From the NCBI RefSeq assembly GCF_001613405.1, contig NZ_BDCH01000010.1, positions 62,001-126,000 on the forward strand: a stretch of DNA of 64,000 bases, read 5' to 3'. Shown here one piece after another: positions 1-64,000 of the stretch. This stretch comes from Nocardia crassostreae. Its GTDB lineage: Bacteria > Actinomycetota > Actinomycetes > Mycobacteriales > Mycobacteriaceae. The first letter of the stretch is position 1. Each line of letters starts with the position of its first letter. The translations under genes were made by a program, and so were the position numbers. The notes under the pieces are model-generated. The model searched no databases, was not told the DNA's origin, and saw only the letters and a program-made list of their open reading frames with translations.

Positions 1-2
1 CC

Positions 3-1706
3 CAGAACACCGACCTCTGTTCGCCACCCGGATTGGCCGCCGCCAGCGCGGCGCCCACCAATCTGGCGACCGGTCCGCAGACGCCGTCCTCGGACAAGTA
101 CACGACGGCGAGCACCGAACCGCTGAACCGCGTGGATGTGAGCAAGCTCGGCCTCATCACGCCGGGCAAGCTCAGCGTCGGCACGCTGTCGGACGCGCCG
201 CCGAGCATCTGCGTGAACTCCAAGGGCACGTTCACCGGCTTCGACAATGAGCTGCTGCGCGCCATCGGCGAGAAGCTCGGCCTGCAGGTGGAGTTCACCG
301 GCACCGAGTTCGCGGGCCTGCTGGCGCAGGTGGCCAACGGCCGCTTCGATGTCGGCTCGTCGAATATCACCACCACCGACGCGCGCCGGAATCTGGTCGG
401 CTTCACCAATGGCTACGACTTCGGATACTTCTCCCTCGTGGTGCCCAATGGCAGTGCGATCAAGGGCTTCTCGGACCTGAACGGCGGCACCCGCATCGGC
501 GTGGTGCAGGGCACCGTGCAGGACGAGTACGTGGTGAACGAGCTGCACCTGGATCCGGTGAAGTTCCCGGACTACAACACCGCGTACGCGAATCTGAAGA
601 CCGGGCAGATCGATGCCTGGGTGGCGCCGTCGGCACAGGCGGTGGGCGCGATCAAACCGGGTGATCCCACCTCGATCGTGCAGAACACCTTCAGCCTCAA
701 CAACTTCGTCGGCTATGCGGTGCGCAAGGACAATCAGCCGCTCATCGACGCGCTCAATGCCGGTCTCAACGCGGTCATCGCGGACGGCACCTACAGCAGG
801 CTCTACGAGGACTGGGTGCCGCGCGAACTGCCGCCGGGCTGGAAGCCGGGCTCGAAAGCCGCTCCCGCGCCGCAGCTTCCGGACTTCGCCGCCATCGCGG
901 CCCAGAATGCCGACGGCAGGCCGGACAATTCCGCGGTGCAGCCGAAGTCGACGCTCGCGCAGTTGAAGGACACGTTCTTCGACTGGGAGCTGTACAAGAA
1001 GGCATTCCCGGACCTGTTCAAGACCGGTCTGCCGAATACCCTGATCCTGGCGGTGGTTTCGGGCGTGATCGGCACCGTGCTCGGCATGCTGCTGGCGGTC
1101 GCGGGCATCTCGCGCACGCGCTGGCTGCGCTGGCCCGCCCGGGTATACACCGATATCTTCCGCGGGCTGCCCGCGGTGGTCATCATCCTGCTCATCGGCC
1201 TGGGCGTGGGCCCGGTGGTCAAGAACATCACCGGCAACAACCCGTACTGGCTGGGCGCGGTGGCGCTGGGCCTGCTGGCCTCGGCCTATATCGGCGAGAT
1301 CTTCCGTTCGGGCATCCAGTCGGTGGAGGCGGGGCAGTTGGAGGCCGCGCGCGCCATCGGCTTCGGATACCGGCAGGCCATGACCCTGGTGGTGATCCCG
1401 CAGGGCGTGCGCCGGGTGCTGCCCGCGCTGATGAACCAGTTCATCGCGCTCATCAAGGATTCCTCGCTCATCTACTTCCTGGGTCTGCTGGCGACCCAGC
1501 GCGAACTGTTCGCGGTGGGCCGGGATCTCAATGCGCAGACCGGAAATCTGTCGCCGCTGGTGGCGGCGGGCCTGGTGTATCTGGTGCTGACGATTCGGCT
1601 CACGCATCTGGTCAACTACATCGACAACCGGATGCGCACGGGCCGCGACGACAAAGCCATCGACCCGGTCGAGCAGGCCGTGATCACGGAAGGGCGTGGA
1701 GCATGA
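3..1706 (+). CDS. Polar amino-acid ABC transporter, substrate-binding/permease fusion (5' partial)
   Basis: The reading frame is open from the first complete codon at position 3, so the gene begins before the window; the export signal is missing. About residues 35-270 (counted from the TTG at 33) form an SBP_bac_3-type periplasmic binding domain, with the typical run around GTLSDAPPSICV and later DFGYFSLVV. After a Pro/Ala linker, about residues 325-540 form a HisM/GlnP-type permease with several membrane segments and the EAA loop (QLEAARAIGFGYRQAM), the contact site for the ATPase. Fusion of binding protein and permease in one chain is common in actinobacteria. The ATPase gene follows on the same strand, so together they should import glutamine, glutamate or a similar polar amino acid. 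The exact substrate cannot be read from the sequence. Confidence 0.9.
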   Translation, partial: QNTDLCSPPGLAAASAAPTNLATGPQTPSSDKYTTASTEPLNRVDVSKLGLITPGKLSVGTLSDAPPSICVNSKGTFTGFDNELLRAIGEKLGLQVEFTGTEFAGLLAQVANGRFDVGSSNITTTDARRNLVGFTNGYDFGYFSLVVPNGSAIKGFSDLNGGTRIGVVQGTVQDEYVVNELHLDPVKFPDYNTAYANLKTGQIDAWVAPSAQAVGAIKPGDPTSIVQNTFSLNNFVGYAVRKDNQPLIDALNAGLNAVIADGTYSRLYEDWVPRELPPGWKPGSKAAPAPQLPDFAAIAAQNADGRPDNSAVQPKSTLAQLKDTFFDWELYKKAFPDLFKTGLPNTLILAVVSGVIGTVLGMLLAVAGISRTRWLRWPARVYTDIFRGLPAVVIILLIGLGVGPVVKNITGNNPYWLGAVALGLLASAYIGEIFRSGIQSVEAGQLEAARAIGFGYRQAMTLVVIPQGVRRVLPALMNQFIALIKDSSLIYFLGLLATQRELFAVGRDLNAQTGNLSPLVAAGLVYLVLTIRLTHLVNYIDNRMRTGRDDKAIDPVEQAVITEGRGA

Positions 1707-1763
1707 GCGGTCAAGCGCGGAGGAGGCAGCGGAGCGTAACCACGGAGCGCTCCGCTCATGCTC
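1699..1763. repeat. 12-bp inverted repeat between permease and ATPase genes
   Basis: GAGCATGAGCGG (1699-1710) is exactly the reverse complement of CCGCTCATGCTC (1752-1763), with 41 bases between. Inner arms GCGGAGCG and CGCTCCGC give a competing shorter stem. The element starts on the stop codon of the permease gene and ends just before the Shine-Dalgarno sequence of the ATPase. It could tune the ratio of the two products by RNA structure, or be a copy of a dispersed genomic repeat. The sequence alone does not decide. Confidence 0.6.
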
Positions 1764-1779
1764 GAAAGGATATGGGCGC

Positions 1780-2505
1780 ATGAGTGCCTCCCTCACCGGT
1801 ACCGGTTTGCATGTGACGCTGGGCAGCAACGAGGTGCTACGCGGTGTGGACATTCATGTCGACGCGGGTAAGACGACCACGGTCATCGGGCCGTCCGGAT
1901 CGGGTAAGTCGACGCTGCTGCGGGTGCTCAACCGGCTGTACGAGCCGAGCAAGGGCGACATCCTGCTGGACGGGAAGTCCGTGCTGAAGGAGAACCCGGA
2001 CGAGCTGCGCCGTCGTATCGGCATGGTGTTCCAGCATTTCAATCTGTTCCCGCACATGACGGTCGCGGAGAACATCGCCCTGGGGCCGCGCAAACTGCAC
2101 GGGCTGTCCAAGGAGCAGGCGCGCACGCTGGCGCTGGAGCAGCTGGAGGCGGTCGGGCTGGCGGGCAAGGCCGATGTGCGGCCCGCCAACCTCTCGGGCG
2201 GTCAGCAACAACGTGTTGCCATCGCGCGGGCTCTGGCCATGAAGCCGCAGCTCATGTTCTTCGACGAGGCCACCTCGGCGCTGGACCCGGAGCTGGTCAA
2301 GGGCGTGCTCGCGCTGATGGCCGATCTGGCGAAGGGCGGTATGTCCATGGTCGTGGTGACGCACGAAATGGGTTTCGCCCGTTCGGTTTCCGATCAGGTC
2401 GTCTTCATGGATCATGGTCGGGTAGTGGAAACCGGTACGCCGGACGCATTGTTCGACAATGCGCAGACGCCGCGTCTGCGGCAGTTCCTGTCCCAGGTGC
2501 TCTGA
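1780..2505 (+). CDS. Polar amino-acid ABC transporter ATP-binding protein (GlnQ-like)
   Basis: A 241-residue ABC ATPase that powers the upstream importer. Visible motifs are Walker A GPSGSGKS, the Q-loop in VFQHFNLFPHMT, the signature LSGGQQQR, Walker B LMFFDEATSALD and the switch His in VVVTHEMG; this set is typical of the GlnQ/HisP family. The frame is open further upstream to a GTG at 1696, but that would overlap the permease stop and add residues unlike the family. ATG 1780 is preferred because GAAAGGA lies nine bases upstream and the product then begins with the normal first strand. An inverted repeat sits between this gene and the permease. Amino-acid class is well supported; glutamine specificity is not. 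Confidence 0.93.
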   Translation: MSASLTGTGLHVTLGSNEVLRGVDIHVDAGKTTTVIGPSGSGKSTLLRVLNRLYEPSKGDILLDGKSVLKENPDELRRRIGMVFQHFNLFPHMTVAENIALGPRKLHGLSKEQARTLALEQLEAVGLAGKADVRPANLSGGQQQRVAIARALAMKPQLMFFDEATSALDPELVKGVLALMADLAKGGMSMVVVTHEMGFARSVSDQVVFMDHGRVVETGTPDALFDNAQTPRLRQFLSQVL

Positions 2506-2546
2506 TCCGCGGGAGGGGGTGTGGTATGGCCGCCGCATCCCTCTGG

Positions 2547-2565
2547 CTAACTAAGGGCAACCTAA
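2547..2565. promoter_or_regulatory. Possible IdeR/DtxR-like iron box upstream of the PhoX gene
   Basis: The 19-mer CTAACTAAGGGCAACCTAA matches 14 of 19 positions of the IdeR consensus TTAGGTTAGGSTAACCTAA, with the right half nearly perfect. It lies 85 bases before the PhoX start. PhoX enzymes of the Pseudomonas type contain iron, so iron control is plausible but unproven. It could also be a chance half-site. Confidence 0.35.
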
Positions 2566-2650
2566 TTGGTCAGTTGTTCACCTGTGCGTCTCCTCCGGCT
2601 CTTCTCCTGTGGTTACCGTGCGCCCGAACGACCGACTTTGGGAGCATGCA

Positions 2651-4711
2651 GTGAGTCTGAAACCCCTCGCCCTCTTCGTGAAACACGATGGCGCGTCCTC
2701 GCGTGCGTCTGTCACCTGCCAGTACAAGTGTGGCAACGCGTGCTTCCACGAGGTCCCCAACGACTCGAAGAACGAGTACTTCGGCGATATCGTCGCCGCC
2801 ATGTCGCGCCGCCGCGTCCTGCAGGGCGGCGCGGCCGTGGTGCTCGCCGTCGGCGCGGGCAGCGTACTGGCCGCCTGTGGCGACGACGCCACCACCAATA
2901 CCGCCTCCGAGACCGGCACCGGCACCGGTACCGGCTTCACCGCCGTCGCCCCCAACAAGGAGGACGCGGTCGTCATCCCCGAGGGCTACGAGCAGGGCGT
3001 CGTGATTCGCTGGGGAGACCCGGTGCTGAAGGACGCGCCGAACTTCGACTTCGCCAACCAGACCGCCGCTGCGCAGGCCAAGCAGTTCGGCTTCAACAAC
3101 GACTTCGCCGCGCTGCTGCCGGTCCCGGGCAGGGACAATGAATTCCTGCTGGTGGTGAACCACGAATACACCACCGAACCGTTCATGTTCGCCGGGTACA
3201 ACGCCGACGCGCCCACCCGCGAGCAGTTCGAGATCGCGCTTGCCGCGCACGGGCTTTCGGTGGTCGGCGTCAAGGGCGAGTCCGGTTCGGGCAAGCTCGC
3301 CCCGGTCATCGGCGAGTACAACCGCCGCATTACCGGCACCACCGAATTCAAGCTCACCGGCCCGGCCGCGGGCAGCGAGTTCCTCAAGACCTCCGCCGAC
3401 CCGTCCGGCACCAAGGTGCTCGGCACCCTCAACAACTGCTCCGGCGGCGTTACCCCCTGGGGCACCGTGCTTTCCGGTGAAGAGAACTTCAACCAGTACT
3501 TCGCCGGTGTGCTCGCCGACCCGACCGCGCAGGCCCGCGGCAAGCGCTACGGCCTCGGCCATCCGGGCGCGGGGCAGGGCGAGATGCCGCGTCGCTGGGA
3601 GACTTTCGACAAGCGCTTCGACGTGGCGCAGGAGCCCAACGAGTCCAACCGCTTCGGCTATGTGGTCGAGGTGGATCCGTGGGATCCCTCTTCCACTCCG
3701 ATCAAGCACACCGCCATGGGGCGCTTCAAGCACGAAGCCGCCAATATCTACGTCACCGAGGACGGCACCGTGGTCGCCTACTCCGGCGACGACGAGCGCT
3801 TCGACTACATGTACAAGTTCGTCTCCTCGAAGAAGATCGAGAAGGGTGATACCGCCGCCGCCCGCAAGGCGAACATGACCATCCTCGACCAGGGCACCCT
3901 GTACGTCGCCAAGCTGACCGGCGACCACCCGGATCAGATCGACGGCACCGGAAAGGTCCCCTCGGACAAGGGCTTCACCGGTAAGGGTCAGTGGATTCCG
4001 CTGCTGGAGACCGGCGCGGACGGCAAGGGCAAGTCCCTGTTCGACGGCATGACCGCCGAAGAGGTCGCGGTCTTCACCCGCCTCGCCGGCGACAAGGTGG
4101 GCGCCACCAAGATGGACCGCCCCGAGGATTTCGAGGCCAACCCCACGACCGGCAAGGTCTACGTCGCGCTGACCAACAACAAGAACCGCGGCGACGAGGG
4201 CAAGGCCGGTGTGGACGAGGCCAACCCGCGCAAGCAGAACAAGAACGGCCAGGTCCTCGAACTCGTCGACGACCACAAGGGCACCGCCTTCACTTGGTCG
4301 CTGCTGCTGGTCTGCGGCGACCCGAAGGAGGCCGACACCTACTTCGCCGGTTTCGACAAGACCAAGGTCAGCCCGATCTCCTGCCCGGACAACCTGGCCT
4401 TCGACCCGCACGGCAACCTGTGGATCTCCACCGACGGCAATGCCTTGAAGTCCAATGACGGCCTGTTCTCGGTCGCCCTCGACGGCGACAAGCGCGGTGA
4501 GACCAAGCAGTTCCTGACCGTGCCGATCGGCGCGGAGACCTGCGGCCCGATCATCACCAAGGACCGCGTTCTGGTCTGCGTCCAACACCCGGGTGAGGTC
4601 GACGGCGCGTCCGCCGACAAGCCCGCATCGCACTGGCCCGACGGCGGCGCCTCCCAGCCCCGCCCGTCGGTGGTCGCGGTGTGGAAGAAGGGTGGCGAGA
4701 TCGGCGTGTAG
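2651..4711 (+). CDS. PhoX-family phosphatase (DUF839), Tat-exported
   Basis: A 686-residue member of the PhoX/DUF839 family, which hydrolyses phosphate esters outside the cytoplasm with calcium and iron cofactors. The N-terminus has the family's conserved leader segment containing CQYKCGNACFHE and NEYFGD. It is followed by a twin-arginine signal (SRRRVLQGG with a hydrophobic stretch and AAC, around residues 50-75), so the folded protein should be exported by Tat. Body motifs include GTVLSGEENF, EAANIYVTEDG, KMDRPEDFE and SCPDNLAFDPHGNLWISTDG. GTG 2651 is chosen because GGGAGC precedes it and the product begins MSLKPLALF as in relatives; an earlier GTG at 2609 is less likely. The gene stands alone, with a possible iron box upstream and a strong terminator downstream. 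Role: phosphate scavenging. Confidence 0.9.
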   Translation: MSLKPLALFVKHDGASSRASVTCQYKCGNACFHEVPNDSKNEYFGDIVAAMSRRRVLQGGAAVVLAVGAGSVLAACGDDATTNTASETGTGTGTGFTAVAPNKEDAVVIPEGYEQGVVIRWGDPVLKDAPNFDFANQTAAAQAKQFGFNNDFAALLPVPGRDNEFLLVVNHEYTTEPFMFAGYNADAPTREQFEIALAAHGLSVVGVKGESGSGKLAPVIGEYNRRITGTTEFKLTGPAAGSEFLKTSADPSGTKVLGTLNNCSGGVTPWGTVLSGEENFNQYFAGVLADPTAQARGKRYGLGHPGAGQGEMPRRWETFDKRFDVAQEPNESNRFGYVVEVDPWDPSSTPIKHTAMGRFKHEAANIYVTEDGTVVAYSGDDERFDYMYKFVSSKKIEKGDTAAARKANMTILDQGTLYVAKLTGDHPDQIDGTGKVPSDKGFTGKGQWIPLLETGADGKGKSLFDGMTAEEVAVFTRLAGDKVGATKMDRPEDFEANPTTGKVYVALTNNKNRGDEGKAGVDEANPRKQNKNGQVLELVDDHKGTAFTWSLLLVCGDPKEADTYFAGFDKTKVSPISCPDNLAFDPHGNLWISTDGNALKSNDGLFSVALDGDKRGETKQFLTVPIGAETCGPIITKDRVLVCVQHPGEVDGASADKPASHWPDGGASQPRPSVVAVWKKGGEIGV

Positions 4712-4729
4712 TTCCGTGGGGGACAACGC

Positions 4730-4773
4730 ATGACGAGGGGTGGACCGGCGGGAGCCGGTCCACCCCTCGTCAT
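4730..4773. terminator. Bidirectional terminator, 20-bp perfect stem
   Basis: Arms 4730-4749 and 4754-4773 are exact reverse complements with a 4-base loop (GGGA). The hairpin sits between the convergent PhoX and serine hydrolase genes, so it can end transcription from both sides. Confidence 0.9.
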
Positions 4774-4781
4774 GGTCGGGA

Positions 4782-5891
4782 TCAGTTCTGCTTGCCGCCG
4801 AACACCGTGTCGATGAGCTGCTGGGTCGCGGCCTGGAAGGCCGGGGCCAGGGACAGGTCCGCATCGTCGATGTAGTTCAGCCCGGCGGTCATGATGGTGC
4901 CGCCGTCGGGGGTGCTGAACATGAGTGCACCGTGACCCGCGGCGCCGCCATTGTGGGTGATGAGGGTGCCGCCGTCCGCGGTCGGCTGCACGAACACGCC
5001 CAGGCCGTAGCCGACCTTGGCCTCCGGGGTGAGCATCTCGGCCAGCAGTTCGGCGGGCAGTAGCGTGCCGCCCAGCAGCGCGCCGATGAAGGTGCGCAGA
5101 TCCGCGGTGGTCGAGATCATGTCACCGCCATTGGAGATCCAGGACGGGTTCTGGCTGGTGACGTCGACGATCTGCGCCTGGCCGTCCTCCTCGTAGCGGT
5201 AGTAGGCGTGGGCGTGTGGCTCGGCGATCTCGGTCGAGGAGCCCGGCTCCACGGTGCCGGTCAGGCCGAGCGGCTCCACGATCAGTCGCCGCAGCTCCGC
5301 GGCGAACGAACGGCCGGTGACCTTCTCGATCAGCAGCTTGGCCACCGCGTAGTTGGTGTTGGAGTAGCTCCAGTCCGTGCCCGGCTCGAACCGTGCCTGC
5401 TTGGACAGCGCCAGCCGCACCAGTTCCTCGGCCGTGTAGTCGTGGAATCGGTTGTCCACCCAGGGCTTACCGGCCGTGGTGGCGATGATGCCCGGCACCA
5501 CCGTTCCGTCCTCGAAGTACTCGCCGGTGAAGTTGAAGATTCCGCTGGTGTGCTGCAACACCATTCGCACCGTGATGCGCTCGTCGAAGCCGAACTCGGG
5601 CAGATACCCGGCGATCGGCGCATCCAGCTCGATCTTCCCCTCGGCGACCAATTGCAGCACCACGGTCGCGGTGAAGGTCTTGGTATTGCTGCCGATCCGG
5701 ATGTGGCCGTCGATGGGCGGTAGCTCCGTCTCGCCCAGGACGGCCACTCCGGCGCTACCGGTCCACTCGCCCCGCGCATCCTGCACGCGCAGTGTCACCC
5801 CGGTGAATCCCGCGTCGATCATTTCCTGAATGACCTGCTGCAGTTCCGGCCGATTCTGCGCGGCGACGGTGTTCTCGTTCTGGACGGTCAT
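4782..5891 (-). CDS. Beta-lactamase-fold serine hydrolase (class C/esterase type)
   Basis: A 369-residue protein of the beta-lactamase/D-Ala-D-Ala carboxypeptidase superfamily. The catalytic SxxK is SNTK (near residue 70) and the second motif is YSN in YSNTNYAVAKLL. The third position reads HNGGAAGHG, the H-x-G variant common in esterase-like members. ATG 5891 is preferred over an upstream start because AAGGAG lies at the right distance. No clear Sec signal is seen, so it may be cytoplasmic or leave by another route. The closest relative in the window is the exported paralogue at 6933-8078. Substrate unknown; true beta-lactamase activity is not implied. Confidence 0.88.
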   Translation of the reverse strand: MTVQNENTVAAQNRPELQQVIQEMIDAGFTGVTLRVQDARGEWTGSAGVAVLGETELPPIDGHIRIGSNTKTFTATVVLQLVAEGKIELDAPIAGYLPEFGFDERITVRMVLQHTSGIFNFTGEYFEDGTVVPGIIATTAGKPWVDNRFHDYTAEELVRLALSKQARFEPGTDWSYSNTNYAVAKLLIEKVTGRSFAAELRRLIVEPLGLTGTVEPGSSTEIAEPHAHAYYRYEEDGQAQIVDVTSQNPSWISNGGDMISTTADLRTFIGALLGGTLLPAELLAEMLTPEAKVGYGLGVFVQPTADGGTLITHNGGAAGHGALMFSTPDGGTIMTAGLNYIDDADLSLAPAFQAATQQLIDTVFGGKQN

Positions 5892-6000
5892 GGCGATGTG
5901 CTCCTTCGAATCTGCTGTACTCGATCGCTGGAGAAACAATCGCCCGGGCCGCTGTCACGGAGCCGTCACCGTGCTGACATGACCACTGACACGCGACTTT

Positions 6001-6819
6001 TCAGTCGGTGGTGAGGAATTCCAGCAGGTCGGAGAGCAATCGGGGATCCTTGATCGCACCCATATGGGTCGCACCGGGATACACGATCGCGCGCCCGTCC
6101 GGGATTCCGGCAGCGGTGTGGCGGAAGTTCTCCACCGAATAGCAGGCATCCTCGTCACCGCCGAGAACCAGTGTCGGAGCGCTGATCTCACCCAACCGAC
6201 CACTGAGATCGAAGCGGTCCTCGGCCCGCAGAAAGTTCAGCATGGCGGCCGGGTCCGCGGGCCGCACGAACGGATCGGCCAGCCACATGAGCGCGGCGGT
6301 GGCGCGAGCCTTGACCGCGGACTTGTGAATGATCGCCGCACCGTGATGCAACCCGCGCCGATTCGCCGCGACCGCGGCCATGTACTTCGACTGCACGGCA
6401 CGGGTCCGCGGCTCGAGCCGATACCCCGACGCCACGGTTACCAGCCGCCGCACCACCTCCGGATGATCGGCCGCCAACTGCAGCGCGATCGACCCGCCGG
6501 AACTGACCCCCACCACATCCACCGGCTCCCCGAACTCGGCCCGCAACGCCTCGGCATGCTGCGCCGCGATCTCGGCCATGGTGACGCCCGCCGGTGTTCC
6601 GGGCGACCGATTCACCGCATACACCCGGAACCGCTCCGCGAGCGGCTTCAAGGTCTTGATCTCCGACTCCCGCATCCACCCCGTGGGATTGGCGAATTCC
6701 GGCGTGAACCACCGCAAGAACACCAGCGGCCGCCCCGCCCCCACGGCCAGATACGGCATTCCATGCTCGAGCGTCCCTTCGACAACGCCGAACTCGCTCG
6801 CGAGGGCAGACTGCACCAT
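6001..6819 (-). CDS. Alpha/beta hydrolase
   Basis: A 272-residue alpha/beta-hydrolase-fold protein. The nucleophile elbow is GVSSGGS, the likely acid residue lies in LGGDEDACY, and the catalytic His is in GATHMG near the C-terminus. The region before the elbow (EIAAQHAEAL) is typical of esterase/epoxide-hydrolase-like members. The start at 6819 has GGAGG seven bases upstream; an extended frame begins at 6873 without such support. It lies between two beta-lactamase-fold hydrolases on the same strand but is separated from the upstream one by a terminator. Substrate cannot be inferred. Confidence 0.85.
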   Translation of the reverse strand: MVQSALASEFGVVEGTLEHGMPYLAVGAGRPLVFLRWFTPEFANPTGWMRESEIKTLKPLAERFRVYAVNRSPGTPAGVTMAEIAAQHAEALRAEFGEPVDVVGVSSGGSIALQLAADHPEVVRRLVTVASGYRLEPRTRAVQSKYMAAVAANRRGLHHGAAIIHKSAVKARATAALMWLADPFVRPADPAAMLNFLRAEDRFDLSGRLGEISAPTLVLGGDEDACYSVENFRHTAAGIPDGRAIVYPGATHMGAIKDPRLLSDLLEFLTTD

Positions 6820-6878
6820 GGGATCCTCCGGTTCTGCGACAACTGGACTCGATCCCACAGTGCCGCCATCCATCTCAC

Positions 6879-6907
6879 CCGTCCATGACCCCCGAGGTCA
6901 TGGACGG
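6879..6907 (-). terminator. Terminator after the exported serine hydrolase
   Basis: 12-bp stem (6879-6890 with 6896-6907) and a 5-base loop, lying just past the stop of the minus-strand gene at 6933. It separates that gene from the hydrolase gene at 6001-6819. Confidence 0.7.
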
Positions 6908-6932
6908 CGTGACTTGCGGACGGCCGGTGTAG

Positions 6933-8078
6933 TCACTGCCCGCAAATTGCGGTGTCGGTGAGTACGGATACCAGTGGGGTGTCCCCCTCGGTGACGAGCT
7001 TTTCCGGGAGTTGGTTGAGGGTCAGGGTTACTGCCAGATCCTTGGTTGCCATGCTTACGACGCCGTAGCCGGGGAACGCGCCGTCGTGGCCCCAGGTGTC
7101 GAGTCCACAACTGTTCTCCAGGCGGAAAAGTCCTAGACCGGCGCGGTCGGGTTGGGCGGGATCGGAGCTGGGGAAGGTGCGCTGCATGTCGGCAAGCTGG
7201 GCAGGCGGGAGGACTCGTCCGGCGAGCAGGCTCATGAAGTAGCGGTTGAGGTCGGCGGGGGCGGCGACCATGCCGCCGTCGGCCAGACCCCAGGACGGGT
7301 CGAAATCGTCGAGGTCGACGAGTTCGCCCTCGAGGATCGCGTAACCGTGCGGATGCGGGCCGCGGATCACCTGCTCGTGCGGGAAGTCCGGCCAGTAGGT
7401 GTCGGCCAGGCCGAGCGGTGCGATCACCCGGTCGGTCACCACCTCGCGCAGCGACCGGCCTGTCACTTGCTCGATCAGCTTGCCCGCCAGCAGATAGTTG
7501 GTGTTGGAGTAGCCGTATTCGGTGCCGGGTGTGAAGTGCGAGGCTTGGTCGAGTCCGAGCCGGATCAACTCCGCCGCCGGGCGCGGGTTGCGCAGCGCCG
7601 CCTCCGTGGAGATGTCCAGTTTGTCGAGATAGTCGGGGATACCGCTGGTGTGCTGCAACAGGTTCCGCACGGTGATCAGATTCCCGTCGCCGCCAGGGCC
7701 GTGCACCACGCCGGGCAGGTAGCGCTCAACCGGCGCGTCGAGCTCCACGTCGTTGTCGGCAGCCAGTCGCAGGACCGTCGCCGCGACAAACGATTTGGTG
7801 ACGCTGGCAATACGAACCTGCGCGGTCGGCGGAAACGGTGCGCCGGTAGCGAGATCCCCGACACCGCTGCTGATCCGGATATCGTGCCCCGACTCGGTGA
7901 TCACCAGCTGCGCACCGGGTATATCGGACTCGCGAACCAGCCGATCCAGCAACGCCTGCAGCCTGCCGATCCGCGCCTCCGAGCTCCCGGTATCCGCGAC
8001 CGCCCGAGGCATCCCCACCGAACACAACAACAGCGCCGCCCCCACCAAGACCACCGAGACCGTCAAGAACCGCCGCAC
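6933..8078 (-). CDS. Exported beta-lactamase-fold serine hydrolase / D-Ala-D-Ala carboxypeptidase-like
   Basis: A 381-residue protein with a Sec-type signal (MRRFLTVSVVLVGAALLLC, then a likely cleavage after AVA near residue 28), so it acts outside the membrane. SxxK is SVTK near residue 90, the second motif is YSN in YSNTNYLLAGKL, and the third is HDG in WGHDGAFPGYG. The layout follows the gene at 4782-5891 closely (RIASVTKSF versus RIGSNTKTF; LLQHTSGI in both), marking them as paralogues. It could act on peptidoglycan peptides or on esters or amides. HDG in place of HTG/KTG is a usual variant in this family. Not an acquired resistance gene by context. Confidence 0.87.
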   Translation of the reverse strand: MRRFLTVSVVLVGAALLLCSVGMPRAVADTGSSEARIGRLQALLDRLVRESDIPGAQLVITESGHDIRISSGVGDLATGAPFPPTAQVRIASVTKSFVAATVLRLAADNDVELDAPVERYLPGVVHGPGGDGNLITVRNLLQHTSGIPDYLDKLDISTEAALRNPRPAAELIRLGLDQASHFTPGTEYGYSNTNYLLAGKLIEQVTGRSLREVVTDRVIAPLGLADTYWPDFPHEQVIRGPHPHGYAILEGELVDLDDFDPSWGLADGGMVAAPADLNRYFMSLLAGRVLPPAQLADMQRTFPSSDPAQPDRAGLGLFRLENSCGLDTWGHDGAFPGYGVVSMATKDLAVTLTLNQLPEKLVTEGDTPLVSVLTDTAICGQ

Positions 8079-8119
8079 AGCGAACTCCTCCCCTGAGACG
8101 TATCAAGTCCCGATGGTAG

Positions 8120-8479
8120 GCAGCCAACACCTCGAAAAGGCCTGCGCGCAGCTCGTATCAGGGAAAGTTCAGGGTGCGCATCCGGGACATCAGGGAGCGC
8201 GGTCACCCATTTGCCCACCTGGGACCTGTCATCGATCAACTCGGTCCCCACGCCAAGGAGGTCATCATGACGACCGCTGAACGACTTCGGGCTGAGGGCC
8301 GAGCCGAGGGTCGGGCCGAAGGTCGGGCCGAGACCTTGATCGAGCAGCTGTCGTTGAAGTTCGGGCCTTTGGACGCCGATATCGCTGCTGTTGTTCGTGC
8401 AGCGGAGCCGGAGCGGTTGCGAGTTTGGACTGCGCGGGTACTGACGGCCGAGTGCTTGGACGAGGTCCTGGAGCAGTAG
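8120..8479 (+). pseudogene. C-terminal remnant of an Rpn/PD-(D/E)XK-type nuclease family protein
   Basis: The frame is open from 8120 to the stop at 8479 and ends in MTTAERLRAEG, a tandem RAEG repeat and IEQLSLKFGPLD. This is the usual tail of actinobacterial recombination-promoting-nuclease/putative-transposase proteins. The nuclease domain that should precede it (about 200 residues) is absent; the neighbouring upstream sequence is the start region of the divergent serine hydrolase. ATG 8267 follows a strong AAGGAGG, so a 70-residue peptide could still be made, but the same bases are simply part of the KEVIM codons in full-length relatives. I call it a decayed 5'-deleted copy. Confidence 0.55.
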
Positions 8480-8494
8480 GCCGGTGTGACGGGG

Positions 8495-8962
8495 TTAGTT
8501 CGCGGGCTGGCAGGCGTCGCGTAGGGAGCAGGCGCCGCAGGAGTTGCCGCAGCCGCCGATTTCTTCCGCCGGGGCGTTGGCGGCCATGGCCTTCTCGGCG
8601 GCGGCCGCGCCTGCGCCGAGGGTGAAGACGGCGATCGCGACGGCGACGGCCGGGATGAGGATGCCCGCGAGGCCGGAGCCGACCAGGAGTACGCCGCCGC
8701 TGGCGGCGAGCAGGACGCCGGACATGATGGTAGTGGGGGCGGCCACGCGGTTGGCCAGTTTGAAGTTCTCCTCGGTTTTCAGCGCGGCTTCGGAGTGGAC
8801 TCCGAAGTAGCGGTTGCCGGGAAGGGTCCCGGTCAGGCCGAGGAGTCCGGTGACAACGGCCACCGCCGACAGAGCGAAGAGGATTAGCGCCACCACGAAC
8901 ACGGGGTTCAATTTACCGGCGGCCGGTTCCGGAGAGACGGGTGGCCTGGGGTGAGTTGACAC
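8495..8962 (-). CDS. SdpI-family membrane protein with Cys-rich tail
   Basis: A 155-residue membrane protein with three hydrophobic segments (VFVVALILFALSAVAVV, IMSGVLLAASGGVLLVG, ILIPAVAVAIAVFTLG). Between the first two is the SdpI-like segment GNRYFGVHSEAALKTEENFKLANR, seen in the SdpI/YhfL immunity-protein family. The C-terminus carries a small Cys motif (GGCGNSCGACSLRDAC) that could bind metal or form disulfides. The start is uncertain; GTG 8962 is chosen because the product then matches family length, while an upstream frame reaches 9130 inside leuS. A TetR-type palindrome lies immediately upstream. Function unknown; in Bacillus SdpI protects against the SdpC toxin, which need not apply here. 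Confidence 0.65.
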   Translation of the reverse strand: MSTHPRPPVSPEPAAGKLNPVFVVALILFALSAVAVVTGLLGLTGTLPGNRYFGVHSEAALKTEENFKLANRVAAPTTIMSGVLLAASGGVLLVGSGLAGILIPAVAVAIAVFTLGAGAAAAEKAMAANAPAEEIGGCGNSCGACSLRDACQPAN

Positions 8963-8966
8963 ACGA

Positions 8967-8978
8967 CCGACCGGTCGG
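8967..8978. promoter_or_regulatory. Palindromic operator CCGACCGGTCGG (TetR-like)
   Basis: A perfect 12-bp palindrome five bases upstream of the SdpI-like start and about 85 bases before leuS. Operators of this ACCGACCGGT core type are frequent for TetR-family regulators in actinobacteria (established pattern; assignment here is inference). No TetR gene is in the window. Confidence 0.4.
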
Positions 8979-9063
8979 ACCCCTTTTTGGGTGGCGGACG
9001 CGCACGCTTTACCCTGGTGAGCGACCTTATCCGGGGATCGGCTAGGAACAAGAAGGCAGGACC

Positions 9064-11964
9064 GTGCAGGACTCTCGTGTGACCGATACACCCACCGCGG
9101 GCGCGGCGGGGACCAGCGACGTTCCTGCACACCGTTACAACGCCGACCTCGCGGGGCAGGTGGAGAAGAAGTGGCAGCAGAACTGGCAGGAGCGGGGGAC
9201 GTTCTACGCGCCCAATCCGGTCGGCCCGCTGGCCGGTGAGACTCCCGCCGACAAGCTGTTCATCCAGGACATGTTCCCGTACCCCTCGGGCGCGGGCCTG
9301 CACGTCGGGCATCCGCTGGGATATATCGCCACCGATGTGTTCGCGCGGTACCACCGCATGCACGGCCGCAATGTGCTGCACGCGCTGGGCTACGACGCCT
9401 TCGGCCTGCCCGCCGAGCAGTACGCCGTGCAGACCGGCGCGCATCCCCGGGTGACCACCGAATCGAATATCGCCACCATGCAGTGGCAGCTGGATCGCCT
9501 GGGCCTGGGCCACGATCGCCGCCGCTCGTTCGCGACCACTGATCCCGAGTACTACAAGTGGACGCAGTGGATCTTCCTGCGCATCTACAACGCCTGGTAC
9601 GACGAGGGCCAGGGCAAGGCCCGCCCGATCAGCGAGCTGATCGAGGAGTTCGACAGCGGTAAGCGCTCCGACAACGGCCGCTCCTGGGCGGAGATGGGCC
9701 AGGCCGAGCGTAATGCCCTGATCGACTCGTACCGCCTGGTCTACCAGACCGATTCGATGGTCAACTGGTGCCCGGGCCTGGGCACCGTGCTGTCCAACGA
9801 GGAGGTCACCGCGGACGGCCGCTCCGAGCGCGGCAACTTCCCGGTGTTCCGTAAGCGCCTGCGGCAGTGGATGATGCGCATCACCGCCTACTCCGATCGC
9901 CTGGTCGACGACCTGGACGAGCTGGACTGGCCGGAGAACGTGAAGTCCATGCAGCGCAACTGGATCGGGCGTTCGCGCGGCGCGCAGGTGAAGTTCGAGG
10001 CCGGTTCGGAACTGATCGAGGTCTTCACTACCCGCCCCGACACCCTGTTCGGCGCGACCTATGTGGTGCTGGCCCCCGAGCACGAGCTGGTGGACCGCCT
10101 GACCGAGGCCGCCTGGCCGTCCGGCACCGACGCCCGCTGGACCTTCGGCAATGCCGACACCCCGGCCGAAGCCGTTGCCGCCTACCGCAAGTCGATCGCG
10201 GCCAAGTCGGATCTGGAGCGCCAGGAGAACAAGGAGAAGACCGGCGTCTTCCTGGGCTCCTACGCCACCAACCCGGTCAACGGCGCCCGCATGCCGATCT
10301 TCATCGCCGATTACGTGCTGAGCGGCTACGGCACCGGCGCCATCATGGCCGTCCCCGGTCACGATGCCCGCGACTGGGATTTCGCCACCGCCTTCGGCCT
10401 GCCCATCCTGGAAGTCGTTGCGGGCGGCGATGTTTCCGAAGCCGCCTACACCGGCGAGGGCGCCCTGGTGAACTCCGGCTACCTGGACGGCCTGGAGATC
10501 GAGGCCGCCAAGGCCAAGGTAATCGCCGAACTGGAGGCCAGCGGCCACGGGCACGGCAAGATCCAGTACAAGCTGCGCGACTGGCTGTTCGCCCGCCAGC
10601 GCTACTGGGGCGAGCCCTTCCCCATCGTCTACGACGAGGACGGCGCCCCGCACGCACTGCCGGAATCCATGCTGCCGGTGACGCTGCCGGAGATGGAGGA
10701 CTTCGCCCCGGTCACCTTCGATCCGGACGACGCCAACTCCGAACCGTCCCCGCCGCTGGCCAAGGCCACCGATTGGGTGCACGTCGAACTGGATCTGGGC
10801 GACGGCCCCAAGAAGTACCGCCGCGACACCAATGTCATGCCCAACTGGGCGGGCAGCTCCTGGTACCAGCTGCGCTACGCCGATCCGACGAATACGGAAG
10901 CGTTCTGCGCCAAGGAGAACGAGGAGTACTGGCTGGGCCCCAAGCCCGCCATTCACGGCCCCAAGGATCCGGGCGGCGTCGATCTGTACGTCGGCGGTGT
11001 CGAGCACGCCGTGCTGCACCTGCTGTACGCGCGCTTCTGGCAGAAGGTCCTGTTCGATCTGGGCGACGTCACCGGCTACGAGCCGTACCGCCGCCTGTTC
11101 AACCAGGGCTATATCCAGGCCTTCGCCTACACCGACGAGCGCGGTGCGTACATCCCGGCCGCCGAGGTCGTGGAGCGGGACGGAAAGTTCTTCTGGACCC
11201 CGCCGACGGAGTCGGCCAATGGAACCGCATCCGACTCCGCTGCGGAAATCGAGGTCTTCCAGGAGTACGGCAAGATCGGCAAATCGCTGAAGAACGCCAT
11301 CTCCCCGGACGAGATGTGCGACCTGTACGGCGCGGACACCTTCCGCTTCTACGAGATGTCGATGGGCCCGCTGGACACCTCGCGTCCCTGGGCCACCAAG
11401 GATGTCGTCGGCGCACACCGCTTCCTACAGCGCGTCTGGCGCCTGGTGGTGGACGAGGAGACCGGCGCGGTCAAGGCCACCAACGCCGACCCGTCGCCGG
11501 AAACCCTGCGCCTGCTGCACAAGACCATTGCCGGTGTCGACGACGATCTGGCCAACCTGCGCGACAATACCGCGGGCGCCAAGCTGATCGAGCTGACCAA
11601 CCACCTGACCAAGACCTACCCGAACGGCGTGCCGCGCTCGGTGGCGGAGTCGCTGGTGCTCATGCTGGCCCCAATGTCCCCGCATATCGCCGAGGAACTG
11701 TGGGAACGCCTGGGCCACACCGTATCCCTGGCCCACGGCCCCTTCCCGATCGCGGATCCGGTGCTGCTGGTCGCGGATTCGGTCGAGTACCCGATCCAGG
11801 TCAACGGCAAGGTCCGCAGCCGGATCAGCGTCCCGGCCGATGCTGATCAGGCCGCGGTCCAGGCCGCTGCCCTGGCGGACGAGAAGATCGCGGAACTGCT
11901 GGGCGGCAAGGATCCCCGCAAGATCATCGTGGTCCCCGGCCGCCTGGTGAACATCGTCGCCTGA
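9064..11964 (+). CDS. leuS: Leucyl-tRNA synthetase
   Basis: A 966-residue class I aminoacyl-tRNA synthetase that charges tRNA-Leu. The HIGH-type motif is HVGH (residues 80-83) within [13 protein letters not shown]. The KMSKS-type motif is KIGKS (737-741) in [16 protein letters not shown], the usual actinobacterial form. The CP1 editing domain is intact, with [19 protein letters not shown] and [19 protein letters not shown]. The anticodon-binding and C-terminal domain ends in [13 protein letters not shown]. Start is GTG 9064, downstream of AAGAAGGCAGG. A bidirectional terminator follows. This is the only translation-core gene near this end of the window. Confidence 0.97.
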
Positions 11965-11984
11965 CGATTTCGCCGAGGTTTATC

Positions 11985-12017
11985 AACAGCCCCGCCGATC
12001 CTTTCGGCGGGGCTGTT
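11985..12017. terminator. Bidirectional terminator between leuS and HxlR gene
   Basis: 14-bp stem (11985-11998 with 12004-12017), 5-base loop, GC-rich with AACAG/CTGTT ends, placed between convergent genes. Confidence 0.9.
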
Positions 12018-12031
12018 CTCGTCCGTACGGG

Positions 12032-12478
12032 CTATTCGCCGGACACGGCCTCGGCGGCCCGATCCGCGTCATAGCGCTGCCGTGACCGCGCGACATACTC
12101 GCGATGGGAATCCGCCCAGTCGATGAGCGAATTCACCTGTGTGGACAGGGTTTCCCCGACCGCGGTCAACCGATAGTCCACGCGCGGCGGCGATGTCGGC
12201 GTCACCGCCCTGGTCACCAGACCGTCGCGTTCGAGGCTGCGCAGCGTGAGGGTCAGCATCCGTTGCGAGATGCCGTCGATGGACCGCTGCAACTGCGAAT
12301 ACCGGCGCGGGCCGTCACCGAGCAGCGCCATCACCAGCACACTCCATTTGTCGCCGACCCGATCCAGCACATCGCGCAGCTGGCAGATCGCCGCCTCGGC
12401 GCCGATGGGCGCGGAAATCTCCTCCACGGCACGCACATTCATGTTCGGTACGCGGGTTGAAGTGCCTTCTTCCGTCAT
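12032..12478 (-). CDS. HxlR-family transcriptional regulator
   Basis: A 148-residue winged-helix protein of the HxlR/MarR-like family. Family motifs run in order: CQLRDVLDRVGDKWSVLVMALL, then RYSQLQRSIDGISQRMLTLTLRSLERDGLV, then PPRVDYRLTAVGETL. The one Cys near the start of the domain is shared with redox-sensing HxlR members. ATG 12478 is chosen because it starts the conserved domain at the normal distance; the longer frame to 12637 runs into the divergent gene. It is divergent from the luciferase-domain gene and the oxidoreductase gene, which are its probable targets. The 66-base spacer contains the AT-richer stretch AAGAAGTAAGTAACGAAC, a plausible operator. Confidence 0.88.
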   Translation of the reverse strand: MTEEGTSTRVPNMNVRAVEEISAPIGAEAAICQLRDVLDRVGDKWSVLVMALLGDGPRRYSQLQRSIDGISQRMLTLTLRSLERDGLVTRAVTPTSPPRVDYRLTAVGETLSTQVNSLIDWADSHREYVARSRQRYDADRAAEAVSGE

Positions 12479-12544
12479 CGCCCCATTGTCGGCAGGATTC
12501 AAGTCACGCACAAGAAGTAAGTAACGAACAGAAAGTGCGGTGAC

Positions 12545-13027
12545 ATGTCCGTCGACACTCCCCTCGACCTCGCGGCCCCGCCGCGCCGCCGCGGCCCGCG
12601 ACCCACCACTACCAATCGGGAAATCCCGCACGACCAACTGGACCAGTTCTCGCCACCGGAGATTCGCGCATCCCTGGTCGCCTACGCGCGGTCGCTGCCC
12701 GGGGTCTTCACCGGCCCCAGCCAGGTCTCCGAACCGGCGTCACTGGCTTTGCGCCTGCACGCGCCCACCGGTCCGTGGGAGGCGTTCCTGCATCCCAGCC
12801 GCGACGAATTCGGCCACATCCACCACAGCGGATTCCTGCACCTCACCATTCCGGCCGAGCTCATCGAGCCACTGCGGGAAGCGAATTGGGTGGAGCCGCA
12901 CCCGATCACCCTGCGGCCGGAGTGGCCCGCCACCATCGTCATGCTCTACGCCCCGCGCGACGAGACCGAACTCGCGGTCGCCACCGCCGTCCTGCACGCC
13001 TCCTGGCGGCAGGCCACCAGCAACTGA
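12545..13027 (+). CDS. Luciferase-domain (DUF5519-like) protein
   Basis: A 160-residue protein that looks like the small luciferase-domain family: a substrate-like patch GPWEAFLHPSRDEFGHIHHSGFLHLTIP, then WVEPHPITLRPEWPATIVMLYAPRDETEL. Members usually carry an Arg/His-rich front, a GHxHxxGxLHL core and a YxPRD segment; all are present. Despite the name, light emission is not expected and the biochemical role is unknown. ATG 12545 is the first start after the divergent HxlR gene. The oxidoreductase gene follows 30 bases later, so the two are probably one transcript under HxlR control. Confidence 0.7.
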   Translation: MSVDTPLDLAAPPRRRGPRPTTTNREIPHDQLDQFSPPEIRASLVAYARSLPGVFTGPSQVSEPASLALRLHAPTGPWEAFLHPSRDEFGHIHHSGFLHLTIPAELIEPLREANWVEPHPITLRPEWPATIVMLYAPRDETELAVATAVLHASWRQATSN

Positions 13028-13057
13028 CATCCGCACCGAGAGAAAGCGAATCACATC

Positions 13058-13849
13058 ATGCGCGCAATCGCCTTCGGCGACTTCGGCGTAGCTCCGGCCC
13101 TCACCGAGCTGCCCGTCCCCGAGCCCGGTCCGGGCGAAGTGCTGGTCCGTATCGAGCATTCCTCGATCAACGGCTTCGATCTGGGCGTGCTCGGCGGCTA
13201 TCTGAAAGGCGTATACGAGTACGAGTTTCCGGTGGTGCCGGGCAAGGATTTCGCCGGTACGGTGGCGGTCCTCGGCGCGGGGGTGACCGGCTTCGCGGTC
13301 GGTGACGCCGTCTTCGGCGTGATCATGCGACCCACCCTGGGGCAGGGCGGCTGGTCCGAATATGTCTCCGTACCAGCGGCTTACGGTGTCGGAGCCCTGG
13401 CGATCCAACTCGCCGCCGCGCGCGGCGCCACCGTCATCGCGACCGCTCGTCCCGGCGCCGAAACGGAATTCGTGACCGGGCTCGGCGCCACCGAGGTGGT
13501 CGACCATACCGCCGCGCTGTCCGATCAGGTGCGGGCCCGGGCGCCCGAGGGTGTGCACGCGGCCCTGCATCTGGCCGGTGACGGGGCCGCGGTCGCCGAA
13601 TTGGTGCGGCCCGGTGGACGATTCGCCTCCACGCTGCACTTCGCGCCGACGGACTCCGGCCGCGACGTCAAGGCGACGACGATCATGGCCGATCCCAGCG
13701 CCGAGACCCTGAACCGGCTCGCCGCCGCCCTCGTCGATGGCGAGCTGCGGCTACCGGTGGCCCGGACCTATGCCCTGTCCGACGCGCCCGCCGCGGTCGC
13801 GGATTTCGCCGCGGGCACCCTGGGCAAGCTGGCCGTGGCCATCGCCTAG
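13058..13849 (+). CDS. Quinone oxidoreductase-like MDR protein with internal in-frame deletion
   Basis: A 263-residue zinc-independent medium-chain dehydrogenase/reductase. The N-terminal GroES-like domain is intact (GEVLVRIEHSSINGFDLGV, PVVPGKDFAGTV, VGDAVFGV). The C-terminal part continues IQLAAARGATVIATARPG and later RPGGRF. Between VPAAYGV and GALAIQLAAARGA (around 13388-13393) about 45 residues usual for the family are missing, including the first Rossmann strand and most of the glycine-rich nucleotide-binding loop. The usual length is about 310 residues. The frame is kept, so a protein is made, but NADPH binding is doubtful. Lies downstream of the luciferase-domain gene in the HxlR-linked pair. 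Confidence 0.75.
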   Translation: MRAIAFGDFGVAPALTELPVPEPGPGEVLVRIEHSSINGFDLGVLGGYLKGVYEYEFPVVPGKDFAGTVAVLGAGVTGFAVGDAVFGVIMRPTLGQGGWSEYVSVPAAYGVGALAIQLAAARGATVIATARPGAETEFVTGLGATEVVDHTAALSDQVRARAPEGVHAALHLAGDGAAVAELVRPGGRFASTLHFAPTDSGRDVKATTIMADPSAETLNRLAAALVDGELRLPVARTYALSDAPAAVADFAAGTLGKLAVAIA

Positions 13850-13870
13850 CCATCGGGGCCGCAAGCGCTT

Positions 13871-13901
13871 TCGGGCCGGTACGCGATTCGTACCGGCCCG
13901 A
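13871..13901. terminator. Bidirectional terminator
   Basis: 13-bp stem (13871-13883 with 13889-13901), 5-base loop, between the convergent oxidoreductase and small secreted protein genes. Confidence 0.85.
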
Positions 13902-13916
13902 GCAGTGCAGCGGGTG

Positions 13917-14249
13917 TCAGCCCTCGAAGGTGCCGATCACATTGGGGTCGCCCACCGGAACGCTCGCGGCGGCGCAGACGTACTGCAGGTCCACCGTGGT
14001 GCGGGGCTCGATGCGCGCGCTCACGGTGCCGAAGTTGGTGCCGAACTCGTCCTGGCAGGTCACGGTGCCGCTGACGAGGTAGACGCGATCGGTGTTGTTG
14101 GTGCAGGTGATGCCCGAGCACTTCAGGCCCGGGGTCATCCCGCCGCCGCCACCGATCGGGAAGGCGCCCGCCGCCGGCGCGGTGAGCCCGACGGTTGCGG
14201 TGAGCAGTACGGACGCCACACCGACGCCCAGTGCGAAACGATGGCCCAT
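13917..14249 (-). CDS. Small secreted protein of unknown function
   Basis: A 110-residue protein with a clear Sec signal (GHRFALGVGVASVLLTATVG, cleavage likely after AGA near residue 29). The mature part has a Gly run and four cysteines (CSGITC, VTCQDEFG, YVCAAAS), consistent with two disulfides in an exported protein. ATG 14249 is preceded by AGGAGA; the open frame reaches 14315 without added signal character. I do not recognise a family. It is monocistronic between two terminator-like or gene-poor borders. Confidence 0.7.
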   Translation of the reverse strand: MGHRFALGVGVASVLLTATVGLTAPAAGAFPIGGGGGMTPGLKCSGITCTNNTDRVYLVSGTVTCQDEFGTNFGTVSARIEPRTTVDLQYVCAAASVPVGDPNVIGTFEG

Positions 14250-14419
14250 TGAATGAATCTCCTGTTCTTGGCCCGACCCGCCACTGAGGATAGCGATGAC
14301 CTTGCTCTCCGGCATAGGCGATACCTCTTATTCCGCAACGTTTTCCCGGAATTCCTCCCGAATCGGGCGGGAATCCCACAGAGCGGGACCGCGACTAGCG
14401 CGCCAGGGGTCTCCGCACG

Positions 14420-15124
14420 CTAGCGGGCGATGGGGCGGAGCACGATCTCGGTCGGGTGCGCGTCGCGCGGGGTCTCGACGGCATTGCGCACCGCCCGCGC
14501 CACCGTTTCGGGGGTGAGGAATTCCCGCGGCTCGTAGTCGCGGTTCTCACCGGCCACCAGGGCGCGCTGCATATCGGTGTCGATGCGGCCCGGATGAATC
14601 GAGGTGACGCGCAGGCCCGGTTCCTCCAGCCGCAGTGCGTCGCCGAAGGCGCGCAGCCCGAACTTGCTGGCCGCGTACGAGCCCCAGCCCGCATTGGCGC
14701 GCAGGCCCGCACCCGAATTGATCAGCACCACATGCCCGTTCCCGGCGCGCAGTGCGGGCAGCAGCAGCCTGGTCAGCTCGGCGACGGCGATCAGGTTGGA
14801 TTCCAACGTATTCCGCCACTGCGCAACGGACGAATCGGCTATGGTTCCCAAGTCGGCGATCCCGGCATTGTGCACCAAAACCTCCAGCCGTTCGATCGGC
14901 TCCGCCGCGCGGGCGACCGCCGGATAGTCGGTCAGTTCGACCGGCCAAGCGGTGGAATCGGGCAATTCGCTCAGGATCGGTTCCAACGACTCCGCCTTGC
15001 GCGCGCCCAGCAACAGCGAGTGCGTCGGCGCGAGTTCCCGCGCGATGGCGGCGCCCAGCCCTCGGCTGGCGCCGGTGATCAGCGCGGTCGGCCGAGTACT
15101 GCCGTGCTCGAGGAAATTCGCCAT
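14420..15124 (-). CDS. Short-chain dehydrogenase/reductase
   Basis: A 234-residue classical SDR, cytoplasmic NAD(P)-dependent oxidoreductase. The cofactor motif is TGASRGLG (near residue 17) and the NNAG position reads HNAG. The catalytic Ser is in LINSGAG, and Tyr and Lys are in YAASKFG. The C-terminal HPGRIDTDM replaces the common PG..xT. The basic residue after the glycine motif (GARKAES) suggests NADP preference. The start at 15124 puts the Rossmann strand at the usual distance; the longer frame to 15313 is an antisense extension. The glucosylglycerate hydrolase gene is divergent. Substrate unknown. Confidence 0.88.
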   Translation of the reverse strand: MANFLEHGSTRPTALITGASRGLGAAIARELAPTHSLLLGARKAESLEPILSELPDSTAWPVELTDYPAVARAAEPIERLEVLVHNAGIADLGTIADSSVAQWRNTLESNLIAVAELTRLLLPALRAGNGHVVLINSGAGLRANAGWGSYAASKFGLRAFGDALRLEEPGLRVTSIHPGRIDTDMQRALVAGENRDYEPREFLTPETVARAVRNAVETPRDAHPTEIVLRPIAR

Positions 15125-15342
15125 GCGATCACGGTAACCGGGGGCGCGGCGGTGACGATGCTCCGGGCGTGGCAGTCGCGGCGCGCCCGGATCGATGCGG
15201 CGGCGGTGCACGTGTGGAATCGAAGCAGCGGATTCACGAAAAGGCGAACAGAGTGCAATCTGGCGATCAGGAGCCGTCCCCCCGCCACCCCGCGTCGGAT
15301 ACCCGGCGCGCATACCTGCGGGTTCCGTCGCAGAATAGGGCG

Positions 15343-16683
15343 ATGACGCAACCGGGTTTCACACCGACTCAGCTCGCGGCCCGCGCCGCCTACCTGCTGC
15401 GCGGCAACGACCTGGGAACCATGACCAGCGCCGCTCCCAGGCTGTACCCGCACATGTGGAGCTGGGACGCCGCCTTCGTGGCGGTCGGCCTGGCCCCGCT
15501 GAGCGTGGAGCGGGCCGCCCTGGAACTCGACACGCTGCTGTCGGCGCAATGGCGCAACGGCATGATTCCGCACATCGTGTTCGCCAATGGCGTGGACGGA
15601 TACTTCCCTGGCCCGTCCCGCTGGGAATGCCGCCGCCTGGCCGCCGACGCGCCGGACGGTCCCGACACCTCCGGCATAACCCAGCCGCCGGTGCATGCCA
15701 TTGCGGTGCAACGGATTCTGGATCACTCCCGTAGGCACGGGCGCAGCACGCGGGCGGTGGCGGAGGAGTTCCTGCAGCGGCGCTGGCCGGATCTCATGCG
15801 CTGGCATCGCTGGCTGGCCTACGCCCGCGACCCCAAGCAGCACGGCCGCATCACGCTGTATCACGGCTGGGAATCCGGAATAGACAATTCCCCGCGCTGG
15901 GACCGCGCCTACGAGAACGTGATCGTGGGCCCGGACCTGCCGCCGTACCAGCGCGAGGACCTGCACGTGGTCGGCGATCCCACGCAACGGCCCAGCGATC
16001 GCGAATACGACCGCTACATGTGGCTGGTCGAGCAGATGCGGCGCTCGGGCTACGACGACTATCAACTGGCCTCGACCATGAGCTTCGCCGTCGAGGACGT
16101 CTTCGTGACGGCCATCTTCGCCCTGGCCTGCGATGTGCTCGCCAATATCGGCGAGGACTACAAGCAGCCGCACGCCGACGTGCGCGAGCTCTACGAATGG
16201 TCGGACTACTTCCGGGCGGGCGTCATCGCGACCACCGATGCCCGCACCGGCGCGGCCCGCGACTTCGATATTCGCGCCGACCGCTGGATCGACACCGAAA
16301 CCCTGGCGATCTTCGCGCCGCTGCTCTCCGGCGGTCTCCCCCGCGATGCCGAACGCCGCCTGCTGCGCCTGTTCGAAGGCCCGCGCTGGTGCGGCCACCC
16401 CGACCTGCGCTACGCCCTCCCGCCCTCCACCTCCCCGGTCTCCAAGGACTTCCGCTCCCGCGAATACTGGCGCGGCCCGGTCTGGCCGGTCATGAGCTGG
16501 CTGTTCTCCTGGGTCTTCGCCCGCCGCAGCTGGGCCGAGAGGTCCTTCATGCTGCGCGCCGAGGGCGTGCGCCAGGCCAGCGACGGCAGTTTCGCCGAGT
16601 ATTACGAGCCGTATACCGGTGCGCCGCTGGGCAGCATGCAGCAGTCCTGGACGGCCGCATCGGTTTTGGACTGGCTGGGCTGA
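15343..16683 (+). CDS. ggh: Glucosylglycerate hydrolase (GH63 family)
   Basis: A 446-residue cytoplasmic glycoside hydrolase that closely resembles the Mycobacterium hassiacum glucosylglycerate hydrolase in length and in the stretches LLRGNDLGTMT, YPHMWSWDAAFVA and SQWRNGMIPHIVFANG. It cleaves the compatible solute glucosylglycerate to glucose and glycerate, used when cells leave nitrogen limitation. The catalytic pair is expected at Asp181 (GWESGIDNSPRW) and Glu419 (GSFAEYYEP). ATG 15343 matches the family N-terminus (TQPGFTPTQLAARAAYLLRG); the frame stays open to 15169. No glucosylglycerate synthesis gene is in the window, but a glycerate kinase that could use the product is at 38270. Confidence 0.9.
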   Translation: MTQPGFTPTQLAARAAYLLRGNDLGTMTSAAPRLYPHMWSWDAAFVAVGLAPLSVERAALELDTLLSAQWRNGMIPHIVFANGVDGYFPGPSRWECRRLAADAPDGPDTSGITQPPVHAIAVQRILDHSRRHGRSTRAVAEEFLQRRWPDLMRWHRWLAYARDPKQHGRITLYHGWESGIDNSPRWDRAYENVIVGPDLPPYQREDLHVVGDPTQRPSDREYDRYMWLVEQMRRSGYDDYQLASTMSFAVEDVFVTAIFALACDVLANIGEDYKQPHADVRELYEWSDYFRAGVIATTDARTGAARDFDIRADRWIDTETLAIFAPLLSGGLPRDAERRLLRLFEGPRWCGHPDLRYALPPSTSPVSKDFRSREYWRGPVWPVMSWLFSWVFARRSWAERSFMLRAEGVRQASDGSFAEYYEPYTGAPLGSMQQSWTAASVLDWLG

Positions 16684-16765
16684 CGACGCGTTCTAGCTAA
16701 CACTCAGACAACACGCCGCCGAGTCGCGTGGCCAAAGCGGGTAATCCCACATACCGTGCGTTTGC

Positions 16766-17512
16766 ATGGTGCGACGAAACCGCCTGATCACAGTCAGTTT
16801 TGCGGCAGCGAGCATTCTCACGGTAATCTGCGCCGCGCCCGTGCAGGCCGAGAACGGCCCTGACGTCTCGTCCTGGCAGCACATCGACGGCCGCATGATC
16901 AACTGGTTCGCCGTCCGCGGCGCCGGGCACCAATTCGCCATGGTCAAGGCCACCGAGGGCCTGAACTACATCAACCCGTACTTCGTCCAGGACAGCCTGC
17001 TCATGCGCGCCGCAGGAGTGGCCCGCGGCACCTACCACTATGCCCGCCCCGCACTCCCGCCCGAACCGCAAGCCGCCCTCTACGCCACGATCGTGCTCGG
17101 CCAGAACGGCCTCCTGGACCTCCCGCCCGTCCTGGACCTGGAGGATTCCGGCGGCCTCCCACCCGATGCCCTCATCGACTGGACCCACCGCTATCTGAAC
17201 ACGGTCCAAACCCTCACCGGCCGTGTCCCCGTCATCTACACCTACCCTAACTTCTGGAAGTCGGCCCTGGCCAACTCCACCCAGTTCACCCGCTACCCCC
17301 TCTGGATCGCCGACTACCGCGGCAACGAACACCCCGAGGTCCCCGGCGGCTGGCCCACCTGGACCTTCTGGCAGTACACCGACTCCGGCGACGTCCCCGG
17401 CATCGCGGGCGGCACCGACATCAACATATACAGCGGCGCCCAAGGCGATTTCGCCACCTTCGCCAACCTCCCCTTCTCCGGCAGCGGCACCGGCAGCACG
17501 GGCAGCGGCTAA
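16766..17512 (+). CDS. Secreted GH25 lysozyme (N-acetylmuramidase)
   Basis: A 248-residue protein with a Sec signal (MVRRNRLITVSFAAASILTV, cleavage after AQA-like VQA near residue 28). A GH25 domain follows: PDVSSWQ with Asp33 at the start, MVKATEGLNYINPYF, the catalytic DLED (Asp124-Glu126), VIYTYPNFWK, and WQYTDSGDVPGI with TDINIYSG. GH25 enzymes cut the glycan between MurNAc and GlcNAc. The mature protein is a single catalytic domain with a short Gly/Ser/Thr tail and no binding repeats. It may remodel the cell's own wall or attack others. Monocistronic and convergent with the DUF397 gene. Confidence 0.92.
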   Translation: MVRRNRLITVSFAAASILTVICAAPVQAENGPDVSSWQHIDGRMINWFAVRGAGHQFAMVKATEGLNYINPYFVQDSLLMRAAGVARGTYHYARPALPPEPQAALYATIVLGQNGLLDLPPVLDLEDSGGLPPDALIDWTHRYLNTVQTLTGRVPVIYTYPNFWKSALANSTQFTRYPLWIADYRGNEHPEVPGGWPTWTFWQYTDSGDVPGIAGGTDINIYSGAQGDFATFANLPFSGSGTGSTGSG

Positions 17513-17545
17513 CCCTGTCCGAACTCGCGCAGGGTGATTTCGCTG

Positions 17546-17755
17546 CTAGACGGAATCGCTGAATTCACCGCTGTCCACACTGGCGGTGAAGGCGTTCCAC
17601 TCGCTAGCGGTGAAGGCCAGCGCGGGCCCGTCCGGGTTCTTGGAATCGCGGACGCCGACGTGGCCGCTGGACAGGAATGCGACTTCGACGCATTCCTTGC
17701 CGCCACCGCTGCGGCTGCTCTTGAACCACGTCGCTCCGGTCAGATCAATGTTCAC
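17546..17755 (-). CDS. DUF397 domain protein
   Basis: A 69-residue protein with the DUF397 pattern: W-x-KSSRSGG-x-x-CVEVA, then VGVRDSKNPDGPALAFTASEWNAF. It overlaps the upstream XRE regulator gene by 11 bases, the classic actinomycete arrangement. Such small proteins act with their XRE partner as developmental or antibiotic regulators in Streptomyces, sometimes as antitoxin-like pairs. ATG 17755 is the only sensible start. Confidence 0.92.
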   Translation of the reverse strand: MNIDLTGATWFKSSRSGGGKECVEVAFLSSGHVGVRDSKNPDGPALAFTASEWNAFTASVDSGEFSDSV

Positions 17756-18635
17756 GCTGGTACTCCTTCGCTACCTGCCGTAGCAAATTTCTGCTCGTCA
17801 CGGCGTCGAGCGCCGCGTGCTGGATGATCGCCGACGCCCGGCGGTACTGCCGCACGTCCGTCTCTACCTCAAGGTACATGTCGCCGGTGTAGTTCTCGAC
17901 ATAGATAACAGTCGGCGCCGCAACCCCTTTGGGGTCTGCGGCGAAGTCGAGGATCACGAACGGGCCGAGAGTGATCCCGAGCGGGAATCCAGCCGTGAAC
18001 GGCAGCACCCGGACGGTGATATTCGGCCGCACACTCATATCGGCGAAGTGCCGCAGCTGCGCCGCCATGACCGACGACCCACCGACCACGGTACGCAGTA
18101 CCGCCTCCTGGAGTACGAGGTTGACAGTCGCCGGCTTGGCCTTGCGGGTCAGGATCATCTGTCGTTGCCGACCGAGCTGGATTCGCCGCTGCTGCTCATC
18201 CTCGGAGTCCTTGGGAAAGAAGATCCGGTTCAACGTGGCGGCGTACTCGGCGGTTTGAAAGAGGCCGGGCACGATGTCGGGACGATAGATGTCCAGGGAG
18301 CGGGCGTCGGTCTCCAACCCCACATACACCCCGAAGCTCTCGAGGATGACGTCACCGAAGCTGTGCCACCAACTCTTCTCCGCCGTCTGCCGCAGCAGCC
18401 CGATCATCGCTGCGGTCTCACCGTCCTTGAACCCGAGCACTTCACCCAGCAGTTGCAGATCCCGATCCCTGAGCTTGCCGAGTTCGCCACGCTCCAACCG
18501 TGATTGAGTACTGACGCTCCACTGCATCAACTCGGCAACTTCCCGCTGACCAAGGTTCGCCGCCTCACGTGCGCGACGGATGTACCCACCAAGCTGCCGC
18601 CTCGGCAATGACGGATGTCCTGCCTCAATAGCCAT
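17745..18635 (-). CDS. XRE-family regulator with DUF5753 domain
   Basis: A 296-residue DNA-binding protein. About residues 13-68 form the helix-turn-helix (LGGYIRRAREAANLGQREVAELMQWSVSTQSRLERGE, quoted in part: GQREVAELM). Residues about 100-285 are DUF5753, with YRPDIVPGLFQTAEYA, FADMSVRPNITVRVLPF, and GPFVILDF. It pairs with the DUF397 gene overlapping its 3' end. The divergent small gene at 18805 lies across a 169-base spacer and is a likely target. Function: local transcription regulator of the kind plentiful in Nocardia and Streptomyces; ligand unknown. Confidence 0.92.
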   Translation of the reverse strand: MAIEAGHPSLPRRQLGGYIRRAREAANLGQREVAELMQWSVSTQSRLERGELGKLRDRDLQLLGEVLGFKDGETAAMIGLLRQTAEKSWWHSFGDVILESFGVYVGLETDARSLDIYRPDIVPGLFQTAEYAATLNRIFFPKDSEDEQQRRIQLGRQRQMILTRKAKPATVNLVLQEAVLRTVVGGSSVMAAQLRHFADMSVRPNITVRVLPFTAGFPLGITLGPFVILDFAADPKGVAAPTVIYVENYTGDMYLEVETDVRQYRRASAIIQHAALDAVTSRNLLRQVAKEYQREH

Positions 18636-18804
18636 ATCCCCACCCTCGACCTTTCAGTCCGGCAGCGATTCACTTTCAGTTTGACCGCCTACCTGGGGGT
18701 TTGGGCCAGATTCTGAGAATTGCAGTACGACACGCGCTGATCCGCGCCGCCGGTGGTGTGCTGTTCCCACACCCCGATTCCCCGAATCCCGGGAGGTTCC
18801 AACG

Positions 18805-19134
18805 ATGTTCGACCACCCCGCGACCGCCACACGTGACATCGAGATCAACGTCCTGTGCGACGTGATCGACGCAGTCGAGGCGCTGCTCCAGCAACTCGAA
18901 TCCTCAGACAGCACGATCGTCACCTCCCGCCCGGAGGCCTACGCGATCTTCATCCAGGCCGTCATAGCCAGCGCCCGCGCCACCGGCCACCACGGCGCCG
19001 GCACCCTCGCCACCGCCCCACTCCTCGACGCCATCCTCGCCGGCGCCGAGGCAACCCCCTGGGACAGGGCAATACTCACAGTTCTAACCAACAGCCTCAC
19101 GGCGGGTAGCCGCAGAGAATCAGGCGGACTCTAA
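18805..19134 (+). CDS. Hypothetical protein, divergent from the XRE regulator
   Basis: A 109-residue, probably cytoplasmic, helix-rich protein without membrane segments or cysteine motifs beyond one Cys (NVLCDVIDAVEALLQQLE). GGGAGG precedes ATG 18805. I recognise no family. Its placement divergent from an XRE/DUF397 pair is common for small actinomycete genes controlled by that pair. Its last 15 bases overlap the 3' end of the SUKH-4 immunity gene on the other strand. Confidence 0.6.
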   Translation: MFDHPATATRDIEINVLCDVIDAVEALLQQLESSDSTIVTSRPEAYAIFIQAVIASARATGHHGAGTLATAPLLDAILAGAEATPWDRAILTVLTNSLTAGSRRESGGL

Positions 19135-19653
19135 ACCGCGGAAAGTCGTCGACCACCATGAATCTGCTTCAAGAAACGCTGAAGGGTCGATACGCGTCAG
19201 CACCGAACGGAGCTCGCGCGCCCGGTCGGAACGGCCCTCTGCACCCTGGTCGGCGTACGCGAAGATCGCAAAGTGATAAAGGAACTCGACGAATGCCCGA
19301 AGGCTTGAATTTATGGTTTCCGGTATGCCATCTTGAAGATCTATTTGAATGACTGATCCGGAACGGGTATCGAATAGGTACAGGATGTCGTCCTCGTCGG
19401 GGACGGTTCCCAGTAACACCGTGGGAATTATTCCATCTTCATCTTCGGGATGATATCTAAGATCCACCCTGCTATACATATCTATTCTTTCCGAGAACGC
19501 TCGGTAAAGGAAGGATAAACTCACGGGAAGCGAATCAACACTTGGGTACGAGTCCTCTGGAGCTTCAAAAATGGATTTCCATGCATCGATAGGAATCGAA
19601 AGGCTTCCTCCCCATGACTCCCATGCGCGCTGGTATTCTTCCGCGCTCACCAT
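19120..19653 (-). CDS. SUKH-4-like immunity protein
   Basis: A 177-residue protein immediately downstream of the toxin gene. SUKH-4-type features include a shallow aromatic N-terminal helix, LPVSLSFLYRAFSERI, and then DDILYLFDTRSGSVIQIDL followed by SSLRAFVEFLYHFAIF. SUKH proteins bind and neutralise the cognate toxin of polymorphic-toxin loci. ATG 19653 is chosen because GGAGG lies five bases before it; in-frame ATGs at 19665 and 19686 are alternatives. Base composition is clearly AT-richer than the surroundings, like the toxin tip, which fits recent exchange of a toxin-immunity cassette. Partner assignment rests on adjacency. Confidence 0.8.
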   Translation of the reverse strand: MVSAEEYQRAWESWGGSLSIPIDAWKSIFEAPEDSYPSVDSLPVSLSFLYRAFSERIDMYSRVDLRYHPEDEDGIIPTVLLGTVPDEDDILYLFDTRSGSVIQIDLQDGIPETINSSLRAFVEFLYHFAIFAYADQGAEGRSDRARELRSVLTRIDPSAFLEADSWWSTTFRGLESA

Positions 19654-19704
19654 TTCATCCTCCATTAAGAGATCGCCTACTTGCATTCAAGATTAGCAAG
19701 AGAT

Positions 19705-22700
19705 CTACCATTTCACCACCTTGATGATGACTGGAGCACCATCCGGAATATGGATGAGCTGGTTCCTGATCTGCTGGCCAATTCCATGATTGGTGATATC
19801 CTCCAACGCTGCAAGGTTGACGCGGGCATCCAGCCCTTCCAGCTGCAGCTCGACGAGATGGTCCATCTCTCTGGTTCTAAGGCGATCGAGGCGTCTGCGC
19901 CTGATGTAATCTGCCTTGGCTCGTAGCCAATCGTACTGGGTCTGGTTGATAACCTTCCGTGCTAGTAGTCGATTTAGCTCATCGATCTTTGCTCGATATT
20001 CTCTTCTAATCAGGCGCTTGTATTCTCTTCGAATCGATCTTTGCGCAGCTCCGCTTCTGGCTTGCACCGAATCTGGTTTGCGCGTGAGCGGATTCTTGCT
20101 TGATGCGCGCTCCATAATTACGGCTTTGCGTCGGAAGCTGTTCTTGGCCCAATGGTCTACCCTTGCCATCTGAACCTCATAGTGGCCTTGAGCGTTTCTA
20201 GTAGGCACAGGGGTTGGTGGTTCGACGTTTTCCTTCTTGTTCAGCGACTTATCTTTCAACTGCTGGTGACGGGATAGCCCTGGATTGGGATTCCCGCCAC
20301 GAGTTCCGCCACCGCCACCAGGTGTGCCTGTCCCGGTCGGGTTGGGGCCGGATCTTGGTCCGGCAGGAGGAACAGCACCACTGGAGGAGTTTCTAGCACT
20401 GCCTGACGTACCGCCACTTGGTGACTGGTGTCCTGAGGGCGACCTTCGTGCAGGCGTTGAACCATGCGCACTTGCATGTGCGTTGACACGCGATCGCTCC
20501 GTTCGTGGCACTCGGGCTTCGAACTGCAGTTGTTGTTCGAGTTCGATGATGGCGTTAGCTGCTGATTGGTTGATGTCTGCTTCGGTGCGCAGGATCTCGC
20601 GCAGTGGCGCGCCGAACTCAGGGCGCTGATAGGCCTCGCGGGGGATTGATGGTGCTTGATCGACGATGCTGTTGGCCGCCTTGGCTTGTCGTGCCAGATT
20701 TGGTTTCGCAGTCGCGAGGGAAGGTTTCGTGTTGGCCGCGGGACCTTGGGTTTTCGGTGTTGGTTTGGTGGGTGCGGGTTTGGAGGTGCCGGGGGCTCCC
20801 GGTGTTCCCTTTCCGCGGATGCGGGGGCCTTTGATGGGGATGAAGAAGGCTCCGACACCTACGGTGGCGGAGCCGAGGGTTTCGGCGGGGTGGTCTGCGA
20901 ATCCTGTCCAGTCGGTGCCGAGGAAGAATTTGGACCTTTCGTTGTAGCTGTTGAGTGCGGCGTGCCACGCGTCGCTCCAGGTCTTGCCCCAGCTTTGTTG
21001 GCCGGTCAGGGATTTGTATCCGCCCCACAGGGTGCCCACGGCCGCGGTGGTGTCGGCGAGAAGCATGCCGCCGATACCGAGGAGCAGCCCTTCCTGTGCT
21101 TCCCCTTGGGTGATCAAGTTCGGTTTGAAGCCGAGCAGGCCGCCGCCGATGTTGATGGCGTCGTTGAGCCCGGCGATGGCGGTAAGACCTTCGAGCATGC
21201 CCGCGGCATTGCGCAGTCCGCCTCTACCGAAATTGAGCACGGCCGCAGTGGCCTTCTCAGCGAGGCTGCGGGTGTTGATCGGGTTGCCGTGGCGGTCGAG
21301 GAGGATCTCAGTACCGTCGGTGTAGGTGATTTTGGTGCGGTCGCCGAGGCGGCGGACCTCACCTCGGAGGCCGGTGATGGGGTCGATGATCTCCTCGCGA
21401 AGGCGGCTCAACCAGTCGCGCCGGTATTCGGTGAGCTGGGTCGAATACCAGGCGTCCTTTTCCCAACCGGAGATGACTTCCCCGTTGACGCCGAACTTGA
21501 CGTGCCCAATCCAGTTGTCGTCGGAGTCGAAGGTGTTTCGCCCGCCGGCGAACTCGACGATCTTCTTGCCGGTGATCGGGTCGGTGGAGATGATGACCGG
21601 GTTGTTGTTGCCGTCGAGGAAGTGTTCGGCGGGGCGGCCGTTGGCGTCGAGAATCCAGCCGCGGCCGGTGTTGTCGAGTTGGCCGGCGAACACGGAGGTG
21701 AGACCGCCGTGGGCGTCTCGGCCGGTCTGTGTCAGGGTCGTGAAGCCGTGCAGGTCTTGGTGTTCGTTGTCGTAGAGGCCCTGCCCGTTGCGGACACCGA
21801 TATCGACGCCGATCGGGTTGCCGTTGGTGTCGTAGGACGGGGTCGCCACCCACGACCAGTTCGGGCCGACTGTGAACTGGCTGCTCGGCGCGCCGGCGGT
21901 CGAGGCGCCGGTGAGGAAGGTCTGGCCGTATCCGCCCTGAGCCGGGTCACCTGTCTCGAAGTACGACGAATGACCACCGACACCGGTGTTCCACCACCGA
22001 TACCCGGGCCCGGTCTCAGCGCGCGCCACCCGCGCGGTCCCGACCACCACGCCATTGGCCTCGATGGTGACATCGACGGTGTTCAGACCGTTCCCTTCAG
22101 GGATCGTGTAATGCAGCGTGACCCCATCACCCAACTCTTGATCCCAGCTCTCACCGACCGTGTGGTCACCGATATCGGGAAACGCCAGCACATCCGGATT
22201 GACGACCGGGGCTTCGGGTTCCGGCGCTACCTCCACAGTGGGCATGAACGGCGCCATCTCCGCGCCAGGCACACCCGCGTTGCTCTCAGGGGAGTACATC
22301 TGCTCGAAGGCACTAGGCTTCCCGCCACCGGGTGCCGGGTTCGCGGGATTGGGCGCGGATGGATTCGACGCCGCCGGAGGCGTCACCGGTTGCTGTTGCA
22401 CCGACGGCGGCTGGTCCTGCCCCGAAGGCGCCCGGTTCACCTGATCGCGAACCATGTCCTCCAACGACGCGGGAGGTGGACCTACGGTCGCGCCCGGTGG
22501 AGGCTCAGGACTGTACAAGTCCGTGGGCGACACAGGCCGGCCTACGGGCGACACCTGCACCGGACCTGCCGAAGCACCAGCCATCAAATCGTTGGCGTTC
22601 AGAATCCGCGCATACTTCGCGACAGCTTCCTCGGGCGAACGCACCGAGAAGTTGTGCACTCGGACAACAGTGTCGGAATTGTTGTTGCTGCCAGCAGAAT

Positions 22701-22797
22701 TCACGTCTGCGCGAGCCGGGACCATCCGGTCCCAGGACGGGGCCTGCCTCGCAATCCATGCCGCAGAGTCCGACGCTGCGAGAGGAGTGATCGTCAT
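19705..22797 (-). CDS. Large polymorphic toxin with C-terminal HNH-like nuclease domain
   Basis: A 1030-residue protein with modular layout. It starts with a short N-terminal segment without a Sec signal, then a Pro-rich linker (about 80-190). A long central part follows (about 200-650) with repeated DxxG/GNP-type turns (YDTNGNPIG, ILDANGRPAEHFLDGNNNP) and a Gly/Ala hydrophobic stretch. Next come a second Pro/Ser/Gly-rich linker and a basic C-terminal domain of about 130 residues. The tip contains EMDHLVELQLEGLD (Asp979, His980, Glu983), Asn994 and a later N-x-G, the pattern of HNH-superfamily toxin nucleases; DNase or RNase action is inferred. ATG 22797 follows GGGAG. A SUKH-4 gene lies 51 bases downstream. 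The tip is AT-richer than the body. Export is likely by a type VII-like or other non-Sec route, which the window does not show. Confidence 0.8.
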   Translation of the reverse strand: MTITPLAASDSAAWIARQAPSWDRMVPARADVNSAGSNNNSDTVVRVHNFSVRSPEEAVAKYARILNANDLMAGASAGPVQVSPVGRPVSPTDLYSPEPPPGATVGPPPASLEDMVRDQVNRAPSGQDQPPSVQQQPVTPPAASNPSAPNPANPAPGGGKPSAFEQMYSPESNAGVPGAEMAPFMPTVEVAPEPEAPVVNPDVLAFPDIGDHTVGESWDQELGDGVTLHYTIPEGNGLNTVDVTIEANGVVVGTARVARAETGPGYRWWNTGVGGHSSYFETGDPAQGGYGQTFLTGASTAGAPSSQFTVGPNWSWVATPSYDTNGNPIGVDIGVRNGQGLYDNEHQDLHGFTTLTQTGRDAHGGLTSVFAGQLDNTGRGWILDANGRPAEHFLDGNNNPVIISTDPITGKKIVEFAGGRNTFDSDDNWIGHVKFGVNGEVISGWEKDAWYSTQLTEYRRDWLSRLREEIIDPITGLRGEVRRLGDRTKITYTDGTEILLDRHGNPINTRSLAEKATAAVLNFGRGGLRNAAGMLEGLTAIAGLNDAINIGGGLLGFKPNLITQGEAQEGLLLGIGGMLLADTTAAVGTLWGGYKSLTGQQSWGKTWSDAWHAALNSYNERSKFFLGTDWTGFADHPAETLGSATVGVGAFFIPIKGPRIRGKGTPGAPGTSKPAPTKPTPKTQGPAANTKPSLATAKPNLARQAKAANSIVDQAPSIPREAYQRPEFGAPLREILRTEADINQSAANAIIELEQQLQFEARVPRTERSRVNAHASAHGSTPARRSPSGHQSPSGGTSGSARNSSSGAVPPAGPRSGPNPTGTGTPGGGGGTRGGNPNPGLSRHQQLKDKSLNKKENVEPPTPVPTRNAQGHYEVQMARVDHWAKNSFRRKAVIMERASSKNPLTRKPDSVQARSGAAQRSIRREYKRLIRREYRAKIDELNRLLARKVINQTQYDWLRAKADYIRRRRLDRLRTREMDHLVELQLEGLDARVNLAALEDITNHGIGQQIRNQLIHIPDGAPVIIKVVKW

Positions 22798-23364
22798 CAT
22801 GACTCCCCATGGCAACGGGCGGCAGGAATCCGACGTGTGACTGACGATGGCGCGGTATTGCCGCTGCGGCAGGTGGTTGCAGGACTGCAAATTTCGAGCA
22901 TGGTTCGCACGCTTTCGGGTGTGGGTACGAAAAATCCCGAGCTGCGCGCAGCTCGGGATCGAAGGGTGCGGATTCCAGCCCGATGCGACCCAAGCCCACC
23001 GAATGTGACTAACTGTCTTGAACTCGAAGATGAACCCGAATCAGGGATTGTCTCGAGGGCGTGCGATCAGCCGGTCGGTCGCGGACCGAGCGAAATCCAT
23101 TGAAAGTGCGCCTTTGCGGGAGATGCAGTTATGCCCCGAATCTCGACCACCCCAGGGCGCTCGACTGGTGCGTGTGGTGGATTGCCCCGGGAACTGGGGT
23201 GAAGGCACATCTATAGCGCTGTACCGATCGTCACCGAAGAGGACCCGCTTGTCAAGCCCGCTTGCGTAACGCAGCGAAACCTGCTGCTAAATCCCGAATT
23301 CAAGTTCGATGGCGGATTGCTCCACACCGCCTGGGCCGATTCGATCTCGAACCGGTGGCTTGAA
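22798..23364. other. Gene-free stretch upstream of the toxin
   Basis: 567 bases without a convincing gene. Open frames here are short and lack support. It must hold the toxin promoter near its left end and contains one perfect hairpin (22934-22959). No tRNA or repeat was seen. It may be debris left by exchange at the toxin locus. Confidence 0.5.
22934..22959 (-). terminator. Hairpin with T-run on the minus strand
   Basis: A 26-base perfect palindrome (arms of 13) beginning ATCCCGAGCTGCG. Read on the minus strand it is followed by TTTTTCG, as in an intrinsic terminator. No gene is recognised upstream of it on that strand, so it would block read-through into the toxin gene or be a relic. Confidence 0.55.
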
Positions 23365-23793
23365 TCAGTTGAGCGTCTTGCGCATCCAGATGTGGGGGAT
23401 GCCCGCGTCGTCGTCGATATCCCCGTAGGCGGTGTAGCCGAGGCGTTCGTAGAAGCCCTGGGCCTGGGTTTGGGAGTGGAGTTCGACCGCGGTCAGGCCG
23501 CGCTGGCGGGCGCGGTCTTCGATGGCTCGGACCAGGGCGACGCCCAGGCCGGTGCCGCGAGTTTGCTTCAGGACGGCCAAACGGCCGAGGACGCCGATGT
23601 TTTCGCGGACGAGCAGGCGACCGGCGCCCACCGGTTCGCCGTCGAAGCGGGCGAGGAAGTGGTCGGCGGTGGCATCGAGTTCGTCGAGTTCCAGTTCCCG
23701 AGGCACGCCTTGTTCGGTGACGAAGACTTCGACGCGGATGGCGTAGGCGTCGGCTAGGTCCTGTTCGGTGGAGACGGTGACAACCTCGATCAT
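23365..23793 (-). CDS. GNAT-family N-acetyltransferase
   Basis: A 142-residue GNAT of the ElaA/YjdJ-like type: AYAIRVEVFVTEQGVPRELELDELD at the front, the acetyl-CoA loop in RLAVLKQTRGTGLGVALVRAIEDRA, then VELHSQTQAQGFYERLGY. It transfers an acetyl group to an unknown amine. ATG 23793 is chosen by family length. In the given sequence the upstream cupin frame runs into this gene without a stop, which I attribute to a frameshift; in the corrected frame the cupin stops 14 bases before this start. Last gene of the same-strand run that begins at 26863. Confidence 0.85.
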   Translation of the reverse strand: MIEVVTVSTEQDLADAYAIRVEVFVTEQGVPRELELDELDATADHFLARFDGEPVGAGRLLVRENIGVLGRLAVLKQTRGTGLGVALVRAIEDRARQRGLTAVELHSQTQAQGFYERLGYTAYGDIDDDAGIPHIWMRKTLN

Positions 23794-23807
23794 GAGGTCA
23801 GCATGCC

Positions 23808-24213
23808 TCAGGGCTCGGCGGCGCAGGGTGGTGGGGGAACGTTGCGGGAGAGGGGGCTGCCGGGGGGGGGGATTGATGTAGAGGACGGTCAGGCGCAAGG
23901 GGTTCGGGCCGCTGTTGCGGGCCAGGTGCGCATTGGCGCGGCCGCTGGGTTCGCGGAAGACGCGCCATGGGCGTTTGGTGACGGGGGCGCAGTCCAGGCC
24001 CGGGTGATCGAGGGCGCTGCCGGTGACCAGCACCAGCAGCGTTCCGTCGTGAAAGTGCCAGCCCGTGCGGCCGCCCGGGGCGATTAGGGTCTGCCGCAGG
24101 ACGACTTCGCGGCCGAGAAGGGTGAAGCGGGCCAGTTCGCGGCTGGCCGTACCGATCGCCGGGGGCGGATTCGGGCGGAAGCCGTTACGCGGATCGCGGT
24201 GGAAGAGCGCCAT
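23808..24213 (-). pseudogene. Cupin-domain protein, frameshifted at a C10/G10 tract
   Basis: The frame from ATG 24213 (SD GAGG nine bases upstream) encodes a small cupin: REVVLRQTLIAPGGRTGWHFHDG, LVLVTGSALDHPG and NPLRLTVLYINPP. The metal-binding pattern is HFHDG. At the ten-G run 23862-23871 the frame passes into the arginine-rich series PRQPPLPQRSP and fuses to the GNAT. With nine bases instead, it would read PPPGSPLSRNV and stop at 23808-23810, giving 134 residues and normal spacing to the next gene. So one inserted base is likely, either real (possible phase variation) or a sequencing error. Role unknown. Confidence 0.65.
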
Positions 24214-24263
24214 ATTCGGCATCCTCGCGCACGGGCGTCGGCGCGTAGCGGCCGGAGGCGAGC

Positions 24264-24560
24264 TCAGTGCTCGTCGTAGTGCCCGTCGTGGGCGGCGTAG
24301 CGGTGGCCGTCGTGGATGTAGTCGACGTGGTCGCCGTGCGGGACGGCGACGTGGCCGCAGCCTTCGCCGTGCTTGTGGTCGTGGCTGTCGTGGGCCACGT
24401 GAACGGTGGGTTCGCATTTGTCGAAGTGGCCGTCGTGGGCCTTGTGCAGGTGGCCGTCGTGGACGTAGTCGACATGGTCGCCGTGTGGGACGGCAACGTG
24501 GCCGCAATCGGCACCGTGCACATGGTCGTGATCGGTGTGAGCGGCATGAGCGGTGGTCAT
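24264..24560 (-). CDS. His-rich metal-binding protein with internal repeat
   Basis: A 98-residue protein with 26 histidines, many aspartates and three cysteines. Two copies of the unit CGHVAVPHGDHVDY followed by HDGH and AHDGH lie 49 residues apart. There is no signal peptide or membrane segment. The composition predicts binding of zinc, nickel or copper and a storage or buffering role; related small proteins occur widely in actinobacteria. ATG 24560 has AAGGAAG upstream. It lies 58 bases after the DUF692 partner gene on the same strand, which is suggestive because many MNIO clusters concern metal handling. Confidence 0.8.
   Translation of the reverse strand: MTTAHAAHTDHDHVHGADCGHVAVPHGDHVDYVHDGHLHKAHDGHFDKCEPTVHVAHDSHDHKHGEGCGHVAVPHGDHVDYIHDGHRYAAHDGHYDEH
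24302..24506. repeat. Direct repeat inside the His-rich gene
   Basis: Two near-identical units of about 58 bases (24302-24359 and 24449-24506), offset 147 bases, which is 49 codons. They encode the duplicated CGHVAVPHGDHVDY module and probably arose by internal duplication. Confidence 0.8.
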
Positions 24561-24618
24561 GGAGCTTCCTTTCCGGGATGGGCAGGACTGTCCAGCTAAC
24601 TCATGCCGACATTAGCAC

Positions 24619-24969
24619 TCACGCATCGGTGCGGCGGATGCGTGCGCGCAGCGCGGTCCACCTGCTTTCGGACGGCCGCGGATCGGGCAGGTCGTGCTGC
24701 GCGGCGAAGGCGGCGGCGTCGGCGGGGGTGCTCAACTTCGGGCGGGCACGCGCCCAGGCGACGAACAGCGCGGTGAACTCGCCGCCGCAGCGGTGGGCGA
24801 GCAAGGGGTAGCGGCGCGCCACCTCCTCGGCCCGCTTGTGCAGGAGCGCGTGGGCCGCCGCGGAGAGGTCGGCGTGGTCGAAACCGGGCGGCGGTTCGGC
24901 TCCGGCGACTAGGGCGCGCACCAGCTCTTCCTGTTGCTGGGCGAGGGATTTCGCGGCGGACTCGGTCAC
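24619..24969 (-). CDS. Small partner protein of the DUF692 enzyme (SCO6045 C-terminal-like)
   Basis: A 116-residue cytoplasmic helical protein. Its GTG start overlaps the stop of the DUF692 gene by four bases (GTGA). Visible features are QQQEELVRALVAG, HALLHKRAEEVARRYPLL, then FTALFVAWARARP. It resembles the domain fused to the C-terminus of DUF692 proteins such as Streptomyces SCO6045. In other MNIO systems (MbnBC, TglHI) a small second protein holds the peptide substrate for the enzyme; that role is inferred here from position and tight coupling. Confidence 0.7.
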   Translation of the reverse strand: MTESAAKSLAQQQEELVRALVAGAEPPPGFDHADLSAAAHALLHKRAEEVARRYPLLAHRCGGEFTALFVAWARARPKLSTPADAAAFAAQHDLPDPRPSESRWTALRARIRRTDA

Positions 24970-25955
24970 GGCGACAGTACTCCGGCGCGCAGGGTGATCG
25001 ACGGGCGGTTGGATTCGCCCGCAATGGCGTTCAATTCGGCGAGCAGCTCGGTGGCGAGGGGATAGTTCCCGTCCCGCTCCAGCATGAGCGGCACCGCATG
25101 GTCGGCGGTGAACTCGCGGACCAGCGCGAGCACCTCCGGCGGGACCGGATGGACGTGGGTGTCGTGGTAGCGGCCGCCCGCTTCCTGCCCGCCCGCCACA
25201 TGGCAGTAGGCGATGCGCTCGGCGGGCAGTCGCCGCAATTCGGTGAGCGGATCACGAGATCTGTTGCGGGCATTGGCATAAACGTTGGCGATATCGATGA
25301 GCAGATACACACCCGTCCGCTCCACCAGCTCTTGTAGGAACTCCGCGTCGGTGAACTCGGCATCGGGCCACTCGAACAGCGCCGCGATGTTCTCCACCGC
25401 CAGCGGAACCTCGAGGTCCCGCTGGGTGCGAGAGATATTGCGGGCCAAGGCGTCGAGCGCCTGCCGGGTACGCGGCACCGGCAGCAGATGCCCCGCCTCC
25501 AGCCCGCCCGCCCGCACGAATGCGATGTGCTCGCTCACCAGCGGCGCATCCAGCGCCCGCGCACACTCGGCCAGGTGCGCGACCCGCTCGTCGGCCACCG
25601 GCTCCGCGCCGCCGAGAGACAGCGAAATACCGTGCGGTACAACACGTATACCCCGCTCGATCAGAGCCGAAAGTTCCTCCGGAACCAGCACGTCACGGTT
25701 GGGCGGCGAGTCGACTGCCCGTCGACCGCTGTTTCCGATCAGGCGTCCGACCCCGGCGCGCCGTCTCTTACGCGGTGCCGCCACGGCCAGCGATTCCGCG
25801 ATCACCTCGCAGAACCCGATCCCCTCCAGCGCCGCGATGATCCCGCAGATCTCCCGCCGCCACCCCACACCCAAGGCCGAATCCGGCAGCGGCCCGGCAT
25901 CATTCGCCGGTCTCGACCGTGCTGCCGGATCCGGTCCGGAAACCGGCCCGGTCAT
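24966..25955 (-). CDS. DUF692 / MNIO-type metalloenzyme
   Basis: A 329-residue TIM-barrel protein of the DUF692 family, multinuclear non-haem-iron oxidases that modify Cys or other residues in peptides (MbnB, TglH). Likely metal ligands are all visible: Glu54, His108 in VVPHGISLSLGG, His143 in VSEHIAF, Glu188 in AVENIA, Asp221/Asn224 in LLIDIANVYANA, His252 in CHVAGG, Asp265/His267/His269 in HDTHVHPV and Glu293 in MLERDGNYP. ATG 25955 overlaps the stop of the upstream membrane-protein gene (ATGA). Residues about 58-89 are a basic insertion (PRKRRRAGVGRLIGN) that splits the usual distance between the first Glu and His108. Substrate is inferred to be the Cys/Gly tail of the neighbouring protein. 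Confidence 0.88.
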   Translation of the reverse strand: MTGPVSGPDPAARSRPANDAGPLPDSALGVGWRREICGIIAALEGIGFCEVIAESLAVAAPRKRRRAGVGRLIGNSGRRAVDSPPNRDVLVPEELSALIERGIRVVPHGISLSLGGAEPVADERVAHLAECARALDAPLVSEHIAFVRAGGLEAGHLLPVPRTRQALDALARNISRTQRDLEVPLAVENIAALFEWPDAEFTDAEFLQELVERTGVYLLIDIANVYANARNRSRDPLTELRRLPAERIAYCHVAGGQEAGGRYHDTHVHPVPPEVLALVREFTADHAVPLMLERDGNYPLATELLAELNAIAGESNRPSITLRAGVLSP

Positions 25956-26863
25956 CCGCCGCACCCGCCGCCGCACCCGCCGCCGCAGCTGCCGCCGCCT
26001 CCGCCGTCGCTGCCGCCGGTGGAGCAGCTGCTGCCGCCCGAGCCGCCGTCACTGGTGGCCACGGTATTGGTGGCGTCGGCGAGTTCGGGATCGACCGCCC
26101 ACAGCACCTGTGCGCCGAAGAGCGCGACGGCCAGGGGCACGGTGCCGGGGCCGTAGGCGCCGTAGGCGGGGGAGTTGCGGGGTTCGAGGTAGCCGTAGCG
26201 CTGGCGGGATTCCTCGAGGGTGGCGCGGCCGCGCGGTGTCAGGCGCGGTGAATAGGTCACCAGGCGCAAACAGATGAGCAGCGCGAACATGGCGAGGATC
26301 AGCCAGATGATCGGCTGGTTGTTCTCCAGGCCCGCATAGACCCGCAGGCCGCCGAGCAGCAGTGCGACCACCGGAATCGCCGCGAGGTACAGGGCTTTTC
26401 GCTCTTGCCGTCCGAACAGGTAGCCGCGCTCGCTCAGTACGATCCGCAGCGCGTCCACCGGACCTTTCACGGCCGTGGACAGGGCGGGCACCTTCCGGTC
26501 GTCGGAGGTGTAGAGCCGCTCGTACAGCTGCCGGGAGAGCTGGTCCAGTGCTCGTTCGTCCACGGCGCGCGGTCCGATCGGACCGCCGGAGGGGCCGATG
26601 AGCCGATGCTCGCGCAGTTGTGCGAGACCGACCAGGACCGGACGGCGGTCGTCGACCAGCATGGCCGTCTCGACCGGATACAGCGGATGGTCCGGCCGAT
26701 CCGGGCCGCCGCTCTCGCGAATGATCCTGGCGCGCTGGAGCAGTCCGTAGGTGACCGCGGCGACCCCGGTCAGGATGTAGGCCCAGAGGAACGCTTCGCT
26801 CGGAATTCCCCAGGTGTCGGCGGCAAGGAGTGCGGCCGCGGCCGGGGAGGTCCAGGTGACCAT
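25952..26863 (-). CDS. TIGR04222-type membrane protein with C-terminal Cys/Gly tail
   Basis: A 303-residue protein with a membrane segment near the N-terminus (AYILTGVAAVTYGLL), a soluble middle (LDQLSRQLYERL, LTPRGRATLEE), a pair of central membrane segments (ALYLAAIPVVALLLGG, IIWLILAMFALLICL) and a further one (TVPLAVALFGAQVLW). The last 35 residues are Gly/Ser with Cys280, Cys293, Cys297 and Cys301, ending SCGGGCGGGCGG. This matches the TIGR04222 family, whose members sit beside DUF692 genes. First gene of a run coupled by 4-bp overlaps to the enzyme and its partner. I infer that the tail is the substrate that the enzyme modifies. Confidence 0.85.
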   Translation of the reverse strand: MVTWTSPAAAALLAADTWGIPSEAFLWAYILTGVAAVTYGLLQRARIIRESGGPDRPDHPLYPVETAMLVDDRRPVLVGLAQLREHRLIGPSGGPIGPRAVDERALDQLSRQLYERLYTSDDRKVPALSTAVKGPVDALRIVLSERGYLFGRQERKALYLAAIPVVALLLGGLRVYAGLENNQPIIWLILAMFALLICLRLVTYSPRLTPRGRATLEESRQRYGYLEPRNSPAYGAYGPGTVPLAVALFGAQVLWAVDPELADATNTVATSDGGSGGSSCSTGGSDGGGGGSCGGGCGGGCGG

Positions 26864-26970
26864 AGGCGATTCCCCCCTCGGGAGTCGTCTGGAAAGTCGA
26901 TCACCTCGAGTATCGCGCGCGTGGGGATGGGTGTGAACAAGGGAATTTTCCAGATGGCTAGCCTGGGTCG

Positions 26971-27939
26971 GTGCGATTGCTCCGCAAGTTCTATATCGAC
27001 GGATTCATCCTGTCGATTCTCGCCACCGTGGCCGTGGCCAGCGTCTTTCCGGCGCGCGGCGACGCCGCGACGGTTGTGGACTGGCTGACGAAGATCGCTA
27101 TCGCTTTGCTGTTCCTGCTGTACGGCGCGCGCCTGCATCCACAGGAGGCGCTCGCCGGTTTGAAGCATTGGCGGCTGCACGTGGTGGTGCTGGCCTGTAC
27201 CTTCGTGCTCTTCCCGCTGCTCGGGTTGGCCGCGCATGTGCTGGCGCCCGCGGTGCTGACCGAGGATCTCTATACCGGCCTGCTTTTTCTGTGCCTGGTG
27301 CCCTCCACGGTGCAGTCCTCCATCGCCTTCACCTCGATCGCCAAAGGCAATGTGGTGGGCGCGATCGTCAGCGCCACACTGTCCAACCTGCTGGGCGTGT
27401 TCCTCACCCCGGCGCTGGTGATCCTGTTGATGAACACCACCGGACAGGCGAAGGTCGACCCGTCCGCGATCGTCGATATCGTGCTGCAACTGCTGGTGCC
27501 GTTCTTCCTCGGCCAGTTGATCCGCCCCAAGGTCGAAGGGTTGCTGGCGAAGTACGCCGAGCCGACGAAACTGGTGGACCGCGGCTCGATCCTGCTGGCG
27601 GTCTACAGCGCCTTCAGCGCGGGCATGGTCGAGGGCATCTGGCATACGTTGTCGCCCTGGCGGATTCTGCTGCTGGCCGCGGTGTGCGCCGCGCTACTGG
27701 CGCTGGTGCTCACCGCCACCGCGCTGGCCGGGCGGCTGGCCGGTTTCGACCGCGGCGATCGGATCGTGGTGGTGTTCTGTGGTTCCAAGAAGAGCCTGGC
27801 CACCGGTCTGCCCATGGCCACGGTGTTGTTCGCCGCCTCCCCGGTCGGCCTGATCGTGCTGCCGCTCATGATCTTCCATCAGATTCAGCTGATCACCTGT
27901 GCGGCGCTCGCACAACGCTGGGCTCGGACCGCACCGTGA
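26971..27939 (+). CDS. Bile-acid:sodium symporter-family transporter
   Basis: A 322-residue membrane protein with about ten hydrophobic segments in the bile-acid/Na+ symporter-like (SBF) family. Typical pieces are LLFLLYGARLHPQEALAGL, LFLCLVPSTVQSSIAFTSIA, ATLSNLLGVFLTPAL and FCGSKKSLATGLPMA. Bacterial members carry organic acids or sulfonates; the substrate is not readable here. GTG 26971 is the start. The gene is divergent from the TIGR04222 gene (107-base spacer). Its last 47 bases overlap the 3' end of the aminotransferase gene on the opposite strand. Confidence 0.88.
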   Translation: MRLLRKFYIDGFILSILATVAVASVFPARGDAATVVDWLTKIAIALLFLLYGARLHPQEALAGLKHWRLHVVVLACTFVLFPLLGLAAHVLAPAVLTEDLYTGLLFLCLVPSTVQSSIAFTSIAKGNVVGAIVSATLSNLLGVFLTPALVILLMNTTGQAKVDPSAIVDIVLQLLVPFFLGQLIRPKVEGLLAKYAEPTKLVDRGSILLAVYSAFSAGMVEGIWHTLSPWRILLLAAVCAALLALVLTATALAGRLAGFDRGDRIVVVFCGSKKSLATGLPMATVLFAASPVGLIVLPLMIFHQIQLITCAALAQRWARTAP

Positions 27940-28981
27940 GCGCCGAGTCGCGGCTGTCGTCGCGGCGCAGCGGATGCACATTCGGCGTCGGCCGCGCGCC
28001 CAGGGCCCGCAGCACCGCCCGTCCGGCCGCCGGATCGCCGACCGCGATGCGGGCGCTGCCGTCCGGATAGCGCTTGGCCAGGATCCCGGCGCGGGCCAGC
28101 GCCGGTGCGATATCGCGACCGGGCAGGTACAGGAAGTTGCCGCTGCTGCGCGGCACTCGGATACCACTGCGGCGCAGGGCCGTTCGCAGCAGCTCCCGTT
28201 CGGTGGTGATGCGCAGGATGCGCTCGCCCAGCTCGGCCTGCGCCGCGTACGAGGCGGCCACCGCGGTCACGGCGCTGCTGGGCACCCCGAAGGGCAGTTG
28301 CAGCCGCTGTACCCGCGCCGCGATCGCCGCCGCGCCGAAGGCGTAGCCGATGCGCAATCCGGCCAGGCCGTACGCCTTGGAGAAGGTGCGCAGCACCACC
28401 ACGTTCGGATGCCTGTCCACCAGCTCCAGCACGTCGAGAGTGGCCGCAGCACTGAGGAATTCGACGTAGGCCTCGTCCAGGATCACCGGCACGGACGCCG
28501 GTACGGCGCACAGGAACGCCTTGAGTTCACTGGCCGGGATGACGGTTCCGGTCGGATTGTGCGGGCGGCACACCGCCACCAGCCCGGTGCGCTCGTCCAC
28601 CGCCGCCGCCATGGCCCACAGATCCTGGCGCCCGCGCGTATCGAGCGGCACCGGCACGGGCGTCAACCCGATCATTCCGGCCATGATCGGATATCCGTCG
28701 AAAGTCGGTGCGGCATAGACGAACGGGGATCCGGGCGCGGCCAGCGTCTGCATGATCTGCATGGCCACCCCGGTCGCCCCGGATCCGACCACCACCTGCG
28801 CGGCCCGTACCCCGACATGATCGGCGATCAGCCGCGGCAGCAGCGTGGGCAGGAACTCCGGATACCGGTTCGCCCGCAGCATGCAGTCCTCCAGCGCGGC
28901 GCGCACGGAAGGCAGTGGCGGAAACGGATTCTCGCTCAGACTCAGGTCATAGGAGACCGTATCCACCCACGGCTCGCTCAT
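27893..28981 (-). CDS. PLP-dependent aminotransferase, HisC-like (class I/II)
   Basis: A 362-residue fold-type I aminotransferase. The PLP lysine is in RTFSKAYGLAGLRIGY, the phosphate/pyridine contacts are in GSGATGVAMQ and CRPHNPTGT, and the Asp is in VILDEAYVEF. These resemble histidinol-phosphate aminotransferase, but the gene lies in a small biosynthetic operon, not with his genes. ATG 28981 overlaps the stop of the KAS III gene (ATGA). It is the last gene of the four-gene operon and probably installs an amino group on the ketone made by its partners; the substrate is unknown. Confidence 0.88.
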   Translation of the reverse strand: MSEPWVDTVSYDLSLSENPFPPLPSVRAALEDCMLRANRYPEFLPTLLPRLIADHVGVRAAQVVVGSGATGVAMQIMQTLAAPGSPFVYAAPTFDGYPIMAGMIGLTPVPVPLDTRGRQDLWAMAAAVDERTGLVAVCRPHNPTGTVIPASELKAFLCAVPASVPVILDEAYVEFLSAAATLDVLELVDRHPNVVVLRTFSKAYGLAGLRIGYAFGAAAIAARVQRLQLPFGVPSSAVTAVAASYAAQAELGERILRITTERELLRTALRRSGIRVPRSSGNFLYLPGRDIAPALARAGILAKRYPDGSARIAVGDPAAGRAVLRALGARPTPNVHPLRRDDSRDSALTVRSEPSVVRAPHR

Positions 28982-30018
28982 CGCGCCGCTCCCCAGCGCA
29001 CCGCCGCGGCGCCCGCGAAATCCCCGGCGTGCGCGAAGGCCGCCATGAGCACCACCGAACCATTGCGCAGCCGCCCCGCCGAGTTCTCGGCGTCCAGGGT
29101 GACGGGAATGCCCGCGGCGAACAGGTTTCCGCACCGGTCGAAGGTGTCGGGATGCCGTTCGGCGGGCAGTTCCAGGGCGTCGTTCCAATTGCGCAGGAAC
29201 AGCCGATTGGGCTGATTGGTGACGAAGGTGTCGATATCGCGCCCCTTCACCCCGATGCGCTCGCACACCGCCAGGGCCACCTCCGGCACCAGGCGATTAC
29301 CCCGGGTGAACACCTTGGCGACCTTGGACTCGGTGAAGGTGACGCACCCCTGGCCCTCGCCCGGCTCCCAATACCTGCGCTCCGAGCCGGTGCTGAAGTC
29401 CATATCCCCGGCGAACTCCGGATAGGTGCGGCATTCGATATCGAGAATGGGCGCGCTGTTGTCCTTCACCAGCAGACCGACGCCGCAGCCGTCCCCGGGC
29501 ACCGGGGCCTGCGCCAGCTTGCGGATATCGGGCTGGGTGAACACGGTGCCGGCGCAATTCTGGGTGGCGGCAATGAGAGCGGTGCGCGCACCGGTGGTCT
29601 GCAGAATGGTCCGCGCCAGCCACATCATGTGCACGAAGGCCGCGCACCCGCCATTGTGCACATCGAATACCCAGCCCGGCCGCATACCGAGCCGTCGCGC
29701 CACCTCCGGGCCCGGCCCCAGCGCCGGATTGTCCGGTAGCTGCGTATGCGTCAGCAGCACATCGATATTCGAGATCATTGCCGACCCATGGCGTTCGATC
29801 AGCGGAGCGACGGCCCGCTCCACCATGTCCACGGCCGTCTCACCCCGCGCGACATGGTGCCGCGCCTTCGGCGCGCGGAACATGACATTCTTGGCCATCC
29901 GCCCGGAGCGGGAGAACTGGGTGAAGTACTCGGTGCCGACCGGTTCTCCGGGGAGGTAACCGGTGACATCGACCAGGCTGACAGGCGGCGTCCGCAGGGC
30001 GGGATCGGTGAAGTCCAT
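28978..30018 (-). CDS. 3-oxoacyl-ACP synthase III-family protein with altered active site
   Basis: A 346-residue thiolase-fold protein of the KAS III (FabH) family. The nucleophile Cys125 is present in FDVHNGGCAAFVH. The catalytic Asn (Asn298) is in CGNLFAAGIP. The position of the usual HQxN motif reads NQPN (Asn268), so the catalytic His is replaced. Such changes occur in KAS III relatives that transfer acyl groups without decarboxylative condensation. It starts at ATG 30018, 10 bases after the SRPBCC stop, and is coupled to the aminotransferase. It likely joins or transfers an acyl chain in the pathway encoded by this operon. Confidence 0.85.
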   Translation of the reverse strand: MDFTDPALRTPPVSLVDVTGYLPGEPVGTEYFTQFSRSGRMAKNVMFRAPKARHHVARGETAVDMVERAVAPLIERHGSAMISNIDVLLTHTQLPDNPALGPGPEVARRLGMRPGWVFDVHNGGCAAFVHMMWLARTILQTTGARTALIAATQNCAGTVFTQPDIRKLAQAPVPGDGCGVGLLVKDNSAPILDIECRTYPEFAGDMDFSTGSERRYWEPGEGQGCVTFTESKVAKVFTRGNRLVPEVALAVCERIGVKGRDIDTFVTNQPNRLFLRNWNDALELPAERHPDTFDRCGNLFAAGIPVTLDAENSAGRLRNGSVVLMAAFAHAGDFAGAAAVRWGAAR

Positions 30019-30028
30019 GGCACACCGC

Positions 30029-30685
30029 TCATTTCATCCAGGCGGGGGTGATGGGCAGGCCGTGCGCCACCCGGTACTCGGCGATCGCCTTGAGATTGTC
30101 CAACTCCAGTTGATGTCCGGCGGAGAACATCTCCCAGAAATCCCCGACCCACACCTTGCGTTTCTCGGGTGCGGTGTCCGCGTAGGGATTCCGGTCGTAG
30201 AACGGGTGATGGCAGTTGGTCCACAGCACCACCGACCCGGGCTTGTCGAACACCACCTGCGCGTCCACCACCCGCAGCAGGTAGATCATCCACAGGTGCT
30301 CGCCCTGATCCCAGGCGCAGTGATAATCCACCGTCATGGCCTGTGGATTGGTGACGGTGCGGGTGTAGATGCGGGTGCTGTCGCCCAGCCGGTCATACGA
30401 TATCCACAGCCCCGGCTCCTCGGTTTCGGTGAATCCGCGCAGGCTGTAGGTCCATTCCTCCAGGCACCGGGTATCGCTCAGATAGTCGTACAGCTCCCGT
30501 GGCGGCGCGTCGATATAGCCCTGCACCGTGCAGTATTCGCCGAATATCTGCTCGTGCGGATACACCGATCGCAGCATGTCGAGAATGATCGGGGTGGTGG
30601 CCTCGCGGTCGGAATTCTCGATGCGCAGCACGCCGGGAATGACTTCGGGTATGTCGCTGAGTGCGGGCAGGGCGCTGGTGGTCAC
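30029..30685 (-). CDS. SRPBCC-family protein
   Basis: A 218-residue START/Bet v1-like (SRPBCC) protein, a hydrophobic-cavity fold used in aromatases, cyclases and lipid carriers. Typical stretches are GYIDAPPRELYDYLSDTRCLEEWTYSLRGF, quoted in part as PPRELYDYLSD, then WISYDRLGDSTRIYTRTV and VVLWTNCHHPFYDRNPY. GTG 30685 follows GGAG and overlaps the stop of the ThDP-enzyme gene (GTGA). In this operon it may cyclise, dehydrate or hold the intermediate made by the ThDP enzyme and the KAS III protein. Confidence 0.8.
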   Translation of the reverse strand: MTTSALPALSDIPEVIPGVLRIENSDREATTPIILDMLRSVYPHEQIFGEYCTVQGYIDAPPRELYDYLSDTRCLEEWTYSLRGFTETEEPGLWISYDRLGDSTRIYTRTVTNPQAMTVDYHCAWDQGEHLWMIYLLRVVDAQVVFDKPGSVVLWTNCHHPFYDRNPYADTAPEKRKVWVGDFWEMFSAGHQLELDNLKAIAEYRVAHGLPITPAWMK

Positions 30686-32388
30686 GGTTTTCTCCTGGGT
30701 GCCGTCAGGAACGGCGTGAAGGGCGGGATTTCGTCGGGATCGCAGTCGACGGCGATGAAGGACGGTCCGGAGCGGCCGCGGCAGTGCCGCAGCCCTGCGG
30801 CGAGTCCGGCCGGGGTGGTGGGTGCGTGCGTGCACAGATCCGGGAACATGGCGGCCATACCGGCGCCAGGATACGCCGGTCGGAACCTGTTGAAGCTGTA
30901 GCGGTCTCCATAGTACAGCTGTTCGCGCGTAATGCACATGGCGTGTGCGTTGTTGTTGAGCACCACGAAGGTGATGGGCAGCCGATACTCGACGGCGGTG
31001 TGGATCTCCATGCCGTGCATGAAGAACGAGCCGTCCCCGGCGATCACGAAGGTGCGCCGGATGCTCCCGTCGCCGCGCCGCCCGCGGGCGAAGGCCGATC
31101 CGATGCCCGCGCCGAACGCGTACCCCATCCCGCCCATGCCCAGCGCGACGGTGAACCGCCCGCCGCGCGGCAGCCGCAGATGATGCACCACGGCGGCCCC
31201 CGTATTCCCGGCGTCGGCGAAGACATCGGCCCCGTCGGGCAGCGCCGCGTTGACGGTCTCCACCACCTCCCGGTACCGCAGTCCGGGTCCGTCCGAGGGC
31301 GGCACCGTGATGGGCGTGAGCATCCGGCCGCGCCGCGAATCCGCCGCCGTGAGCGGAGCCCACCGCGTACTCGTCTCGGATGTCGTTGCCGGACGGGACA
31401 ATTCGGTGCCCAGCTCATCGAGCGTGAGCGCCAGATCGCTGCTGCGCACATGCGCCGACGGCAGGAACGGCGGATCGGCTTCGACGCTGGCCAGGGCTAC
31501 GCCCGCGAGCACCTCGTCCAGTCCGGCCCGCGCGGTGACCGGCATGCGGGTGCCGATCAGCAGGCACAGCGCCGCATTGTGCAGCGCGTCCGCCAGTTCG
31601 GGATGCCCCATGCTGCCCGCGACGCCGCAGAATCCCGGATCACCGTGGTGGTACACGTCCTTGGCCTCCGGGGCCACGCCCACCGCCGCGTCCAGCAGCG
31701 CCGCCACCCGGGCCAGCTGTGCCCGGGCGTCGTCGCGGGCGATCTGATCCCCGGCGATGATCACCACCTTCCCGGTGGCCCGCGCCGCCCGCACCGCGTG
31801 CACGACCCGCCACAACCGGCGGTAGCCGCGGGCGGGCGGCGTGAACGGGGGTGCGACCAGATCGGCCTGCTGAACGTCATTGGGCAGCAACAGGACCGCG
31901 GGCCCGCCCCGGCGTGCGGCGGTCACGGCCCGGATCAGGTGCGCGGGCAGGTCGGCGGGCGCGGCGACGCGGGCGCAGTACCGCGCGATCGGCGTGAACA
32001 GCCGCACCGCGTCGAACGCGCCCGCCCGCCCGCTCGAATCCTGGAAGGCGCCCTTGCCTTCCAGGACCGTCGGCGGCTGCCCGACCAAAGCCAGCACCGG
32101 CACGCGCGAGGTGAAGGATTCGGCCAGCCCGGCCACCAGATTCATGGCGCCCCCGCCCGAGGTGGCGGCCACCACCCCGAATCCGGAGGTGGATCGCGCA
32201 TAGCCGTCGGCCATGGTCGCCGCCGAGAACTCGAGCTTGGCCACCACCGCCGTGATCAGGTCCCGATGGTCGAACGCGGTATCGTGGAGATCCTCGATAT
32301 TGGCGCCGTCCACGCCGAAGACGTGCCGCACGCCCAGTCCGTAGATGGCCTTTACGAGGTGGTCCACGACCCGTGTTCCGCTATGCAT
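30682..32388 (-). CDS. Thiamine-diphosphate-dependent enzyme (acetolactate-synthase-like)
   Basis: A 568-residue ThDP enzyme with the usual three domains. The activating Glu is Glu53 in KLEFSAATMADGYARS, the central domain follows, and the cofactor motif is GDGSFFMHGMEIHTA ending in LNNN. The set resembles pyruvate-using carboligases or decarboxylases. ATG 32388 (SD GGGAG) is preferred over an upstream extension. First gene of the four-gene operon, divergent from the EXLDI gene. Together with an aminotransferase and a KAS III relative, a carboligation or decarboxylation step that makes an aminoketone-like product is a reasonable guess, not shown by sequence. Confidence 0.85.
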   Translation of the reverse strand: MHSGTRVVDHLVKAIYGLGVRHVFGVDGANIEDLHDTAFDHRDLITAVVAKLEFSAATMADGYARSTSGFGVVAATSGGGAMNLVAGLAESFTSRVPVLALVGQPPTVLEGKGAFQDSSGRAGAFDAVRLFTPIARYCARVAAPADLPAHLIRAVTAARRGGPAVLLLPNDVQQADLVAPPFTPPARGYRRLWRVVHAVRAARATGKVVIIAGDQIARDDARAQLARVAALLDAAVGVAPEAKDVYHHGDPGFCGVAGSMGHPELADALHNAALCLLIGTRMPVTARAGLDEVLAGVALASVEADPPFLPSAHVRSSDLALTLDELGTELSRPATTSETSTRWAPLTAADSRRGRMLTPITVPPSDGPGLRYREVVETVNAALPDGADVFADAGNTGAAVVHHLRLPRGGRFTVALGMGGMGYAFGAGIGSAFARGRRGDGSIRRTFVIAGDGSFFMHGMEIHTAVEYRLPITFVVLNNNAHAMCITREQLYYGDRYSFNRFRPAYPGAGMAAMFPDLCTHAPTTPAGLAAGLRHCRGRSGPSFIAVDCDPDEIPPFTPFLTAPRRKP

Positions 32389-32511
32389 CGGCGCTCCCTT
32401 CGGTGGCTGGCACCGGATGCCCGAGTCTCGTACTCGGGATACGAACGCCGATAGCTGACGGTTCAATCAGCCGGTTGGGAGGGGATTCCGGACAGGGGCT
32501 TGCCATGTATG

Positions 32512-32527
32512 TATACGTCTACGTATA
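32512..32527. promoter_or_regulatory. Palindrome TATACGT-CT-ACGTATA before the EXLDI gene
   Basis: Two 7-base arms with a 2-base spacer, ending eight bases before the EXLDI start, in an AT-rich island within GC-rich DNA. This is the position of an operator that would control the EXLDI gene and possibly the divergent biosynthetic operon. Confidence 0.6.
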
Positions 32528-32535
32528 GTGGGATC

Positions 32536-33048
32536 ATGCCGAACAAGACGATTTACGTTTCCGATGAGGACACGAAGCTGTTCCAGCGGGCCCAAGAGCT
32601 GGTCGGCGGCAACCTTTCGGGCGCGATCGTAACGGCGCTGCGGCGTTTCATCGAGCTCGAGGAAGGCCGCCTGGAGGGTTACGACGAGGTAATCCTGAAG
32701 GTCGGTAAGGACGGCGTGCGGCAAGTTCGCTTCGCCGCCACTCTACTGGCCGAGTGGCACCATATGGGCGACGCGGCGAGCGAAGACATACGGGTGTACC
32801 GCACACGCAAAGGCGCGTACGCGGTGCACAGCCACATCTCGCGGTGGGACGAATTCCCCACCGACGGCTTCCTGAAGGACATCAAGAACTGGCGCCGCAT
32901 GCTCGGCGTCGGCGAACAGGATTGGGGCGACTTCGAACTCGAGGTCTTCGACAAGATCGAAGACCTGAAGGGCAAGATCCCGGACCAGCTGTACATCCGG
33001 GTCACCGATGCCGCTAATCATCCCCGCGTCGAGGATCTCGACATCTGA
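32536..33048 (+). CDS. EXLDI family protein
   Basis: A 170-residue protein ending in VEDLDI, the E-x-L-D-I terminal motif of the EXLDI family (TIGR04342). The N-terminus (NKTIYVSDEDTKLFQRAQ then LSGAIVTALRRFIELEEG) resembles a ribbon-helix-helix DNA-binding segment. The rest includes YDEVILKVGKDGVRQVRF, DIRVYRTRKGAYAVHS and GDFELEVFDKIEDLKGKIPDQLY. ATG 32536 follows a palindrome. It precedes a DrrA-like ATPase by 131 bases on the same strand. I infer an autoregulator of the exporter; the family role is not established to my knowledge. Confidence 0.8.
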   Translation: MPNKTIYVSDEDTKLFQRAQELVGGNLSGAIVTALRRFIELEEGRLEGYDEVILKVGKDGVRQVRFAATLLAEWHHMGDAASEDIRVYRTRKGAYAVHSHISRWDEFPTDGFLKDIKNWRRMLGVGEQDWGDFELEVFDKIEDLKGKIPDQLYIRVTDAANHPRVEDLDI

Positions 33049-33144
33049 TCCGAGCCCCGGCATCTGATTCGAAAACAACTGTTACACAACTGAAGAGGTA
33101 AGACGCTTTTGTCCGACGCCTCGCGGGCACGGTTTAGATGACGC

Positions 33145-33158
33145 ATGCATTCATGCAT
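33145..33158. promoter_or_regulatory. ATGCAT-TC-ATGCAT element before the exporter
   Basis: Two ATGCAT palindromes with a 2-base spacer, 21 bases before the ABC ATPase start in an AT-rich spacer. Layout (short AT-rich palindrome, 2-base spacer) parallels the element before the EXLDI gene, suggesting an operator for the exporter. Confidence 0.45.
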
Positions 33159-33179
33159 ATCAATTTATGATAGGGACTC

Positions 33180-34130
33180 ATGTTGTACAACGAGCAACCG
33201 GCGGCCATTTCCGTCGCGGGCCTGTGCAAATCCTTCGGTGAGCACATCGTGCTCGACTGCATCGATTTCAAGGTCGCGGAGGGCAGCATCTTCGCGCTGC
33301 TCGGCCCGAACGGCGCCGGTAAGACCACCACGGTGCAGATCCTGTCCACGCTGCTGCACGCCGACGGCGGCGAAATCGCCGTCGGCGGTTACGATCTCGC
33401 CACCCAACCGGCGGGCGTGCGCTCGGCCATCGGCGTGACCGGGCAGTTCTCCGCGGTCGACGAACTGCTCACCGCCCGCGAGGACCTCATCCTCATGGGC
33501 GATCTGCACCATCTGCCGCGCAACGAGAGCGTGCGCATCGCCGACGAACTACTGGAACGCTTCGATCTGGTGGAGGCCGCCGACAAACTGGCCAATACCT
33601 TCTCCGGCGGTATGACCCGTCGTCTGGATCTGGCCATGACCCTGGTCGGCGATCCGCGCATCATCTTCCTGGACGAGCCGACCGTGGGCCTGGACCCGCG
33701 CAGCCGCCGCGTCATGTGGGACATCATCCGCGATCTGGTCGCGGGCGGCGTCACCATCTTCCTCACCACCCAGTACCTGGAAGAGGCCGATCAGCTGGCC
33801 GATCAGATCGCCGTGCTGTACCAGGGCCGCATCGTCGCCCAGGGCACCGCCGATCAGCTCAAGCGGCTGGTCCCCGGCGGCTACATCAAGCTCGACTTCG
33901 CCGACCGCGACCAACTCGAAGCCGCCGCACGGGCATTCGGCGACGCCACCCAGGCCAATGGCGATCTGACCCTGGCCATCCCCAGCGACGGCGCGGTGAA
34001 GTCGGTGCGCGCGGTCCTGGACCGGCTCGACGAGATCCGCGTCGAGGCCGAAGGCCTGTCCGTGCACACCCCCGATCTCGACGACGTCTTCCTCGCCCTC
34101 ACCGGCGGCTACGCGAAGGAGAACGCGTAA
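33180..34130 (+). CDS. DrrA-like ABC exporter ATP-binding protein
   Basis: A 316-residue ATPase of the daunorubicin-resistance (DrrA) type. Motifs are Walker A GPNGAGKTT, signature FSGGMTRRLDLA, Walker B IIFLDEPTVGLDPRSRR and the C-terminal DrrA-type domain (VHTPDLDDVFLALTG). It powers export with the permease gene that overlaps its stop by one base (TAATG). The EXLDI gene upstream and the neighbouring biosynthetic operon suggest export of a small molecule, possibly the operon's product. ATG 33180 has a weak TAGGGA upstream. Confidence 0.93.
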   Translation: MLYNEQPAAISVAGLCKSFGEHIVLDCIDFKVAEGSIFALLGPNGAGKTTTVQILSTLLHADGGEIAVGGYDLATQPAGVRSAIGVTGQFSAVDELLTAREDLILMGDLHHLPRNESVRIADELLERFDLVEAADKLANTFSGGMTRRLDLAMTLVGDPRIIFLDEPTVGLDPRSRRVMWDIIRDLVAGGVTIFLTTQYLEEADQLADQIAVLYQGRIVAQGTADQLKRLVPGGYIKLDFADRDQLEAAARAFGDATQANGDLTLAIPSDGAVKSVRAVLDRLDEIRVEAEGLSVHTPDLDDVFLALTGGYAKENA

Positions 34131-34901
34131 TGTCCACTGCCATTGCCGATTCGGCGACAATGCTGCGCCGCAATCTGCTGCGCGCCAAGCGGTATCCGTC
34201 CATGACCATCAGCTTGATCATCATGCCGGTGTTCCTGCTGCTGCTGTTCAACTACATCTTCGGCGGTGCGCTCGAATCCTCCACCGGCGGCGACAAGTAC
34301 ATCAACTACCTCGCCCCCGGCATGATGCTCATGATTCCGGCGTACCTCGTCGCGGGCATCTCGGTGTCGGTGGCCATGGATATGACCCAGGGCCTGGTCA
34401 ACCGATTCCGCACCATGCACATCTCGCAGACCTCCATGCTGACCGGTCAGGTCGCGGGCACCTGGATCCAGGGCATGCTCGGCGTCTCGGTCATGACGCT
34501 GGTCGCCGTGCTCATCGGCTTCCGCTCGCACGACGCCAATGTGCTGGAATGGCTGGCCGCCTTCGGTCTGGTCGGCCTGACCATCCTCGCCCTCGACTGG
34601 CTGGGCGTGGCCTTCGGCCTGATCGCCCAGAACCCGGAGAGCGCCTCCAATCTGCCCATGCCGATCATCATGCTGCCCTTCCTTGGGCAGTGGCCTGGTG
34701 CCCACCGACACCATGCCCGCCGGTGTGAAGCAGTTCGCCGAATACCAGCCCTTCAGCCCCATCGCGGAGACCATTCGCGGCCTGCTCATGGGCACCGAGA
34801 TCGGCAATAACGGCTGGCTGGCGCTGGGCTGGATCACGGTCCTGGGCGTGGGCGGATACATCTGGGCGGCTTCGACCTTCAAGAAGAAGACCAACGCCTG
34901 A
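34130..34901 (+). pseudogene. DrrB-like ABC exporter permease, frameshifted
   Basis: The first frame gives a normal ABC-2 permease N-terminus (TMLRRNLLRAKRYPSMTIS) with five membrane segments up to IIMLPFLG. It then loses the family sequence near 34684-34688 (TTGGGCAG). Removing one G there continues GSGLVPTDTMPAGVKQFAEYQPFSPIAETIRGLLMG through to FKKKTNA, giving 256 residues, a normal length. So one base is inserted relative to the functional gene. If real, the exporter is inactive although its ATPase is intact; if a sequencing error, this is an ordinary permease. Confidence 0.85.
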
Positions 34902-34940
34902 TCCACCGGAACCAACCGGCCCCGCAATGGCGCGGGAGCG

Positions 34941-34974
34941 AAGGCGGCGCATCCGATGAGGGGTGCGCCGTCTT
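34941..34974. terminator. Bidirectional terminator
   Basis: 14-bp stem (34941-34954 with 34961-34974, two G-U pairs) and a 6-base loop, between the convergent exporter and anti-sigma genes. Confidence 0.75.
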
Positions 34975-34984
34975 CGTCCGCGTC

Positions 34985-35698
34985 CTACAGGGCCGCGGCG
35001 AGCAGTACGTCGCCCGCGGCATTGCGGACCTGGACGGTCTGCAATTGGCCGGGCTCGACGGAGGTGGTCCCGTCCGGGGTGTACACCTCGCCCGGTTTGG
35101 CCGTCCACTCCGACAGTTTCGACTGCGTCCCGTCCTGCCGCACCACCCACAGCGACAGCTGCCAGGCATAGATGTGATTCGACGGCGGATAGCTGCAGGT
35201 CATATCCACCCGGGTCTGCCCGTCCACCAGCAGCACCTTGAAGGTCGCGATGATCGACGTCTCCACCTGCGGCCGCAGCTCGCCCTCGGCGATCACCTGC
35301 TGCGCGGCCGGGCGATCCCGCCCCGCGATCTCCGCGGTCACCGGCACCGCGACCAGCACCGCCGCCGCGGCGGCCGCCACCGCCGTGCCGACGGTCCGCA
35401 GCCGCGTGAGTTTGCGCTGCCGCTCGGCCCGCGCCGACAACTCGAGCAGCATGCGCTCCGGCGGCGGCGGTACGGAATCGGGCGGATCCTCCTGCGCCGC
35501 AATGGAGACCGCGGTCTCCTCGTCCACCAGCGCCAGCAGCCCGGGCAGCCCGGCCAGCTTCCCGACCGCCGCCCGGCAGTACTCGCAACCGGCGAGATGA
35601 TCCTCGTATTCGCGGCGTTCGTCCCGGGCGAGAGCGCCGAGCACGTAGGCGCCGTCCCAGGTGGTGTAGCCATCGCAGAGCTCATTGCCCTCGGTCAT
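34985..35698 (-). CDS. Zinc-type anti-sigma factor (RskA/RslA-like)
   Basis: A 237-residue membrane-anchored anti-sigma factor. The ZAS-type motif is HLAGCEYC (near residue 34-41). One membrane segment lies around residue 105-125 (GTAVAAAAAAVLVAVPV), and the extracytoplasmic RskA-like domain follows (FKVLLVDGQTRVDMTC, EWTAKPGEVYTPDGT). It should hold the partner sigma factor at the membrane until a signal triggers release, often redox or stress. ATG 35698 overlaps the sigma stop (ATGA), so the two are translationally coupled. The sigma gene is broken in this sequence, leaving this protein without a partner if the frameshift is real. Confidence 0.9.
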   Translation of the reverse strand: MTEGNELCDGYTTWDGAYVLGALARDERREYEDHLAGCEYCRAAVGKLAGLPGLLALVDEETAVSIAAQEDPPDSVPPPPERMLLELSARAERQRKLTRLRTVGTAVAAAAAAVLVAVPVTAEIAGRDRPAAQQVIAEGELRPQVETSIIATFKVLLVDGQTRVDMTCSYPPSNHIYAWQLSLWVVRQDGTQSKLSEWTAKPGEVYTPDGTTSVEPGQLQTVQVRNAAGDVLLAAAL

Positions 35699-36199
35699 CT
35701 CGTCACCCCCATCTCCTGCAACACCAGGCGCAGCGCCCGCATGCCGTAGTGCATGCGGGATTTCACCGTCCCTTCCGGAATTTCCAGCTCCGAGGCGATC
35801 TGATTGGTGGACAGGCCCCGGTAGTAGGCGCGGACTATGACATCGCGATGGTCGACGGTCAACCGCGCCAGCGCGTCGGCGACCAGCCAGCCGTCCAGCG
35901 CCCGATCCGATTGATCGGCCACCGGTTGCTCCGGCGGATGATCGGTGTGGAACTCGCGGCGGCTGCGGGCGCTGCGATGCTCGTCCACCGCCAGGTTACG
36001 GGCCACCGTGAACAGCCACGCGCGCCGAGGACGTGGACTGATCGAGCACCGCCGGTCGTTGCCAGGCGCGCAGCAGGGTCTCCTGCACGATGTCCTCGGC
36101 CCGGCCCGGATCCCCGACCAGCCCGAACGTATAGCGCCACAGTGCCGCCGCATGCTCCTCGTAGAGCGCGCGCAGCAGAGCCGCTTGATCGTCGGGCAT
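35695..36199 (-). pseudogene. ECF sigma factor, frameshifted
   Basis: ATG 36199 (SD GGAGG) starts a SigL-like ECF sigma: LLRALYEEHAAALWRYTFGLVG and RAEDIVQETLLRAWQRPAVLDQS. This first frame loses sense at 36031-36037. Dropping one base continues RPRRAWLFTVARNLAVDEHRS, then DALARLTVDHRDVIVRAYYRGLS and EIPEGTVKSRMHYGMRAL, the sigma-2 and sigma-4 regions, for 167 residues. The upstream in-frame extension to 36222 is an antisense artefact. Either a loss-of-function mutation or a base-call error; the overlapping anti-sigma gene is intact. Confidence 0.85.
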
Positions 36200-36243
36200 C
36201 GGTCACCTCCGCACCCGTTCACGACACAGCCGGTGGATTCAGT

Positions 36244-36858
36244 TCAATTGCGTTCCAGCTCGATGGGGTGCGTCGCCAGCAGGGACAGCGGTAGCGGCTG
36301 GCGGCGCAGCACCTGCGCCCAGAGATCGACCCGGCCCGCGATCGGGTCGGTGGGCAGGGCGGACAGCACGATCCAGTCGCCGCGATCCAGTTCGCCCTCC
36401 AGCTGACCGAAGGTCCACCCGGCATAGCCCGCGAATACGCGGATGCCCTCGACCAGCGGTCCGATGGTGTCCGGATCGGCATCCAGATCCACCAGCGCCA
36501 CCCGGCCGTCCACCCGGCGCAGGCCCGGAATACCGGCGAAGGAGGCGCCCACTTTCACGGTGGCCAGGCATAGGGCGGCATCGCGTTTGACCGGGCCGCC
36601 CAGGAACAGGGCTTGCGGGCCCGCCGCGTGTTCGGCCCAATTCGGTAGGACGTCCCGGACGGCGGTTTCACTGGGCCGGTTCAGCACCACACCCAGGCTG
36701 CCGGCGTCATTGTGCTCGATGATGTACACGACCGTGCGCCGGAAGGCCGGCTCCACCAGGTCGGTTGCGGACACCAGCAGGGTCCCGGGCCTGACGACCT
36801 GGTCCTCATGCCGGAATTCGCGTCGAGAACGATCACCGTGTTCCTCTGCGCGTGCCAC
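36244..36858 (-). CDS. YqgE/AlgH family protein (UPF0301)
   Basis: A 204-residue protein of the UPF0301 family: PGTLLVSATDLVEPAFRRTVVYIIEHNDAGSLGVVLNRPSE, quoted in part as VVYIIEHND, then LFLGGPVKRDAALCLA and FAGYAGWTFGQLEGEL. The function is not settled; in some species the family touches transcription control (AlgH). GTG 36858 is the likely start; the coding frame is conserved from about residue 20. It is divergent from the acyltransferase gene and downstream of nothing on its strand, so probably monocistronic. Confidence 0.9.
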   Translation of the reverse strand: MARAEEHGDRSRREFRHEDQVVRPGTLLVSATDLVEPAFRRTVVYIIEHNDAGSLGVVLNRPSETAVRDVLPNWAEHAAGPQALFLGGPVKRDAALCLATVKVGASFAGIPGLRRVDGRVALVDLDADPDTIGPLVEGIRVFAGYAGWTFGQLEGELDRGDWIVLSALPTDPIAGRVDLWAQVLRRQPLPLSLLATHPIELERN

Positions 36859-37015
36859 AACGCCATCATTGCACCGGCACAGCGCAATTGCGGCCCTTAA
36901 TTCTCGAGTGCCCGATTACGCCGCACCACGACGCTCCCGGAGACGATCCCGAAGCGGCTGTAATGCCCCGAATCTCCGGGGGGCGCGGGCGGCGGTTGCT
37001 CGCTAGGGTGGCGGC

Positions 37016-37777
37016 ATGGAACGTCCCGAGGTGGTCCTCGAGAACAGTGACGCGGTGTACGACTTCTATCGGGATCACCAGCAGAATCTTCTGAAGGCGA
37101 AGGCCGCGTACTGGCTGCTCGGGCGGCGCTACCACCCGCGCATCAGCTATGCGCCGGGCGCGCGGGAACAGTTGTCCGCGTTCATCTTCCAGGGACCGCC
37201 GCTGCTCATCTCCATCAACCACCTCTCCCAGCTGGATCCCTACACGGTGGCCGCCGCGGCCTGGCGCAGCGCATTGCGGCCCGCCATCGGGCACACCCGG
37301 GTGCTGGCCAAGGACGAGCTCTTCCTGGAGGACAAGCAGCGCGGCCGCATCGACATGATGGGCGGCATTCCGGTCTTCCGCGGGAAGGATCACGGTATTC
37401 GCGCGGTCAATGCGGCCGGGCAGCGCATGATCGATGTCTGCGCCGAGCGCATGGCGCGCGGGGACGGAGTGGCGGTGTTCCCGGAGGGCACCTGCAACGA
37501 TGTCGACCACACCCAGGTGCAGGCGGTCGGAACGGGCATCGGCCACATCGCATTCCGGGCCAGGAAGCTCGGCGCGAATCCGGTGCTGGTGAGCCTGGGA
37601 CTCAGTTACGGGCCACGCGTCGATCCCGCGGTGGAGCCCACCAAGGAGGAGGCCAAGTCGGCCAGCTTCTATTTCGGGACGCCGGTCGCGGAATTGCCGA
37701 CCAAACCAGCCGAGATCACGCGGGTGGTGCGCGACGAATTGCAGACCGCGCTCGACGGCGCGGTCAAGGCGTACTAA
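37016..37777 (+). CDS. 1-acyl-glycerol-3-phosphate acyltransferase-family protein
   Basis: A 253-residue PlsC-type acyltransferase. The catalytic NHxxxxD motif is NHLSQLD (near residue 64). The second motif is in MMGGIPVFRGKDHG and the FPEGT box reads FPEGTCND. There is no obvious membrane segment beyond an N-terminal hydrophobic patch. It should transfer an acyl chain from acyl-CoA or acyl-ACP to a lipid acceptor, in phospholipid or glycolipid synthesis. ATG 37016; divergent from the YqgE gene across 157 bases. Physiological acceptor unknown. Confidence 0.88.
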   Translation: MERPEVVLENSDAVYDFYRDHQQNLLKAKAAYWLLGRRYHPRISYAPGAREQLSAFIFQGPPLLISINHLSQLDPYTVAAAAWRSALRPAIGHTRVLAKDELFLEDKQRGRIDMMGGIPVFRGKDHGIRAVNAAGQRMIDVCAERMARGDGVAVFPEGTCNDVDHTQVQAVGTGIGHIAFRARKLGANPVLVSLGLSYGPRVDPAVEPTKEEAKSASFYFGTPVAELPTKPAEITRVVRDELQTALDGAVKAY

Positions 37778-37845
37778 CGCCTCGAATGCCGCCCCTCGCG
37801 CATCCGGGGTTTCAGGTGCTTGCCCCTGAGAGTTACGAGAGTTGT

Positions 37846-38178
37846 CTACCCCTGGGGGAGCCCGAGCCGCTGTCTGGACCACTGCGGGACCAGGGCCAGG
37901 TACTCGGGGCGCGATTCCACGAAGTGGTGCACCATCGGGCACAGCGGCAGGATCCCGTAGGCCTCGTCGCGGGTTCGGTCGAGCGCGCCCTGCACCAGCT
38001 TCCGCCCGAAGCCCTGGCCCTCGTACTGGGGATAGATCTCGGTGTGCACGAACGCGCGCTCGTTGACGGTGTCCTGGTTGGCGGTGACACCGGCGAGGTT
38101 TCCGTCGACGTACAGCTCGAAGCGATCCAGCCCGGTGTTCTTGCGAACCTCGATCGATGCGTCCGACTCACTCGACAT
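37846..38178 (-). CDS. GNAT-like protein (NATD1/Yjdj type)
   Basis: A 110-residue small GNAT-related protein: SIEVRKNTGLDRFELYVDGNLAG, then TEIYPQYEGQGFGRKLVQGALD, the shortened acetyl-CoA loop (GQGFGRKL), and ILPLCPMVHHFVESRPEYLALV. The family (COG2388) binds acetyl-CoA but its substrate is unclear. ATG 38178 is the first start after the divergent glycerate kinase; the longer frame to 38616 is antisense to that gene. Convergent with the acyltransferase gene. Confidence 0.85.
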   Translation of the reverse strand: MSSESDASIEVRKNTGLDRFELYVDGNLAGVTANQDTVNERAFVHTEIYPQYEGQGFGRKLVQGALDRTRDEAYGILPLCPMVHHFVESRPEYLALVPQWSRQRLGLPQG

Positions 38179-38269
38179 AGCGACGACGCTAACGTTTGCT
38201 TGCTGCAATTTGTCCGTATTACGAGACGGATGTGACTGGCGTGTCGTTATCCCGAATATTGCGCACACT

Positions 38270-39388
38270 GTGGAAGTGACCGACACGCACTCGCGCCGGG
38301 TGATCCTCGCCCCGGACAAGTTCAAGGGCTCGCTGACCGCGGCCCAGGTGGCCGCCGCGCTCGCCACGGGCCTCAAACGCGGCGCACCGCAGACCCAGAT
38401 CAGGCAGTTACCGGTCGCCGACGGCGGGGACGGCACCGTCGACGCCTTTCTCGCGGCCGGATGGGAGCGGGTGACGCTGGAGGCGCCCGGCCCCACCCTG
38501 AAACCCCTCACCACCGCGTACGCCATGCGCGGCGATACGGCCGTGATCGAACTGGCCGCCGTCACCGGACTGTCGAAACTGCCGGGCGGACACCTCGATC
38601 CCCTGTACGTCAGCACCTACGGCCTGGGCGTGGTCATGGCGCACGCCCTGGAGCGCGGGGCCCGCGAGATCGTGCTCGGCCTCGGCGGCAGCGCCTCCAC
38701 CGACGGCGGGGCGGGCATGCTCCAAGCCCTCGGCTTGCGCATCCTCACCGCCGACGGTCGCGAATTGGCCTGCGGCGGCGCGAAACTCGCCCAGGCCGTG
38801 CGGGTGGATCGGACCGGGCTGCATCCCGGACTGGCCGGGGCGCACATCGTGCTCGCCAGCGATGTGGACAATCCGCTGCTCGGCCCCACCGGCGCGGCCG
38901 CGGTCTACGGACCGCAGAAGGGCGCCGGACCCGATGAGGTCGCGGTACTGGAAGTGGCGCTGACGCATTGGGCCGAACTGATCGGCACCGACTACGCGGG
39001 CAAGCCGGGCGCGGGCGCGGCGGGCGGCACCGGATTCGGGGCCATCGCGATGCTCGGCGCGGTCGCACGGCCGGGCATCGACGTGGTGCTCGGCCTGGTG
39101 GACTTCGACACCCAGCTCGCCGGAGCCGATCTGGTCGTGACCGGTGAGGGCTCCCTGGACGCCCAGAGCCTGCACGGTAAGGCGCCCATCGGCGTCGCCG
39201 GTGCGGCACTGCACGCCGGTATCCCGGTGATCGCCGTGGCGGGCCGCGTCCAGCTCACCCCGGACCAGGTGCGATCCGCCGGATTCAGCGCCGCGTACGC
39301 ACTCTCGGACCTGGAACCCGATCCGGCCCGATCCATGGCCGACGCGGCCGCCCTGCTGGAACGGATCGGCGAGCGGCTGGCGCGCTGA
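38270..39388 (+). CDS. Glycerate kinase (GlxK type)
   Basis: A 372-residue class II glycerate kinase. Family landmarks are VILAPDKFKGSLTAAQVA at the start, VADGGDGTVDAFL, EIVLGLGGSASTDGGAGMLQALG, ASDVDNPLLGPTGAA and TGEGSLDAQSLHGKAP. It phosphorylates D-glycerate to 2- or 3-phosphoglycerate in the cytoplasm. GTG 38270 is one of two close GTGs (also 38276); neither has a strong Shine-Dalgarno sequence. Link to the rest: the glucosylglycerate hydrolase at 15343 releases glycerate, which this enzyme could return to glycolysis. Confidence 0.93.
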   Translation: MEVTDTHSRRVILAPDKFKGSLTAAQVAAALATGLKRGAPQTQIRQLPVADGGDGTVDAFLAAGWERVTLEAPGPTLKPLTTAYAMRGDTAVIELAAVTGLSKLPGGHLDPLYVSTYGLGVVMAHALERGAREIVLGLGGSASTDGGAGMLQALGLRILTADGRELACGGAKLAQAVRVDRTGLHPGLAGAHIVLASDVDNPLLGPTGAAAVYGPQKGAGPDEVAVLEVALTHWAELIGTDYAGKPGAGAAGGTGFGAIAMLGAVARPGIDVVLGLVDFDTQLAGADLVVTGEGSLDAQSLHGKAPIGVAGAALHAGIPVIAVAGRVQLTPDQVRSAGFSAAYALSDLEPDPARSMADAAALLERIGERLAR

Positions 39389-39407
39389 CGCCGCCCGCGC
39401 GCCGGAA

Positions 39408-39761
39408 CTAGACGGCGGTGCCGAGCTCCTGGAGGATGCGGTCGCGATTACGATCGCCCCACTGCTCCAGGGGCTTCAGCGCGATATTCAGCTCCTCGCC
39501 CAGCGGCGTCAGCGAATACTCCACGCGCGGCGGGATTTCCGGGTAGATCTCGCGGTGCACCACGCCCCCGGTCTCCAGCTGCCGCAGGTTCTCCGCGAGC
39601 ACCTTCTCGCTCACGCCCGTCAGCATGCGGCGAATCTGCCCGAACCGCTGCGGCCCCTCCCCGAGCACCCACATCAGGTGCAGCTTCCACTTTCCGCCGA
39701 CCACATCGATGGCGAGGGACATACCGCACACACCGTGATCCGCGTCACCGTATTGGCTCAC
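39408..39761 (-). CDS. HxlR-family transcriptional regulator
   Basis: A 117-residue winged-helix regulator of the HxlR type. It shows CGMSLAIDVVGGKWKLHLMWVL, RFGQIRRMLTGVSEKVLAENLRQLETGGVV, and PPRVEYSLTPLGEEL. The Cys before the first helix is the redox-type position. GTG 39761 follows CAGGAG. It is divergent from the tandem imine-reductase-like genes, its probable targets. Family, length and context match the HxlR gene at 12032, which likewise controls a divergent oxidoreductase operon. Confidence 0.9.
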   Translation of the reverse strand: MSQYGDADHGVCGMSLAIDVVGGKWKLHLMWVLGEGPQRFGQIRRMLTGVSEKVLAENLRQLETGGVVHREIYPEIPPRVEYSLTPLGEELNIALKPLEQWGDRNRDRILQELGTAV

Positions 39762-39899
39762 CGCGCTACTCCTGACCGTATTTCGAACCTTCAGGTAAGC
39801 AACCCCACTCGAACGTGCGGTCTTCCCGAGGTTACCGATTCCGCGCAGTATCGATTCCGGCGCCGACACGATCACCGCGAAATACGAACAGGACACACC

Positions 39900-40775
39900 A
39901 TGTCTGACCAGCCCCACTCCATCTCCGTCATCGGCCTTGGCCCGATGGGCCAGGCGATGGTCAAGGCCCTCCTGAAGGCGGGCGTCGACGTCACCGTCTG
40001 GAACCGTAGCCCCGAGAAGGTCGAGGCCATGGTCGAACTCGGCGCCAAGCGCGCCGCCACCGTCGCCGAGGCGCTCGACGCCAATGCGGTGTCGGTGCTC
40101 AGCCTCACCCACTACGCCGCCATGTACGATGTGCTCGGCCAGGCCGTGGATCACTTGCCCGGCAAGGTGATCGCCAACCTGTCCTCGGATTCCCCGGAGA
40201 AGGCGCGGAAGGGCGCGGCCTGGGTTCGTTCGCACGGTGCGGAATTCGTCTCCGGCGGCGTCATGTCGGCCGGTGACAATATCGAGCATCCGGCCTCGTA
40301 CATCTTCTACAGCGGTCCGCGCGAAACCTTCGACAAGGTCTCCGAGCTGCTGCTGCCGCTGAGCCCGCAGGAGTACCTGGACACCGATGACGGTCTGGCC
40401 CAGGTCTTCTACCAGGCCCTGCTGACCGTCTTCCATCCCTGGATGCTTGCCTACGATCAGGCGCTGGCCATGATCGACCGCTCCGGCCACGACATCGCCA
40501 AGTTCCTGCCGTACGCGGTCCGCGCGGCCGGGGCCTACCCCTTCTTCATGGAGGAATACGCCGGTACCGCCCAGCAGGGCGGCTGGGGTGACCTGTCGGC
40601 CTACCGGATGATGGACGCCGGGGCCCAGCACATCATCGACGCCAGCGAGGAGGTCGGCGTCGACGCCACCATCTCCCATGTCTCGCAAGGGCTGTGGCGC
40701 AGGGCGATCGAGATCTCCGAGGCGGCCGGGCACGCCGTGCCCGTCTTCCGCATCCTGCGCGGCGAGACCGTCTGA
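39900..40775 (+). CDS. NAD(P)-dependent imine-reductase-like oxidoreductase (copy 1)
   Basis: A 291-residue protein of the beta-hydroxyacid dehydrogenase/imine reductase (IRED) type. The N-terminal Rossmann fold has VIGLGPMGQAMVKALL and VWNRSPEK; the arginine after the second strand suggests NADPH. IRED-type stretches are NLSSDSPEKAR, GGVMS and YIFYSGP. The C-terminal dimer domain includes FHPWMLAYDQALAM. It may reduce cyclic imines or ketoacids; the substrate is unknown. ATG 39900 has AGGAC upstream. It is followed at once by a paralogue (TGATG overlap) and is divergent from an HxlR regulator. Confidence 0.82.
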   Translation: MSDQPHSISVIGLGPMGQAMVKALLKAGVDVTVWNRSPEKVEAMVELGAKRAATVAEALDANAVSVLSLTHYAAMYDVLGQAVDHLPGKVIANLSSDSPEKARKGAAWVRSHGAEFVSGGVMSAGDNIEHPASYIFYSGPRETFDKVSELLLPLSPQEYLDTDDGLAQVFYQALLTVFHPWMLAYDQALAMIDRSGHDIAKFLPYAVRAAGAYPFFMEEYAGTAQQGGWGDLSAYRMMDAGAQHIIDASEEVGVDATISHVSQGLWRRAIEISEAAGHAVPVFRILRGETV

Positions 40776-41668
40776 TGTCGTTCGAGCGCAGTGCATCCCG
40801 CGGGGCCGTCACCGTGATCGGGCTGGGCCTGATGGGACAGGCCATGGTGCGCCGGTTCCTGGCGGCCGGACTCGAGGTGACGGTCTGGAACCGCAGTCCC
40901 GACAAGGCCGAGGAGATGGTCGAACTCGGGGCCCGGCGGGCCGATACCGTGGCCGCGGCGCTGGACGCCAATGAACTGGTGGTGCTGAGCCTGACCCAGT
41001 ACGGGGCGATGTACGACGTCCTGGGCCAGGCTCCGCACCGCCTGTCCGGACGGGTGATCGTGAACCTGTCCTCGGACACGCCGGACAACACTCGCCGGGG
41101 CGCGAAGTGGGTTCGCGCCCATGGCGGGCAGTTCCTGACCGGTGGCGTCATGTCGCAGCCCGACGGCCTCGGACAGCCGTCCGCGTTCATCTTCTACAGC
41201 GGCCCGCAACAGGTCTTCGACGCATACGCGGACACGCTCGCCCGGCTGTCCGCGGCCGAATACCTCGGTGCGGAAGACGGTCTCGCGCAGCTGTACTACC
41301 AGGCGGTCTACACCATGTTCCTGCCCAATCTGCTGGCCTACGAGCAGGCGCTGGCCATGACCGATCGCGCCGGTGAGCCGATCGACCGGTTCGTGCCCTT
41401 CGCCCAGCGCGCCATGGGCGATACGGCCCCGTTCTACGCCGGGGTCGCGGCCCTGGCCGCCGCCGGGGGCTTCACCGATCCGGCGCACCTGCGCATGATG
41501 GACGCGGGCGCCCGGCACGTGGTGGAGACCAGCGAAGCCCTGGGCGTCGACGCCACCCTGGTGCACGCGGCCCGGGTCTTCGGGAGCAAGGCGCTGCGCG
41601 CCAATGAGCAAGGGGATCAGCGGGCTTCGACCTACGCCATCCTGCGGGGCGCGCCCGTCAGCGGCTGA
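40775..41668 (+). CDS. NAD(P)-dependent imine-reductase-like oxidoreductase (copy 2)
   Basis: A 297-residue paralogue of the preceding gene (VIGLGLMGQAMVRRFLAAG; VWNRSPDKAEEMVELGARRADTV quoted in part; NLSSDTPDNTRR; GGVMSQPDGLGQPSAFIFYSG in part). ATG 40775 overlaps the upstream stop by one base, so translation is coupled. The family forms homodimers; two paralogues made together could also form a mixed dimer. The C-terminus carries an extra basic tail (RANEQGDQRAS). Confidence 0.82.
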   Translation: MSFERSASRGAVTVIGLGLMGQAMVRRFLAAGLEVTVWNRSPDKAEEMVELGARRADTVAAALDANELVVLSLTQYGAMYDVLGQAPHRLSGRVIVNLSSDTPDNTRRGAKWVRAHGGQFLTGGVMSQPDGLGQPSAFIFYSGPQQVFDAYADTLARLSAAEYLGAEDGLAQLYYQAVYTMFLPNLLAYEQALAMTDRAGEPIDRFVPFAQRAMGDTAPFYAGVAALAAAGGFTDPAHLRMMDAGARHVVETSEALGVDATLVHAARVFGSKALRANEQGDQRASTYAILRGAPVSG

Positions 41669-41679
41669 TCCCCTGCGGG

Positions 41680-41916
41680 TCAGGCGGTTTCGGAGCCGAG
41701 TCGCGGGAAGGGGGTGGTCGAGAAGACCACCTCCACCGGCACCTCGAAATACTGCGAGATCTGCAGGGCCAGATGCAGACTGGGGCTGTACTCGCCGCGC
41801 TCCAGATACCCGATCGTCTGATAGTGCACGCCGAGCGCCTCGGCCAGCTCCCGGCGCGAGATACCGCGCTCGGCGCGCAACATGGCGATCCGGTTGTAGA
41901 TGACCTCAGTAGGCAC
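41680..41916 (-). CDS. Small XRE-family regulator
   Basis: A 78-residue Cro/C1-type helix-turn-helix protein: YNRIAMLRAERGISRRELAEALGVHYQTIGYLERGEYSPSL, quoted in part as RRELAEALGVHYQTIGYLE. It is of the short YozG/HipB-like type with ISQYFEVPVEVVF after the fold. GTG 41916 overlaps the stop region of the upstream ABC permease gene by 11 bases, so it is the third gene of that operon. It probably regulates its own exporter operon. Confidence 0.9.
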   Translation of the reverse strand: MPTEVIYNRIAMLRAERGISRRELAEALGVHYQTIGYLERGEYSPSLHLALQISQYFEVPVEVVFSTTPFPRLGSETA

Positions 41917-42757
41917 GCTGCAAAGCCTTCTCGCGGCGGACCGCCAAGTTCGCGCCGGACTCCCGGCGCGCCATGCGGCGCAACACGATCGGCGCGATCA
42001 GCAGACCGGCCACCGCCCAGGCGCCCAGCACCCCCGCCGTCTCCAGATGCCGCCACGAGCCGCCGAGCTCCACCGCCACCGCGTCACCGGGCAGCATGGC
42101 CGAGCGCATGCCCAGCCTGAGCCAGTAGATGGGGAACACCTGACCCACGCCCTGCAGCCAGCCGGGCAGGGAGGTGATCGGATAGAAGACACCGGAGATC
42201 GCCACGAGACCCATGATCGGGAACGAGACGAAACCCATCGCGCGCGGGCTCTCGAACACCGAGCCGATGATCGCGCCCAGCGGCAGCGTGGCCAGCAGGC
42301 CCAGCGCCAGCACCCAGATCAGGGTGAGCCAGCGGCCGAGGCTGTTCAGCTCCACCCCGCCGACCACGATCATGCCGAACGTCAGCACGATCACCACCTG
42401 GGACAGCGCCAGCCCGGAGGTGGTCACGATCTTGCCGAGCAGATAGCCGACCATGCTATTGGGCGTCGCCTTGGCGCGCAACAGCGTGCCATCCTCGCGA
42501 TCCAGCGTCAGATACTGCGCGATGCCGAACATGCCGGTGAACGCGACCAGCATGCCGAGCACGCCAGGCAGGGCCAGCGCGCCCAGGTTCAGGCCGCTGG
42601 CCTCGAATGTGCCGTTGCGCATGAAGAACAGGGCCACCAGGGTCAGCAGCGGCCAGAAGAACTGGGTGAACAGCTCCATGCCATTGCTGAACGACTGCCG
42701 CAGTTCGATAGCGCCGCGGCGGAATCCGGCCTTGACGGCCACCGTCATCGGGTTCAT
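41906..42757 (-). CDS. ABC-2 type exporter permease
   Basis: A 283-residue permease with about six membrane segments: FFWPLLTLVALFFM, LALPGVLGMLVAFTGMFGIA, VVIVLTFGMIVVGGV, ALGLLATLPLGAIIGSVF, FPIMGLVAISGVFYPITS and GAWAVAGLLIAPIVL. A typical TLDREDGTLLRAKATP coupling region is present. It pairs with the ATPase upstream (ATGA overlap at 42754-42757) and is followed by a small XRE regulator. ATG 42757 is supported by the coupling. Exported substrate unknown. Confidence 0.9.
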   Translation of the reverse strand: MNPMTVAVKAGFRRGAIELRQSFSNGMELFTQFFWPLLTLVALFFMRNGTFEASGLNLGALALPGVLGMLVAFTGMFGIAQYLTLDREDGTLLRAKATPNSMVGYLLGKIVTTSGLALSQVVIVLTFGMIVVGGVELNSLGRWLTLIWVLALGLLATLPLGAIIGSVFESPRAMGFVSFPIMGLVAISGVFYPITSLPGWLQGVGQVFPIYWLRLGMRSAMLPGDAVAVELGGSWRHLETAGVLGAWAVAGLLIAPIVLRRMARRESGANLAVRREKALQRAY

Positions 42758-43683
42758 CGGTGCACCTCCTCCAGGCTGTGCAGATCGGTCTCGCCCTGTC
42801 CGGACTCGAATCGCTGCACCAGGGTCATGTACGTGTCCTCCAGCGAGGCGCGCCGCACCTCCAACTCGCCGATGTCCTCGCCGTACTGCTGGAACAGCTC
42901 GTAGACGAACTTGGTGGACTCGGTGGTGGTGTGCACGAAGCGCTGACCGTCGCGGGTCCACTTCACCTCGGCCTCACCGGCAATGCGGCGGGAGAGCTGA
43001 TCGGCCGAGCCGTCGGCGATGATGCGGCCCCCGGCCAGAATGAGAATCCGGTCGGCCAGCTTCTCCGCCTCGTCGAGGTCGTGGGTGGTGAGCAGGATGG
43101 TGGTGTTCTCGTCATCGGCCAGCCGGTGCACCAGGTCGTGGAATTCGCGCCGGGCCTGCGGATCGAAACCCGCGGTCGGCTCGTCCAGGAACAGCAGTTC
43201 CGGGCGGCCCACAATGCCGATGGCCACGTCCAGGCGGCGGCGCTGGCCGCCGGAGAGGGTCAGGATCTTCGCGTCGGCGCGTTCGGTGAGGCCGACGGCG
43301 GCAATGAGTTCCTCGGTGTCCCAGGGCTTTACGATGTCGCCGGTGGAGTAGGGGCCGTAGAACATGCCCAGGTAGTCGAGCAGTTCCCGCACCCGCCACT
43401 TGCCGTGATCGCGCCAGGACTGGAGCACCACGCCGAGCCGCGCCCGCCAGGCTTCGTCGCCATGTGCGGGATCGATGCCCATCACCTCGACCCGGCCCGC
43501 AGAACGCATCCGGAAGCCCTCGAGGATCTCGATAGTTGTCGTCTTACCCGCGCCGTTCGGTCCCAGCAGGACCAGAACCTCGCCTCTGCGCGCCTGAAAT
43601 GTGACGTCCTGCAACACATCCCGAGCGCCGTATCGCATTCGTAGTTCTCTGACGTCGATCACGACGCCTTCGCCGACGGTCAT
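42754..43683 (-). CDS. ABC-2 type exporter ATP-binding protein
   Basis: A 309-residue ATPase: Walker A GPNGAGKTT, signature LSGGQRRRLDVA, Walker B LLFLDEPTAGFDPQARR, switch region TTHDLDEAEKLADR. The C-terminal part (KWTRDGQRFVHTT, LEVRRASLEDTYMTLV) is typical of drug or lipid exporters. ATG 43683 has GGAGGGG upstream. First gene of an ATPase-permease-regulator operon with a strong inverted repeat 36 bases before the start. Confidence 0.93.
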   Translation of the reverse strand: MTVGEGVVIDVRELRMRYGARDVLQDVTFQARRGEVLVLLGPNGAGKTTTIEILEGFRMRSAGRVEVMGIDPAHGDEAWRARLGVVLQSWRDHGKWRVRELLDYLGMFYGPYSTGDIVKPWDTEELIAAVGLTERADAKILTLSGGQRRRLDVAIGIVGRPELLFLDEPTAGFDPQARREFHDLVHRLADDENTTILLTTHDLDEAEKLADRILILAGGRIIADGSADQLSRRIAGEAEVKWTRDGQRFVHTTTESTKFVYELFQQYGEDIGELEVRRASLEDTYMTLVQRFESGQGETDLHSLEEVHR

Positions 43684-43718
43684 GGCCGTCCACCCCTCCG
43701 TAGTGAGTACCGGATGAT

Positions 43719-43738
43719 ATGTAGCATACATACTACAT
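43719..43738. promoter_or_regulatory. ATGTAG-N8-CTACAT operator before the ABC exporter
   Basis: Perfect 6-base arms 14 bases apart in an AT-rich island upstream of the exporter ATPase. The arms resemble PadR-type (ATGT...ACAT) sites. A likely binder is the XRE regulator encoded at the end of the operon. Confidence 0.6.
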
Positions 43739-43763
43739 TTCAACGATCACAAGCTATAAAAAC

Positions 43764-43791
43764 AGCCCCGCGACCGTTAGGTCGCGGGGCT
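43764..43791 (-). terminator. Intrinsic terminator after aroQ
   Basis: 12-bp stem (43764-43775 with 43780-43791), 4-base loop. On the minus strand it is followed by TGTTTTTA, and it lies 24 bases past the aroQ stop. On the plus strand it is followed by T-rich sequence too. Confidence 0.88.
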
Positions 43792-43814
43792 TCTTGCTTT
43801 TGCTTTTGTCCGCG

Positions 43815-44252
43815 TCAGCGCGTGCAGAGGAACTCGACGGCCGCGGCATAGCCCTGGATGCCCATGCCCGCCACGACGGCCGTGGCGATGGGGGACACGT
43901 AGGAGTGGTGCCGGAACTGCTCGCGGGCATGCACATTGCTGATGTGCACCTCGACGATGGGGACCTCCGGGATCACCAGGGCGTCGCGGAGGGCGACCGA
44001 GGTGTGGGTGAGGCCGCCGGGGTTGATGACGATGGCGGATTCCACGCCGCGCGCCGCGTGGATGCGGTCGATCAGCGCGCCTTCGTGATTGGACTGGAAG
44101 GCGACGATCTCCCGCTGGAACCGTGCCGCGGTGCGGCGGCACAGTTCGACCACGTCGTCGAGGGTGTCGGCGCCGTACACCTCGGGCTGGCGGGTGCCGA
44201 GCATATTCAGGTTCGGACCGTTGAGCACGAGGATCGGACCGGAGTCAGCCAT
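43815..44252 (-). CDS. aroQ: 3-dehydroquinate dehydratase, type II
   Basis: A 145-residue type II dehydroquinase, third step of the shikimate pathway. All family blocks are visible: [19 protein letters not shown] with the catalytic Tyr, [30 protein letters not shown], and [14 protein letters not shown]. Length is standard for the dodecameric enzyme. ATG 44252. Thirteen bases separate it from the upstream conserved hypothetical gene, so the two are likely one transcript. Other aro genes are not in the window. Confidence 0.95.
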
Positions 44253-44265
44253 GCGACCGACTCTA

Positions 44266-44895
44266 TTAGAGGCCCTGCGGACCCTCCGCGCGCAGGTCGT
44301 CGACCTGCCGCATGGCGGTGCGGAGTTCCTCGAGCCACTGCTCGGCGTGCTTGCCCGCCAGTTTCACCGTCCAGGCCAGGGCGTCGGAGCGGGAGCGGGC
44401 GACACCGGTGTCGACGAGGGTGTCGAGGACCTTGCGTTCGGGCTGGCGCAGCCGGGTCATGACCGGAACGGACAGGTGGGTGAACATGATTCGCTCGCCG
44501 CCGACCGTAATGCCCGAGGCCACGCTGCGGTGGTAGCGGTGCTGGGCTTCCTGCGCGATCTGCATGCGGGCGGGGCGGGTGGACTCCCGGAAGCGGGAGA
44601 TCAGGCCCTCGATCGTCGCCTTGGCGACGGCGGCCGGAGCCTCGGGCTTGGAAACGTCGACCGGGGCGTCCGCGGCGGGCGCGTCCTGGGCCGCATTGTT
44701 CTCGGGTGCGGGGAGGGGGAGTTCACCGATCACGACGATCTCGTCGCGGTCGATTTCAAGGGTCACCGGACCGGCGAACCAGTCGGCTGGCAATCTTCCA
44801 GCGAACCAGTCTTCGGCGTCGGCGGCGTCGGGGAGGTCGGCCTGCTGCCAGCCCCCGGGACGGCCGAATTCGCGTCCGCGATGTCCGTGTCTCAT
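44266..44895 (-). CDS. Conserved actinobacterial protein of unknown function
   Basis: A 209-residue protein, cytoplasmic, with a front region ([31 protein letters not shown]), an Ala/Pro-rich linker and a helical C-terminal half ([28 protein letters not shown] quoted in part, then [27 protein letters not shown]). I recognise it as a type found in many mycolic-acid actinobacteria but not by function. The basic [11 protein letters not shown] helix and the [15 protein letters not shown] segment resemble DNA-binding-like helices; this is only a suggestion. ATG 44895; a perfect 20-bp palindrome lies 28 bases upstream. Cotranscribed with aroQ. Confidence 0.7.
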
Positions 44896-44922
44896 GGCGG
44901 TCACACTCACTTACTGGATGGA

Positions 44923-44942
44923 GTTGTAATGCTGATTACAAC
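44923..44942. promoter_or_regulatory. Perfect palindromic operator GTTGTAAT-GCTG-ATTACAAC
   Basis: 8-bp arms with a 4-base spacer, 28 bases upstream of the minus-strand gene at 44895 and AT-rich in a GC-rich setting. Symmetry and position point to a dimeric repressor or a MerR-like regulator; the regulator is not identifiable here. Confidence 0.65.
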
Positions 44943-45234
44943 ATTACGTGCTTTCCCGGACCATGGATTGCGCTCTGGGAGAACGGGGTTCGGAGGAGGG
45001 TCGCCGAAGATCGGGAACCGCGTGTCACCTGTGCGAACCGCGCGGTCCGCGACGTCTCCATTACGCCAGGGTCTGTAACCGACCGGTGATCATGTATCTG
45101 GTCCCTCCCGACCGAAAACGGCACTATGGTGGTCCGTAGTAGGTGTACGCCTGGTGGAAAGGTGGAACTTCGAACACAGAGTTCGAGGTACCGTGGTCCT
45201 GTTGCTGATGTGGCAAGAGTGAAGAGTGGGCGAT

Positions 45235-46914
45235 ATGGATGTGTGGGGATCCCGCCGCTTCCGTATACGGGGCGCAATCGCGCTCGCGGGGGTGGCTGCC
45301 CTCGCGATTGCGATGGGGTCATGTGCTTTTCGGGAACAACGGGCAATGGGCCCGGAGGCCGTCGTCGAACGGTTCGCCACCCTGCTCGACGAGAAGGACT
45401 ACGAGGGCGCGGCACGGCTGACATCCTACCCCAATGGCGCGTCCACCACCCTGAAACAGGTCTTCAGCGGCCTGGAACCGGGTAAGCCCGACTACGAACT
45501 CACCCAGTACATCGGCCTGGACGGCAATACCGGCATGTTCTCCATGACCGGCGCCTGGAACTTCGGCGAGCACAAGGACTGGAACTACGACCTACAGGGT
45601 CAGGTCCGCAAACTCAGTGTCGGCTGGCGCATCTCGTGGGATCCGGCGCTCATCATGCCGCAGCTGGACAGCAAGCGGACCGTCAAACTGGTCAGCACCT
45701 ACGCCGTGCCCGCACCGCGGGTGAACGATATCGTCGGCGCGCCGCTCATGAGCGAGCAGACCATCAATGTGGTGAAGATCGATCCGGCCAGGACCGGCGA
45801 TCCGCTCGGCACCTCCAATGCGCTGGCCGCCGCCATCGAACCGGTGGCGCCGCTCATTACCGGCGACAGCCTGATGCAACAGCTGGCCGCCTCGCAGGGC
45901 AAGCCCATTGTGGCGGTGAACCTGCGCGACGGCGACTTCGCCATTCTGGAACCGCGCATGGCCGTGATTCCCGGTGTGGTGCTGGAGAAGCAGCCCAAAC
46001 TCATCTCCGAGGACCGGCGCGTGTGGTCGCCGCTGCTGGACTCGCTGCGCAAGGTTTGGCAGGACGAGCGCGACCGGACCGCGGGCTGGGGCGTGCAGCT
46101 GTTCGAACCGGACGGCGCCTTCGTCACCAAGCTGGCCGGTGCGCCCGGCCCGCCGTTGCCGGATATCCCGGCCACCATGGATCAGCGCCTGCAGCGCGCC
46201 ACCGAGGACGCCGTGGTGAGCGCGGGCACGCCCGCCTCCATCGTGGCCATCCAGCGGTCCTCCGGGGCGGTGGTCGCGGCGGCCCAGAACAGTTACGCCA
46301 GCGCGCACGGTTCGGTGGCGTTCACCGGCCTGTACCCGGTCGGCGGGCTGATCGAGGTCTTCAAGAATGTGGCCGCGGTGGCCAAGAACAAAGCGCCGCA
46401 GGACGTCTCGGTGAGCGATGCGGCCGAGGCCGCCACAATGCTCGGCGTCGGCCTGGACTTCCAGGTGCCCGGCCTGGACGAGACCACCGGGCGGCTACCC
46501 ACCGGCAAGGGCGCGGAGACCGTGAGCCGCGGCGGCGCCGCCGATTCCCTGCTGGCCAGCCCCTGGGGCATGGCCATCGCGGCGGCCGCCATCGCCAATG
46601 GCCAGCTGCCGCGGCCCATGATCGCCATCGGCAGCCCGGCCGCCACCGAAGCCGATATCCAGCCCCTGCCCGCCGCTGTCACCGATCGCGTGCGCGCCAT
46701 GCTGAACGAGGGCACCGGCGCCCCGGAGAACGTGAGTCTGGGCCGCTACGCCGGGGTCCAGGCCATCAGCGCCACAGCGGGATCCGGCGGCTGGCTCATC
46801 GCCACCATGGGCGACCTGGCCTTCGCCATCCACATCGACGATGTGGACAGCGGCGACGCCCCCGCCCGCATGGCGGCCCGACTGCTCCAAGCCCTCGCGA
46901 ATCCGGACGACTAG
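45235..46914 (+). CDS. Penicillin-binding-protein-like lipoprotein lacking transpeptidase motifs
   Basis: A 559-residue protein with a lipoprotein signal (AGVAALAIAMGSC, Cys as lipidation site). An NTF2-like MecA_N-type domain follows (GPEAVVERFATLLDEKDYEGAARLT), then a PBP-dimerisation-like domain and a transpeptidase-like fold. In relatives such as Rv2864c the SxxK box follows a YPxGSTFK stretch. Here the aligned stretch reads YPVGGLIEVFKN with no serine nucleophile, and the KTG region reads ISATAGSGGW. So it should be a structural or regulatory wall protein, not an enzyme. The final ASPWGMAIAAAAIANGQLPRPM segment is family-typical. ATG 45235; a GTG at 45226 is an alternative. Convergent with DUF3054. 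Confidence 0.8.
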   Translation: MDVWGSRRFRIRGAIALAGVAALAIAMGSCAFREQRAMGPEAVVERFATLLDEKDYEGAARLTSYPNGASTTLKQVFSGLEPGKPDYELTQYIGLDGNTGMFSMTGAWNFGEHKDWNYDLQGQVRKLSVGWRISWDPALIMPQLDSKRTVKLVSTYAVPAPRVNDIVGAPLMSEQTINVVKIDPARTGDPLGTSNALAAAIEPVAPLITGDSLMQQLAASQGKPIVAVNLRDGDFAILEPRMAVIPGVVLEKQPKLISEDRRVWSPLLDSLRKVWQDERDRTAGWGVQLFEPDGAFVTKLAGAPGPPLPDIPATMDQRLQRATEDAVVSAGTPASIVAIQRSSGAVVAAAQNSYASAHGSVAFTGLYPVGGLIEVFKNVAAVAKNKAPQDVSVSDAAEAATMLGVGLDFQVPGLDETTGRLPTGKGAETVSRGGAADSLLASPWGMAIAAAAIANGQLPRPMIAIGSPAATEADIQPLPAAVTDRVRAMLNEGTGAPENVSLGRYAGVQAISATAGSGGWLIATMGDLAFAIHIDDVDSGDAPARMAARLLQALANPDD

Positions 46915-47287
46915 CGCAACGCCTTCATGGCCGCACGCCAGCCCAGCAGGAACAGCGCGAGCGCGGTCGTCGCGACCAGGATGAAGCTGAAGGCGGTGCC
47001 CTGACCGCTGACGGCGCGCAGCAGCATGCCGCCGATGAGGGTGCTGAGCCAGACGATGACGCCGGTCGGCCACACCGCGCCGCCGTCGAAACGCTTTGCG
47101 GCGCTCGCGCCTTCGCGTCCGGAGGCCACCGCGACGGCATGACCCAGCCGAGTAATAGGCCGGTCAGGAAGGGCCAGGCGGTGCGCGGCAGGCCGGTGAG
47201 CACCGCCTCGTCGTGACTGCTGCGGCCGAGCGCGCAGAACACGAGGACGAGCACTGCATCGACGGCGAAGGGCACCAGTTTCTTCAC
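46911..47287 (-). pseudogene. DUF3054 membrane protein, frameshifted
   Basis: GTG 47287 starts KKLVPFAVDAVLVLVFCALGRSSHDEAV, then FLTGLLLGWVM in the first frame. From about 47136-47143 the family sequence continues in another frame: AVASGREGASAAKRFDGGAVWPTG, then VIVWLSTLIGGMLLRAVSG and FILVATTALALFLLGW. One missing base restores a 125-residue DUF3054 protein with four membrane segments. Either a real disruption or a base-call error. Function of the family unknown. It overlaps the end of the PBP-like gene by four bases (convergent). Confidence 0.8.
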
Positions 47288-47355
47288 GGGCCACAGGTTA
47301 ACGGGCGGCGCCGGGCGGGCTTTGCAGGGACACACTCCGGTACGGGCCGGGCCAC

Positions 47356-48507
47356 TCAGGCGCTCGGATTCTCCTGGGCGGGCGGCGGGTTGGGGCGGCG
47401 GCGGTCGGCGACCAGCGGCCCGCCCGCGCGGTGATGCTCGAACTCCTGCTCGTACTCGGCATCCCCGGCCTGCGGCTTGCGGAACAGGAACAGGAAGACG
47501 ATCCAGCCGACGATCGCCACCAGGATGAAGCTGATCAGGCGATACAGGAAGGCCGCGGCCACCGCCTGGGAGGCGGGCAGGCTCGCGGCCACGGTGAGCG
47601 AGTAGATGAGGGTGGCGTCCACGTAGACGATGCCGCCGGGCGCGAACGGAATGGTGCCGACGGCCTTTCCGGCCGCGAAGGCCAGTAGCAGCCCCACCAG
47701 TCGGGGGTCCGCACCGACCGCGTAGCAGGCCGCGCCCAGGCAGGCCACATCCGCGAGCCGGTGCACGATAGCCCAGAACGTCACCAGCGCGCCGTCGCGC
47801 TTGCCGAGGTCGACCAGCTCCAGCTGGTCCAGGATCTCGCCGACCTTGTCCATGCCCTCGTCGGCGGGCTTGCGTCGAATCCGGTTGACCAGGTGCAGGA
47901 TTCGGCGCAGCGAAGATTCCAGTGTGCCGGGATGCGCGGAGACGTGGTTGAACCCCCACACCAGCAGCGCCACCGCGCCGAGGGACAGGATCACCTTGCC
48001 CGGGCCGATCCGATTGCCGACCAGCAGCGCGCCGAACACGCCCAGCAGCGTCAGTCCCGCGGCCGCCACCACGCCGGAGATCACCAGCTGCCAGGACGCC
48101 ACGATCGGGCTGGCCCCCCAGCGCCGGGTCTGCCGATAGGTGAAGGCCGTGGAGAACACCTGCCCGGCGGGCAGCGTCAGGGCCATACCGGTGGAGCCGT
48201 ACACCACCGACACCGATTTCCGCTGGCTCACCTCCACGCCGCCCGCGTGCAGGAGCTGTTTCTGGATGCGCCCGTAACCGGCCATGGAAATCGCCTGCAT
48301 CCAGATACAGAGCGCGACCCAGCCCCAATGGATTTCGGTGAGGTTCTTCCAGGAATCGGTCAGGCGGGGATATAGATAAACGCCTTCGGAAATCAGCAGC
48401 GCGAGCAGTCCGGCCCCGACAATCCATTTGGCCCACCAGAACCTGCCGCGGCGTGAGTTCTCCGCGGGCGGCGCTGGTTCGCCGGCCAAGTCACCATGGG
48501 CCGTCAC
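47356..48507 (-). CDS. Lysylphosphatidylglycerol-synthase-like (UPF0104) membrane protein
   Basis: A 383-residue integral membrane protein with about eight segments, of the flippase-like LPG_synthase_TM family. It carries GYGRIQKQLLHAGGV, YGSTGMALTLPAGQVFSTAF, the conserved LLLAFAAGKAVGTIPFAPGGIVYVDATLI, quoted in part as GTIPFAPGG, and LYRLISFILVAIVGWIVF. Related proteins flip or help anchor lysyl-phosphatidylglycerol or glycolipids; here there is no fused synthase domain. GTG 48507. The tail is Pro/Arg-rich. Upstream neighbour on the same strand is a cyclase, 4 bases apart. Confidence 0.88.
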   Translation of the reverse strand: MTAHGDLAGEPAPPAENSRRGRFWWAKWIVGAGLLALLISEGVYLYPRLTDSWKNLTEIHWGWVALCIWMQAISMAGYGRIQKQLLHAGGVEVSQRKSVSVVYGSTGMALTLPAGQVFSTAFTYRQTRRWGASPIVASWQLVISGVVAAAGLTLLGVFGALLVGNRIGPGKVILSLGAVALLVWGFNHVSAHPGTLESSLRRILHLVNRIRRKPADEGMDKVGEILDQLELVDLGKRDGALVTFWAIVHRLADVACLGAACYAVGADPRLVGLLLAFAAGKAVGTIPFAPGGIVYVDATLIYSLTVAASLPASQAVAAAFLYRLISFILVAIVGWIVFLFLFRKPQAGDAEYEQEFEHHRAGGPLVADRRRPNPPPAQENPSA

Positions 48508-48511
48508 GTCG

Positions 48512-50038
48512 TCAGCCTAACGAACGGGCCGCGGCCACGTCTGCATCCGCCTGGTCGCCGCTTTCCGCGGGCCAGGCCAGCCGGGTTTTCCGGCGGCGTC
48601 CGCGCAGCTGCACCTCCTCCCCGGTATGCCACAGCCGCTGTTCGTTCTCCTTCGCGAAATAGAGTGCGCTGCGTGAGGTCAGGACTCGTTCCGGGCGTTC
48701 CTTCGCCAGTTCGGTGAGCCGGGCCGCTTCATTGACCGGATCGCCGATCACCGTGTACTCGAATCGATTTGCCGCGCCGATATTCCCGGCCACCGCCAGG
48801 CCCGCCGAGACGCCGATTCCGATATCCAATCCGGGCACCTCGCGCAGTGCTTCGCGCAGCTCACGGGCGGCGGCCAGGGCCGCATCGCCGACGAATTTGT
48901 TGATCAAGCCGTGATGGCGGTCGATCACATCGACCACGATGCGGAAGAACTCGTTGAGCAGGCTGACCACTTCGGTGGGCGGGCGTTCGGCGGCCGTCGC
49001 GGTGGAACCGACCATATCCACGAACAGCACCGCCACGAATCGGGTTTCGCCGCCGAGTTCGGTGCCGTACTCGAGGGCGCGCCGCGCCACATCCTCGCCG
49101 ACGTGCTGACCGAACAATTCCTGAAGTTCGCGGCGTTTGGCCGCTTCATCCATCATTCGGTTGAAGCCAACTTGCAGCAGCCCGATTTCCGAACCGTCGA
49201 AAACTTCCACCTGCACATCCCGCGCACCTTCTTGTACGCGATCAATTGCCTGGCTGAGCTGCCGGATCGGATCGGAAATACTCGACGCGGTGAGCATGGA
49301 AAGCGCCAGCGCCTGCATGATCACCACACCGCACAGCAACAGAATGGAGACCGCCAGCGACTGCGCGGAAAACTGAACGCGAGAAGAAATCTGCGTGATG
49401 CACAGCAGCACGATGGCGATCACCGGCGCGAAGGTGCCCATGCCCCAGGTCATGGCCATCCGGGTGCCGACACCCGGGGTCAGCGTGTGATCGAACGCGC
49501 CCACCGTCAGCGCCTCGGACGCCACCGGCCGCAGAATCCGCTCGCCCAGCATGTAGGTGAAGCCGAAAACAATGGTGGCGGCCATACATTCGGTCACGAT
49601 CACCGCCGCGGCCAGCTCCGGTGCGCGCACGATGATCAAGGAGGCCATGATCGCGCCGCCGATCAGCCACAGCACCAGGTGCAGGATGGACTGCCGCAAC
49701 GGCGCGTGCAGCGTGGCCATCTGCTCCTGGCGGCTCGGCGGCCCGCCGCGCATCTGCCACCGCATGACCGGCCGCAACATGAGCGCCGACGCCGTCAAGC
49801 TCAGCATCCCGCCGATCACGAAGATCAGCCCCGGAATCAGCAGCCCGGTCTCCCGGGTCGCACTCGTCCCGCCCTCCGGCACCGGCAACCCGTACTGAAT
49901 GAACGCCCACACCAGGACAGCACCGAACGCATTGGCCGCGAGCATCGACGTGAGGTACAGCGGCCAGCGGGTTCGCATGGTCTGTTTGACCGCTTCCAAG
50001 GGCGCTGACACGGGAACCAATCTAGCGCCACCGATCAT
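48512..50038 (-). CDS. Membrane-bound class III adenylate/guanylate cyclase-type protein
   Basis: A 508-residue protein: six membrane segments (about residues 25-270), a HAMP linker (SISDPIRQLSQAIDRVQEG), then a class III cyclase domain. The first metal Asp is in VLFVDMVGST. A second conserved piece, NKFVGDAALA, is joined directly to AARELREAL; in relatives about 15 residues (IFGAP... region) lie between them, so a short in-frame deletion is likely (site 48872-48880 between GGCC-type repeats). The later part is normal (GIGVSAGLAVAGNIG, FEYTVIGDPVNEAARL). The product should make cAMP if active; with the loop missing, activity is doubtful. ATG 50038 is the outermost start. Confidence 0.85.
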   Translation of the reverse strand: MIGGARLVPVSAPLEAVKQTMRTRWPLYLTSMLAANAFGAVLVWAFIQYGLPVPEGGTSATRETGLLIPGLIFVIGGMLSLTASALMLRPVMRWQMRGGPPSRQEQMATLHAPLRQSILHLVLWLIGGAIMASLIIVRAPELAAAVIVTECMAATIVFGFTYMLGERILRPVASEALTVGAFDHTLTPGVGTRMAMTWGMGTFAPVIAIVLLCITQISSRVQFSAQSLAVSILLLCGVVIMQALALSMLTASSISDPIRQLSQAIDRVQEGARDVQVEVFDGSEIGLLQVGFNRMMDEAAKRRELQELFGQHVGEDVARRALEYGTELGGETRFVAVLFVDMVGSTATAAERPPTEVVSLLNEFFRIVVDVIDRHHGLINKFVGDAALAAARELREALREVPGLDIGIGVSAGLAVAGNIGAANRFEYTVIGDPVNEAARLTELAKERPERVLTSRSALYFAKENEQRLWHTGEEVQLRGRRRKTRLAWPAESGDQADADVAAARSLG

Positions 50039-50081
50039 GTGCGCATGCCTGTGGACGGTTACGGCCTATAGGCTCGCTGAC

Positions 50082-51362
50082 GTGAGCGAGGCACAGGCAG
50101 GGTCCCTGGATTCCGGCCAGGATTCCGGCAAATCGAAATCGGCCCGTCGCCGGGACGCCGAGGCCGTCCATCCCATCGTGCGGCAGGCCGCGGAATGGTC
50201 GTGGCGGCTGCTGCTCATCTTCACCGCCGTGCTGACCGTGGCGTGGATCGCGCAGCGCTTGTCGACGGTGACGATTCCGCTGGCCATCGCGCTGCTGGCG
50301 GCGGCGCTCATGTCGCCGCTGGTGGACATGATGCAGCGGTACGGGGTGCCGCGGTCGGTGGGTGTGTTCGTGGTGCTGGTGGGGGCGCTCGGGCTGCTGG
50401 CCGGGATCATGACCTTCGTCATCGAACAGTTCGTCACCGGTGTGCCGCAGCTGTCGGACGAGTTCAAGAACAGCGTCAAACAGATTCAGGACTGGCTCAT
50501 CAACGGTCCGCTGCACATGAGCGACGATCAGATTCGCAATGCGGGCAACACCATCGTGAATACGATCGAATCCAATCAGGACACGCTGACCAGCGGGGCG
50601 CTGACCACGGCGACGGTGATCGGGCATCTGTTCACCGGGACGTTCCTGACGCTGTTCATCCTCATCTTCTTCCTCTACGGCGGGGATCAGATCTGGGAGT
50701 TCTGCACGCGGGTCATTCCCAAGCGGAACCGGGAGCGGGTGCGCACCGCGGGGCGGCTCGGATTCGGGACGCTGACCGGGTTCGTGCGGGCCACCGTGCT
50801 GGTGGCGCTGGTCGACGCCATCGGCATCGGTGCCGGGCTGGCCATTCTGAGCGTGCCGCTGGCGCTGCCGCTGGCCTCGCTGGTGTTCATCGGCGCGTTC
50901 ATCCCGATCATCGGTTCCTTCATGGCCGGTGCGGTGGCCGTGTTCATCGCGCTCATGACCAAGGGCCTGGTCACCGCGCTGATCGTGCTGGGCATCACCA
51001 TCGCGGTCATGCAGCTGGAAGGCCATGTGCTGCAACCATTGCTGATGGGCCGCGCGGTGCGTATCCACCCGCTGGCCGTGGTGCTCGCCATTGCCGCGGG
51101 CGTGGTGCTGGCCGGTATCGCGGGAGGTCTGCTCGCGGTGCCGCTGGTGGCGCTTCTCAATACCGCCATCCGGTCACTGCTGGCGGATTCGCCGGAGGAG
51201 CTGTACCAGGAGCTGACGACCGCCGATCCGCATCAGCGCATGTACGCCGCCGAACCGGACAAGCCGGATCCGAACCGCTACAAGCTGCCGGTGCCCGCCA
51301 CCGACGGCAAGTCCGATGCGGACCCGCCCGCCGAGAGTTCCAGCGGTGACGGCAAGGACTGA
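50082..51362 (+). CDS. AI-2E family transporter (UPF0118)
   Basis: A 426-residue membrane protein of the AI-2E/TqsA permease family. Landmarks are WRLLLIFTAVLTVAWIAQRLS at the first segment, PLAIALLAAALMSPLVD, FILIFFLYGGDQIWEF and VFIGAFIPIIGSFMAGAVAVF. The C-terminal EGHVLQPLLMGRAVRIHPLAVVLAI (quoted in part) is family-typical. These proteins export small molecules or act as Na+/H+ antiporters; the name does not prove AI-2 transport. GTG 50082 begins MSEAQAGS. The 3' end overlaps the sensor kinase gene by 17 bases. Its counterpart in M. tuberculosis (Rv0205) sits next to mmpL3; here the two are 6 kb apart. Confidence 0.9.
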   Translation: MSEAQAGSLDSGQDSGKSKSARRRDAEAVHPIVRQAAEWSWRLLLIFTAVLTVAWIAQRLSTVTIPLAIALLAAALMSPLVDMMQRYGVPRSVGVFVVLVGALGLLAGIMTFVIEQFVTGVPQLSDEFKNSVKQIQDWLINGPLHMSDDQIRNAGNTIVNTIESNQDTLTSGALTTATVIGHLFTGTFLTLFILIFFLYGGDQIWEFCTRVIPKRNRERVRTAGRLGFGTLTGFVRATVLVALVDAIGIGAGLAILSVPLALPLASLVFIGAFIPIIGSFMAGAVAVFIALMTKGLVTALIVLGITIAVMQLEGHVLQPLLMGRAVRIHPLAVVLAIAAGVVLAGIAGGLLAVPLVALLNTAIRSLLADSPEELYQELTTADPHQRMYAAEPDKPDPNRYKLPVPATDGKSDADPPAESSSGDGKD

Positions 51363-52518
51363 ACCCGATCCCAATGACGCCGCCACCGGTCCGCTGTGGC
51401 GGGCGGCGCAGGCCTTCCGGCTGGTCACCCTGCTCTACGCGGTGGGCCAGCAGATCGCCTCGGTACCGCATTACACCAATCAGCGCCTGAGCTGGGTGCT
51501 CATCGCCGCCATGGCGGTCTGGTCCGGGGTTTCGGCGGTGTTGTTGTCGCAGACACACTTCCGGAATCTGAAGCGGTCCAGGACCGCGGTCGTCATCGGC
51601 GACCACCTGGTGATTATCGCGCTCATCTTCGCCACCCGGTTCGTGGCCGACTACGACTGGTATCACAACCACTAGACCCTGCCCACCACGCTGTGGACGG
51701 CCAATGCCGTCATGTCCTCGGCCATTCTGTGGGGACCGCTCGGTGGCGTCGGCTCCGGCCTGCTCATCTCGGGGGCCATCATTACCGCCAGATCCCAATG
51801 GGAACTGGATGTCTGGCGCGATGCGACGCTGCCGGTGCTGGTCTCGGTGGGCCTGGCCATCGGGCTGGCCGCCAATACCGCGCGCCGGGCCCAGCAGCAG
51901 CTGCAGCGCGCCGTGCGGCTCACCGCGGCCGCGCAGGAACGCGATCGACTGGCCCGCGAGGTGCACGACGGGGTGCTGCAGGTGCTCAGCTACATCAAGC
52001 GGCGCGGCGCCGAAATCGGCGGTCCCACCGCGGATCTGGCGCAGCGCGCGGGCGAGCAGGAGGTGGCGCTGCGGGTGCTCATCTCCGAACAGGGCGAACG
52101 CGCCGATGCCGGATCCGCCGAGGAGGATCTGCGCCCGCTGCTGACCGCCCAGGCCACGCCGTCGGTCTTCGTGTCCACCCCCGGCGATCCGGTCCCGATC
52201 GGCCGCTGGGAGGCCCGCGAGATCGCCGCCGCCGTGGCCGCCGCGCTCGCCAATGTCGTCCAGCACGCCGGTGCGGGCGCGAAAGCCTATGTGCTGCTGG
52301 AGGATACCGGCGGCGAACTCATCGTGAGCGTGCGCGACGACGGGCCCGGCATTCCGTCCGGCCGCCTCGCCGAGGCCGAAGGGCAAGGGCGCATGGGTGT
52401 TTCGCGATCGATCATCGGCCGGATCGCCGCCATCGGCGGGACGGCGCAACTGCTCTTCGAAGCCGCGGGCGAGGACGATGGAGCGGAGTGGGAATTCCGG
52501 GTACCCAGGGCAGGATGA
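51346..52518 (+). pseudogene. Sensor histidine kinase (HisKA_3 type) with in-frame TAG
   Basis: GTG 51346 starts a membrane sensor kinase: PLWRAAQAFRLVTLLYAVGQQ, several membrane segments up to VADYDWYHNH, and then a TAG at 51673-51675. The same frame continues without interruption: TLPTTLWTANAVMSSAILWGP, the H-box AREVHDGVLQVLSYIKRR and ATPase boxes AALANVVQHAG, DDGPGI and GMGV-like GRMGVSRS, 390 residues in all. A CAG-to-TAG change explains it (Gln at that place). If real, the MacS/DesK-type kinase is lost while its response regulator gene 16 bases downstream is intact. Confidence 0.85.
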
Positions 52519-52534
52519 AAATCGGGAGGCGGAC

Positions 52535-53203
52535 ATGGCACCGGATGCGACCGGACAGCGGATCTCGGTCATGGTGGTCGACGACCACCCGATCTGGCGG
52601 GACGGGGTCGCCCGCGACCTCGCCGAGGCCGGATTCGAGGTGGTCGCCACCGCGGACGGCGTCGGCGCCGCCGGTCGGCGCGCGGCGGCGGTCACCCCCG
52701 ACGTGGTCCTCATGGATATGCAACTCCCCGACGGCAATGGCGCCGACGCCACCGCCGAGGTGCTGCGCGTCTCGCCGCGCACCCGGGTGCTGGTGCTGTC
52801 GGCCTCGGCCGAACGCGACGACGTCCTCGACGCCATCAAGGCCGGGGCCATCGGCTACCTGGTGAAGAGCGCCTCCGCCACTGAACTCGAGGACGCCGTG
52901 CGCGCCACCGCCGCCGGGCAGGCCGTCTTCACCCCCGGCCTGGCCGGGCTGGTGCTCGGCGAATACCGGCGCATTGCCAATACCCCGCCCGATCGCGACG
53001 AACCGCACCGGCCCGCCCTCACCGATCGGGAGACCGAGGTGCTGCGCATGGTCGCCAAGGGACTGTCCGCCAAGCAGATCGCCACGCGGCTCAGCCTCAG
53101 CCATCGCACGGTGGAGAACCATGTGCAATCCACGCTGCGCAAACTGCAGTTGGGCAATCGGGTCGAGCTCACCCGCTACGCCATCGAACAGGGCCTCGAG
53201 TAG
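52535..53203 (+). CDS. LuxR/NarL-type response regulator
   Basis: A 222-residue NarL-type response regulator. The receiver has VVDDHPIWRDG with the acidic pair, phosphoacceptor Asp in VVLMDMQLPDG, Thr/Ser in LVLSASAE and Lys in YLVKSASA. The C-terminal DNA-binding domain reads LTDRETEVLRMVAKGLSAKQIATRLSLSHRTVENHV (quoted in part). ATG 52535 has GGGAGG upstream. It is paired with the kinase gene upstream, whose frame is interrupted in this sequence. Targets are unknown; the next gene (DUF1707) is a possible one. Confidence 0.93.
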   Translation: MAPDATGQRISVMVVDDHPIWRDGVARDLAEAGFEVVATADGVGAAGRRAAAVTPDVVLMDMQLPDGNGADATAEVLRVSPRTRVLVLSASAERDDVLDAIKAGAIGYLVKSASATELEDAVRATAAGQAVFTPGLAGLVLGEYRRIANTPPDRDEPHRPALTDRETEVLRMVAKGLSAKQIATRLSLSHRTVENHVQSTLRKLQLGNRVELTRYAIEQGLE

Positions 53204-53261
53204 GGCGGATTCAGGGATTGCCCTGATGCGCGGCCGGTCGCCGGATCGCTAGCCTCGAAGC

Positions 53262-54032
53262 ATGGGTGGTCCTGAATCTGTTTCCGGCGCCGACGCCACC
53301 GCGGTCGGCGACCGGGATCTGCGGGTATCGGATGTCGAACGCGAACATGTCGAGCGACTGCTGCAGCGCGCGGTCGGGCTCGGCATGCTCTCGCTGGGGG
53401 AATTCACCGAGCGCATGGATACGGCCCTGGCCGCCAAGACGCGCGGCGAGCTGAATGCCGTGCTGGTCGATCTGCCCGGTATCCGGCTGGCCGGGCAACC
53501 CGCGCCCGCGGCCCAGCCCTATCCGTCCGGCCGCCCGCCCTTCGGTCCCGCCCAGGCGCGCTTCGCACACGCCCAGGCCCGGATGGCGCACGCACAGCAG
53601 CGATTCGCGCACGTCCAGCAGCGTTTCGGCGCGCTGCCCGGCGGGACGCAACAATCCGCCACCGGGCATGTGATCCGCGCCCGGCTGACCGGGCTGACCC
53701 GCAAGGGGACCTGGCAGGTCCCGCCGGTGCTGGTGCTCAACGACTTCATGGGCAGCGTGACCCTCGACTTCACCCAGGCGGTCATGTCCACCCAGGTGGT
53801 GGAGATCCAGGTGGACGACGTCATGACCTCCATCGAGCTGATCGTCCCGTCCGAGGCCACCGTCGATCTGAACGGTCTCGACATCATCGGCGGCAGCATC
53901 AACAACAAGGTGCGTACCGGTCCGCCCATGGGTCCGCTGCACCTGGTGGTGCACGGCAGGCTCCGGCTCGGCTCGGTCACCGCCAAGCATCCGTTCGCCG
54001 CCCAGTGGAAGCGCTTCTTCACGGCGGGGTAA
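53262..54032 (+). CDS. DUF1707 domain protein with LiaF-like C-terminus
   Basis: A 256-residue protein. About residues 15-75 form DUF1707: LRVSDVEREHVERLLQRAVGLGMLSLGEFTERMDTALAAKTRGEL, quoted in part as LRVSDVEREHVERLL. A helical stretch with repeating AHAQ units (RFAHAQARMAHAQQRFAHVQQRF in part) joins it to a beta-rich LiaF-type domain (TLDFTQAVMSTQVVEIQVDD, EATVDLNGLDIIGGSINNK). Such proteins often respond to cell-envelope stress and accompany two-component systems, as here. ATG 53262. No signal peptide. Confidence 0.85.
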   Translation: MGGPESVSGADATAVGDRDLRVSDVEREHVERLLQRAVGLGMLSLGEFTERMDTALAAKTRGELNAVLVDLPGIRLAGQPAPAAQPYPSGRPPFGPAQARFAHAQARMAHAQQRFAHVQQRFGALPGGTQQSATGHVIRARLTGLTRKGTWQVPPVLVLNDFMGSVTLDFTQAVMSTQVVEIQVDDVMTSIELIVPSEATVDLNGLDIIGGSINNKVRTGPPMGPLHLVVHGRLRLGSVTAKHPFAAQWKRFFTAG

Positions 54033-54088
54033 TCCATCCAGCGAAACAGACCGGGCGGCAACAATTTACGGCGGGTATCGTCACGCAC

Positions 54089-54928
54089 ATGGTGGAAGGC
54101 GGCGTGACAGACTCGGTTCCGGAACCCTTCATCCGCATCGGCCGCGGCGAACCCCTGCTCCTGCTGCACGGGCTGGTCCTCACCTGGCAGTCCTGGACTC
54201 CGGTCATCGACGACCTCGCCGGTTCCGCCGGTCGTGCCGGTTACGACATCCTGGCTCCCACCCTGCCCGGCCACTGGGGCGGCCCCGCCCCCGCCCGCCC
54301 CGCCACCTTCTCCGGTCTCGCCGACGCCATGGAACTCCTGCTCGACGAGGCGGGCTGGGCCACCACCCATATCGCGGGCAACTCGGTGGGCGGCTGGCTG
54401 GCCCTCGAACTGGCCGCGCGTGGCCGCGCCCGCTCGGTCACCGCCATCGCACCGGCCGGACTCTGGGCCGGTCCCGACGCCGCGGCCTCGCTGCTGCGTC
54501 GGTATCGCGCCCTCGGTCCGCTCATCGGCCTCGACACCGACCGGCCCCCCGCCATGCCGTCGATGATCCGCAGCCTCCTCGTTCCGCTACTGGCCCACCG
54601 CCCCGCCGCCGTCCCCAACCGGCTCGCCAAGGCCATGGCCGCCGCCCCCGCCAACTGTTCCATCCTCACGGATCTGGCCGAAGACCCCGCTCTGCCTTTA
54701 GGTTTCACCGGCTTGGACACCCTCGACACCCCCACCACCGTCCTGCTGCCCGAACACGACCGCGTCCTGCCCCCGCATGTCTACGCGCCCCTCGCCGACA
54801 CCCCGACCCTCACCGTGCGCGCCCTGCCCGGCGTCGGCCACGTCCCCATGCTCGAGGATCCGGACGCCGTCACCGCCGAGATCCGCGCCACCACAGCCCG
54901 CGCGAAGGCCGCCTCGCAATCGGCGTAA
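54089..54928 (+). CDS. Alpha/beta hydrolase
   Basis: A 279-residue alpha/beta-fold protein: LLLLHGLVLTWQSW with the oxyanion region, nucleophile elbow AGNSVGG, acid in LLPEHDRVLPP, and His in PGVGHVPMLEDP. The substrate is unknown. ATG 54089 is used; upstream in-frame extension to 54005 overlaps DUF1707. It lies 56 bases after DUF1707 on the same strand and may belong to that unit. Confidence 0.85.
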   Translation: MVEGGVTDSVPEPFIRIGRGEPLLLLHGLVLTWQSWTPVIDDLAGSAGRAGYDILAPTLPGHWGGPAPARPATFSGLADAMELLLDEAGWATTHIAGNSVGGWLALELAARGRARSVTAIAPAGLWAGPDAAASLLRRYRALGPLIGLDTDRPPAMPSMIRSLLVPLLAHRPAAVPNRLAKAMAAAPANCSILTDLAEDPALPLGFTGLDTLDTPTTVLLPEHDRVLPPHVYAPLADTPTLTVRALPGVGHVPMLEDPDAVTAEIRATTARAKAASQSA

Positions 54929-55018
54929 CCCAACTCCCAGGTGATCGGGTAGTAATCGCCGCGCCGCCGGGTGTTTCTACTCATGCGTGCAAACGCCCTG
55001 GTCGACAGCATTGCTGGC

Positions 55019-57138
55019 ATGAACACCGCCATCGATCCGCGCCTGATCGCCCGGTTGTCGACCGAATTCACCTCGCTCAGCACCCATATGGGAGTGCTCG
55101 GCCGCGACCTCGAGGCACTGCACCGCCAGGTCATCGCCGAACACGAGCGCCAGACCACCGATTCCGGCAAGGAAACCATCGCACCGCCCGCTGCCACACA
55201 GACAGCGGGCGGCGCCATGCCCGTCGGCCCCGGGCATGAGCCCGGCGAGTGGATGCGGTCGGCACCGACGGGCGATCCGGAAACCCCGAGCCGCCCTCTC
55301 GCACCCCCCACACCCGGTCGGCCGCCGAACCCGTATGCCGCCCCGAGCCCGGTTCCCGGCGCGCCGGTTCAACCTGTGCCGACGTCGTATACGGCGGGGG
55401 CTATGGCCCGGGGCGGTCAGCCTATGCCCGGCCCGCAGGTGGGTGCTGTGCCCGGTGGGGTGCGCGGGGGCTGGATGGGTGGCGGGATGTATCAGGCATA
55501 TCCGCCCGCGCAGCCGCCGCGGCGACTACCCGCGCGGGAGCCGCGGACGCCGTGGTGGCAGCGGGAGGGGGTGATCAGCCGGGTGCTCGCGGTGGCGGGT
55601 GTGGGGGTCACGCTGATCGGCGTGGTGATGCTGCTGGTGCTGGCGGCGCAGGCCGGGTTCTTCGGGCCGGTGCCGAGAGTCGTTGCGGGGGCGGCGTTCT
55701 CGGCTGCGCTGGTGGCGGTCGGGATGCGGGTGTACGGGCGGGCCGGGGGCAGGTGGGTGCCATTGCGATGGCGGCTACGGGTATCGCCGGGGGATATCTG
55801 GATGTCGTGGCGGTGACCGCCATGTACGGGTGGGTGCACCCGGTCGTCGGATACGCGGTCGCACTGGGTATCGCGGCGGGCGGCGTGGCGCTCGCGCTGC
55901 GATGGAACTCGCAGGCGCTGGCGGTGCTCGTGGTGCTGGGCGCGGCGCTGCTGTCCCCGGCGGTGACCACCGAACTGGCGCTGCTCGCCTTCCTCATCGT
56001 GCTGCAAATCGCGGCTCTGCCTGTGCAATTGGTGCGGGACTGGCCGTTCTTGCACATCGTGCGCATCATGTCCGCCGTGCTGGCGACCCTGACCACCGTC
56101 GCCATGGCGGGTCTCGGCGACGAATCGCGCGGGCACCGCTACCAGGTGCTCGCCGCCGCTGTCGTCATCGCGGCGGTGGGGCTGGCAGGTTCGGTGCTGG
56201 TGGTGCGCCGTCGCGCCGGGGATATCGCCGCGAGCCTGACCTTCGCCGCGGCCACGGTGCCGCTGCTGGCCGCGCCCACCATGTTCGAACGGCGCACCGC
56301 CATACTCGTTTCCGCGGTGTTCGCGGCGGTGCTGCTGCTGGTCGCGGTGCTGCCGTGGTTGCCGAAGATCGCCGACCGGGTGCGGATCCCCGGTCACCTG
56401 GCAGCGGTCGCCGCGGTGACCGGCGCCTGCGCCGTGCTGGAGGCGTGCCTCAGTGCGACGGGTGAGCGCACGTTCGCGATCTCCCAGTACCTGGTCGCGC
56501 TCGGCTTCCTGGCGGTCGCCGGGCAGCAGCGCTCCCGGGTGGCGGCGGGGATCGGTGCGGTCTTCGCGGTGCTCGGCACCCTGAAGTTCCTCTCCTACGC
56601 CACCCCGGAGACGCTCGCCGAGCAGCGCAATGCCATTGACCACCTGGGCTTTTCCACGGCGCTGACCGCCGTGGCGGCACTGGCCGTCCTGGCCGCCGGA
56701 TTCTGGTGCGTCCGCCGACTCGGCGTGGCGGCCAATGAATCCGAGGGTACGGCGCTCGCGGTGGTCGGCGGCGTCGCGGGCTTGTACGCCGTCACCGCCT
56801 CGGCGGTCTCGCTCGGCGTCGCCACCGGCAGCCCCGACGGTTTCCTTGCCGGTCACGGCATTGCCACCGTCGTCTGGATGGCCGCCGCGACCGGAGCGCT
56901 GCTGTTCGGGCTGCGCCGTCTGGCCCGGACGCCGCAACAGGCGAAAGTCGCACTGGGAGCGGGTCTGCTGGTCACGGCGGCGGCCTTGGCCAAGCTGTTC
57001 CTGTTCGATCTGGCCACACTGGACGGCCTGGTCCGGGCTGCGGCCTTCCTGGTGGTCGGCGTCCTGTTCCTGCTGGCGGGCACCCGATACGCACGGGCCT
57101 TCGCCGAAGCGGGGAACAACGGAGCGCCCTCGCACTAG
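55019..57138 (+). pseudogene. DUF2339 membrane protein, frameshifted
   Basis: ATG 55019 starts NTAIDPRLIARLSTEFTSLSTHM, then a Pro/Gly-rich region, a PRTPWWQREGVISRVLAVAG stretch and membrane segments to MRVYGRAGG. Near 55744-55750 (GGGGGC) the family frame shifts: QVGAIAMAATGIAGGYLDVVAV then continues through about 12 more membrane segments to the stop at 57138. One missing G in the run restores 706 residues, a normal DUF2339 length. Family: large polytopic membrane protein of unknown function. Whether the break is real needs reads. Confidence 0.82.
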
Positions 57139-57147
57139 GCGCCAATA

Positions 57148-57188
57148 CGAAACGCCCGGCCGGACTTGTTGTCCGGCCGGGCGTTTCG
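57148..57188. terminator. Bidirectional terminator, 18-bp stem
   Basis: Arms 57148-57165 and 57171-57188 are exact reverse complements, 5-base loop, between the convergent DUF2339 and mmpL3 genes. Confidence 0.93.
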
Positions 57189-57195
57189 ATTGTGA

Positions 57196-60100
57196 TCAGT
57201 CGCGGTTCTGGCGGCGGAGCAGTTCGTTGACGCTCACCGTGCGGCCTTCGCCGCCGCGATGCTTGCCTTCGTCTTCGTCCTTGGCGGGACGGCGCTTAGC
57301 GGAGCGCAGGTCCGACATCCACTGCTCGATGCTGCTGCGACCGCCGCCCGCCTGGGGCTGATCCTCGGCCGCGTGGTGGGTCGGATGATGCTGTTCGGCA
57401 GCCGAATCCGCGGGCTGCGCCGTCTCGGGCTCGTGCGGCTGGTACAGCTGGGCGCGCGTGGCCGGATGCGGGGGCAGCTTCGGCACGCCGGGGGGCGGCA
57501 GTACCCGATCCGCTCCGGCGGTCGGCTCCGCCGACGGCGATTCCGGCTGGCGGACAGGCTGAATCGGTTGCGGGGCGGGCTGAATCGGCTGCGGTGCGGG
57601 CGGAGTCGGCTGCGAGATCGACGGCATGACCGGCTGGGGAGCCGGGGACTGTGCGCCGGGCTGCTGGGCGAAGGAACCGTCCTGGCCGCGCGAAGCTGGC
57701 TGGTCAGCGGCGAGCCTGGGGACCCCCGGGGAACCGGGATCCGCCGTGGGCACACCGGAACCGGGCAGTGTGAAGGCGACATCCGGATCGCGGTCGGGTC
57801 GACGGGCGCCGCCCGACATGGGGTCGATGCCGGTCGGCGCACCGCCATCGCGCTGCGCGCCGCCGTTGAACTGCGGGCCGTTGCCGGGCTGAGCGTTGCC
57901 GCCGGGTTGGGCGCCGTTGCCGGACCGCTCGGTTATACCGCTGCCGGACTTGGGTGGAATGCCTTGGGCGGGGGGCTGTTTGGCGACGGGGGTGGTCGGG
58001 GCGGCGTCGCCCAGTTTCTGGGTGGGCGCTTCGCTGTCGACGTCCACGGTGCGGGGCTTCGGCTTGAAGCGGCCGATGCGGGGCATGGCGCCGCTCGGGG
58101 TGAGGGCGGGCATCTGCATGGTGACCGGGTCGGTGACCGGGGTGGTCTTGACCAGGTCGATGACCTCGCCGCCGCCGGGGCGCTCATCGTCGAGAATGGG
58201 CTCGCCCAGGCCGATCTTCTGCTGGATCTTCTTCATCCAGGCCGGGGCCCACCAGCAGTCGTCGCCGAGCAGCTTCATGGTTGCGGGCACCAGCAGCATG
58301 CGCAGTACGGTGGCGTCGATGAACAGCGCCGCCACCATGCCGTAGGCGATGTACTGCATCATGACCAGTTCGGAGAAGGCGAACGCGCCCGTCACCACCA
58401 GCAGAATTAGTGCCGCCGCGGTAATGATGCGGCCGGTCTGCGCGGTGCCGATGCGGACCGCCTCGGTGGTGCTCGCGCCCTGGGTGCGCGCTTCGACCAT
58501 GCGGGACAGGAGGAATACCTCGTAGTCCACGGATAGGCCGTAGATGATGGCGATGATCAGCACCAGCACCGGCGACATGATCGGCTGCGGCGTGAAGTTG
58601 AGCAGGCTCGCGCCGTGACCGTCGATGAAGATCCAGGTCAGGATGCCCAGCGTGGAGCCGAGGCCGAGCGCGCTCATGAGCGCCGCCTTGAGCGGCAGCA
58701 CCAGCGAGCCGAAGGTGAGGAACATGAGGATGGTGGTGACCAGCAGCACCAGCGCGATCATCAACGGCATGAGATCGAGCAGCGAGTTGATGGAGTCCAT
58801 CATCATGACCGGCTGACCGGTGACCATGACCTGCGCGCCCTCGGGGATTTCCATGGCGCGCAGGAAGTCGACGGTCTCTTCCGGATGGGCACTGTCCACG
58901 ACCGTGGCCTCGGTGACCCACACGTTCGAATCGTTCGGCGGCTTCTTCGGGGCCTGGAACTGGGAGTTCTTCACCAGTCCGGGCGCTTGGTTGGCCTGGG
59001 TGAGAATCGACCCGATATTGCGCGAATCGTCGGTGACGATGATCAGCTGCACCGGATCGGACTTGCGCAGCGGAAAGACCTCGTCGAAGTGCTCCTGCTC
59101 CAGACGCGTCGGATTGTCCGGCGGCAGATAGGTTTCCGAGATGCCGCCGAACTGCAGGTTCTTCACCGGGATGATGAGCAGCAGCAGCACGATGGTCAGC
59201 GGGATGGCCACCTTGAGCGGGTGCTTCATGACCCACGCGGTCTGCCATCCCCAGAAGCTGTTCTCCACCTCGTCGGCGGTCTTGGTCTTGCGAATCCACT
59301 TGAGTCCCAGCATGTCCACGCGCGGGCCGAGAACGCTCAGCAGCGCGGGCAGCACGGTCAGCGCGGAGACCATGGCCAGCAGCACCGCGGCGATGGTGCC
59401 GTAGGCGACGGACTTGAGGAAGCCCTGCGGGAACAGCAGCATGCCCGCGCTGGCGGCGATGATCATGGTCGCCGAGGACGTGACGGTGCGTCCGGCCGTC
59501 ATGACCGAACGCCGCACCGCCGCCTTGGTGTCATAACCCTCGGCCAGTTCCTCGCGGAACCGGCTCACGATGAACAGGCCGTAGTCGATGGCCAGGCCCA
59601 GGCCGATCATGGACACCACGGCGGAGACGAACGAGTTCACCTCGGTGAACTTGGTCAGCGCCATGATGATGCCATTGGAGGCCAGAATGGTCAGGCCGCC
59701 GATGATGAGCGGCAGCGCCGCGGCCACCACACCGCCGAAGATGAAGAACAGCAGCACCGCGACGGCCGGAAGCGCCAGCAGCTCCATGCGTTTCACATCG
59801 CTGGCAATGGTGTCGTTGAGCGTGAAGGCGATCGGCTGCAGACCCGCGACCTCGACCTTGATGCCGGGAATCGCGAAGGCGTCCTTCACCTTGTTGTAGT
59901 TCCGCAGCATCTCGGTGTCGTTATTGCCCTCGAGGGCCAGGGACGCGAAGGCGTACTTCTTGTCCTTGCTGCCCGCGACGTTCGGAATCCACTCGCCGGT
60001 ATCGGTTTTCCAGTAGGCGCCGTTGACCTTCGTGATCAGCGGGTATTCCTGGGGCAGGCTGTTGAGCTTGTCGACGACCTTCTTGCTGAAGTCCTCGCTG

Positions 60101-60345
60101 TCGATGTTCTCGCCGTCGGGCGCGGTGAACAGCAGCAGGATGTCGGCGCTGTGATCGCGCCCGTAGACCTCGTCCTTCAGCTCAGCGGCCTTGACCGACT
60201 GAGAATGCGGATCGAACCACCCGCTGGAGCTGAGATGGTCTCCGAGTCCGAGCCCGAACACGCCGAGCGCGAGGAATCCGGCGACGGCTACGCCCAGAAC
60301 GGTGAAGCGCAGCTTGTAGACCAGGTCGCCCCAGCGGGTGAACAC
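57196..60345 (-). CDS. mmpL3: MMPL-family transporter, MmpL3 orthologue
   Basis: A 1049-residue RND-type transporter that flips trehalose monomycolate to build the mycomembrane. Twelve membrane segments lie in two halves, with the proton-relay pairs Asp254-Tyr255 (GLGLAIDYGLF) and Asp607-Tyr608 (IYGLSVDYEVF). The long cytoplasmic C-terminal tail is Pro/Gln-rich and ends in SVNELLRRQNRD, much like the MmpL3 tail of mycobacteria. GTG 60345 overlaps the NYN stop by one base. Orthology rests on synteny (NYN gene, then trmB) and on the tail. Longer than M. tuberculosis MmpL3 (944 residues) mainly in that tail. Confidence 0.93.
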   Translation of the reverse strand: MFTRWGDLVYKLRFTVLGVAVAGFLALGVFGLGLGDHLSSSGWFDPHSQSVKAAELKDEVYGRDHSADILLLFTAPDGENIDSEDFSKKVVDKLNSLPQEYPLITKVNGAYWKTDTGEWIPNVAGSKDKKYAFASLALEGNNDTEMLRNYNKVKDAFAIPGIKVEVAGLQPIAFTLNDTIASDVKRMELLALPAVAVLLFFIFGGVVAAALPLIIGGLTILASNGIIMALTKFTEVNSFVSAVVSMIGLGLAIDYGLFIVSRFREELAEGYDTKAAVRRSVMTAGRTVTSSATMIIAASAGMLLFPQGFLKSVAYGTIAAVLLAMVSALTVLPALLSVLGPRVDMLGLKWIRKTKTADEVENSFWGWQTAWVMKHPLKVAIPLTIVLLLLIIPVKNLQFGGISETYLPPDNPTRLEQEHFDEVFPLRKSDPVQLIIVTDDSRNIGSILTQANQAPGLVKNSQFQAPKKPPNDSNVWVTEATVVDSAHPEETVDFLRAMEIPEGAQVMVTGQPVMMMDSINSLLDLMPLMIALVLLVTTILMFLTFGSLVLPLKAALMSALGLGSTLGILTWIFIDGHGASLLNFTPQPIMSPVLVLIIAIIYGLSVDYEVFLLSRMVEARTQGASTTEAVRIGTAQTGRIITAAALILLVVTGAFAFSELVMMQYIAYGMVAALFIDATVLRMLLVPATMKLLGDDCWWAPAWMKKIQQKIGLGEPILDDERPGGGEVIDLVKTTPVTDPVTMQMPALTPSGAMPRIGRFKPKPRTVDVDSEAPTQKLGDAAPTTPVAKQPPAQGIPPKSGSGITERSGNGAQPGGNAQPGNGPQFNGGAQRDGGAPTGIDPMSGGARRPDRDPDVAFTLPGSGVPTADPGSPGVPRLAADQPASRGQDGSFAQQPGAQSPAPQPVMPSISQPTPPAPQPIQPAPQPIQPVRQPESPSAEPTAGADRVLPPPGVPKLPPHPATRAQLYQPHEPETAQPADSAAEQHHPTHHAAEDQPQAGGGRSSIEQWMSDLRSAKRRPAKDEDEGKHRGGEGRTVSVNELLRRQNRD

Positions 60346-61091
60346 TAAGCGACTCCTCGTGCGGGACGGGAGGTGAGCAGCGCCGACAGCGGCCGGAACG
60401 GCTGCAGCCAGGCTCCCTCGTCGGGCAGCGAATCGAGGCTGACCCGGGGCAGCGGTTCACGGAACACGCCCGGGATGTCCTCGAGATCGATGAACTCGAG
60501 AATATCCGACGTGACCGCCCAACTCGCGTGCTCGCGGAATCCCAGCACCTGAACCGGCACGCCGGTGGCGGCGATCTCCTCGAGCGGTGCGCGGAAGGCC
60601 TGGCCATCGGCGGAGGCCACCATGATATCGGCCAAACCCGCACCGCGACGGCGTAGTTCGATATGGGCCAGCATGTCGGAGTCGACATCGGAATCTTCGT
60701 CGATCTTGGGCTTGGCGAAGACGGCATAGCCGACATTGCGCAGCGCCTCCACCCACGGCCGCACCACATCGGCGGTGCCGGGGGCGATATTGGTGAAGAC
60801 CGTCGCCTCGGGTTCGACGCGGGTCACGCTGCCCACGGATAGTTCCGCGGTGCGCGCCAGCAGCCAGCGGCCGAGCGCATCGAAGCGGGGGCGATAGGCG
60901 GCTGTCGGGCGGCCGCCGAGAATCGCGCCGAGACCCATATCGAGGTTCGGTGCGTCCCAGACGAGCAGCACGCGGCGCACATCCGCGGGGCCGCCCGGAA
61001 TGGCCGGGCCGCCCGTTAGCTCCCCCGAGGCAGTGCCGTGCATTATTTCGGCAACATCCGCGACCTCCGGGGCCATCTCACTGACGCTCAT
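60345..61091 (-). CDS. NYN domain RNase-like protein (Rv0207c-like)
   Basis: A 248-residue protein with a PIN-like NYN fold: VLLVWDAPNLDMGLG (first acidic), KPKIDEDSDVDSDMLAHIELRR (second cluster), and DIMVASADGQAFRAPLEEI (third). The four conserved acids suggest a metal-dependent RNase, not tested. ATG 61091 overlaps the trmB stop (ATGA) and the stop overlaps mmpL3. In M. tuberculosis the same gene lies between mmpL3 and trmB, so the block is ancient. Confidence 0.88.
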   Translation of the reverse strand: MSVSEMAPEVADVAEIMHGTASGELTGGPAIPGGPADVRRVLLVWDAPNLDMGLGAILGGRPTAAYRPRFDALGRWLLARTAELSVGSVTRVEPEATVFTNIAPGTADVVRPWVEALRNVGYAVFAKPKIDEDSDVDSDMLAHIELRRRGAGLADIMVASADGQAFRAPLEEIAATGVPVQVLGFREHASWAVTSDILEFIDLEDIPGVFREPLPRVSLDSLPDEGAWLQPFRPLSALLTSRPARGVA

Positions 61092-61891
61092 GATTCGATC
61101 TTCCCCCAGATGAACTCGCTGATGGCGCTACCCGCGCGGAGTCCTTTGCTTTCGAACTTGGTAATCGGGCGTTCAAAACCGATTGGTGCCTTTTCACGAT
61201 ACGCCTCCGGATCCCCACCGGTGGTCTCATTCATGCCGATGAGCTGGGATTCTCCCGCTCCGACCGCGGCAATCCACTCTGCGTAATCGGCGTGGTCCGT
61301 GGCGACATGCAACACGCCGCCGGGGCGCAGGCGATTCGCGATGAGTGTCACGGTCTCGGGCTGGAGCAGCCGTCGCTTGTGATGGCGCGCCTTGGGCCAC
61401 GGGTCCGGGAAGAACACCCGAACGCCCGTCAGCGACTCCGGAGCAATCATGTGTTCCAGAACGTCGACCGCATCTCCGCGCAACAACCGGATATTGCCGA
61501 TGTTTTCGCGTTCCACCCGCTGCACCAGCTGCGCCAGGCCCGGCCGGTACACCTCGATGCCGATCAGATTGAACTCCGGTTCGGCCTGCGCCATGGCCGA
61601 GGTGGCCGTGCCGGTGCCGCAGCCGATCTCGATGATGAGCGGTGCGCTGCGGCCGAACCAGGCGTCGGCGTCGAGCGGATCATCGGAGACGTCCCGGCCG
61701 ATCACCGGCCACATGCGCTCCCAGGCCGCTTCCTGCGACGGCGAGATCGCGCCGCGGCGGGCGCGGAAACTGGTGACCCGGGGGTAGAGCCGATTGCCCT
61801 TGGGGTGATCGGCATCACCGGCCTGCTCGGCGGACCGCGGCCCGGGGACTGACTCGGCAGTATGGTTCGCGGCGTCGTTCACGGGCCCCAT
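61088..61891 (-). CDS. trmB: tRNA (guanine(46)-N7)-methyltransferase
   Basis: A 267-residue SAM-dependent methyltransferase that puts m7G at position 46 of tRNA. Motifs are LIIEIGCGTGTATS for SAM binding, LIGIEVYRPGLAQL, the catalytic VFFPDPWPKARHHKRRL, and THDH-like VATDHADYAEWI. The N-terminus has a 60-residue actinobacterial extension (FRARRGAISPSQ). ATG 61891. First gene of the trmB-NYN-mmpL3 operon with 4-bp and 1-bp overlaps. Confidence 0.95.
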   Translation of the reverse strand: MGPVNDAANHTAESVPGPRSAEQAGDADHPKGNRLYPRVTSFRARRGAISPSQEAAWERMWPVIGRDVSDDPLDADAWFGRSAPLIIEIGCGTGTATSAMAQAEPEFNLIGIEVYRPGLAQLVQRVERENIGNIRLLRGDAVDVLEHMIAPESLTGVRVFFPDPWPKARHHKRRLLQPETVTLIANRLRPGGVLHVATDHADYAEWIAAVGAGESQLIGMNETTGGDPEAYREKAPIGFERPITKFESKGLRAGSAISEFIWGKIES

Positions 61892-61908
61892 TGTCCAGTG
61901 TTGGCTAA

Positions 61909-63294
61909 TTAGCGCAGCAATCGACCACGAGTTCGGGCATGTGCCCTCAAGCAGGCTGCCAGGCCCGACACCTCGGCGGTGGACGGCGCCGGTTCCCGGG
62001 TCAGGGCCAGGCCGAACGTGACACGCATTGAGGTAGTGGCCATTTCCAGCATGCCGCGCCAGCGGGACGGGGCCAGGGCAACTGACCAGACGGTTCTTGT
62101 CGTGGGGGCTTGCAGCGGCACGTCCGCAATGCGATCGGCCAGCCAGTCCAAGCTCAGGGGCGTCGACAGCGGCAGCAGCGAGAAATGCTCACTGAGACGG
62201 TCGCGCACGTACCAGACCGCCGCACCGCCCTCGCGGTAGCGCTGTACCTGACCGTCGATTCCGGTCACTTGAATGATCTGGTCGTTCATGGGTTGCACCA
62301 CCAGCACCGGGCAGGCGGGCGCGGTATTGCCCAGGCGCATGTCGTCGAACATGGGCTCCAGGTCCGGGAGCACCTCGTCGAGAGGACGGTGCAGGTAGTC
62401 GTCCATGCGGCGGCCGATGAGCAGCGGCAGAGCCGCGATCGGGCCCAGGCTCTGCGCGCGCTCCAGAATCCGGCGGCCCTCCGGCGTGAAATCCTTGGCC
62501 ACCACCTCGGCCAGCGCCGGATACACCCGGTGCAAGGCGGCAATGACAATGGCCGGGAATCCGGCGTACATGCTGCCGTTCAATCGCAGGAACACATTCC
62601 GGGGATCGCCGACCGGCGCGCCCAGCACCGCGCCCACAATATTCAGTTCGGGCGCGTACTCCGGGGCCATTTCGATCGCCCAGGAACTGGCCATGCCGCC
62701 GCCCGAATAGCCCCAGACCGCGATCTTGGTCTCCGGCCGCAGGCCCAGCGGCGCGAACCGCAAGGCGGCGCGCACACCGTCGAGCGCGCGGTAACCGGGC
62801 TCGCGGGCCGCGCCGAAATTACCGTCCGGGCCCTCGTGATCGGCAATGCTCACCGCCCAGCCGCGGCGCAGCGCACCGGCGACCAGCATCCATTCCAGCT
62901 GGGTGATGGAGCCGGGCGCGAGCGCCCCGAGTTGCAAGGCATAGGAGGGCGCGCACCGATCGGTGACGGCATCCTGGGCCGACTGGAAGGCCAGCAGCGG
63001 CCGATCCGCATCCGGTGCAGCGCCTTTGGGCAGCAGCACGGTGGTGACCGCGACCTCGGGGCGGCCGTGCAGGTCGCTGCTGCGGTAGAGCAGCTGCCAT
63101 GCCGTCACCTGCTGCGGAACCACGCCGAGCAGCGCCAGCTCCACCGGCCTGCTGCGCAGGATCGTGCCCGGGGCTTGCAGATTGAAGCCCCTGGGCGCTC
63201 GGAAGAAGGGATCGCGGCTGGGCGGCAGCGGCCGACCAGCCGCGGGTCTATCGGCGTTATCGGTCCCCCCGACCGCCTCGGCGGTGAGCGTCAT
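61909..63294 (-). CDS. Secretory lipase-family protein
   Basis: A 461-residue alpha/beta-fold lipase of the LIP/secretory type: GRPEVAVTTVLLPKG, DRPLLAFQSAQDAVT, nucleophile elbow VWGYSGGGMASSW, then PVLVVQPMNDQIIQV with the acid and RLSEHFSLLP as a His candidate. ATG 63294 follows AGGAGG. No classic Sec signal is visible at that start, so export is uncertain; the longer frame to 63672 gives none either. The gene is not in the M. tuberculosis version of this block and probably was inserted between trmB and the GTPase-like gene. Confidence 0.85.
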   Translation of the reverse strand: MTLTAEAVGGTDNADRPAAGRPLPPSRDPFFRAPRGFNLQAPGTILRSRPVELALLGVVPQQVTAWQLLYRSSDLHGRPEVAVTTVLLPKGAAPDADRPLLAFQSAQDAVTDRCAPSYALQLGALAPGSITQLEWMLVAGALRRGWAVSIADHEGPDGNFGAAREPGYRALDGVRAALRFAPLGLRPETKIAVWGYSGGGMASSWAIEMAPEYAPELNIVGAVLGAPVGDPRNVFLRLNGSMYAGFPAIVIAALHRVYPALAEVVAKDFTPEGRRILERAQSLGPIAALPLLIGRRMDDYLHRPLDEVLPDLEPMFDDMRLGNTAPACPVLVVQPMNDQIIQVTGIDGQVQRYREGGAAVWYVRDRLSEHFSLLPLSTPLSLDWLADRIADVPLQAPTTRTVWSVALAPSRWRGMLEMATTSMRVTFGLALTREPAPSTAEVSGLAACLRAHARTRGRLLR

Positions 63295-63546
63295 CGCAAC
63301 CTCCTCCTCGTGTCCCGGCTGCCGGACGCGAGAGGAATATCGCCGAAGCCGTGATCTGCGTAACAGCCGACGAAAGGGCAACATTAGGTGACGCGGGGGT
63401 GTCTGTGAAGAGCCGTCGCACCGAATTGTGCTGCCGCACAGGTAGACCCGATTCACACGCCGGGACGTGTCCCGGTGAGCGGACAATCCCGCACCGACCT
63501 GGCCGAACCTCCCACGCGCGCAACCCCGCTGAACTAGGCTGCCCGC

Positions 63547-64000
63547 GTGCCGCCCGGGCGACTCCCGCGCATCCAGGTCACCGGCCGTGCCCGCGCCGGA
63601 AAGACTACAGTATGTAATGCCTTGTCGCTGCGCTCCGCCGAGGAAACGACCCCGATCGACGAACCCGGGCAACCGGATCCGACTCTCGACGCCGACCTGA
63701 TCCTCTACATCCTCGCCGGATCACTCCAGCCCGCCGACCGTCGCGCCCTCACCGCCATCCCCCGCGACCGCGTCCTTGTCATCCTCAACAAGGCCGACAC
63801 CATCGGCACCCGCTGGTCCGACGCCGCGACCGCCGCCGAATCCCACAGCGCCACCCTCGGCCTGCCCGTCTTCCCGGTGGTCGCCACCCTGGCCGCCCAC
63901 ACCCGCGCGGGCACTCTCACCACCGCCGATATGCAAACCCTGCACCGTCACCGCACCCGCACCGACCCGGCCTTCACCCTCGCCCCGGGCCTCTTCAACG
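63547..64000 (+). CDS. P-loop GTPase-like protein (3' partial, Rv0209-like)
   Basis: The frame from GTG 63547 stays open to the end of the window (151 codons seen). It begins PPGRLPRIQVTGRARAGKTT with a Walker A, follows closely with TPIDEPGQPD as a short G3, then DADLILYILAG and VLVILNKADTIG, the G4 NKxD. The G1-G3 spacing is unusually short. By position it would be the counterpart of Rv0209, next to the trmB block. Likely a small regulatory or dynamin-like GTPase; the rest lies outside the window. Confidence 0.7.
   Translation, partial: MPPGRLPRIQVTGRARAGKTTVCNALSLRSAEETTPIDEPGQPDPTLDADLILYILAGSLQPADRRALTAIPRDRVLVILNKADTIGTRWSDAATAAESHSATLGLPVFPVVATLAAHTRAGTLTTADMQTLHRHRTRTDPAFTLAPGLFN

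Follow-up and report, generated by a model that had tools for sequence, protein, structure and literature searches.

A TIGR04222-MNIO locus of Nocardia crassostreae with a cysteine-containing membrane protein tail as putative substrate

Gene clusters pairing a TIGR04222 membrane protein with an MNIO (DUF692) enzyme have been described by Antoine et al. 2025 (PMC12452194), in line with the original prediction for this DNA, which called the family pairing known, and the idea that the tail of the membrane protein serves as the substrate comes from the same work. The part of that paper considered here places the tail in the periplasm and states that many TIGR04222/MNIO clusters seem to lack partner genes. 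Among the related enzymes, the iron ligands of TglH are given as H71, H107, E151, D184, N187, H216, D229, H231 and E258, together with a partner-docking loop L1 (PMC10880893, in part), and for HvfB a mixed-valent diiron state has been described for cysteine oxidation (PMC13419390, in part). The locus analysed here lies in a window of 64,000 nucleotides of Nocardia crassostreae and carries the features of the published class, namely a TIGR04222 protein scoring over the cut-off that adjoins an MNIO and ends in a Ser/Gly/Cys tail. All coordinates below are window positions, and all features are on the minus strand.

The trio and its membrane protein

The three genes follow each other in the order TIGR04222, MNIO and partner, and the 4-bp overlaps originally reported at both junctions were confirmed: the MNIO start overlaps the TIGR04222 stop as ATGA, and the partner begins with GTG, its overlap with the MNIO stop reading GTGA. 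The first gene (25952..26863) codes for the putative substrate, a TIGR04222 (near_uncomplex) membrane protein of 303 aa that scored 97.8 bits against the NCBIfam model (cut-off 43). Its cysteines are found at position 198, in the third hydrophobic segment, and at positions 280, 293, 297 and 301, the last four, as predicted, in the Ser/Gly/Cys tail (residues 272-303; 25955..26050), and the C-terminal sequence is SCGGGCGGGCGG. The tail is predicted to be disordered, the AlphaFold2 model (mean pLDDT 81.1) falling below 50 for residues 273-298 and 300-303. Its most constant part is the terminal -CGG (residues 301-303; 25955..25963), which forms the exact C-terminus, with the last cysteine at -3, in 62 of the 63 enzyme-adjacent Nocardia copies.

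The membrane tethering originally proposed is supported for the TIGR04222 protein. By its charge pattern the protein would have three spans, the last of them leading into a region that lies inside. The membrane side of the tail is determined by the last hydrophobic helix (residues 241-257; 26093..26143). A borderline fourth helix carries no charge in 62/63 adjacent Nocardia copies but is charged in 24/28 copies elsewhere, and in homologues outside this group the tail is probably cytosolic, as judged from their sequences. If the tail were extracellular, a cytosolic iron enzyme would need to act on it before translocation. For this clade, we question the periplasmic placement of the tail.

Foldseek returned no match under E 1 between the TIGR04222 fold and solved structures. 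A second look gave a designed helix bundle (Z 9.0) and the zinc transporter YiiP (5vrf_A; Z 8.4, 84 aligned, rmsd 2.5), resemblances that were left unused because the tool rates both Z scores as ordinary for helical models. Similarity to the DUF2207 C-terminal domain (PF20990) is weak (18 bits, where the cut-off is 33). Frames of ~545 aa that match TIGR04222 weakly in many Nocardia genomes we take for putative DUF2207 proteins; the 20 examples retrieved lack both a Gly/Ser tail and any cysteine in the last 60 residues, which made them useless as a Gly-tail control.

The MNIO enzyme and its partner

The second gene (24966..25955) encodes an MNIO of 329 aa that matches Pfam PF05114 (MbnB_TglH_ChrH) with 250.6 bits against a gathering cut-off of 25, the sole such match in the genome. 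The equivalents of the TglH iron ligands are H108, H143, E188, D221, N224, H252, D265, H267 and E293, where the correspondence of H71 to H108 is based on the common HG-SLSLG motif in the 3bww alignment. The expected metal ligands are thus complete, as had been claimed, at nine of nine mapped positions, and the same holds for 117 of 120 distinct MNIO sequences; the remaining three are truncated. Near the N-terminus the enzyme has EVIAES in place of EVHxEN, which we take to be the motif expected there; a lost iron ligand was suspected at this site, and the idea was dropped because the position is absent from the TglH ligand list. A lineage-specific insertion before H108 (about residues 58-88; 25692..25784) would, as we infer from the sequence, lie roughly at the position of the partner-docking loop L1. 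The nearest named NCBIfam models were BufB and HvfB, with 169.4 and 148.3 bits respectively, both below their cut-offs (310, the BufB equivalog threshold, and 360).

The third gene (24619..24969) codes for a small partner of 116 aa, modelled as all-helical (pLDDT 88.7) and putatively PME-type-2-like. In a second structural look, the non-MNIO chain of the TglHI complex (8hci_A) was the best of 12 chains, although the match is weak (Z 4.2, rmsd 5.0, 110 aligned; Foldseek E 4.3). None of 15 partner homologues matched DUF2063 in Pfam at E <= 1, and the partner profile found nothing better than antibody chains at E 0.46 among PDB sequences. The partner is encoded in the same locus in 112/116 survey loci, the four exceptions being sequences that break off inside the MNIO or shortly behind it, and in 80/80 named loci, and is hence present in every complete locus of this MNIO clade; three more distant MNIO loci (L205-L207) are without it. 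Partner and MNIO often form one ORF in other genomes, an arrangement of which we found no mention in the part of Antoine 2025 (PMC12452194) considered. The constancy and joining of the partner qualify the published remark on missing partners, which we question for this clade.

The cysteine tail as candidate substrate

Because the operon order is conserved, the iron site intact, the last cysteine near-invariant and the partner adjacent or fused, we consider it probable that the trio constitutes one membrane-tethered modified-cysteine system, in which MNIO and partner oxidise the tail cysteines. Modification of the tail appears likely from the sequences. The original proposal of the tail as the target is strengthened by these features, while its chemistry, the order of modification and any role of metal stay at the level of inference. 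The TIGR04222 domain would anchor the protein in the membrane, and MNIO and the small partner would form one enzyme binding the flexible tail. A tail cysteine thiolate may be ligated to the iron pair and then oxidised with O2; our best guess for the product is a 5-thiooxazole, as suggested by the BufB and HvfB maturases, the closest families that have a name. The key site would be the cysteine three residues from the C-terminus, additional [GS]-C-[GS]-[GS] units would serve as variable extra sites, and the outcome may be a tail at the membrane that binds soft metals or is redox-active.

The pairing of enzyme and tail was followed in 80 named loci found via the MNIO alone, counting a tail as cysteine-bearing if one or more C[GSA][GSA] units occurred within the last 60 residues of the TIGR04222 protein. 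Such a protein is encoded upstream of the MNIO in 72/80; the remainder comprised one TIGR04222-MNIO single ORF, three loci cut by contig ends and four without TIGR04222. Among the 77 informative loci, left after setting aside the three at contig ends, the cysteine-tailed protein precedes the MNIO in 73, once in frame with it, a co-occurrence of such tails with DUF692 that is more than chance. TIGR04222 over the cut-off occurred in 64 of 148 Nocardia genomes surveyed, all 64 with an MNIO, and hence in 64 of the 66 MNIO genomes. Copies within 500 bp of the MNIO carry a Cys-repeat tail in 60/63 (genus) and 31/33 (class) cases. Although strong by count, the coupling loses its significance when descent is allowed for (median p 1): 6 supported independent pairs went the same way in 1.4 and the opposite way in 0.2. 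When the trait was an MNIO at any place in the genome, 4 pairs were supported, with 0.4 and 0.1. This test relied on a quick tree of 109/166 frames, omitting short domains and one further frame (G328) and keeping roughly a quarter of the genus copies that adjoin the enzyme.

The tail might alternatively bind metal or form disulfides as plain cysteines while the MNIO acts elsewhere on the same protein. Cysteines spaced 3-7 residues apart would bind metal unmodified, and 256 of 315 Cys-Cys pairs in the tails have this spacing. However, Cys-repeat tails appeared in only 2 of 21 copies from MNIO-less genomes, both doubtful (one at a contig edge, one a wrong-frame tail), and the tail of one copy (G105) has a single cysteine, the one in -CGG; we regard this alternative as improbable. 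Codon slippage in GC-rich DNA, with neutral cysteine content, would account for Gly-rich low-complexity coding whose tail lengths and spacings vary freely among copies, and for the frequency of Ser (20.4%) and Asp (4.9%), which are also one step from Gly codons. Nevertheless, Arg (0.1%), Val (0.1%) and Ala (1.1%) are equally near to Gly codons and are rare in the 93 enzyme-adjacent tails, compared with 12.6% Cys, a value that drops to 3.3% in 8 Gly/Ser tails of MNIO-less genomes. The fixed position of the last cysteine and the occurrence of terminal -CGG also in TIGR04222 copies without an MNIO start after them argue further against slippage, which we hold to be very improbable.

Other frames ending in -GCGG before a stop were not enriched in the own genome (15 pattern matches against 20 control matches), and among them a convincing Gly-rich tail was seen in TIGR04222 alone. 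One match (L333) is Gly-rich over ~20 residues, with a stop 31 residues before.

Enzymes kept beside no cysteine tail, named in the original prediction as evidence against it, do occur in one genus (g23), though not in Nocardia. Twelve of its 25 MNIO genomes have only TIGR04222 copies without the tail Cys repeat and another 4/25 have no TIGR04222 over the cut-off, the MNIO-partner ORF being kept where the repeat is absent. Four Rhodococcus erythropolis-group loci likewise have MNIO and partner without TIGR04222, and in one further locus (G326) the MNIO stands beside a tail without any cysteine. The g23 and Rhodococcus cases speak for an unlinked substrate, with the TIGR04222 protein as a membrane scaffold or delivery partner whose tail cysteines remain thiols, and so does a Cys pair near TM1 that is kept in 12/12 copies lacking tail cysteines. 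On the other hand, no convincing cysteine-containing precursor was found beside the MNIO among the frames listed for the g23 loci without such a tail, and direct recognition would fit the exact -CGG with which the Nocardia copies end; we consider this alternative unlikely. The retention of the enzyme in g23 suggests that one or more further substrates of this MNIO clade are yet to be found. In one of these loci (L203) a few frames flagged on the other strand look non-coding, one being Gly-rich. In L192, the only locus checked in this respect, a PTH2-like gene ends at the MNIO; PTH genes are reported for cluster II in the part of Antoine 2025 (PMC12452194) considered.

Downstream of the trio by 58 bp, on the same strand, lies the predicted His-rich gene (24264-24560; 98 aa with 26 His), followed by a stop-free ORF (23365-24507) shared by a GNAT, confirmed by Pfam, and the supposed cupin, which has no Pfam match at E <= 0.1. 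If, as originally suggested, the trio served metal sensing or buffering together with the His-rich protein, this position and a His-rich gene near the trio in 9/21 wide loci would fit. The gene is, however, frequent with or without MNIO (61/66 MNIO-positive and 71/82 MNIO-negative Nocardia genomes) and lies within 2 kb of the MNIO, by coordinates, in only 9 Nocardia genomes, so that the metal link is not supported and the gene was rejected as a component. In flanks of up to 4 kb, no neighbour besides the trio recurred across more than 4 of the 10 genus labels, in a comparison that used genes without annotation. We give this alternative hardly any weight.

Returning to the tail as the modified substrate, a more tentative extension, which we put forward as possible rather than probable, is that the MNIO-partner enzyme recognises the C-terminus, with -CGG as the entry, and that, instead of an exported RiPP, it processes an integral membrane protein at its cytosolic end. 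Cysteine units could then be freely gained and lost, yielding a membrane-bound, gene-tunable modified-cysteine array. If the tail is modified, a family known for small secreted peptides would also process full-size membrane proteins, and the modification would stay in the membrane. Given the fixed ending, a single substitution (C301S) would be a precise test, and the single-cysteine tail of G105 is a natural minimal substrate for mass spectrometry.

Comparison with known systems

Like the bufferins and the HvfABC oxazolins, whose maturases are the nearest named MNIO models, the system combines a putative cysteine substrate with a partner. It differs in that the BufB and HvfB cut-offs are not reached, the Nocardia partner has no DUF2063 match, and the putative substrate is a multi-TM protein, whereas bufferins and HvfABC involve a secreted peptide. 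With TglHI (3-thiaglutamate), it shares the iron ligands and the putative involvement of a C-terminal cysteine, which is modified in TglHI (PMC10880893, in part), and the best, albeit weak, structural match of the partner is the non-MNIO chain. Unlike in TglH, the position of Asn73, required there according to the same part of that paper, corresponds to Ile110, and the partner has 116 aa compared with 268 aa for the TglHI chain (8hci_A).

The closest likeness is to the clusters of Antoine 2025 (PMC12452194), which, in the part considered, likewise have the TIGR04222 gene before the MNIO gene, a C-terminal Ser/Gly/Cys tail and several TM segments, and occur mostly in Actinomycetota; their PME-type 2 partner would have its candidate counterpart in the 116-aa protein. 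The string CGG has 0 occurrences in the main text of that paper. The locus belongs to a published, uncharacterised class, and its main contributions are the fixed end of the tail, a constant partner and a serious counterexample.

The trio and its surroundings

The trio occupies 24619-26863 on the minus strand and consists, as the original prediction held, of three overlapping genes (overlaps ATGA and GTGA): a TIGR04222 membrane protein (303 aa; TIGR04222 97.8 bits, cut-off 43) with tail cysteines Cys280, 293, 297 and 301 comes first, an MNIO/DUF692 enzyme (329 aa; PF05114 250.6 bits, cut-off 25) lies in the middle, and a partner of 116 aa with no family match is last. The predicted full set of metal ligands in the enzyme was likewise found. 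Iron in TglH is bound via H71, H107, E151, D184, H216 and E258, with N187, D229 and H231 also binding the third iron (PMC10880893), and in the window protein these align with H108, H143, E188, D221, H252, E293, N224, D265 and H267, the H71-H108 pairing being placed by the HG-SLSLG motif. Among distinct MNIO sequences of at least 150 aa from loci L001-L228, 117 of 120 carry all nine ligands and the other three are truncated. The closest NCBIfam models to the window enzyme are BufB and HvfB, both far below their cut-offs. In one Nocardia subclade, to which the window enzyme belongs, some 30 extra residues stand ahead of H108, and we infer this insertion to sit roughly at the position of loop L1, the loop by which TglH docks its partner (PMC10880893). 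At locus L010 (2268-3241, genome G071) the MNIO lies in two frames, probably owing to a frameshift.

The enzyme is the single MNIO match in its own genome (57 contigs). A second TIGR04222 protein of this genome (positions 1221-2225 of locus L002; contig 43, G000:C43), whose tail ends CGGGGCGGGG, has no adjoining MNIO and is a possible in-trans substrate of the lone enzyme.

A His-rich protein (24264-24560; 98 aa, 26 His) without Pfam or NCBIfam match had been suggested as a possible part of a metal device with the trio. This reading lost ground, as the His-rich gene occurs independently of the MNIO: it is present in 132 of 148 Nocardia genomes (61/66 with MNIO, 71/82 without) and, by coordinates, lies within 2 kb of the MNIO in 9. 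At 23365-24507 a cupin-like region (by eye, no Pfam match) and a GNAT lie in one stop-free frame. Ten consecutive G (23862-23871), close to where the cupin-like region ends, may mark a site of slippage or error.

Association of the cysteine tail with the enzyme

We propose that MNIO and partner would oxidise the tail cysteines of the TIGR04222 protein. TIGR04222 scored over its cut-off in 64 of the 148 Nocardia genomes, possibly an undercount since 17 candidates were scored per genome, and MNIO was found in 66; all 64 TIGR04222 genomes carry MNIO. An enzyme-led search gave 80 named loci, the best 80 of 163 confirmed relatives (Nocardia, Rhodococcus, Rhodococcoides, Smaragdicoccus, Antrihabitans, Actinomadura, Gordonia, Thermomonospora and one Nocardiaceae MAG). 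Co-occurrence in the neighbourhood was seen in 72 of them, where the enzyme is preceded by a TIGR04222 gene whose product has one or more C[GSA][GSA] units among its final 60 residues, and in L251 (N. carnea), where both form one frame; three loci are cut by contig ends (L295, L304, L312), and in four from the R. erythropolis group (L298, L303, L308, L309) a different sequence lies ahead of the MNIO. Frame clustering of these loci revealed one cluster, the trio, in 80/80 and 10 genus labels, and no other cluster common to more than 4 genus labels. The four R. erythropolis-group loci hold MNIO and partner without TIGR04222, and a frame of Lrp/AsnC-type appearance (by eye) ends at the MNIO start. 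At L062 (975-2768) and L251 (1075-2868) the TIGR04222 tail continues in frame into the MNIO, through fusion or loss of the stop.

We classed 166 of 169 TIGR04222-profile frames (three with an open 3' end were left out) by distance to the nearest MNIO (adjacent, up to 500 bp) and by a tail repeat (two or more C[GSA][GSA] units among the final 60 residues). Within the genus (75 frames), 60 adjacent frames have the repeat and three do not: G105 ends in a single -CGG; so does G079, but its tail contains an assembly gap, ahead of which it may be out of frame; the third, G014, is the fused frame. With MNIO elsewhere, nine have the repeat, most of them either tandem copies no more than 2 kb away or lying at a contig break, and three lack it. 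In the class outside the genus (91 frames), the repeat is present in 31 adjacent frames and absent from two (G326, and G273, whose locus holds a second, Cys-tailed copy); with MNIO elsewhere the figures are 8 and 29, and in MNIO-less genomes 2 (G225 at a contig edge, G328 with a wrong-frame tail) and 19. Adjacent and no-MNIO frames differ with Fisher p = 2e-10, a value that ignores descent; a descent-aware test on a quickly built tree with 109 of the rows was not significant, with 6 supported independent pairs, on average 1.4 pointing the same way and 0.2 the opposite (median p 1). Hence the coupling represents a pattern of co-inheritance, not replicated proof.

Within the genus the tail end is nearly constant: 62 of 63 enzyme-adjacent copies end exactly in CGG, and only the fused frame departs from this. 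The last cysteine is thus the third-last residue and, at -3, would be the key site. Outside the genus, the last cysteine of 31 adjacent Cys-repeat tails lies 2 to 10 residues from the end (28/31 at 3 to 6). The other tail cysteines vary freely in number and spacing, 256 of 315 neighbouring pairs being spaced 3 to 7. Gene overlap does not explain -CGG, since copies that overlap no MNIO start also carry it (e.g., G246, G256, G343 and G394:C169). The last 30 residues of 93 adjacent tails contain Cys 12.6%, Ser 20.4%, Asp 4.9%, Ala 1.1%, Arg 0.1% and Val 0.1%; in Gly/Ser tails the Cys share is 9.2% where the MNIO lies elsewhere (21 tails) and 3.3% where the genome has none (8 tails). Such a composition argues against neutral drift from Gly codons, with the reservation that Ser and Asp, too, are frequent.

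Loci that keep the enzyme without the tail cysteines, which the original prediction had named as evidence against itself, do not occur in Nocardia but do in another genus, g23. Of 25 sampled g23 genomes with an MNIO match, nine have an adjacent Cys-tailed TIGR04222, and 12 have only copies without the Cys repeat, 11 of them within 0.6-2.1 kb of the MNIO and one (G353) on another contig. All 12 carry MNIO and partner in one ORF with iron ligands intact; four have, at another place in the genome, a further TIGR04222 whose tail contains one Cys, and rescoring nearly all candidates in the 12 yielded one weak addition only (G406, 25 bits). In the remaining four no TIGR04222 reached the cut-off: G165, G257, G422 and, on the first scoring, G430, which itself has a weak MNIO match (51 bits). 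G326 is a further single case of an adjacent copy without the repeat. At L192, which shares the MNIO-partner single ORF with related g23 loci L189-L200, a PTH2-like gene is followed by this ORF and by a TIGR04222 that lacks tail Cys and has a conserved pair of Cys close to TM1. In L193 and L199, a conserved small protein with CxxC pairs that ends TACSG is encoded some 3 kb upstream of the MNIO.

Sidedness of the tail

Antoine et al. (PMC12452194) place the tail on the periplasmic side. In aligned Cys-tailed copies the K+R density is 0 before TM1 (83 rows), ~1.9 per 10 after TM1, 0.3-0.6 in the stretch from TM2 to TM3 and 2.5-2.6 beyond TM3; in class copies that lack a Cys tail the last three values are 1.4, 0.5 and 1.8. 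This pattern puts the N-terminus out and the region after TM3 in; for the tail to lie outside, residues 241-257 would have to form a fourth span. For this segment of the window protein the 19-residue hydropathy is 1.53, compared with 1.71 for TM1, 2.05 for TM2 and 2.62 for TM3. It bears no charge in 62 of the 63 Nocardia copies adjacent to an MNIO (mean hydropathy 1.64) but is charged in 24 of 28 adjacent Cys-tailed copies outside Nocardia, the anchorable ones among 31 (mean 0.72; 17 with at least two charges). Because of this charge, the tails outside Nocardia probably lie in the cytosol, where the enzyme is; that of the window protein could be on either side.

The partner and comparison with known systems

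A profile built from 15 partner homologues matched 112 of 116 survey loci with MNIO, some from the same genome (87 separate, 25 in one ORF with MNIO); the other four end within or just after the MNIO. The partner was also present in 80/80 named loci, the best 80 of 163 relatives, as a separate gene in 79 and joined to the MNIO ORF in 1. Among 41 wide loci it was found in 38, with 21 separate genes and 17 single ORFs; the three without a profile match, L205-L207, have more distant MNIOs (160-203 bits versus at least 377 in the rest). A stop-free ORF is no proof of an MNIO-partner fusion protein, yet it is seen again in many genomes. The predicted partner structure is all-helical, and in the second-look comparison 8hci_A, the chain of the TglHI complex that is not the MNIO, ranks first; the match is weak (Z 4.2, next 2.4; Foldseek E 4.3) but in line with a partner of PME-type 2.

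By analogy with the nearest families, from which the chemistry is drawn, the best guess for the tail product is 5-thiooxazole, which mediates copper chelation in a bufferin (PMC12452194). The tail was proposed as an MNIO substrate by Antoine et al. 2025 (PMC12452194); the -CGG rule, the constancy of the partner, the single-ORF joins, the doubt about topology and the g23 dissociation were absent from the passages of that paper that were consulted. Antoine et al. also describe many TIGR04222/MNIO clusters that appear without a partner gene (PMC12452194), an absence that does not hold for the clade studied here.
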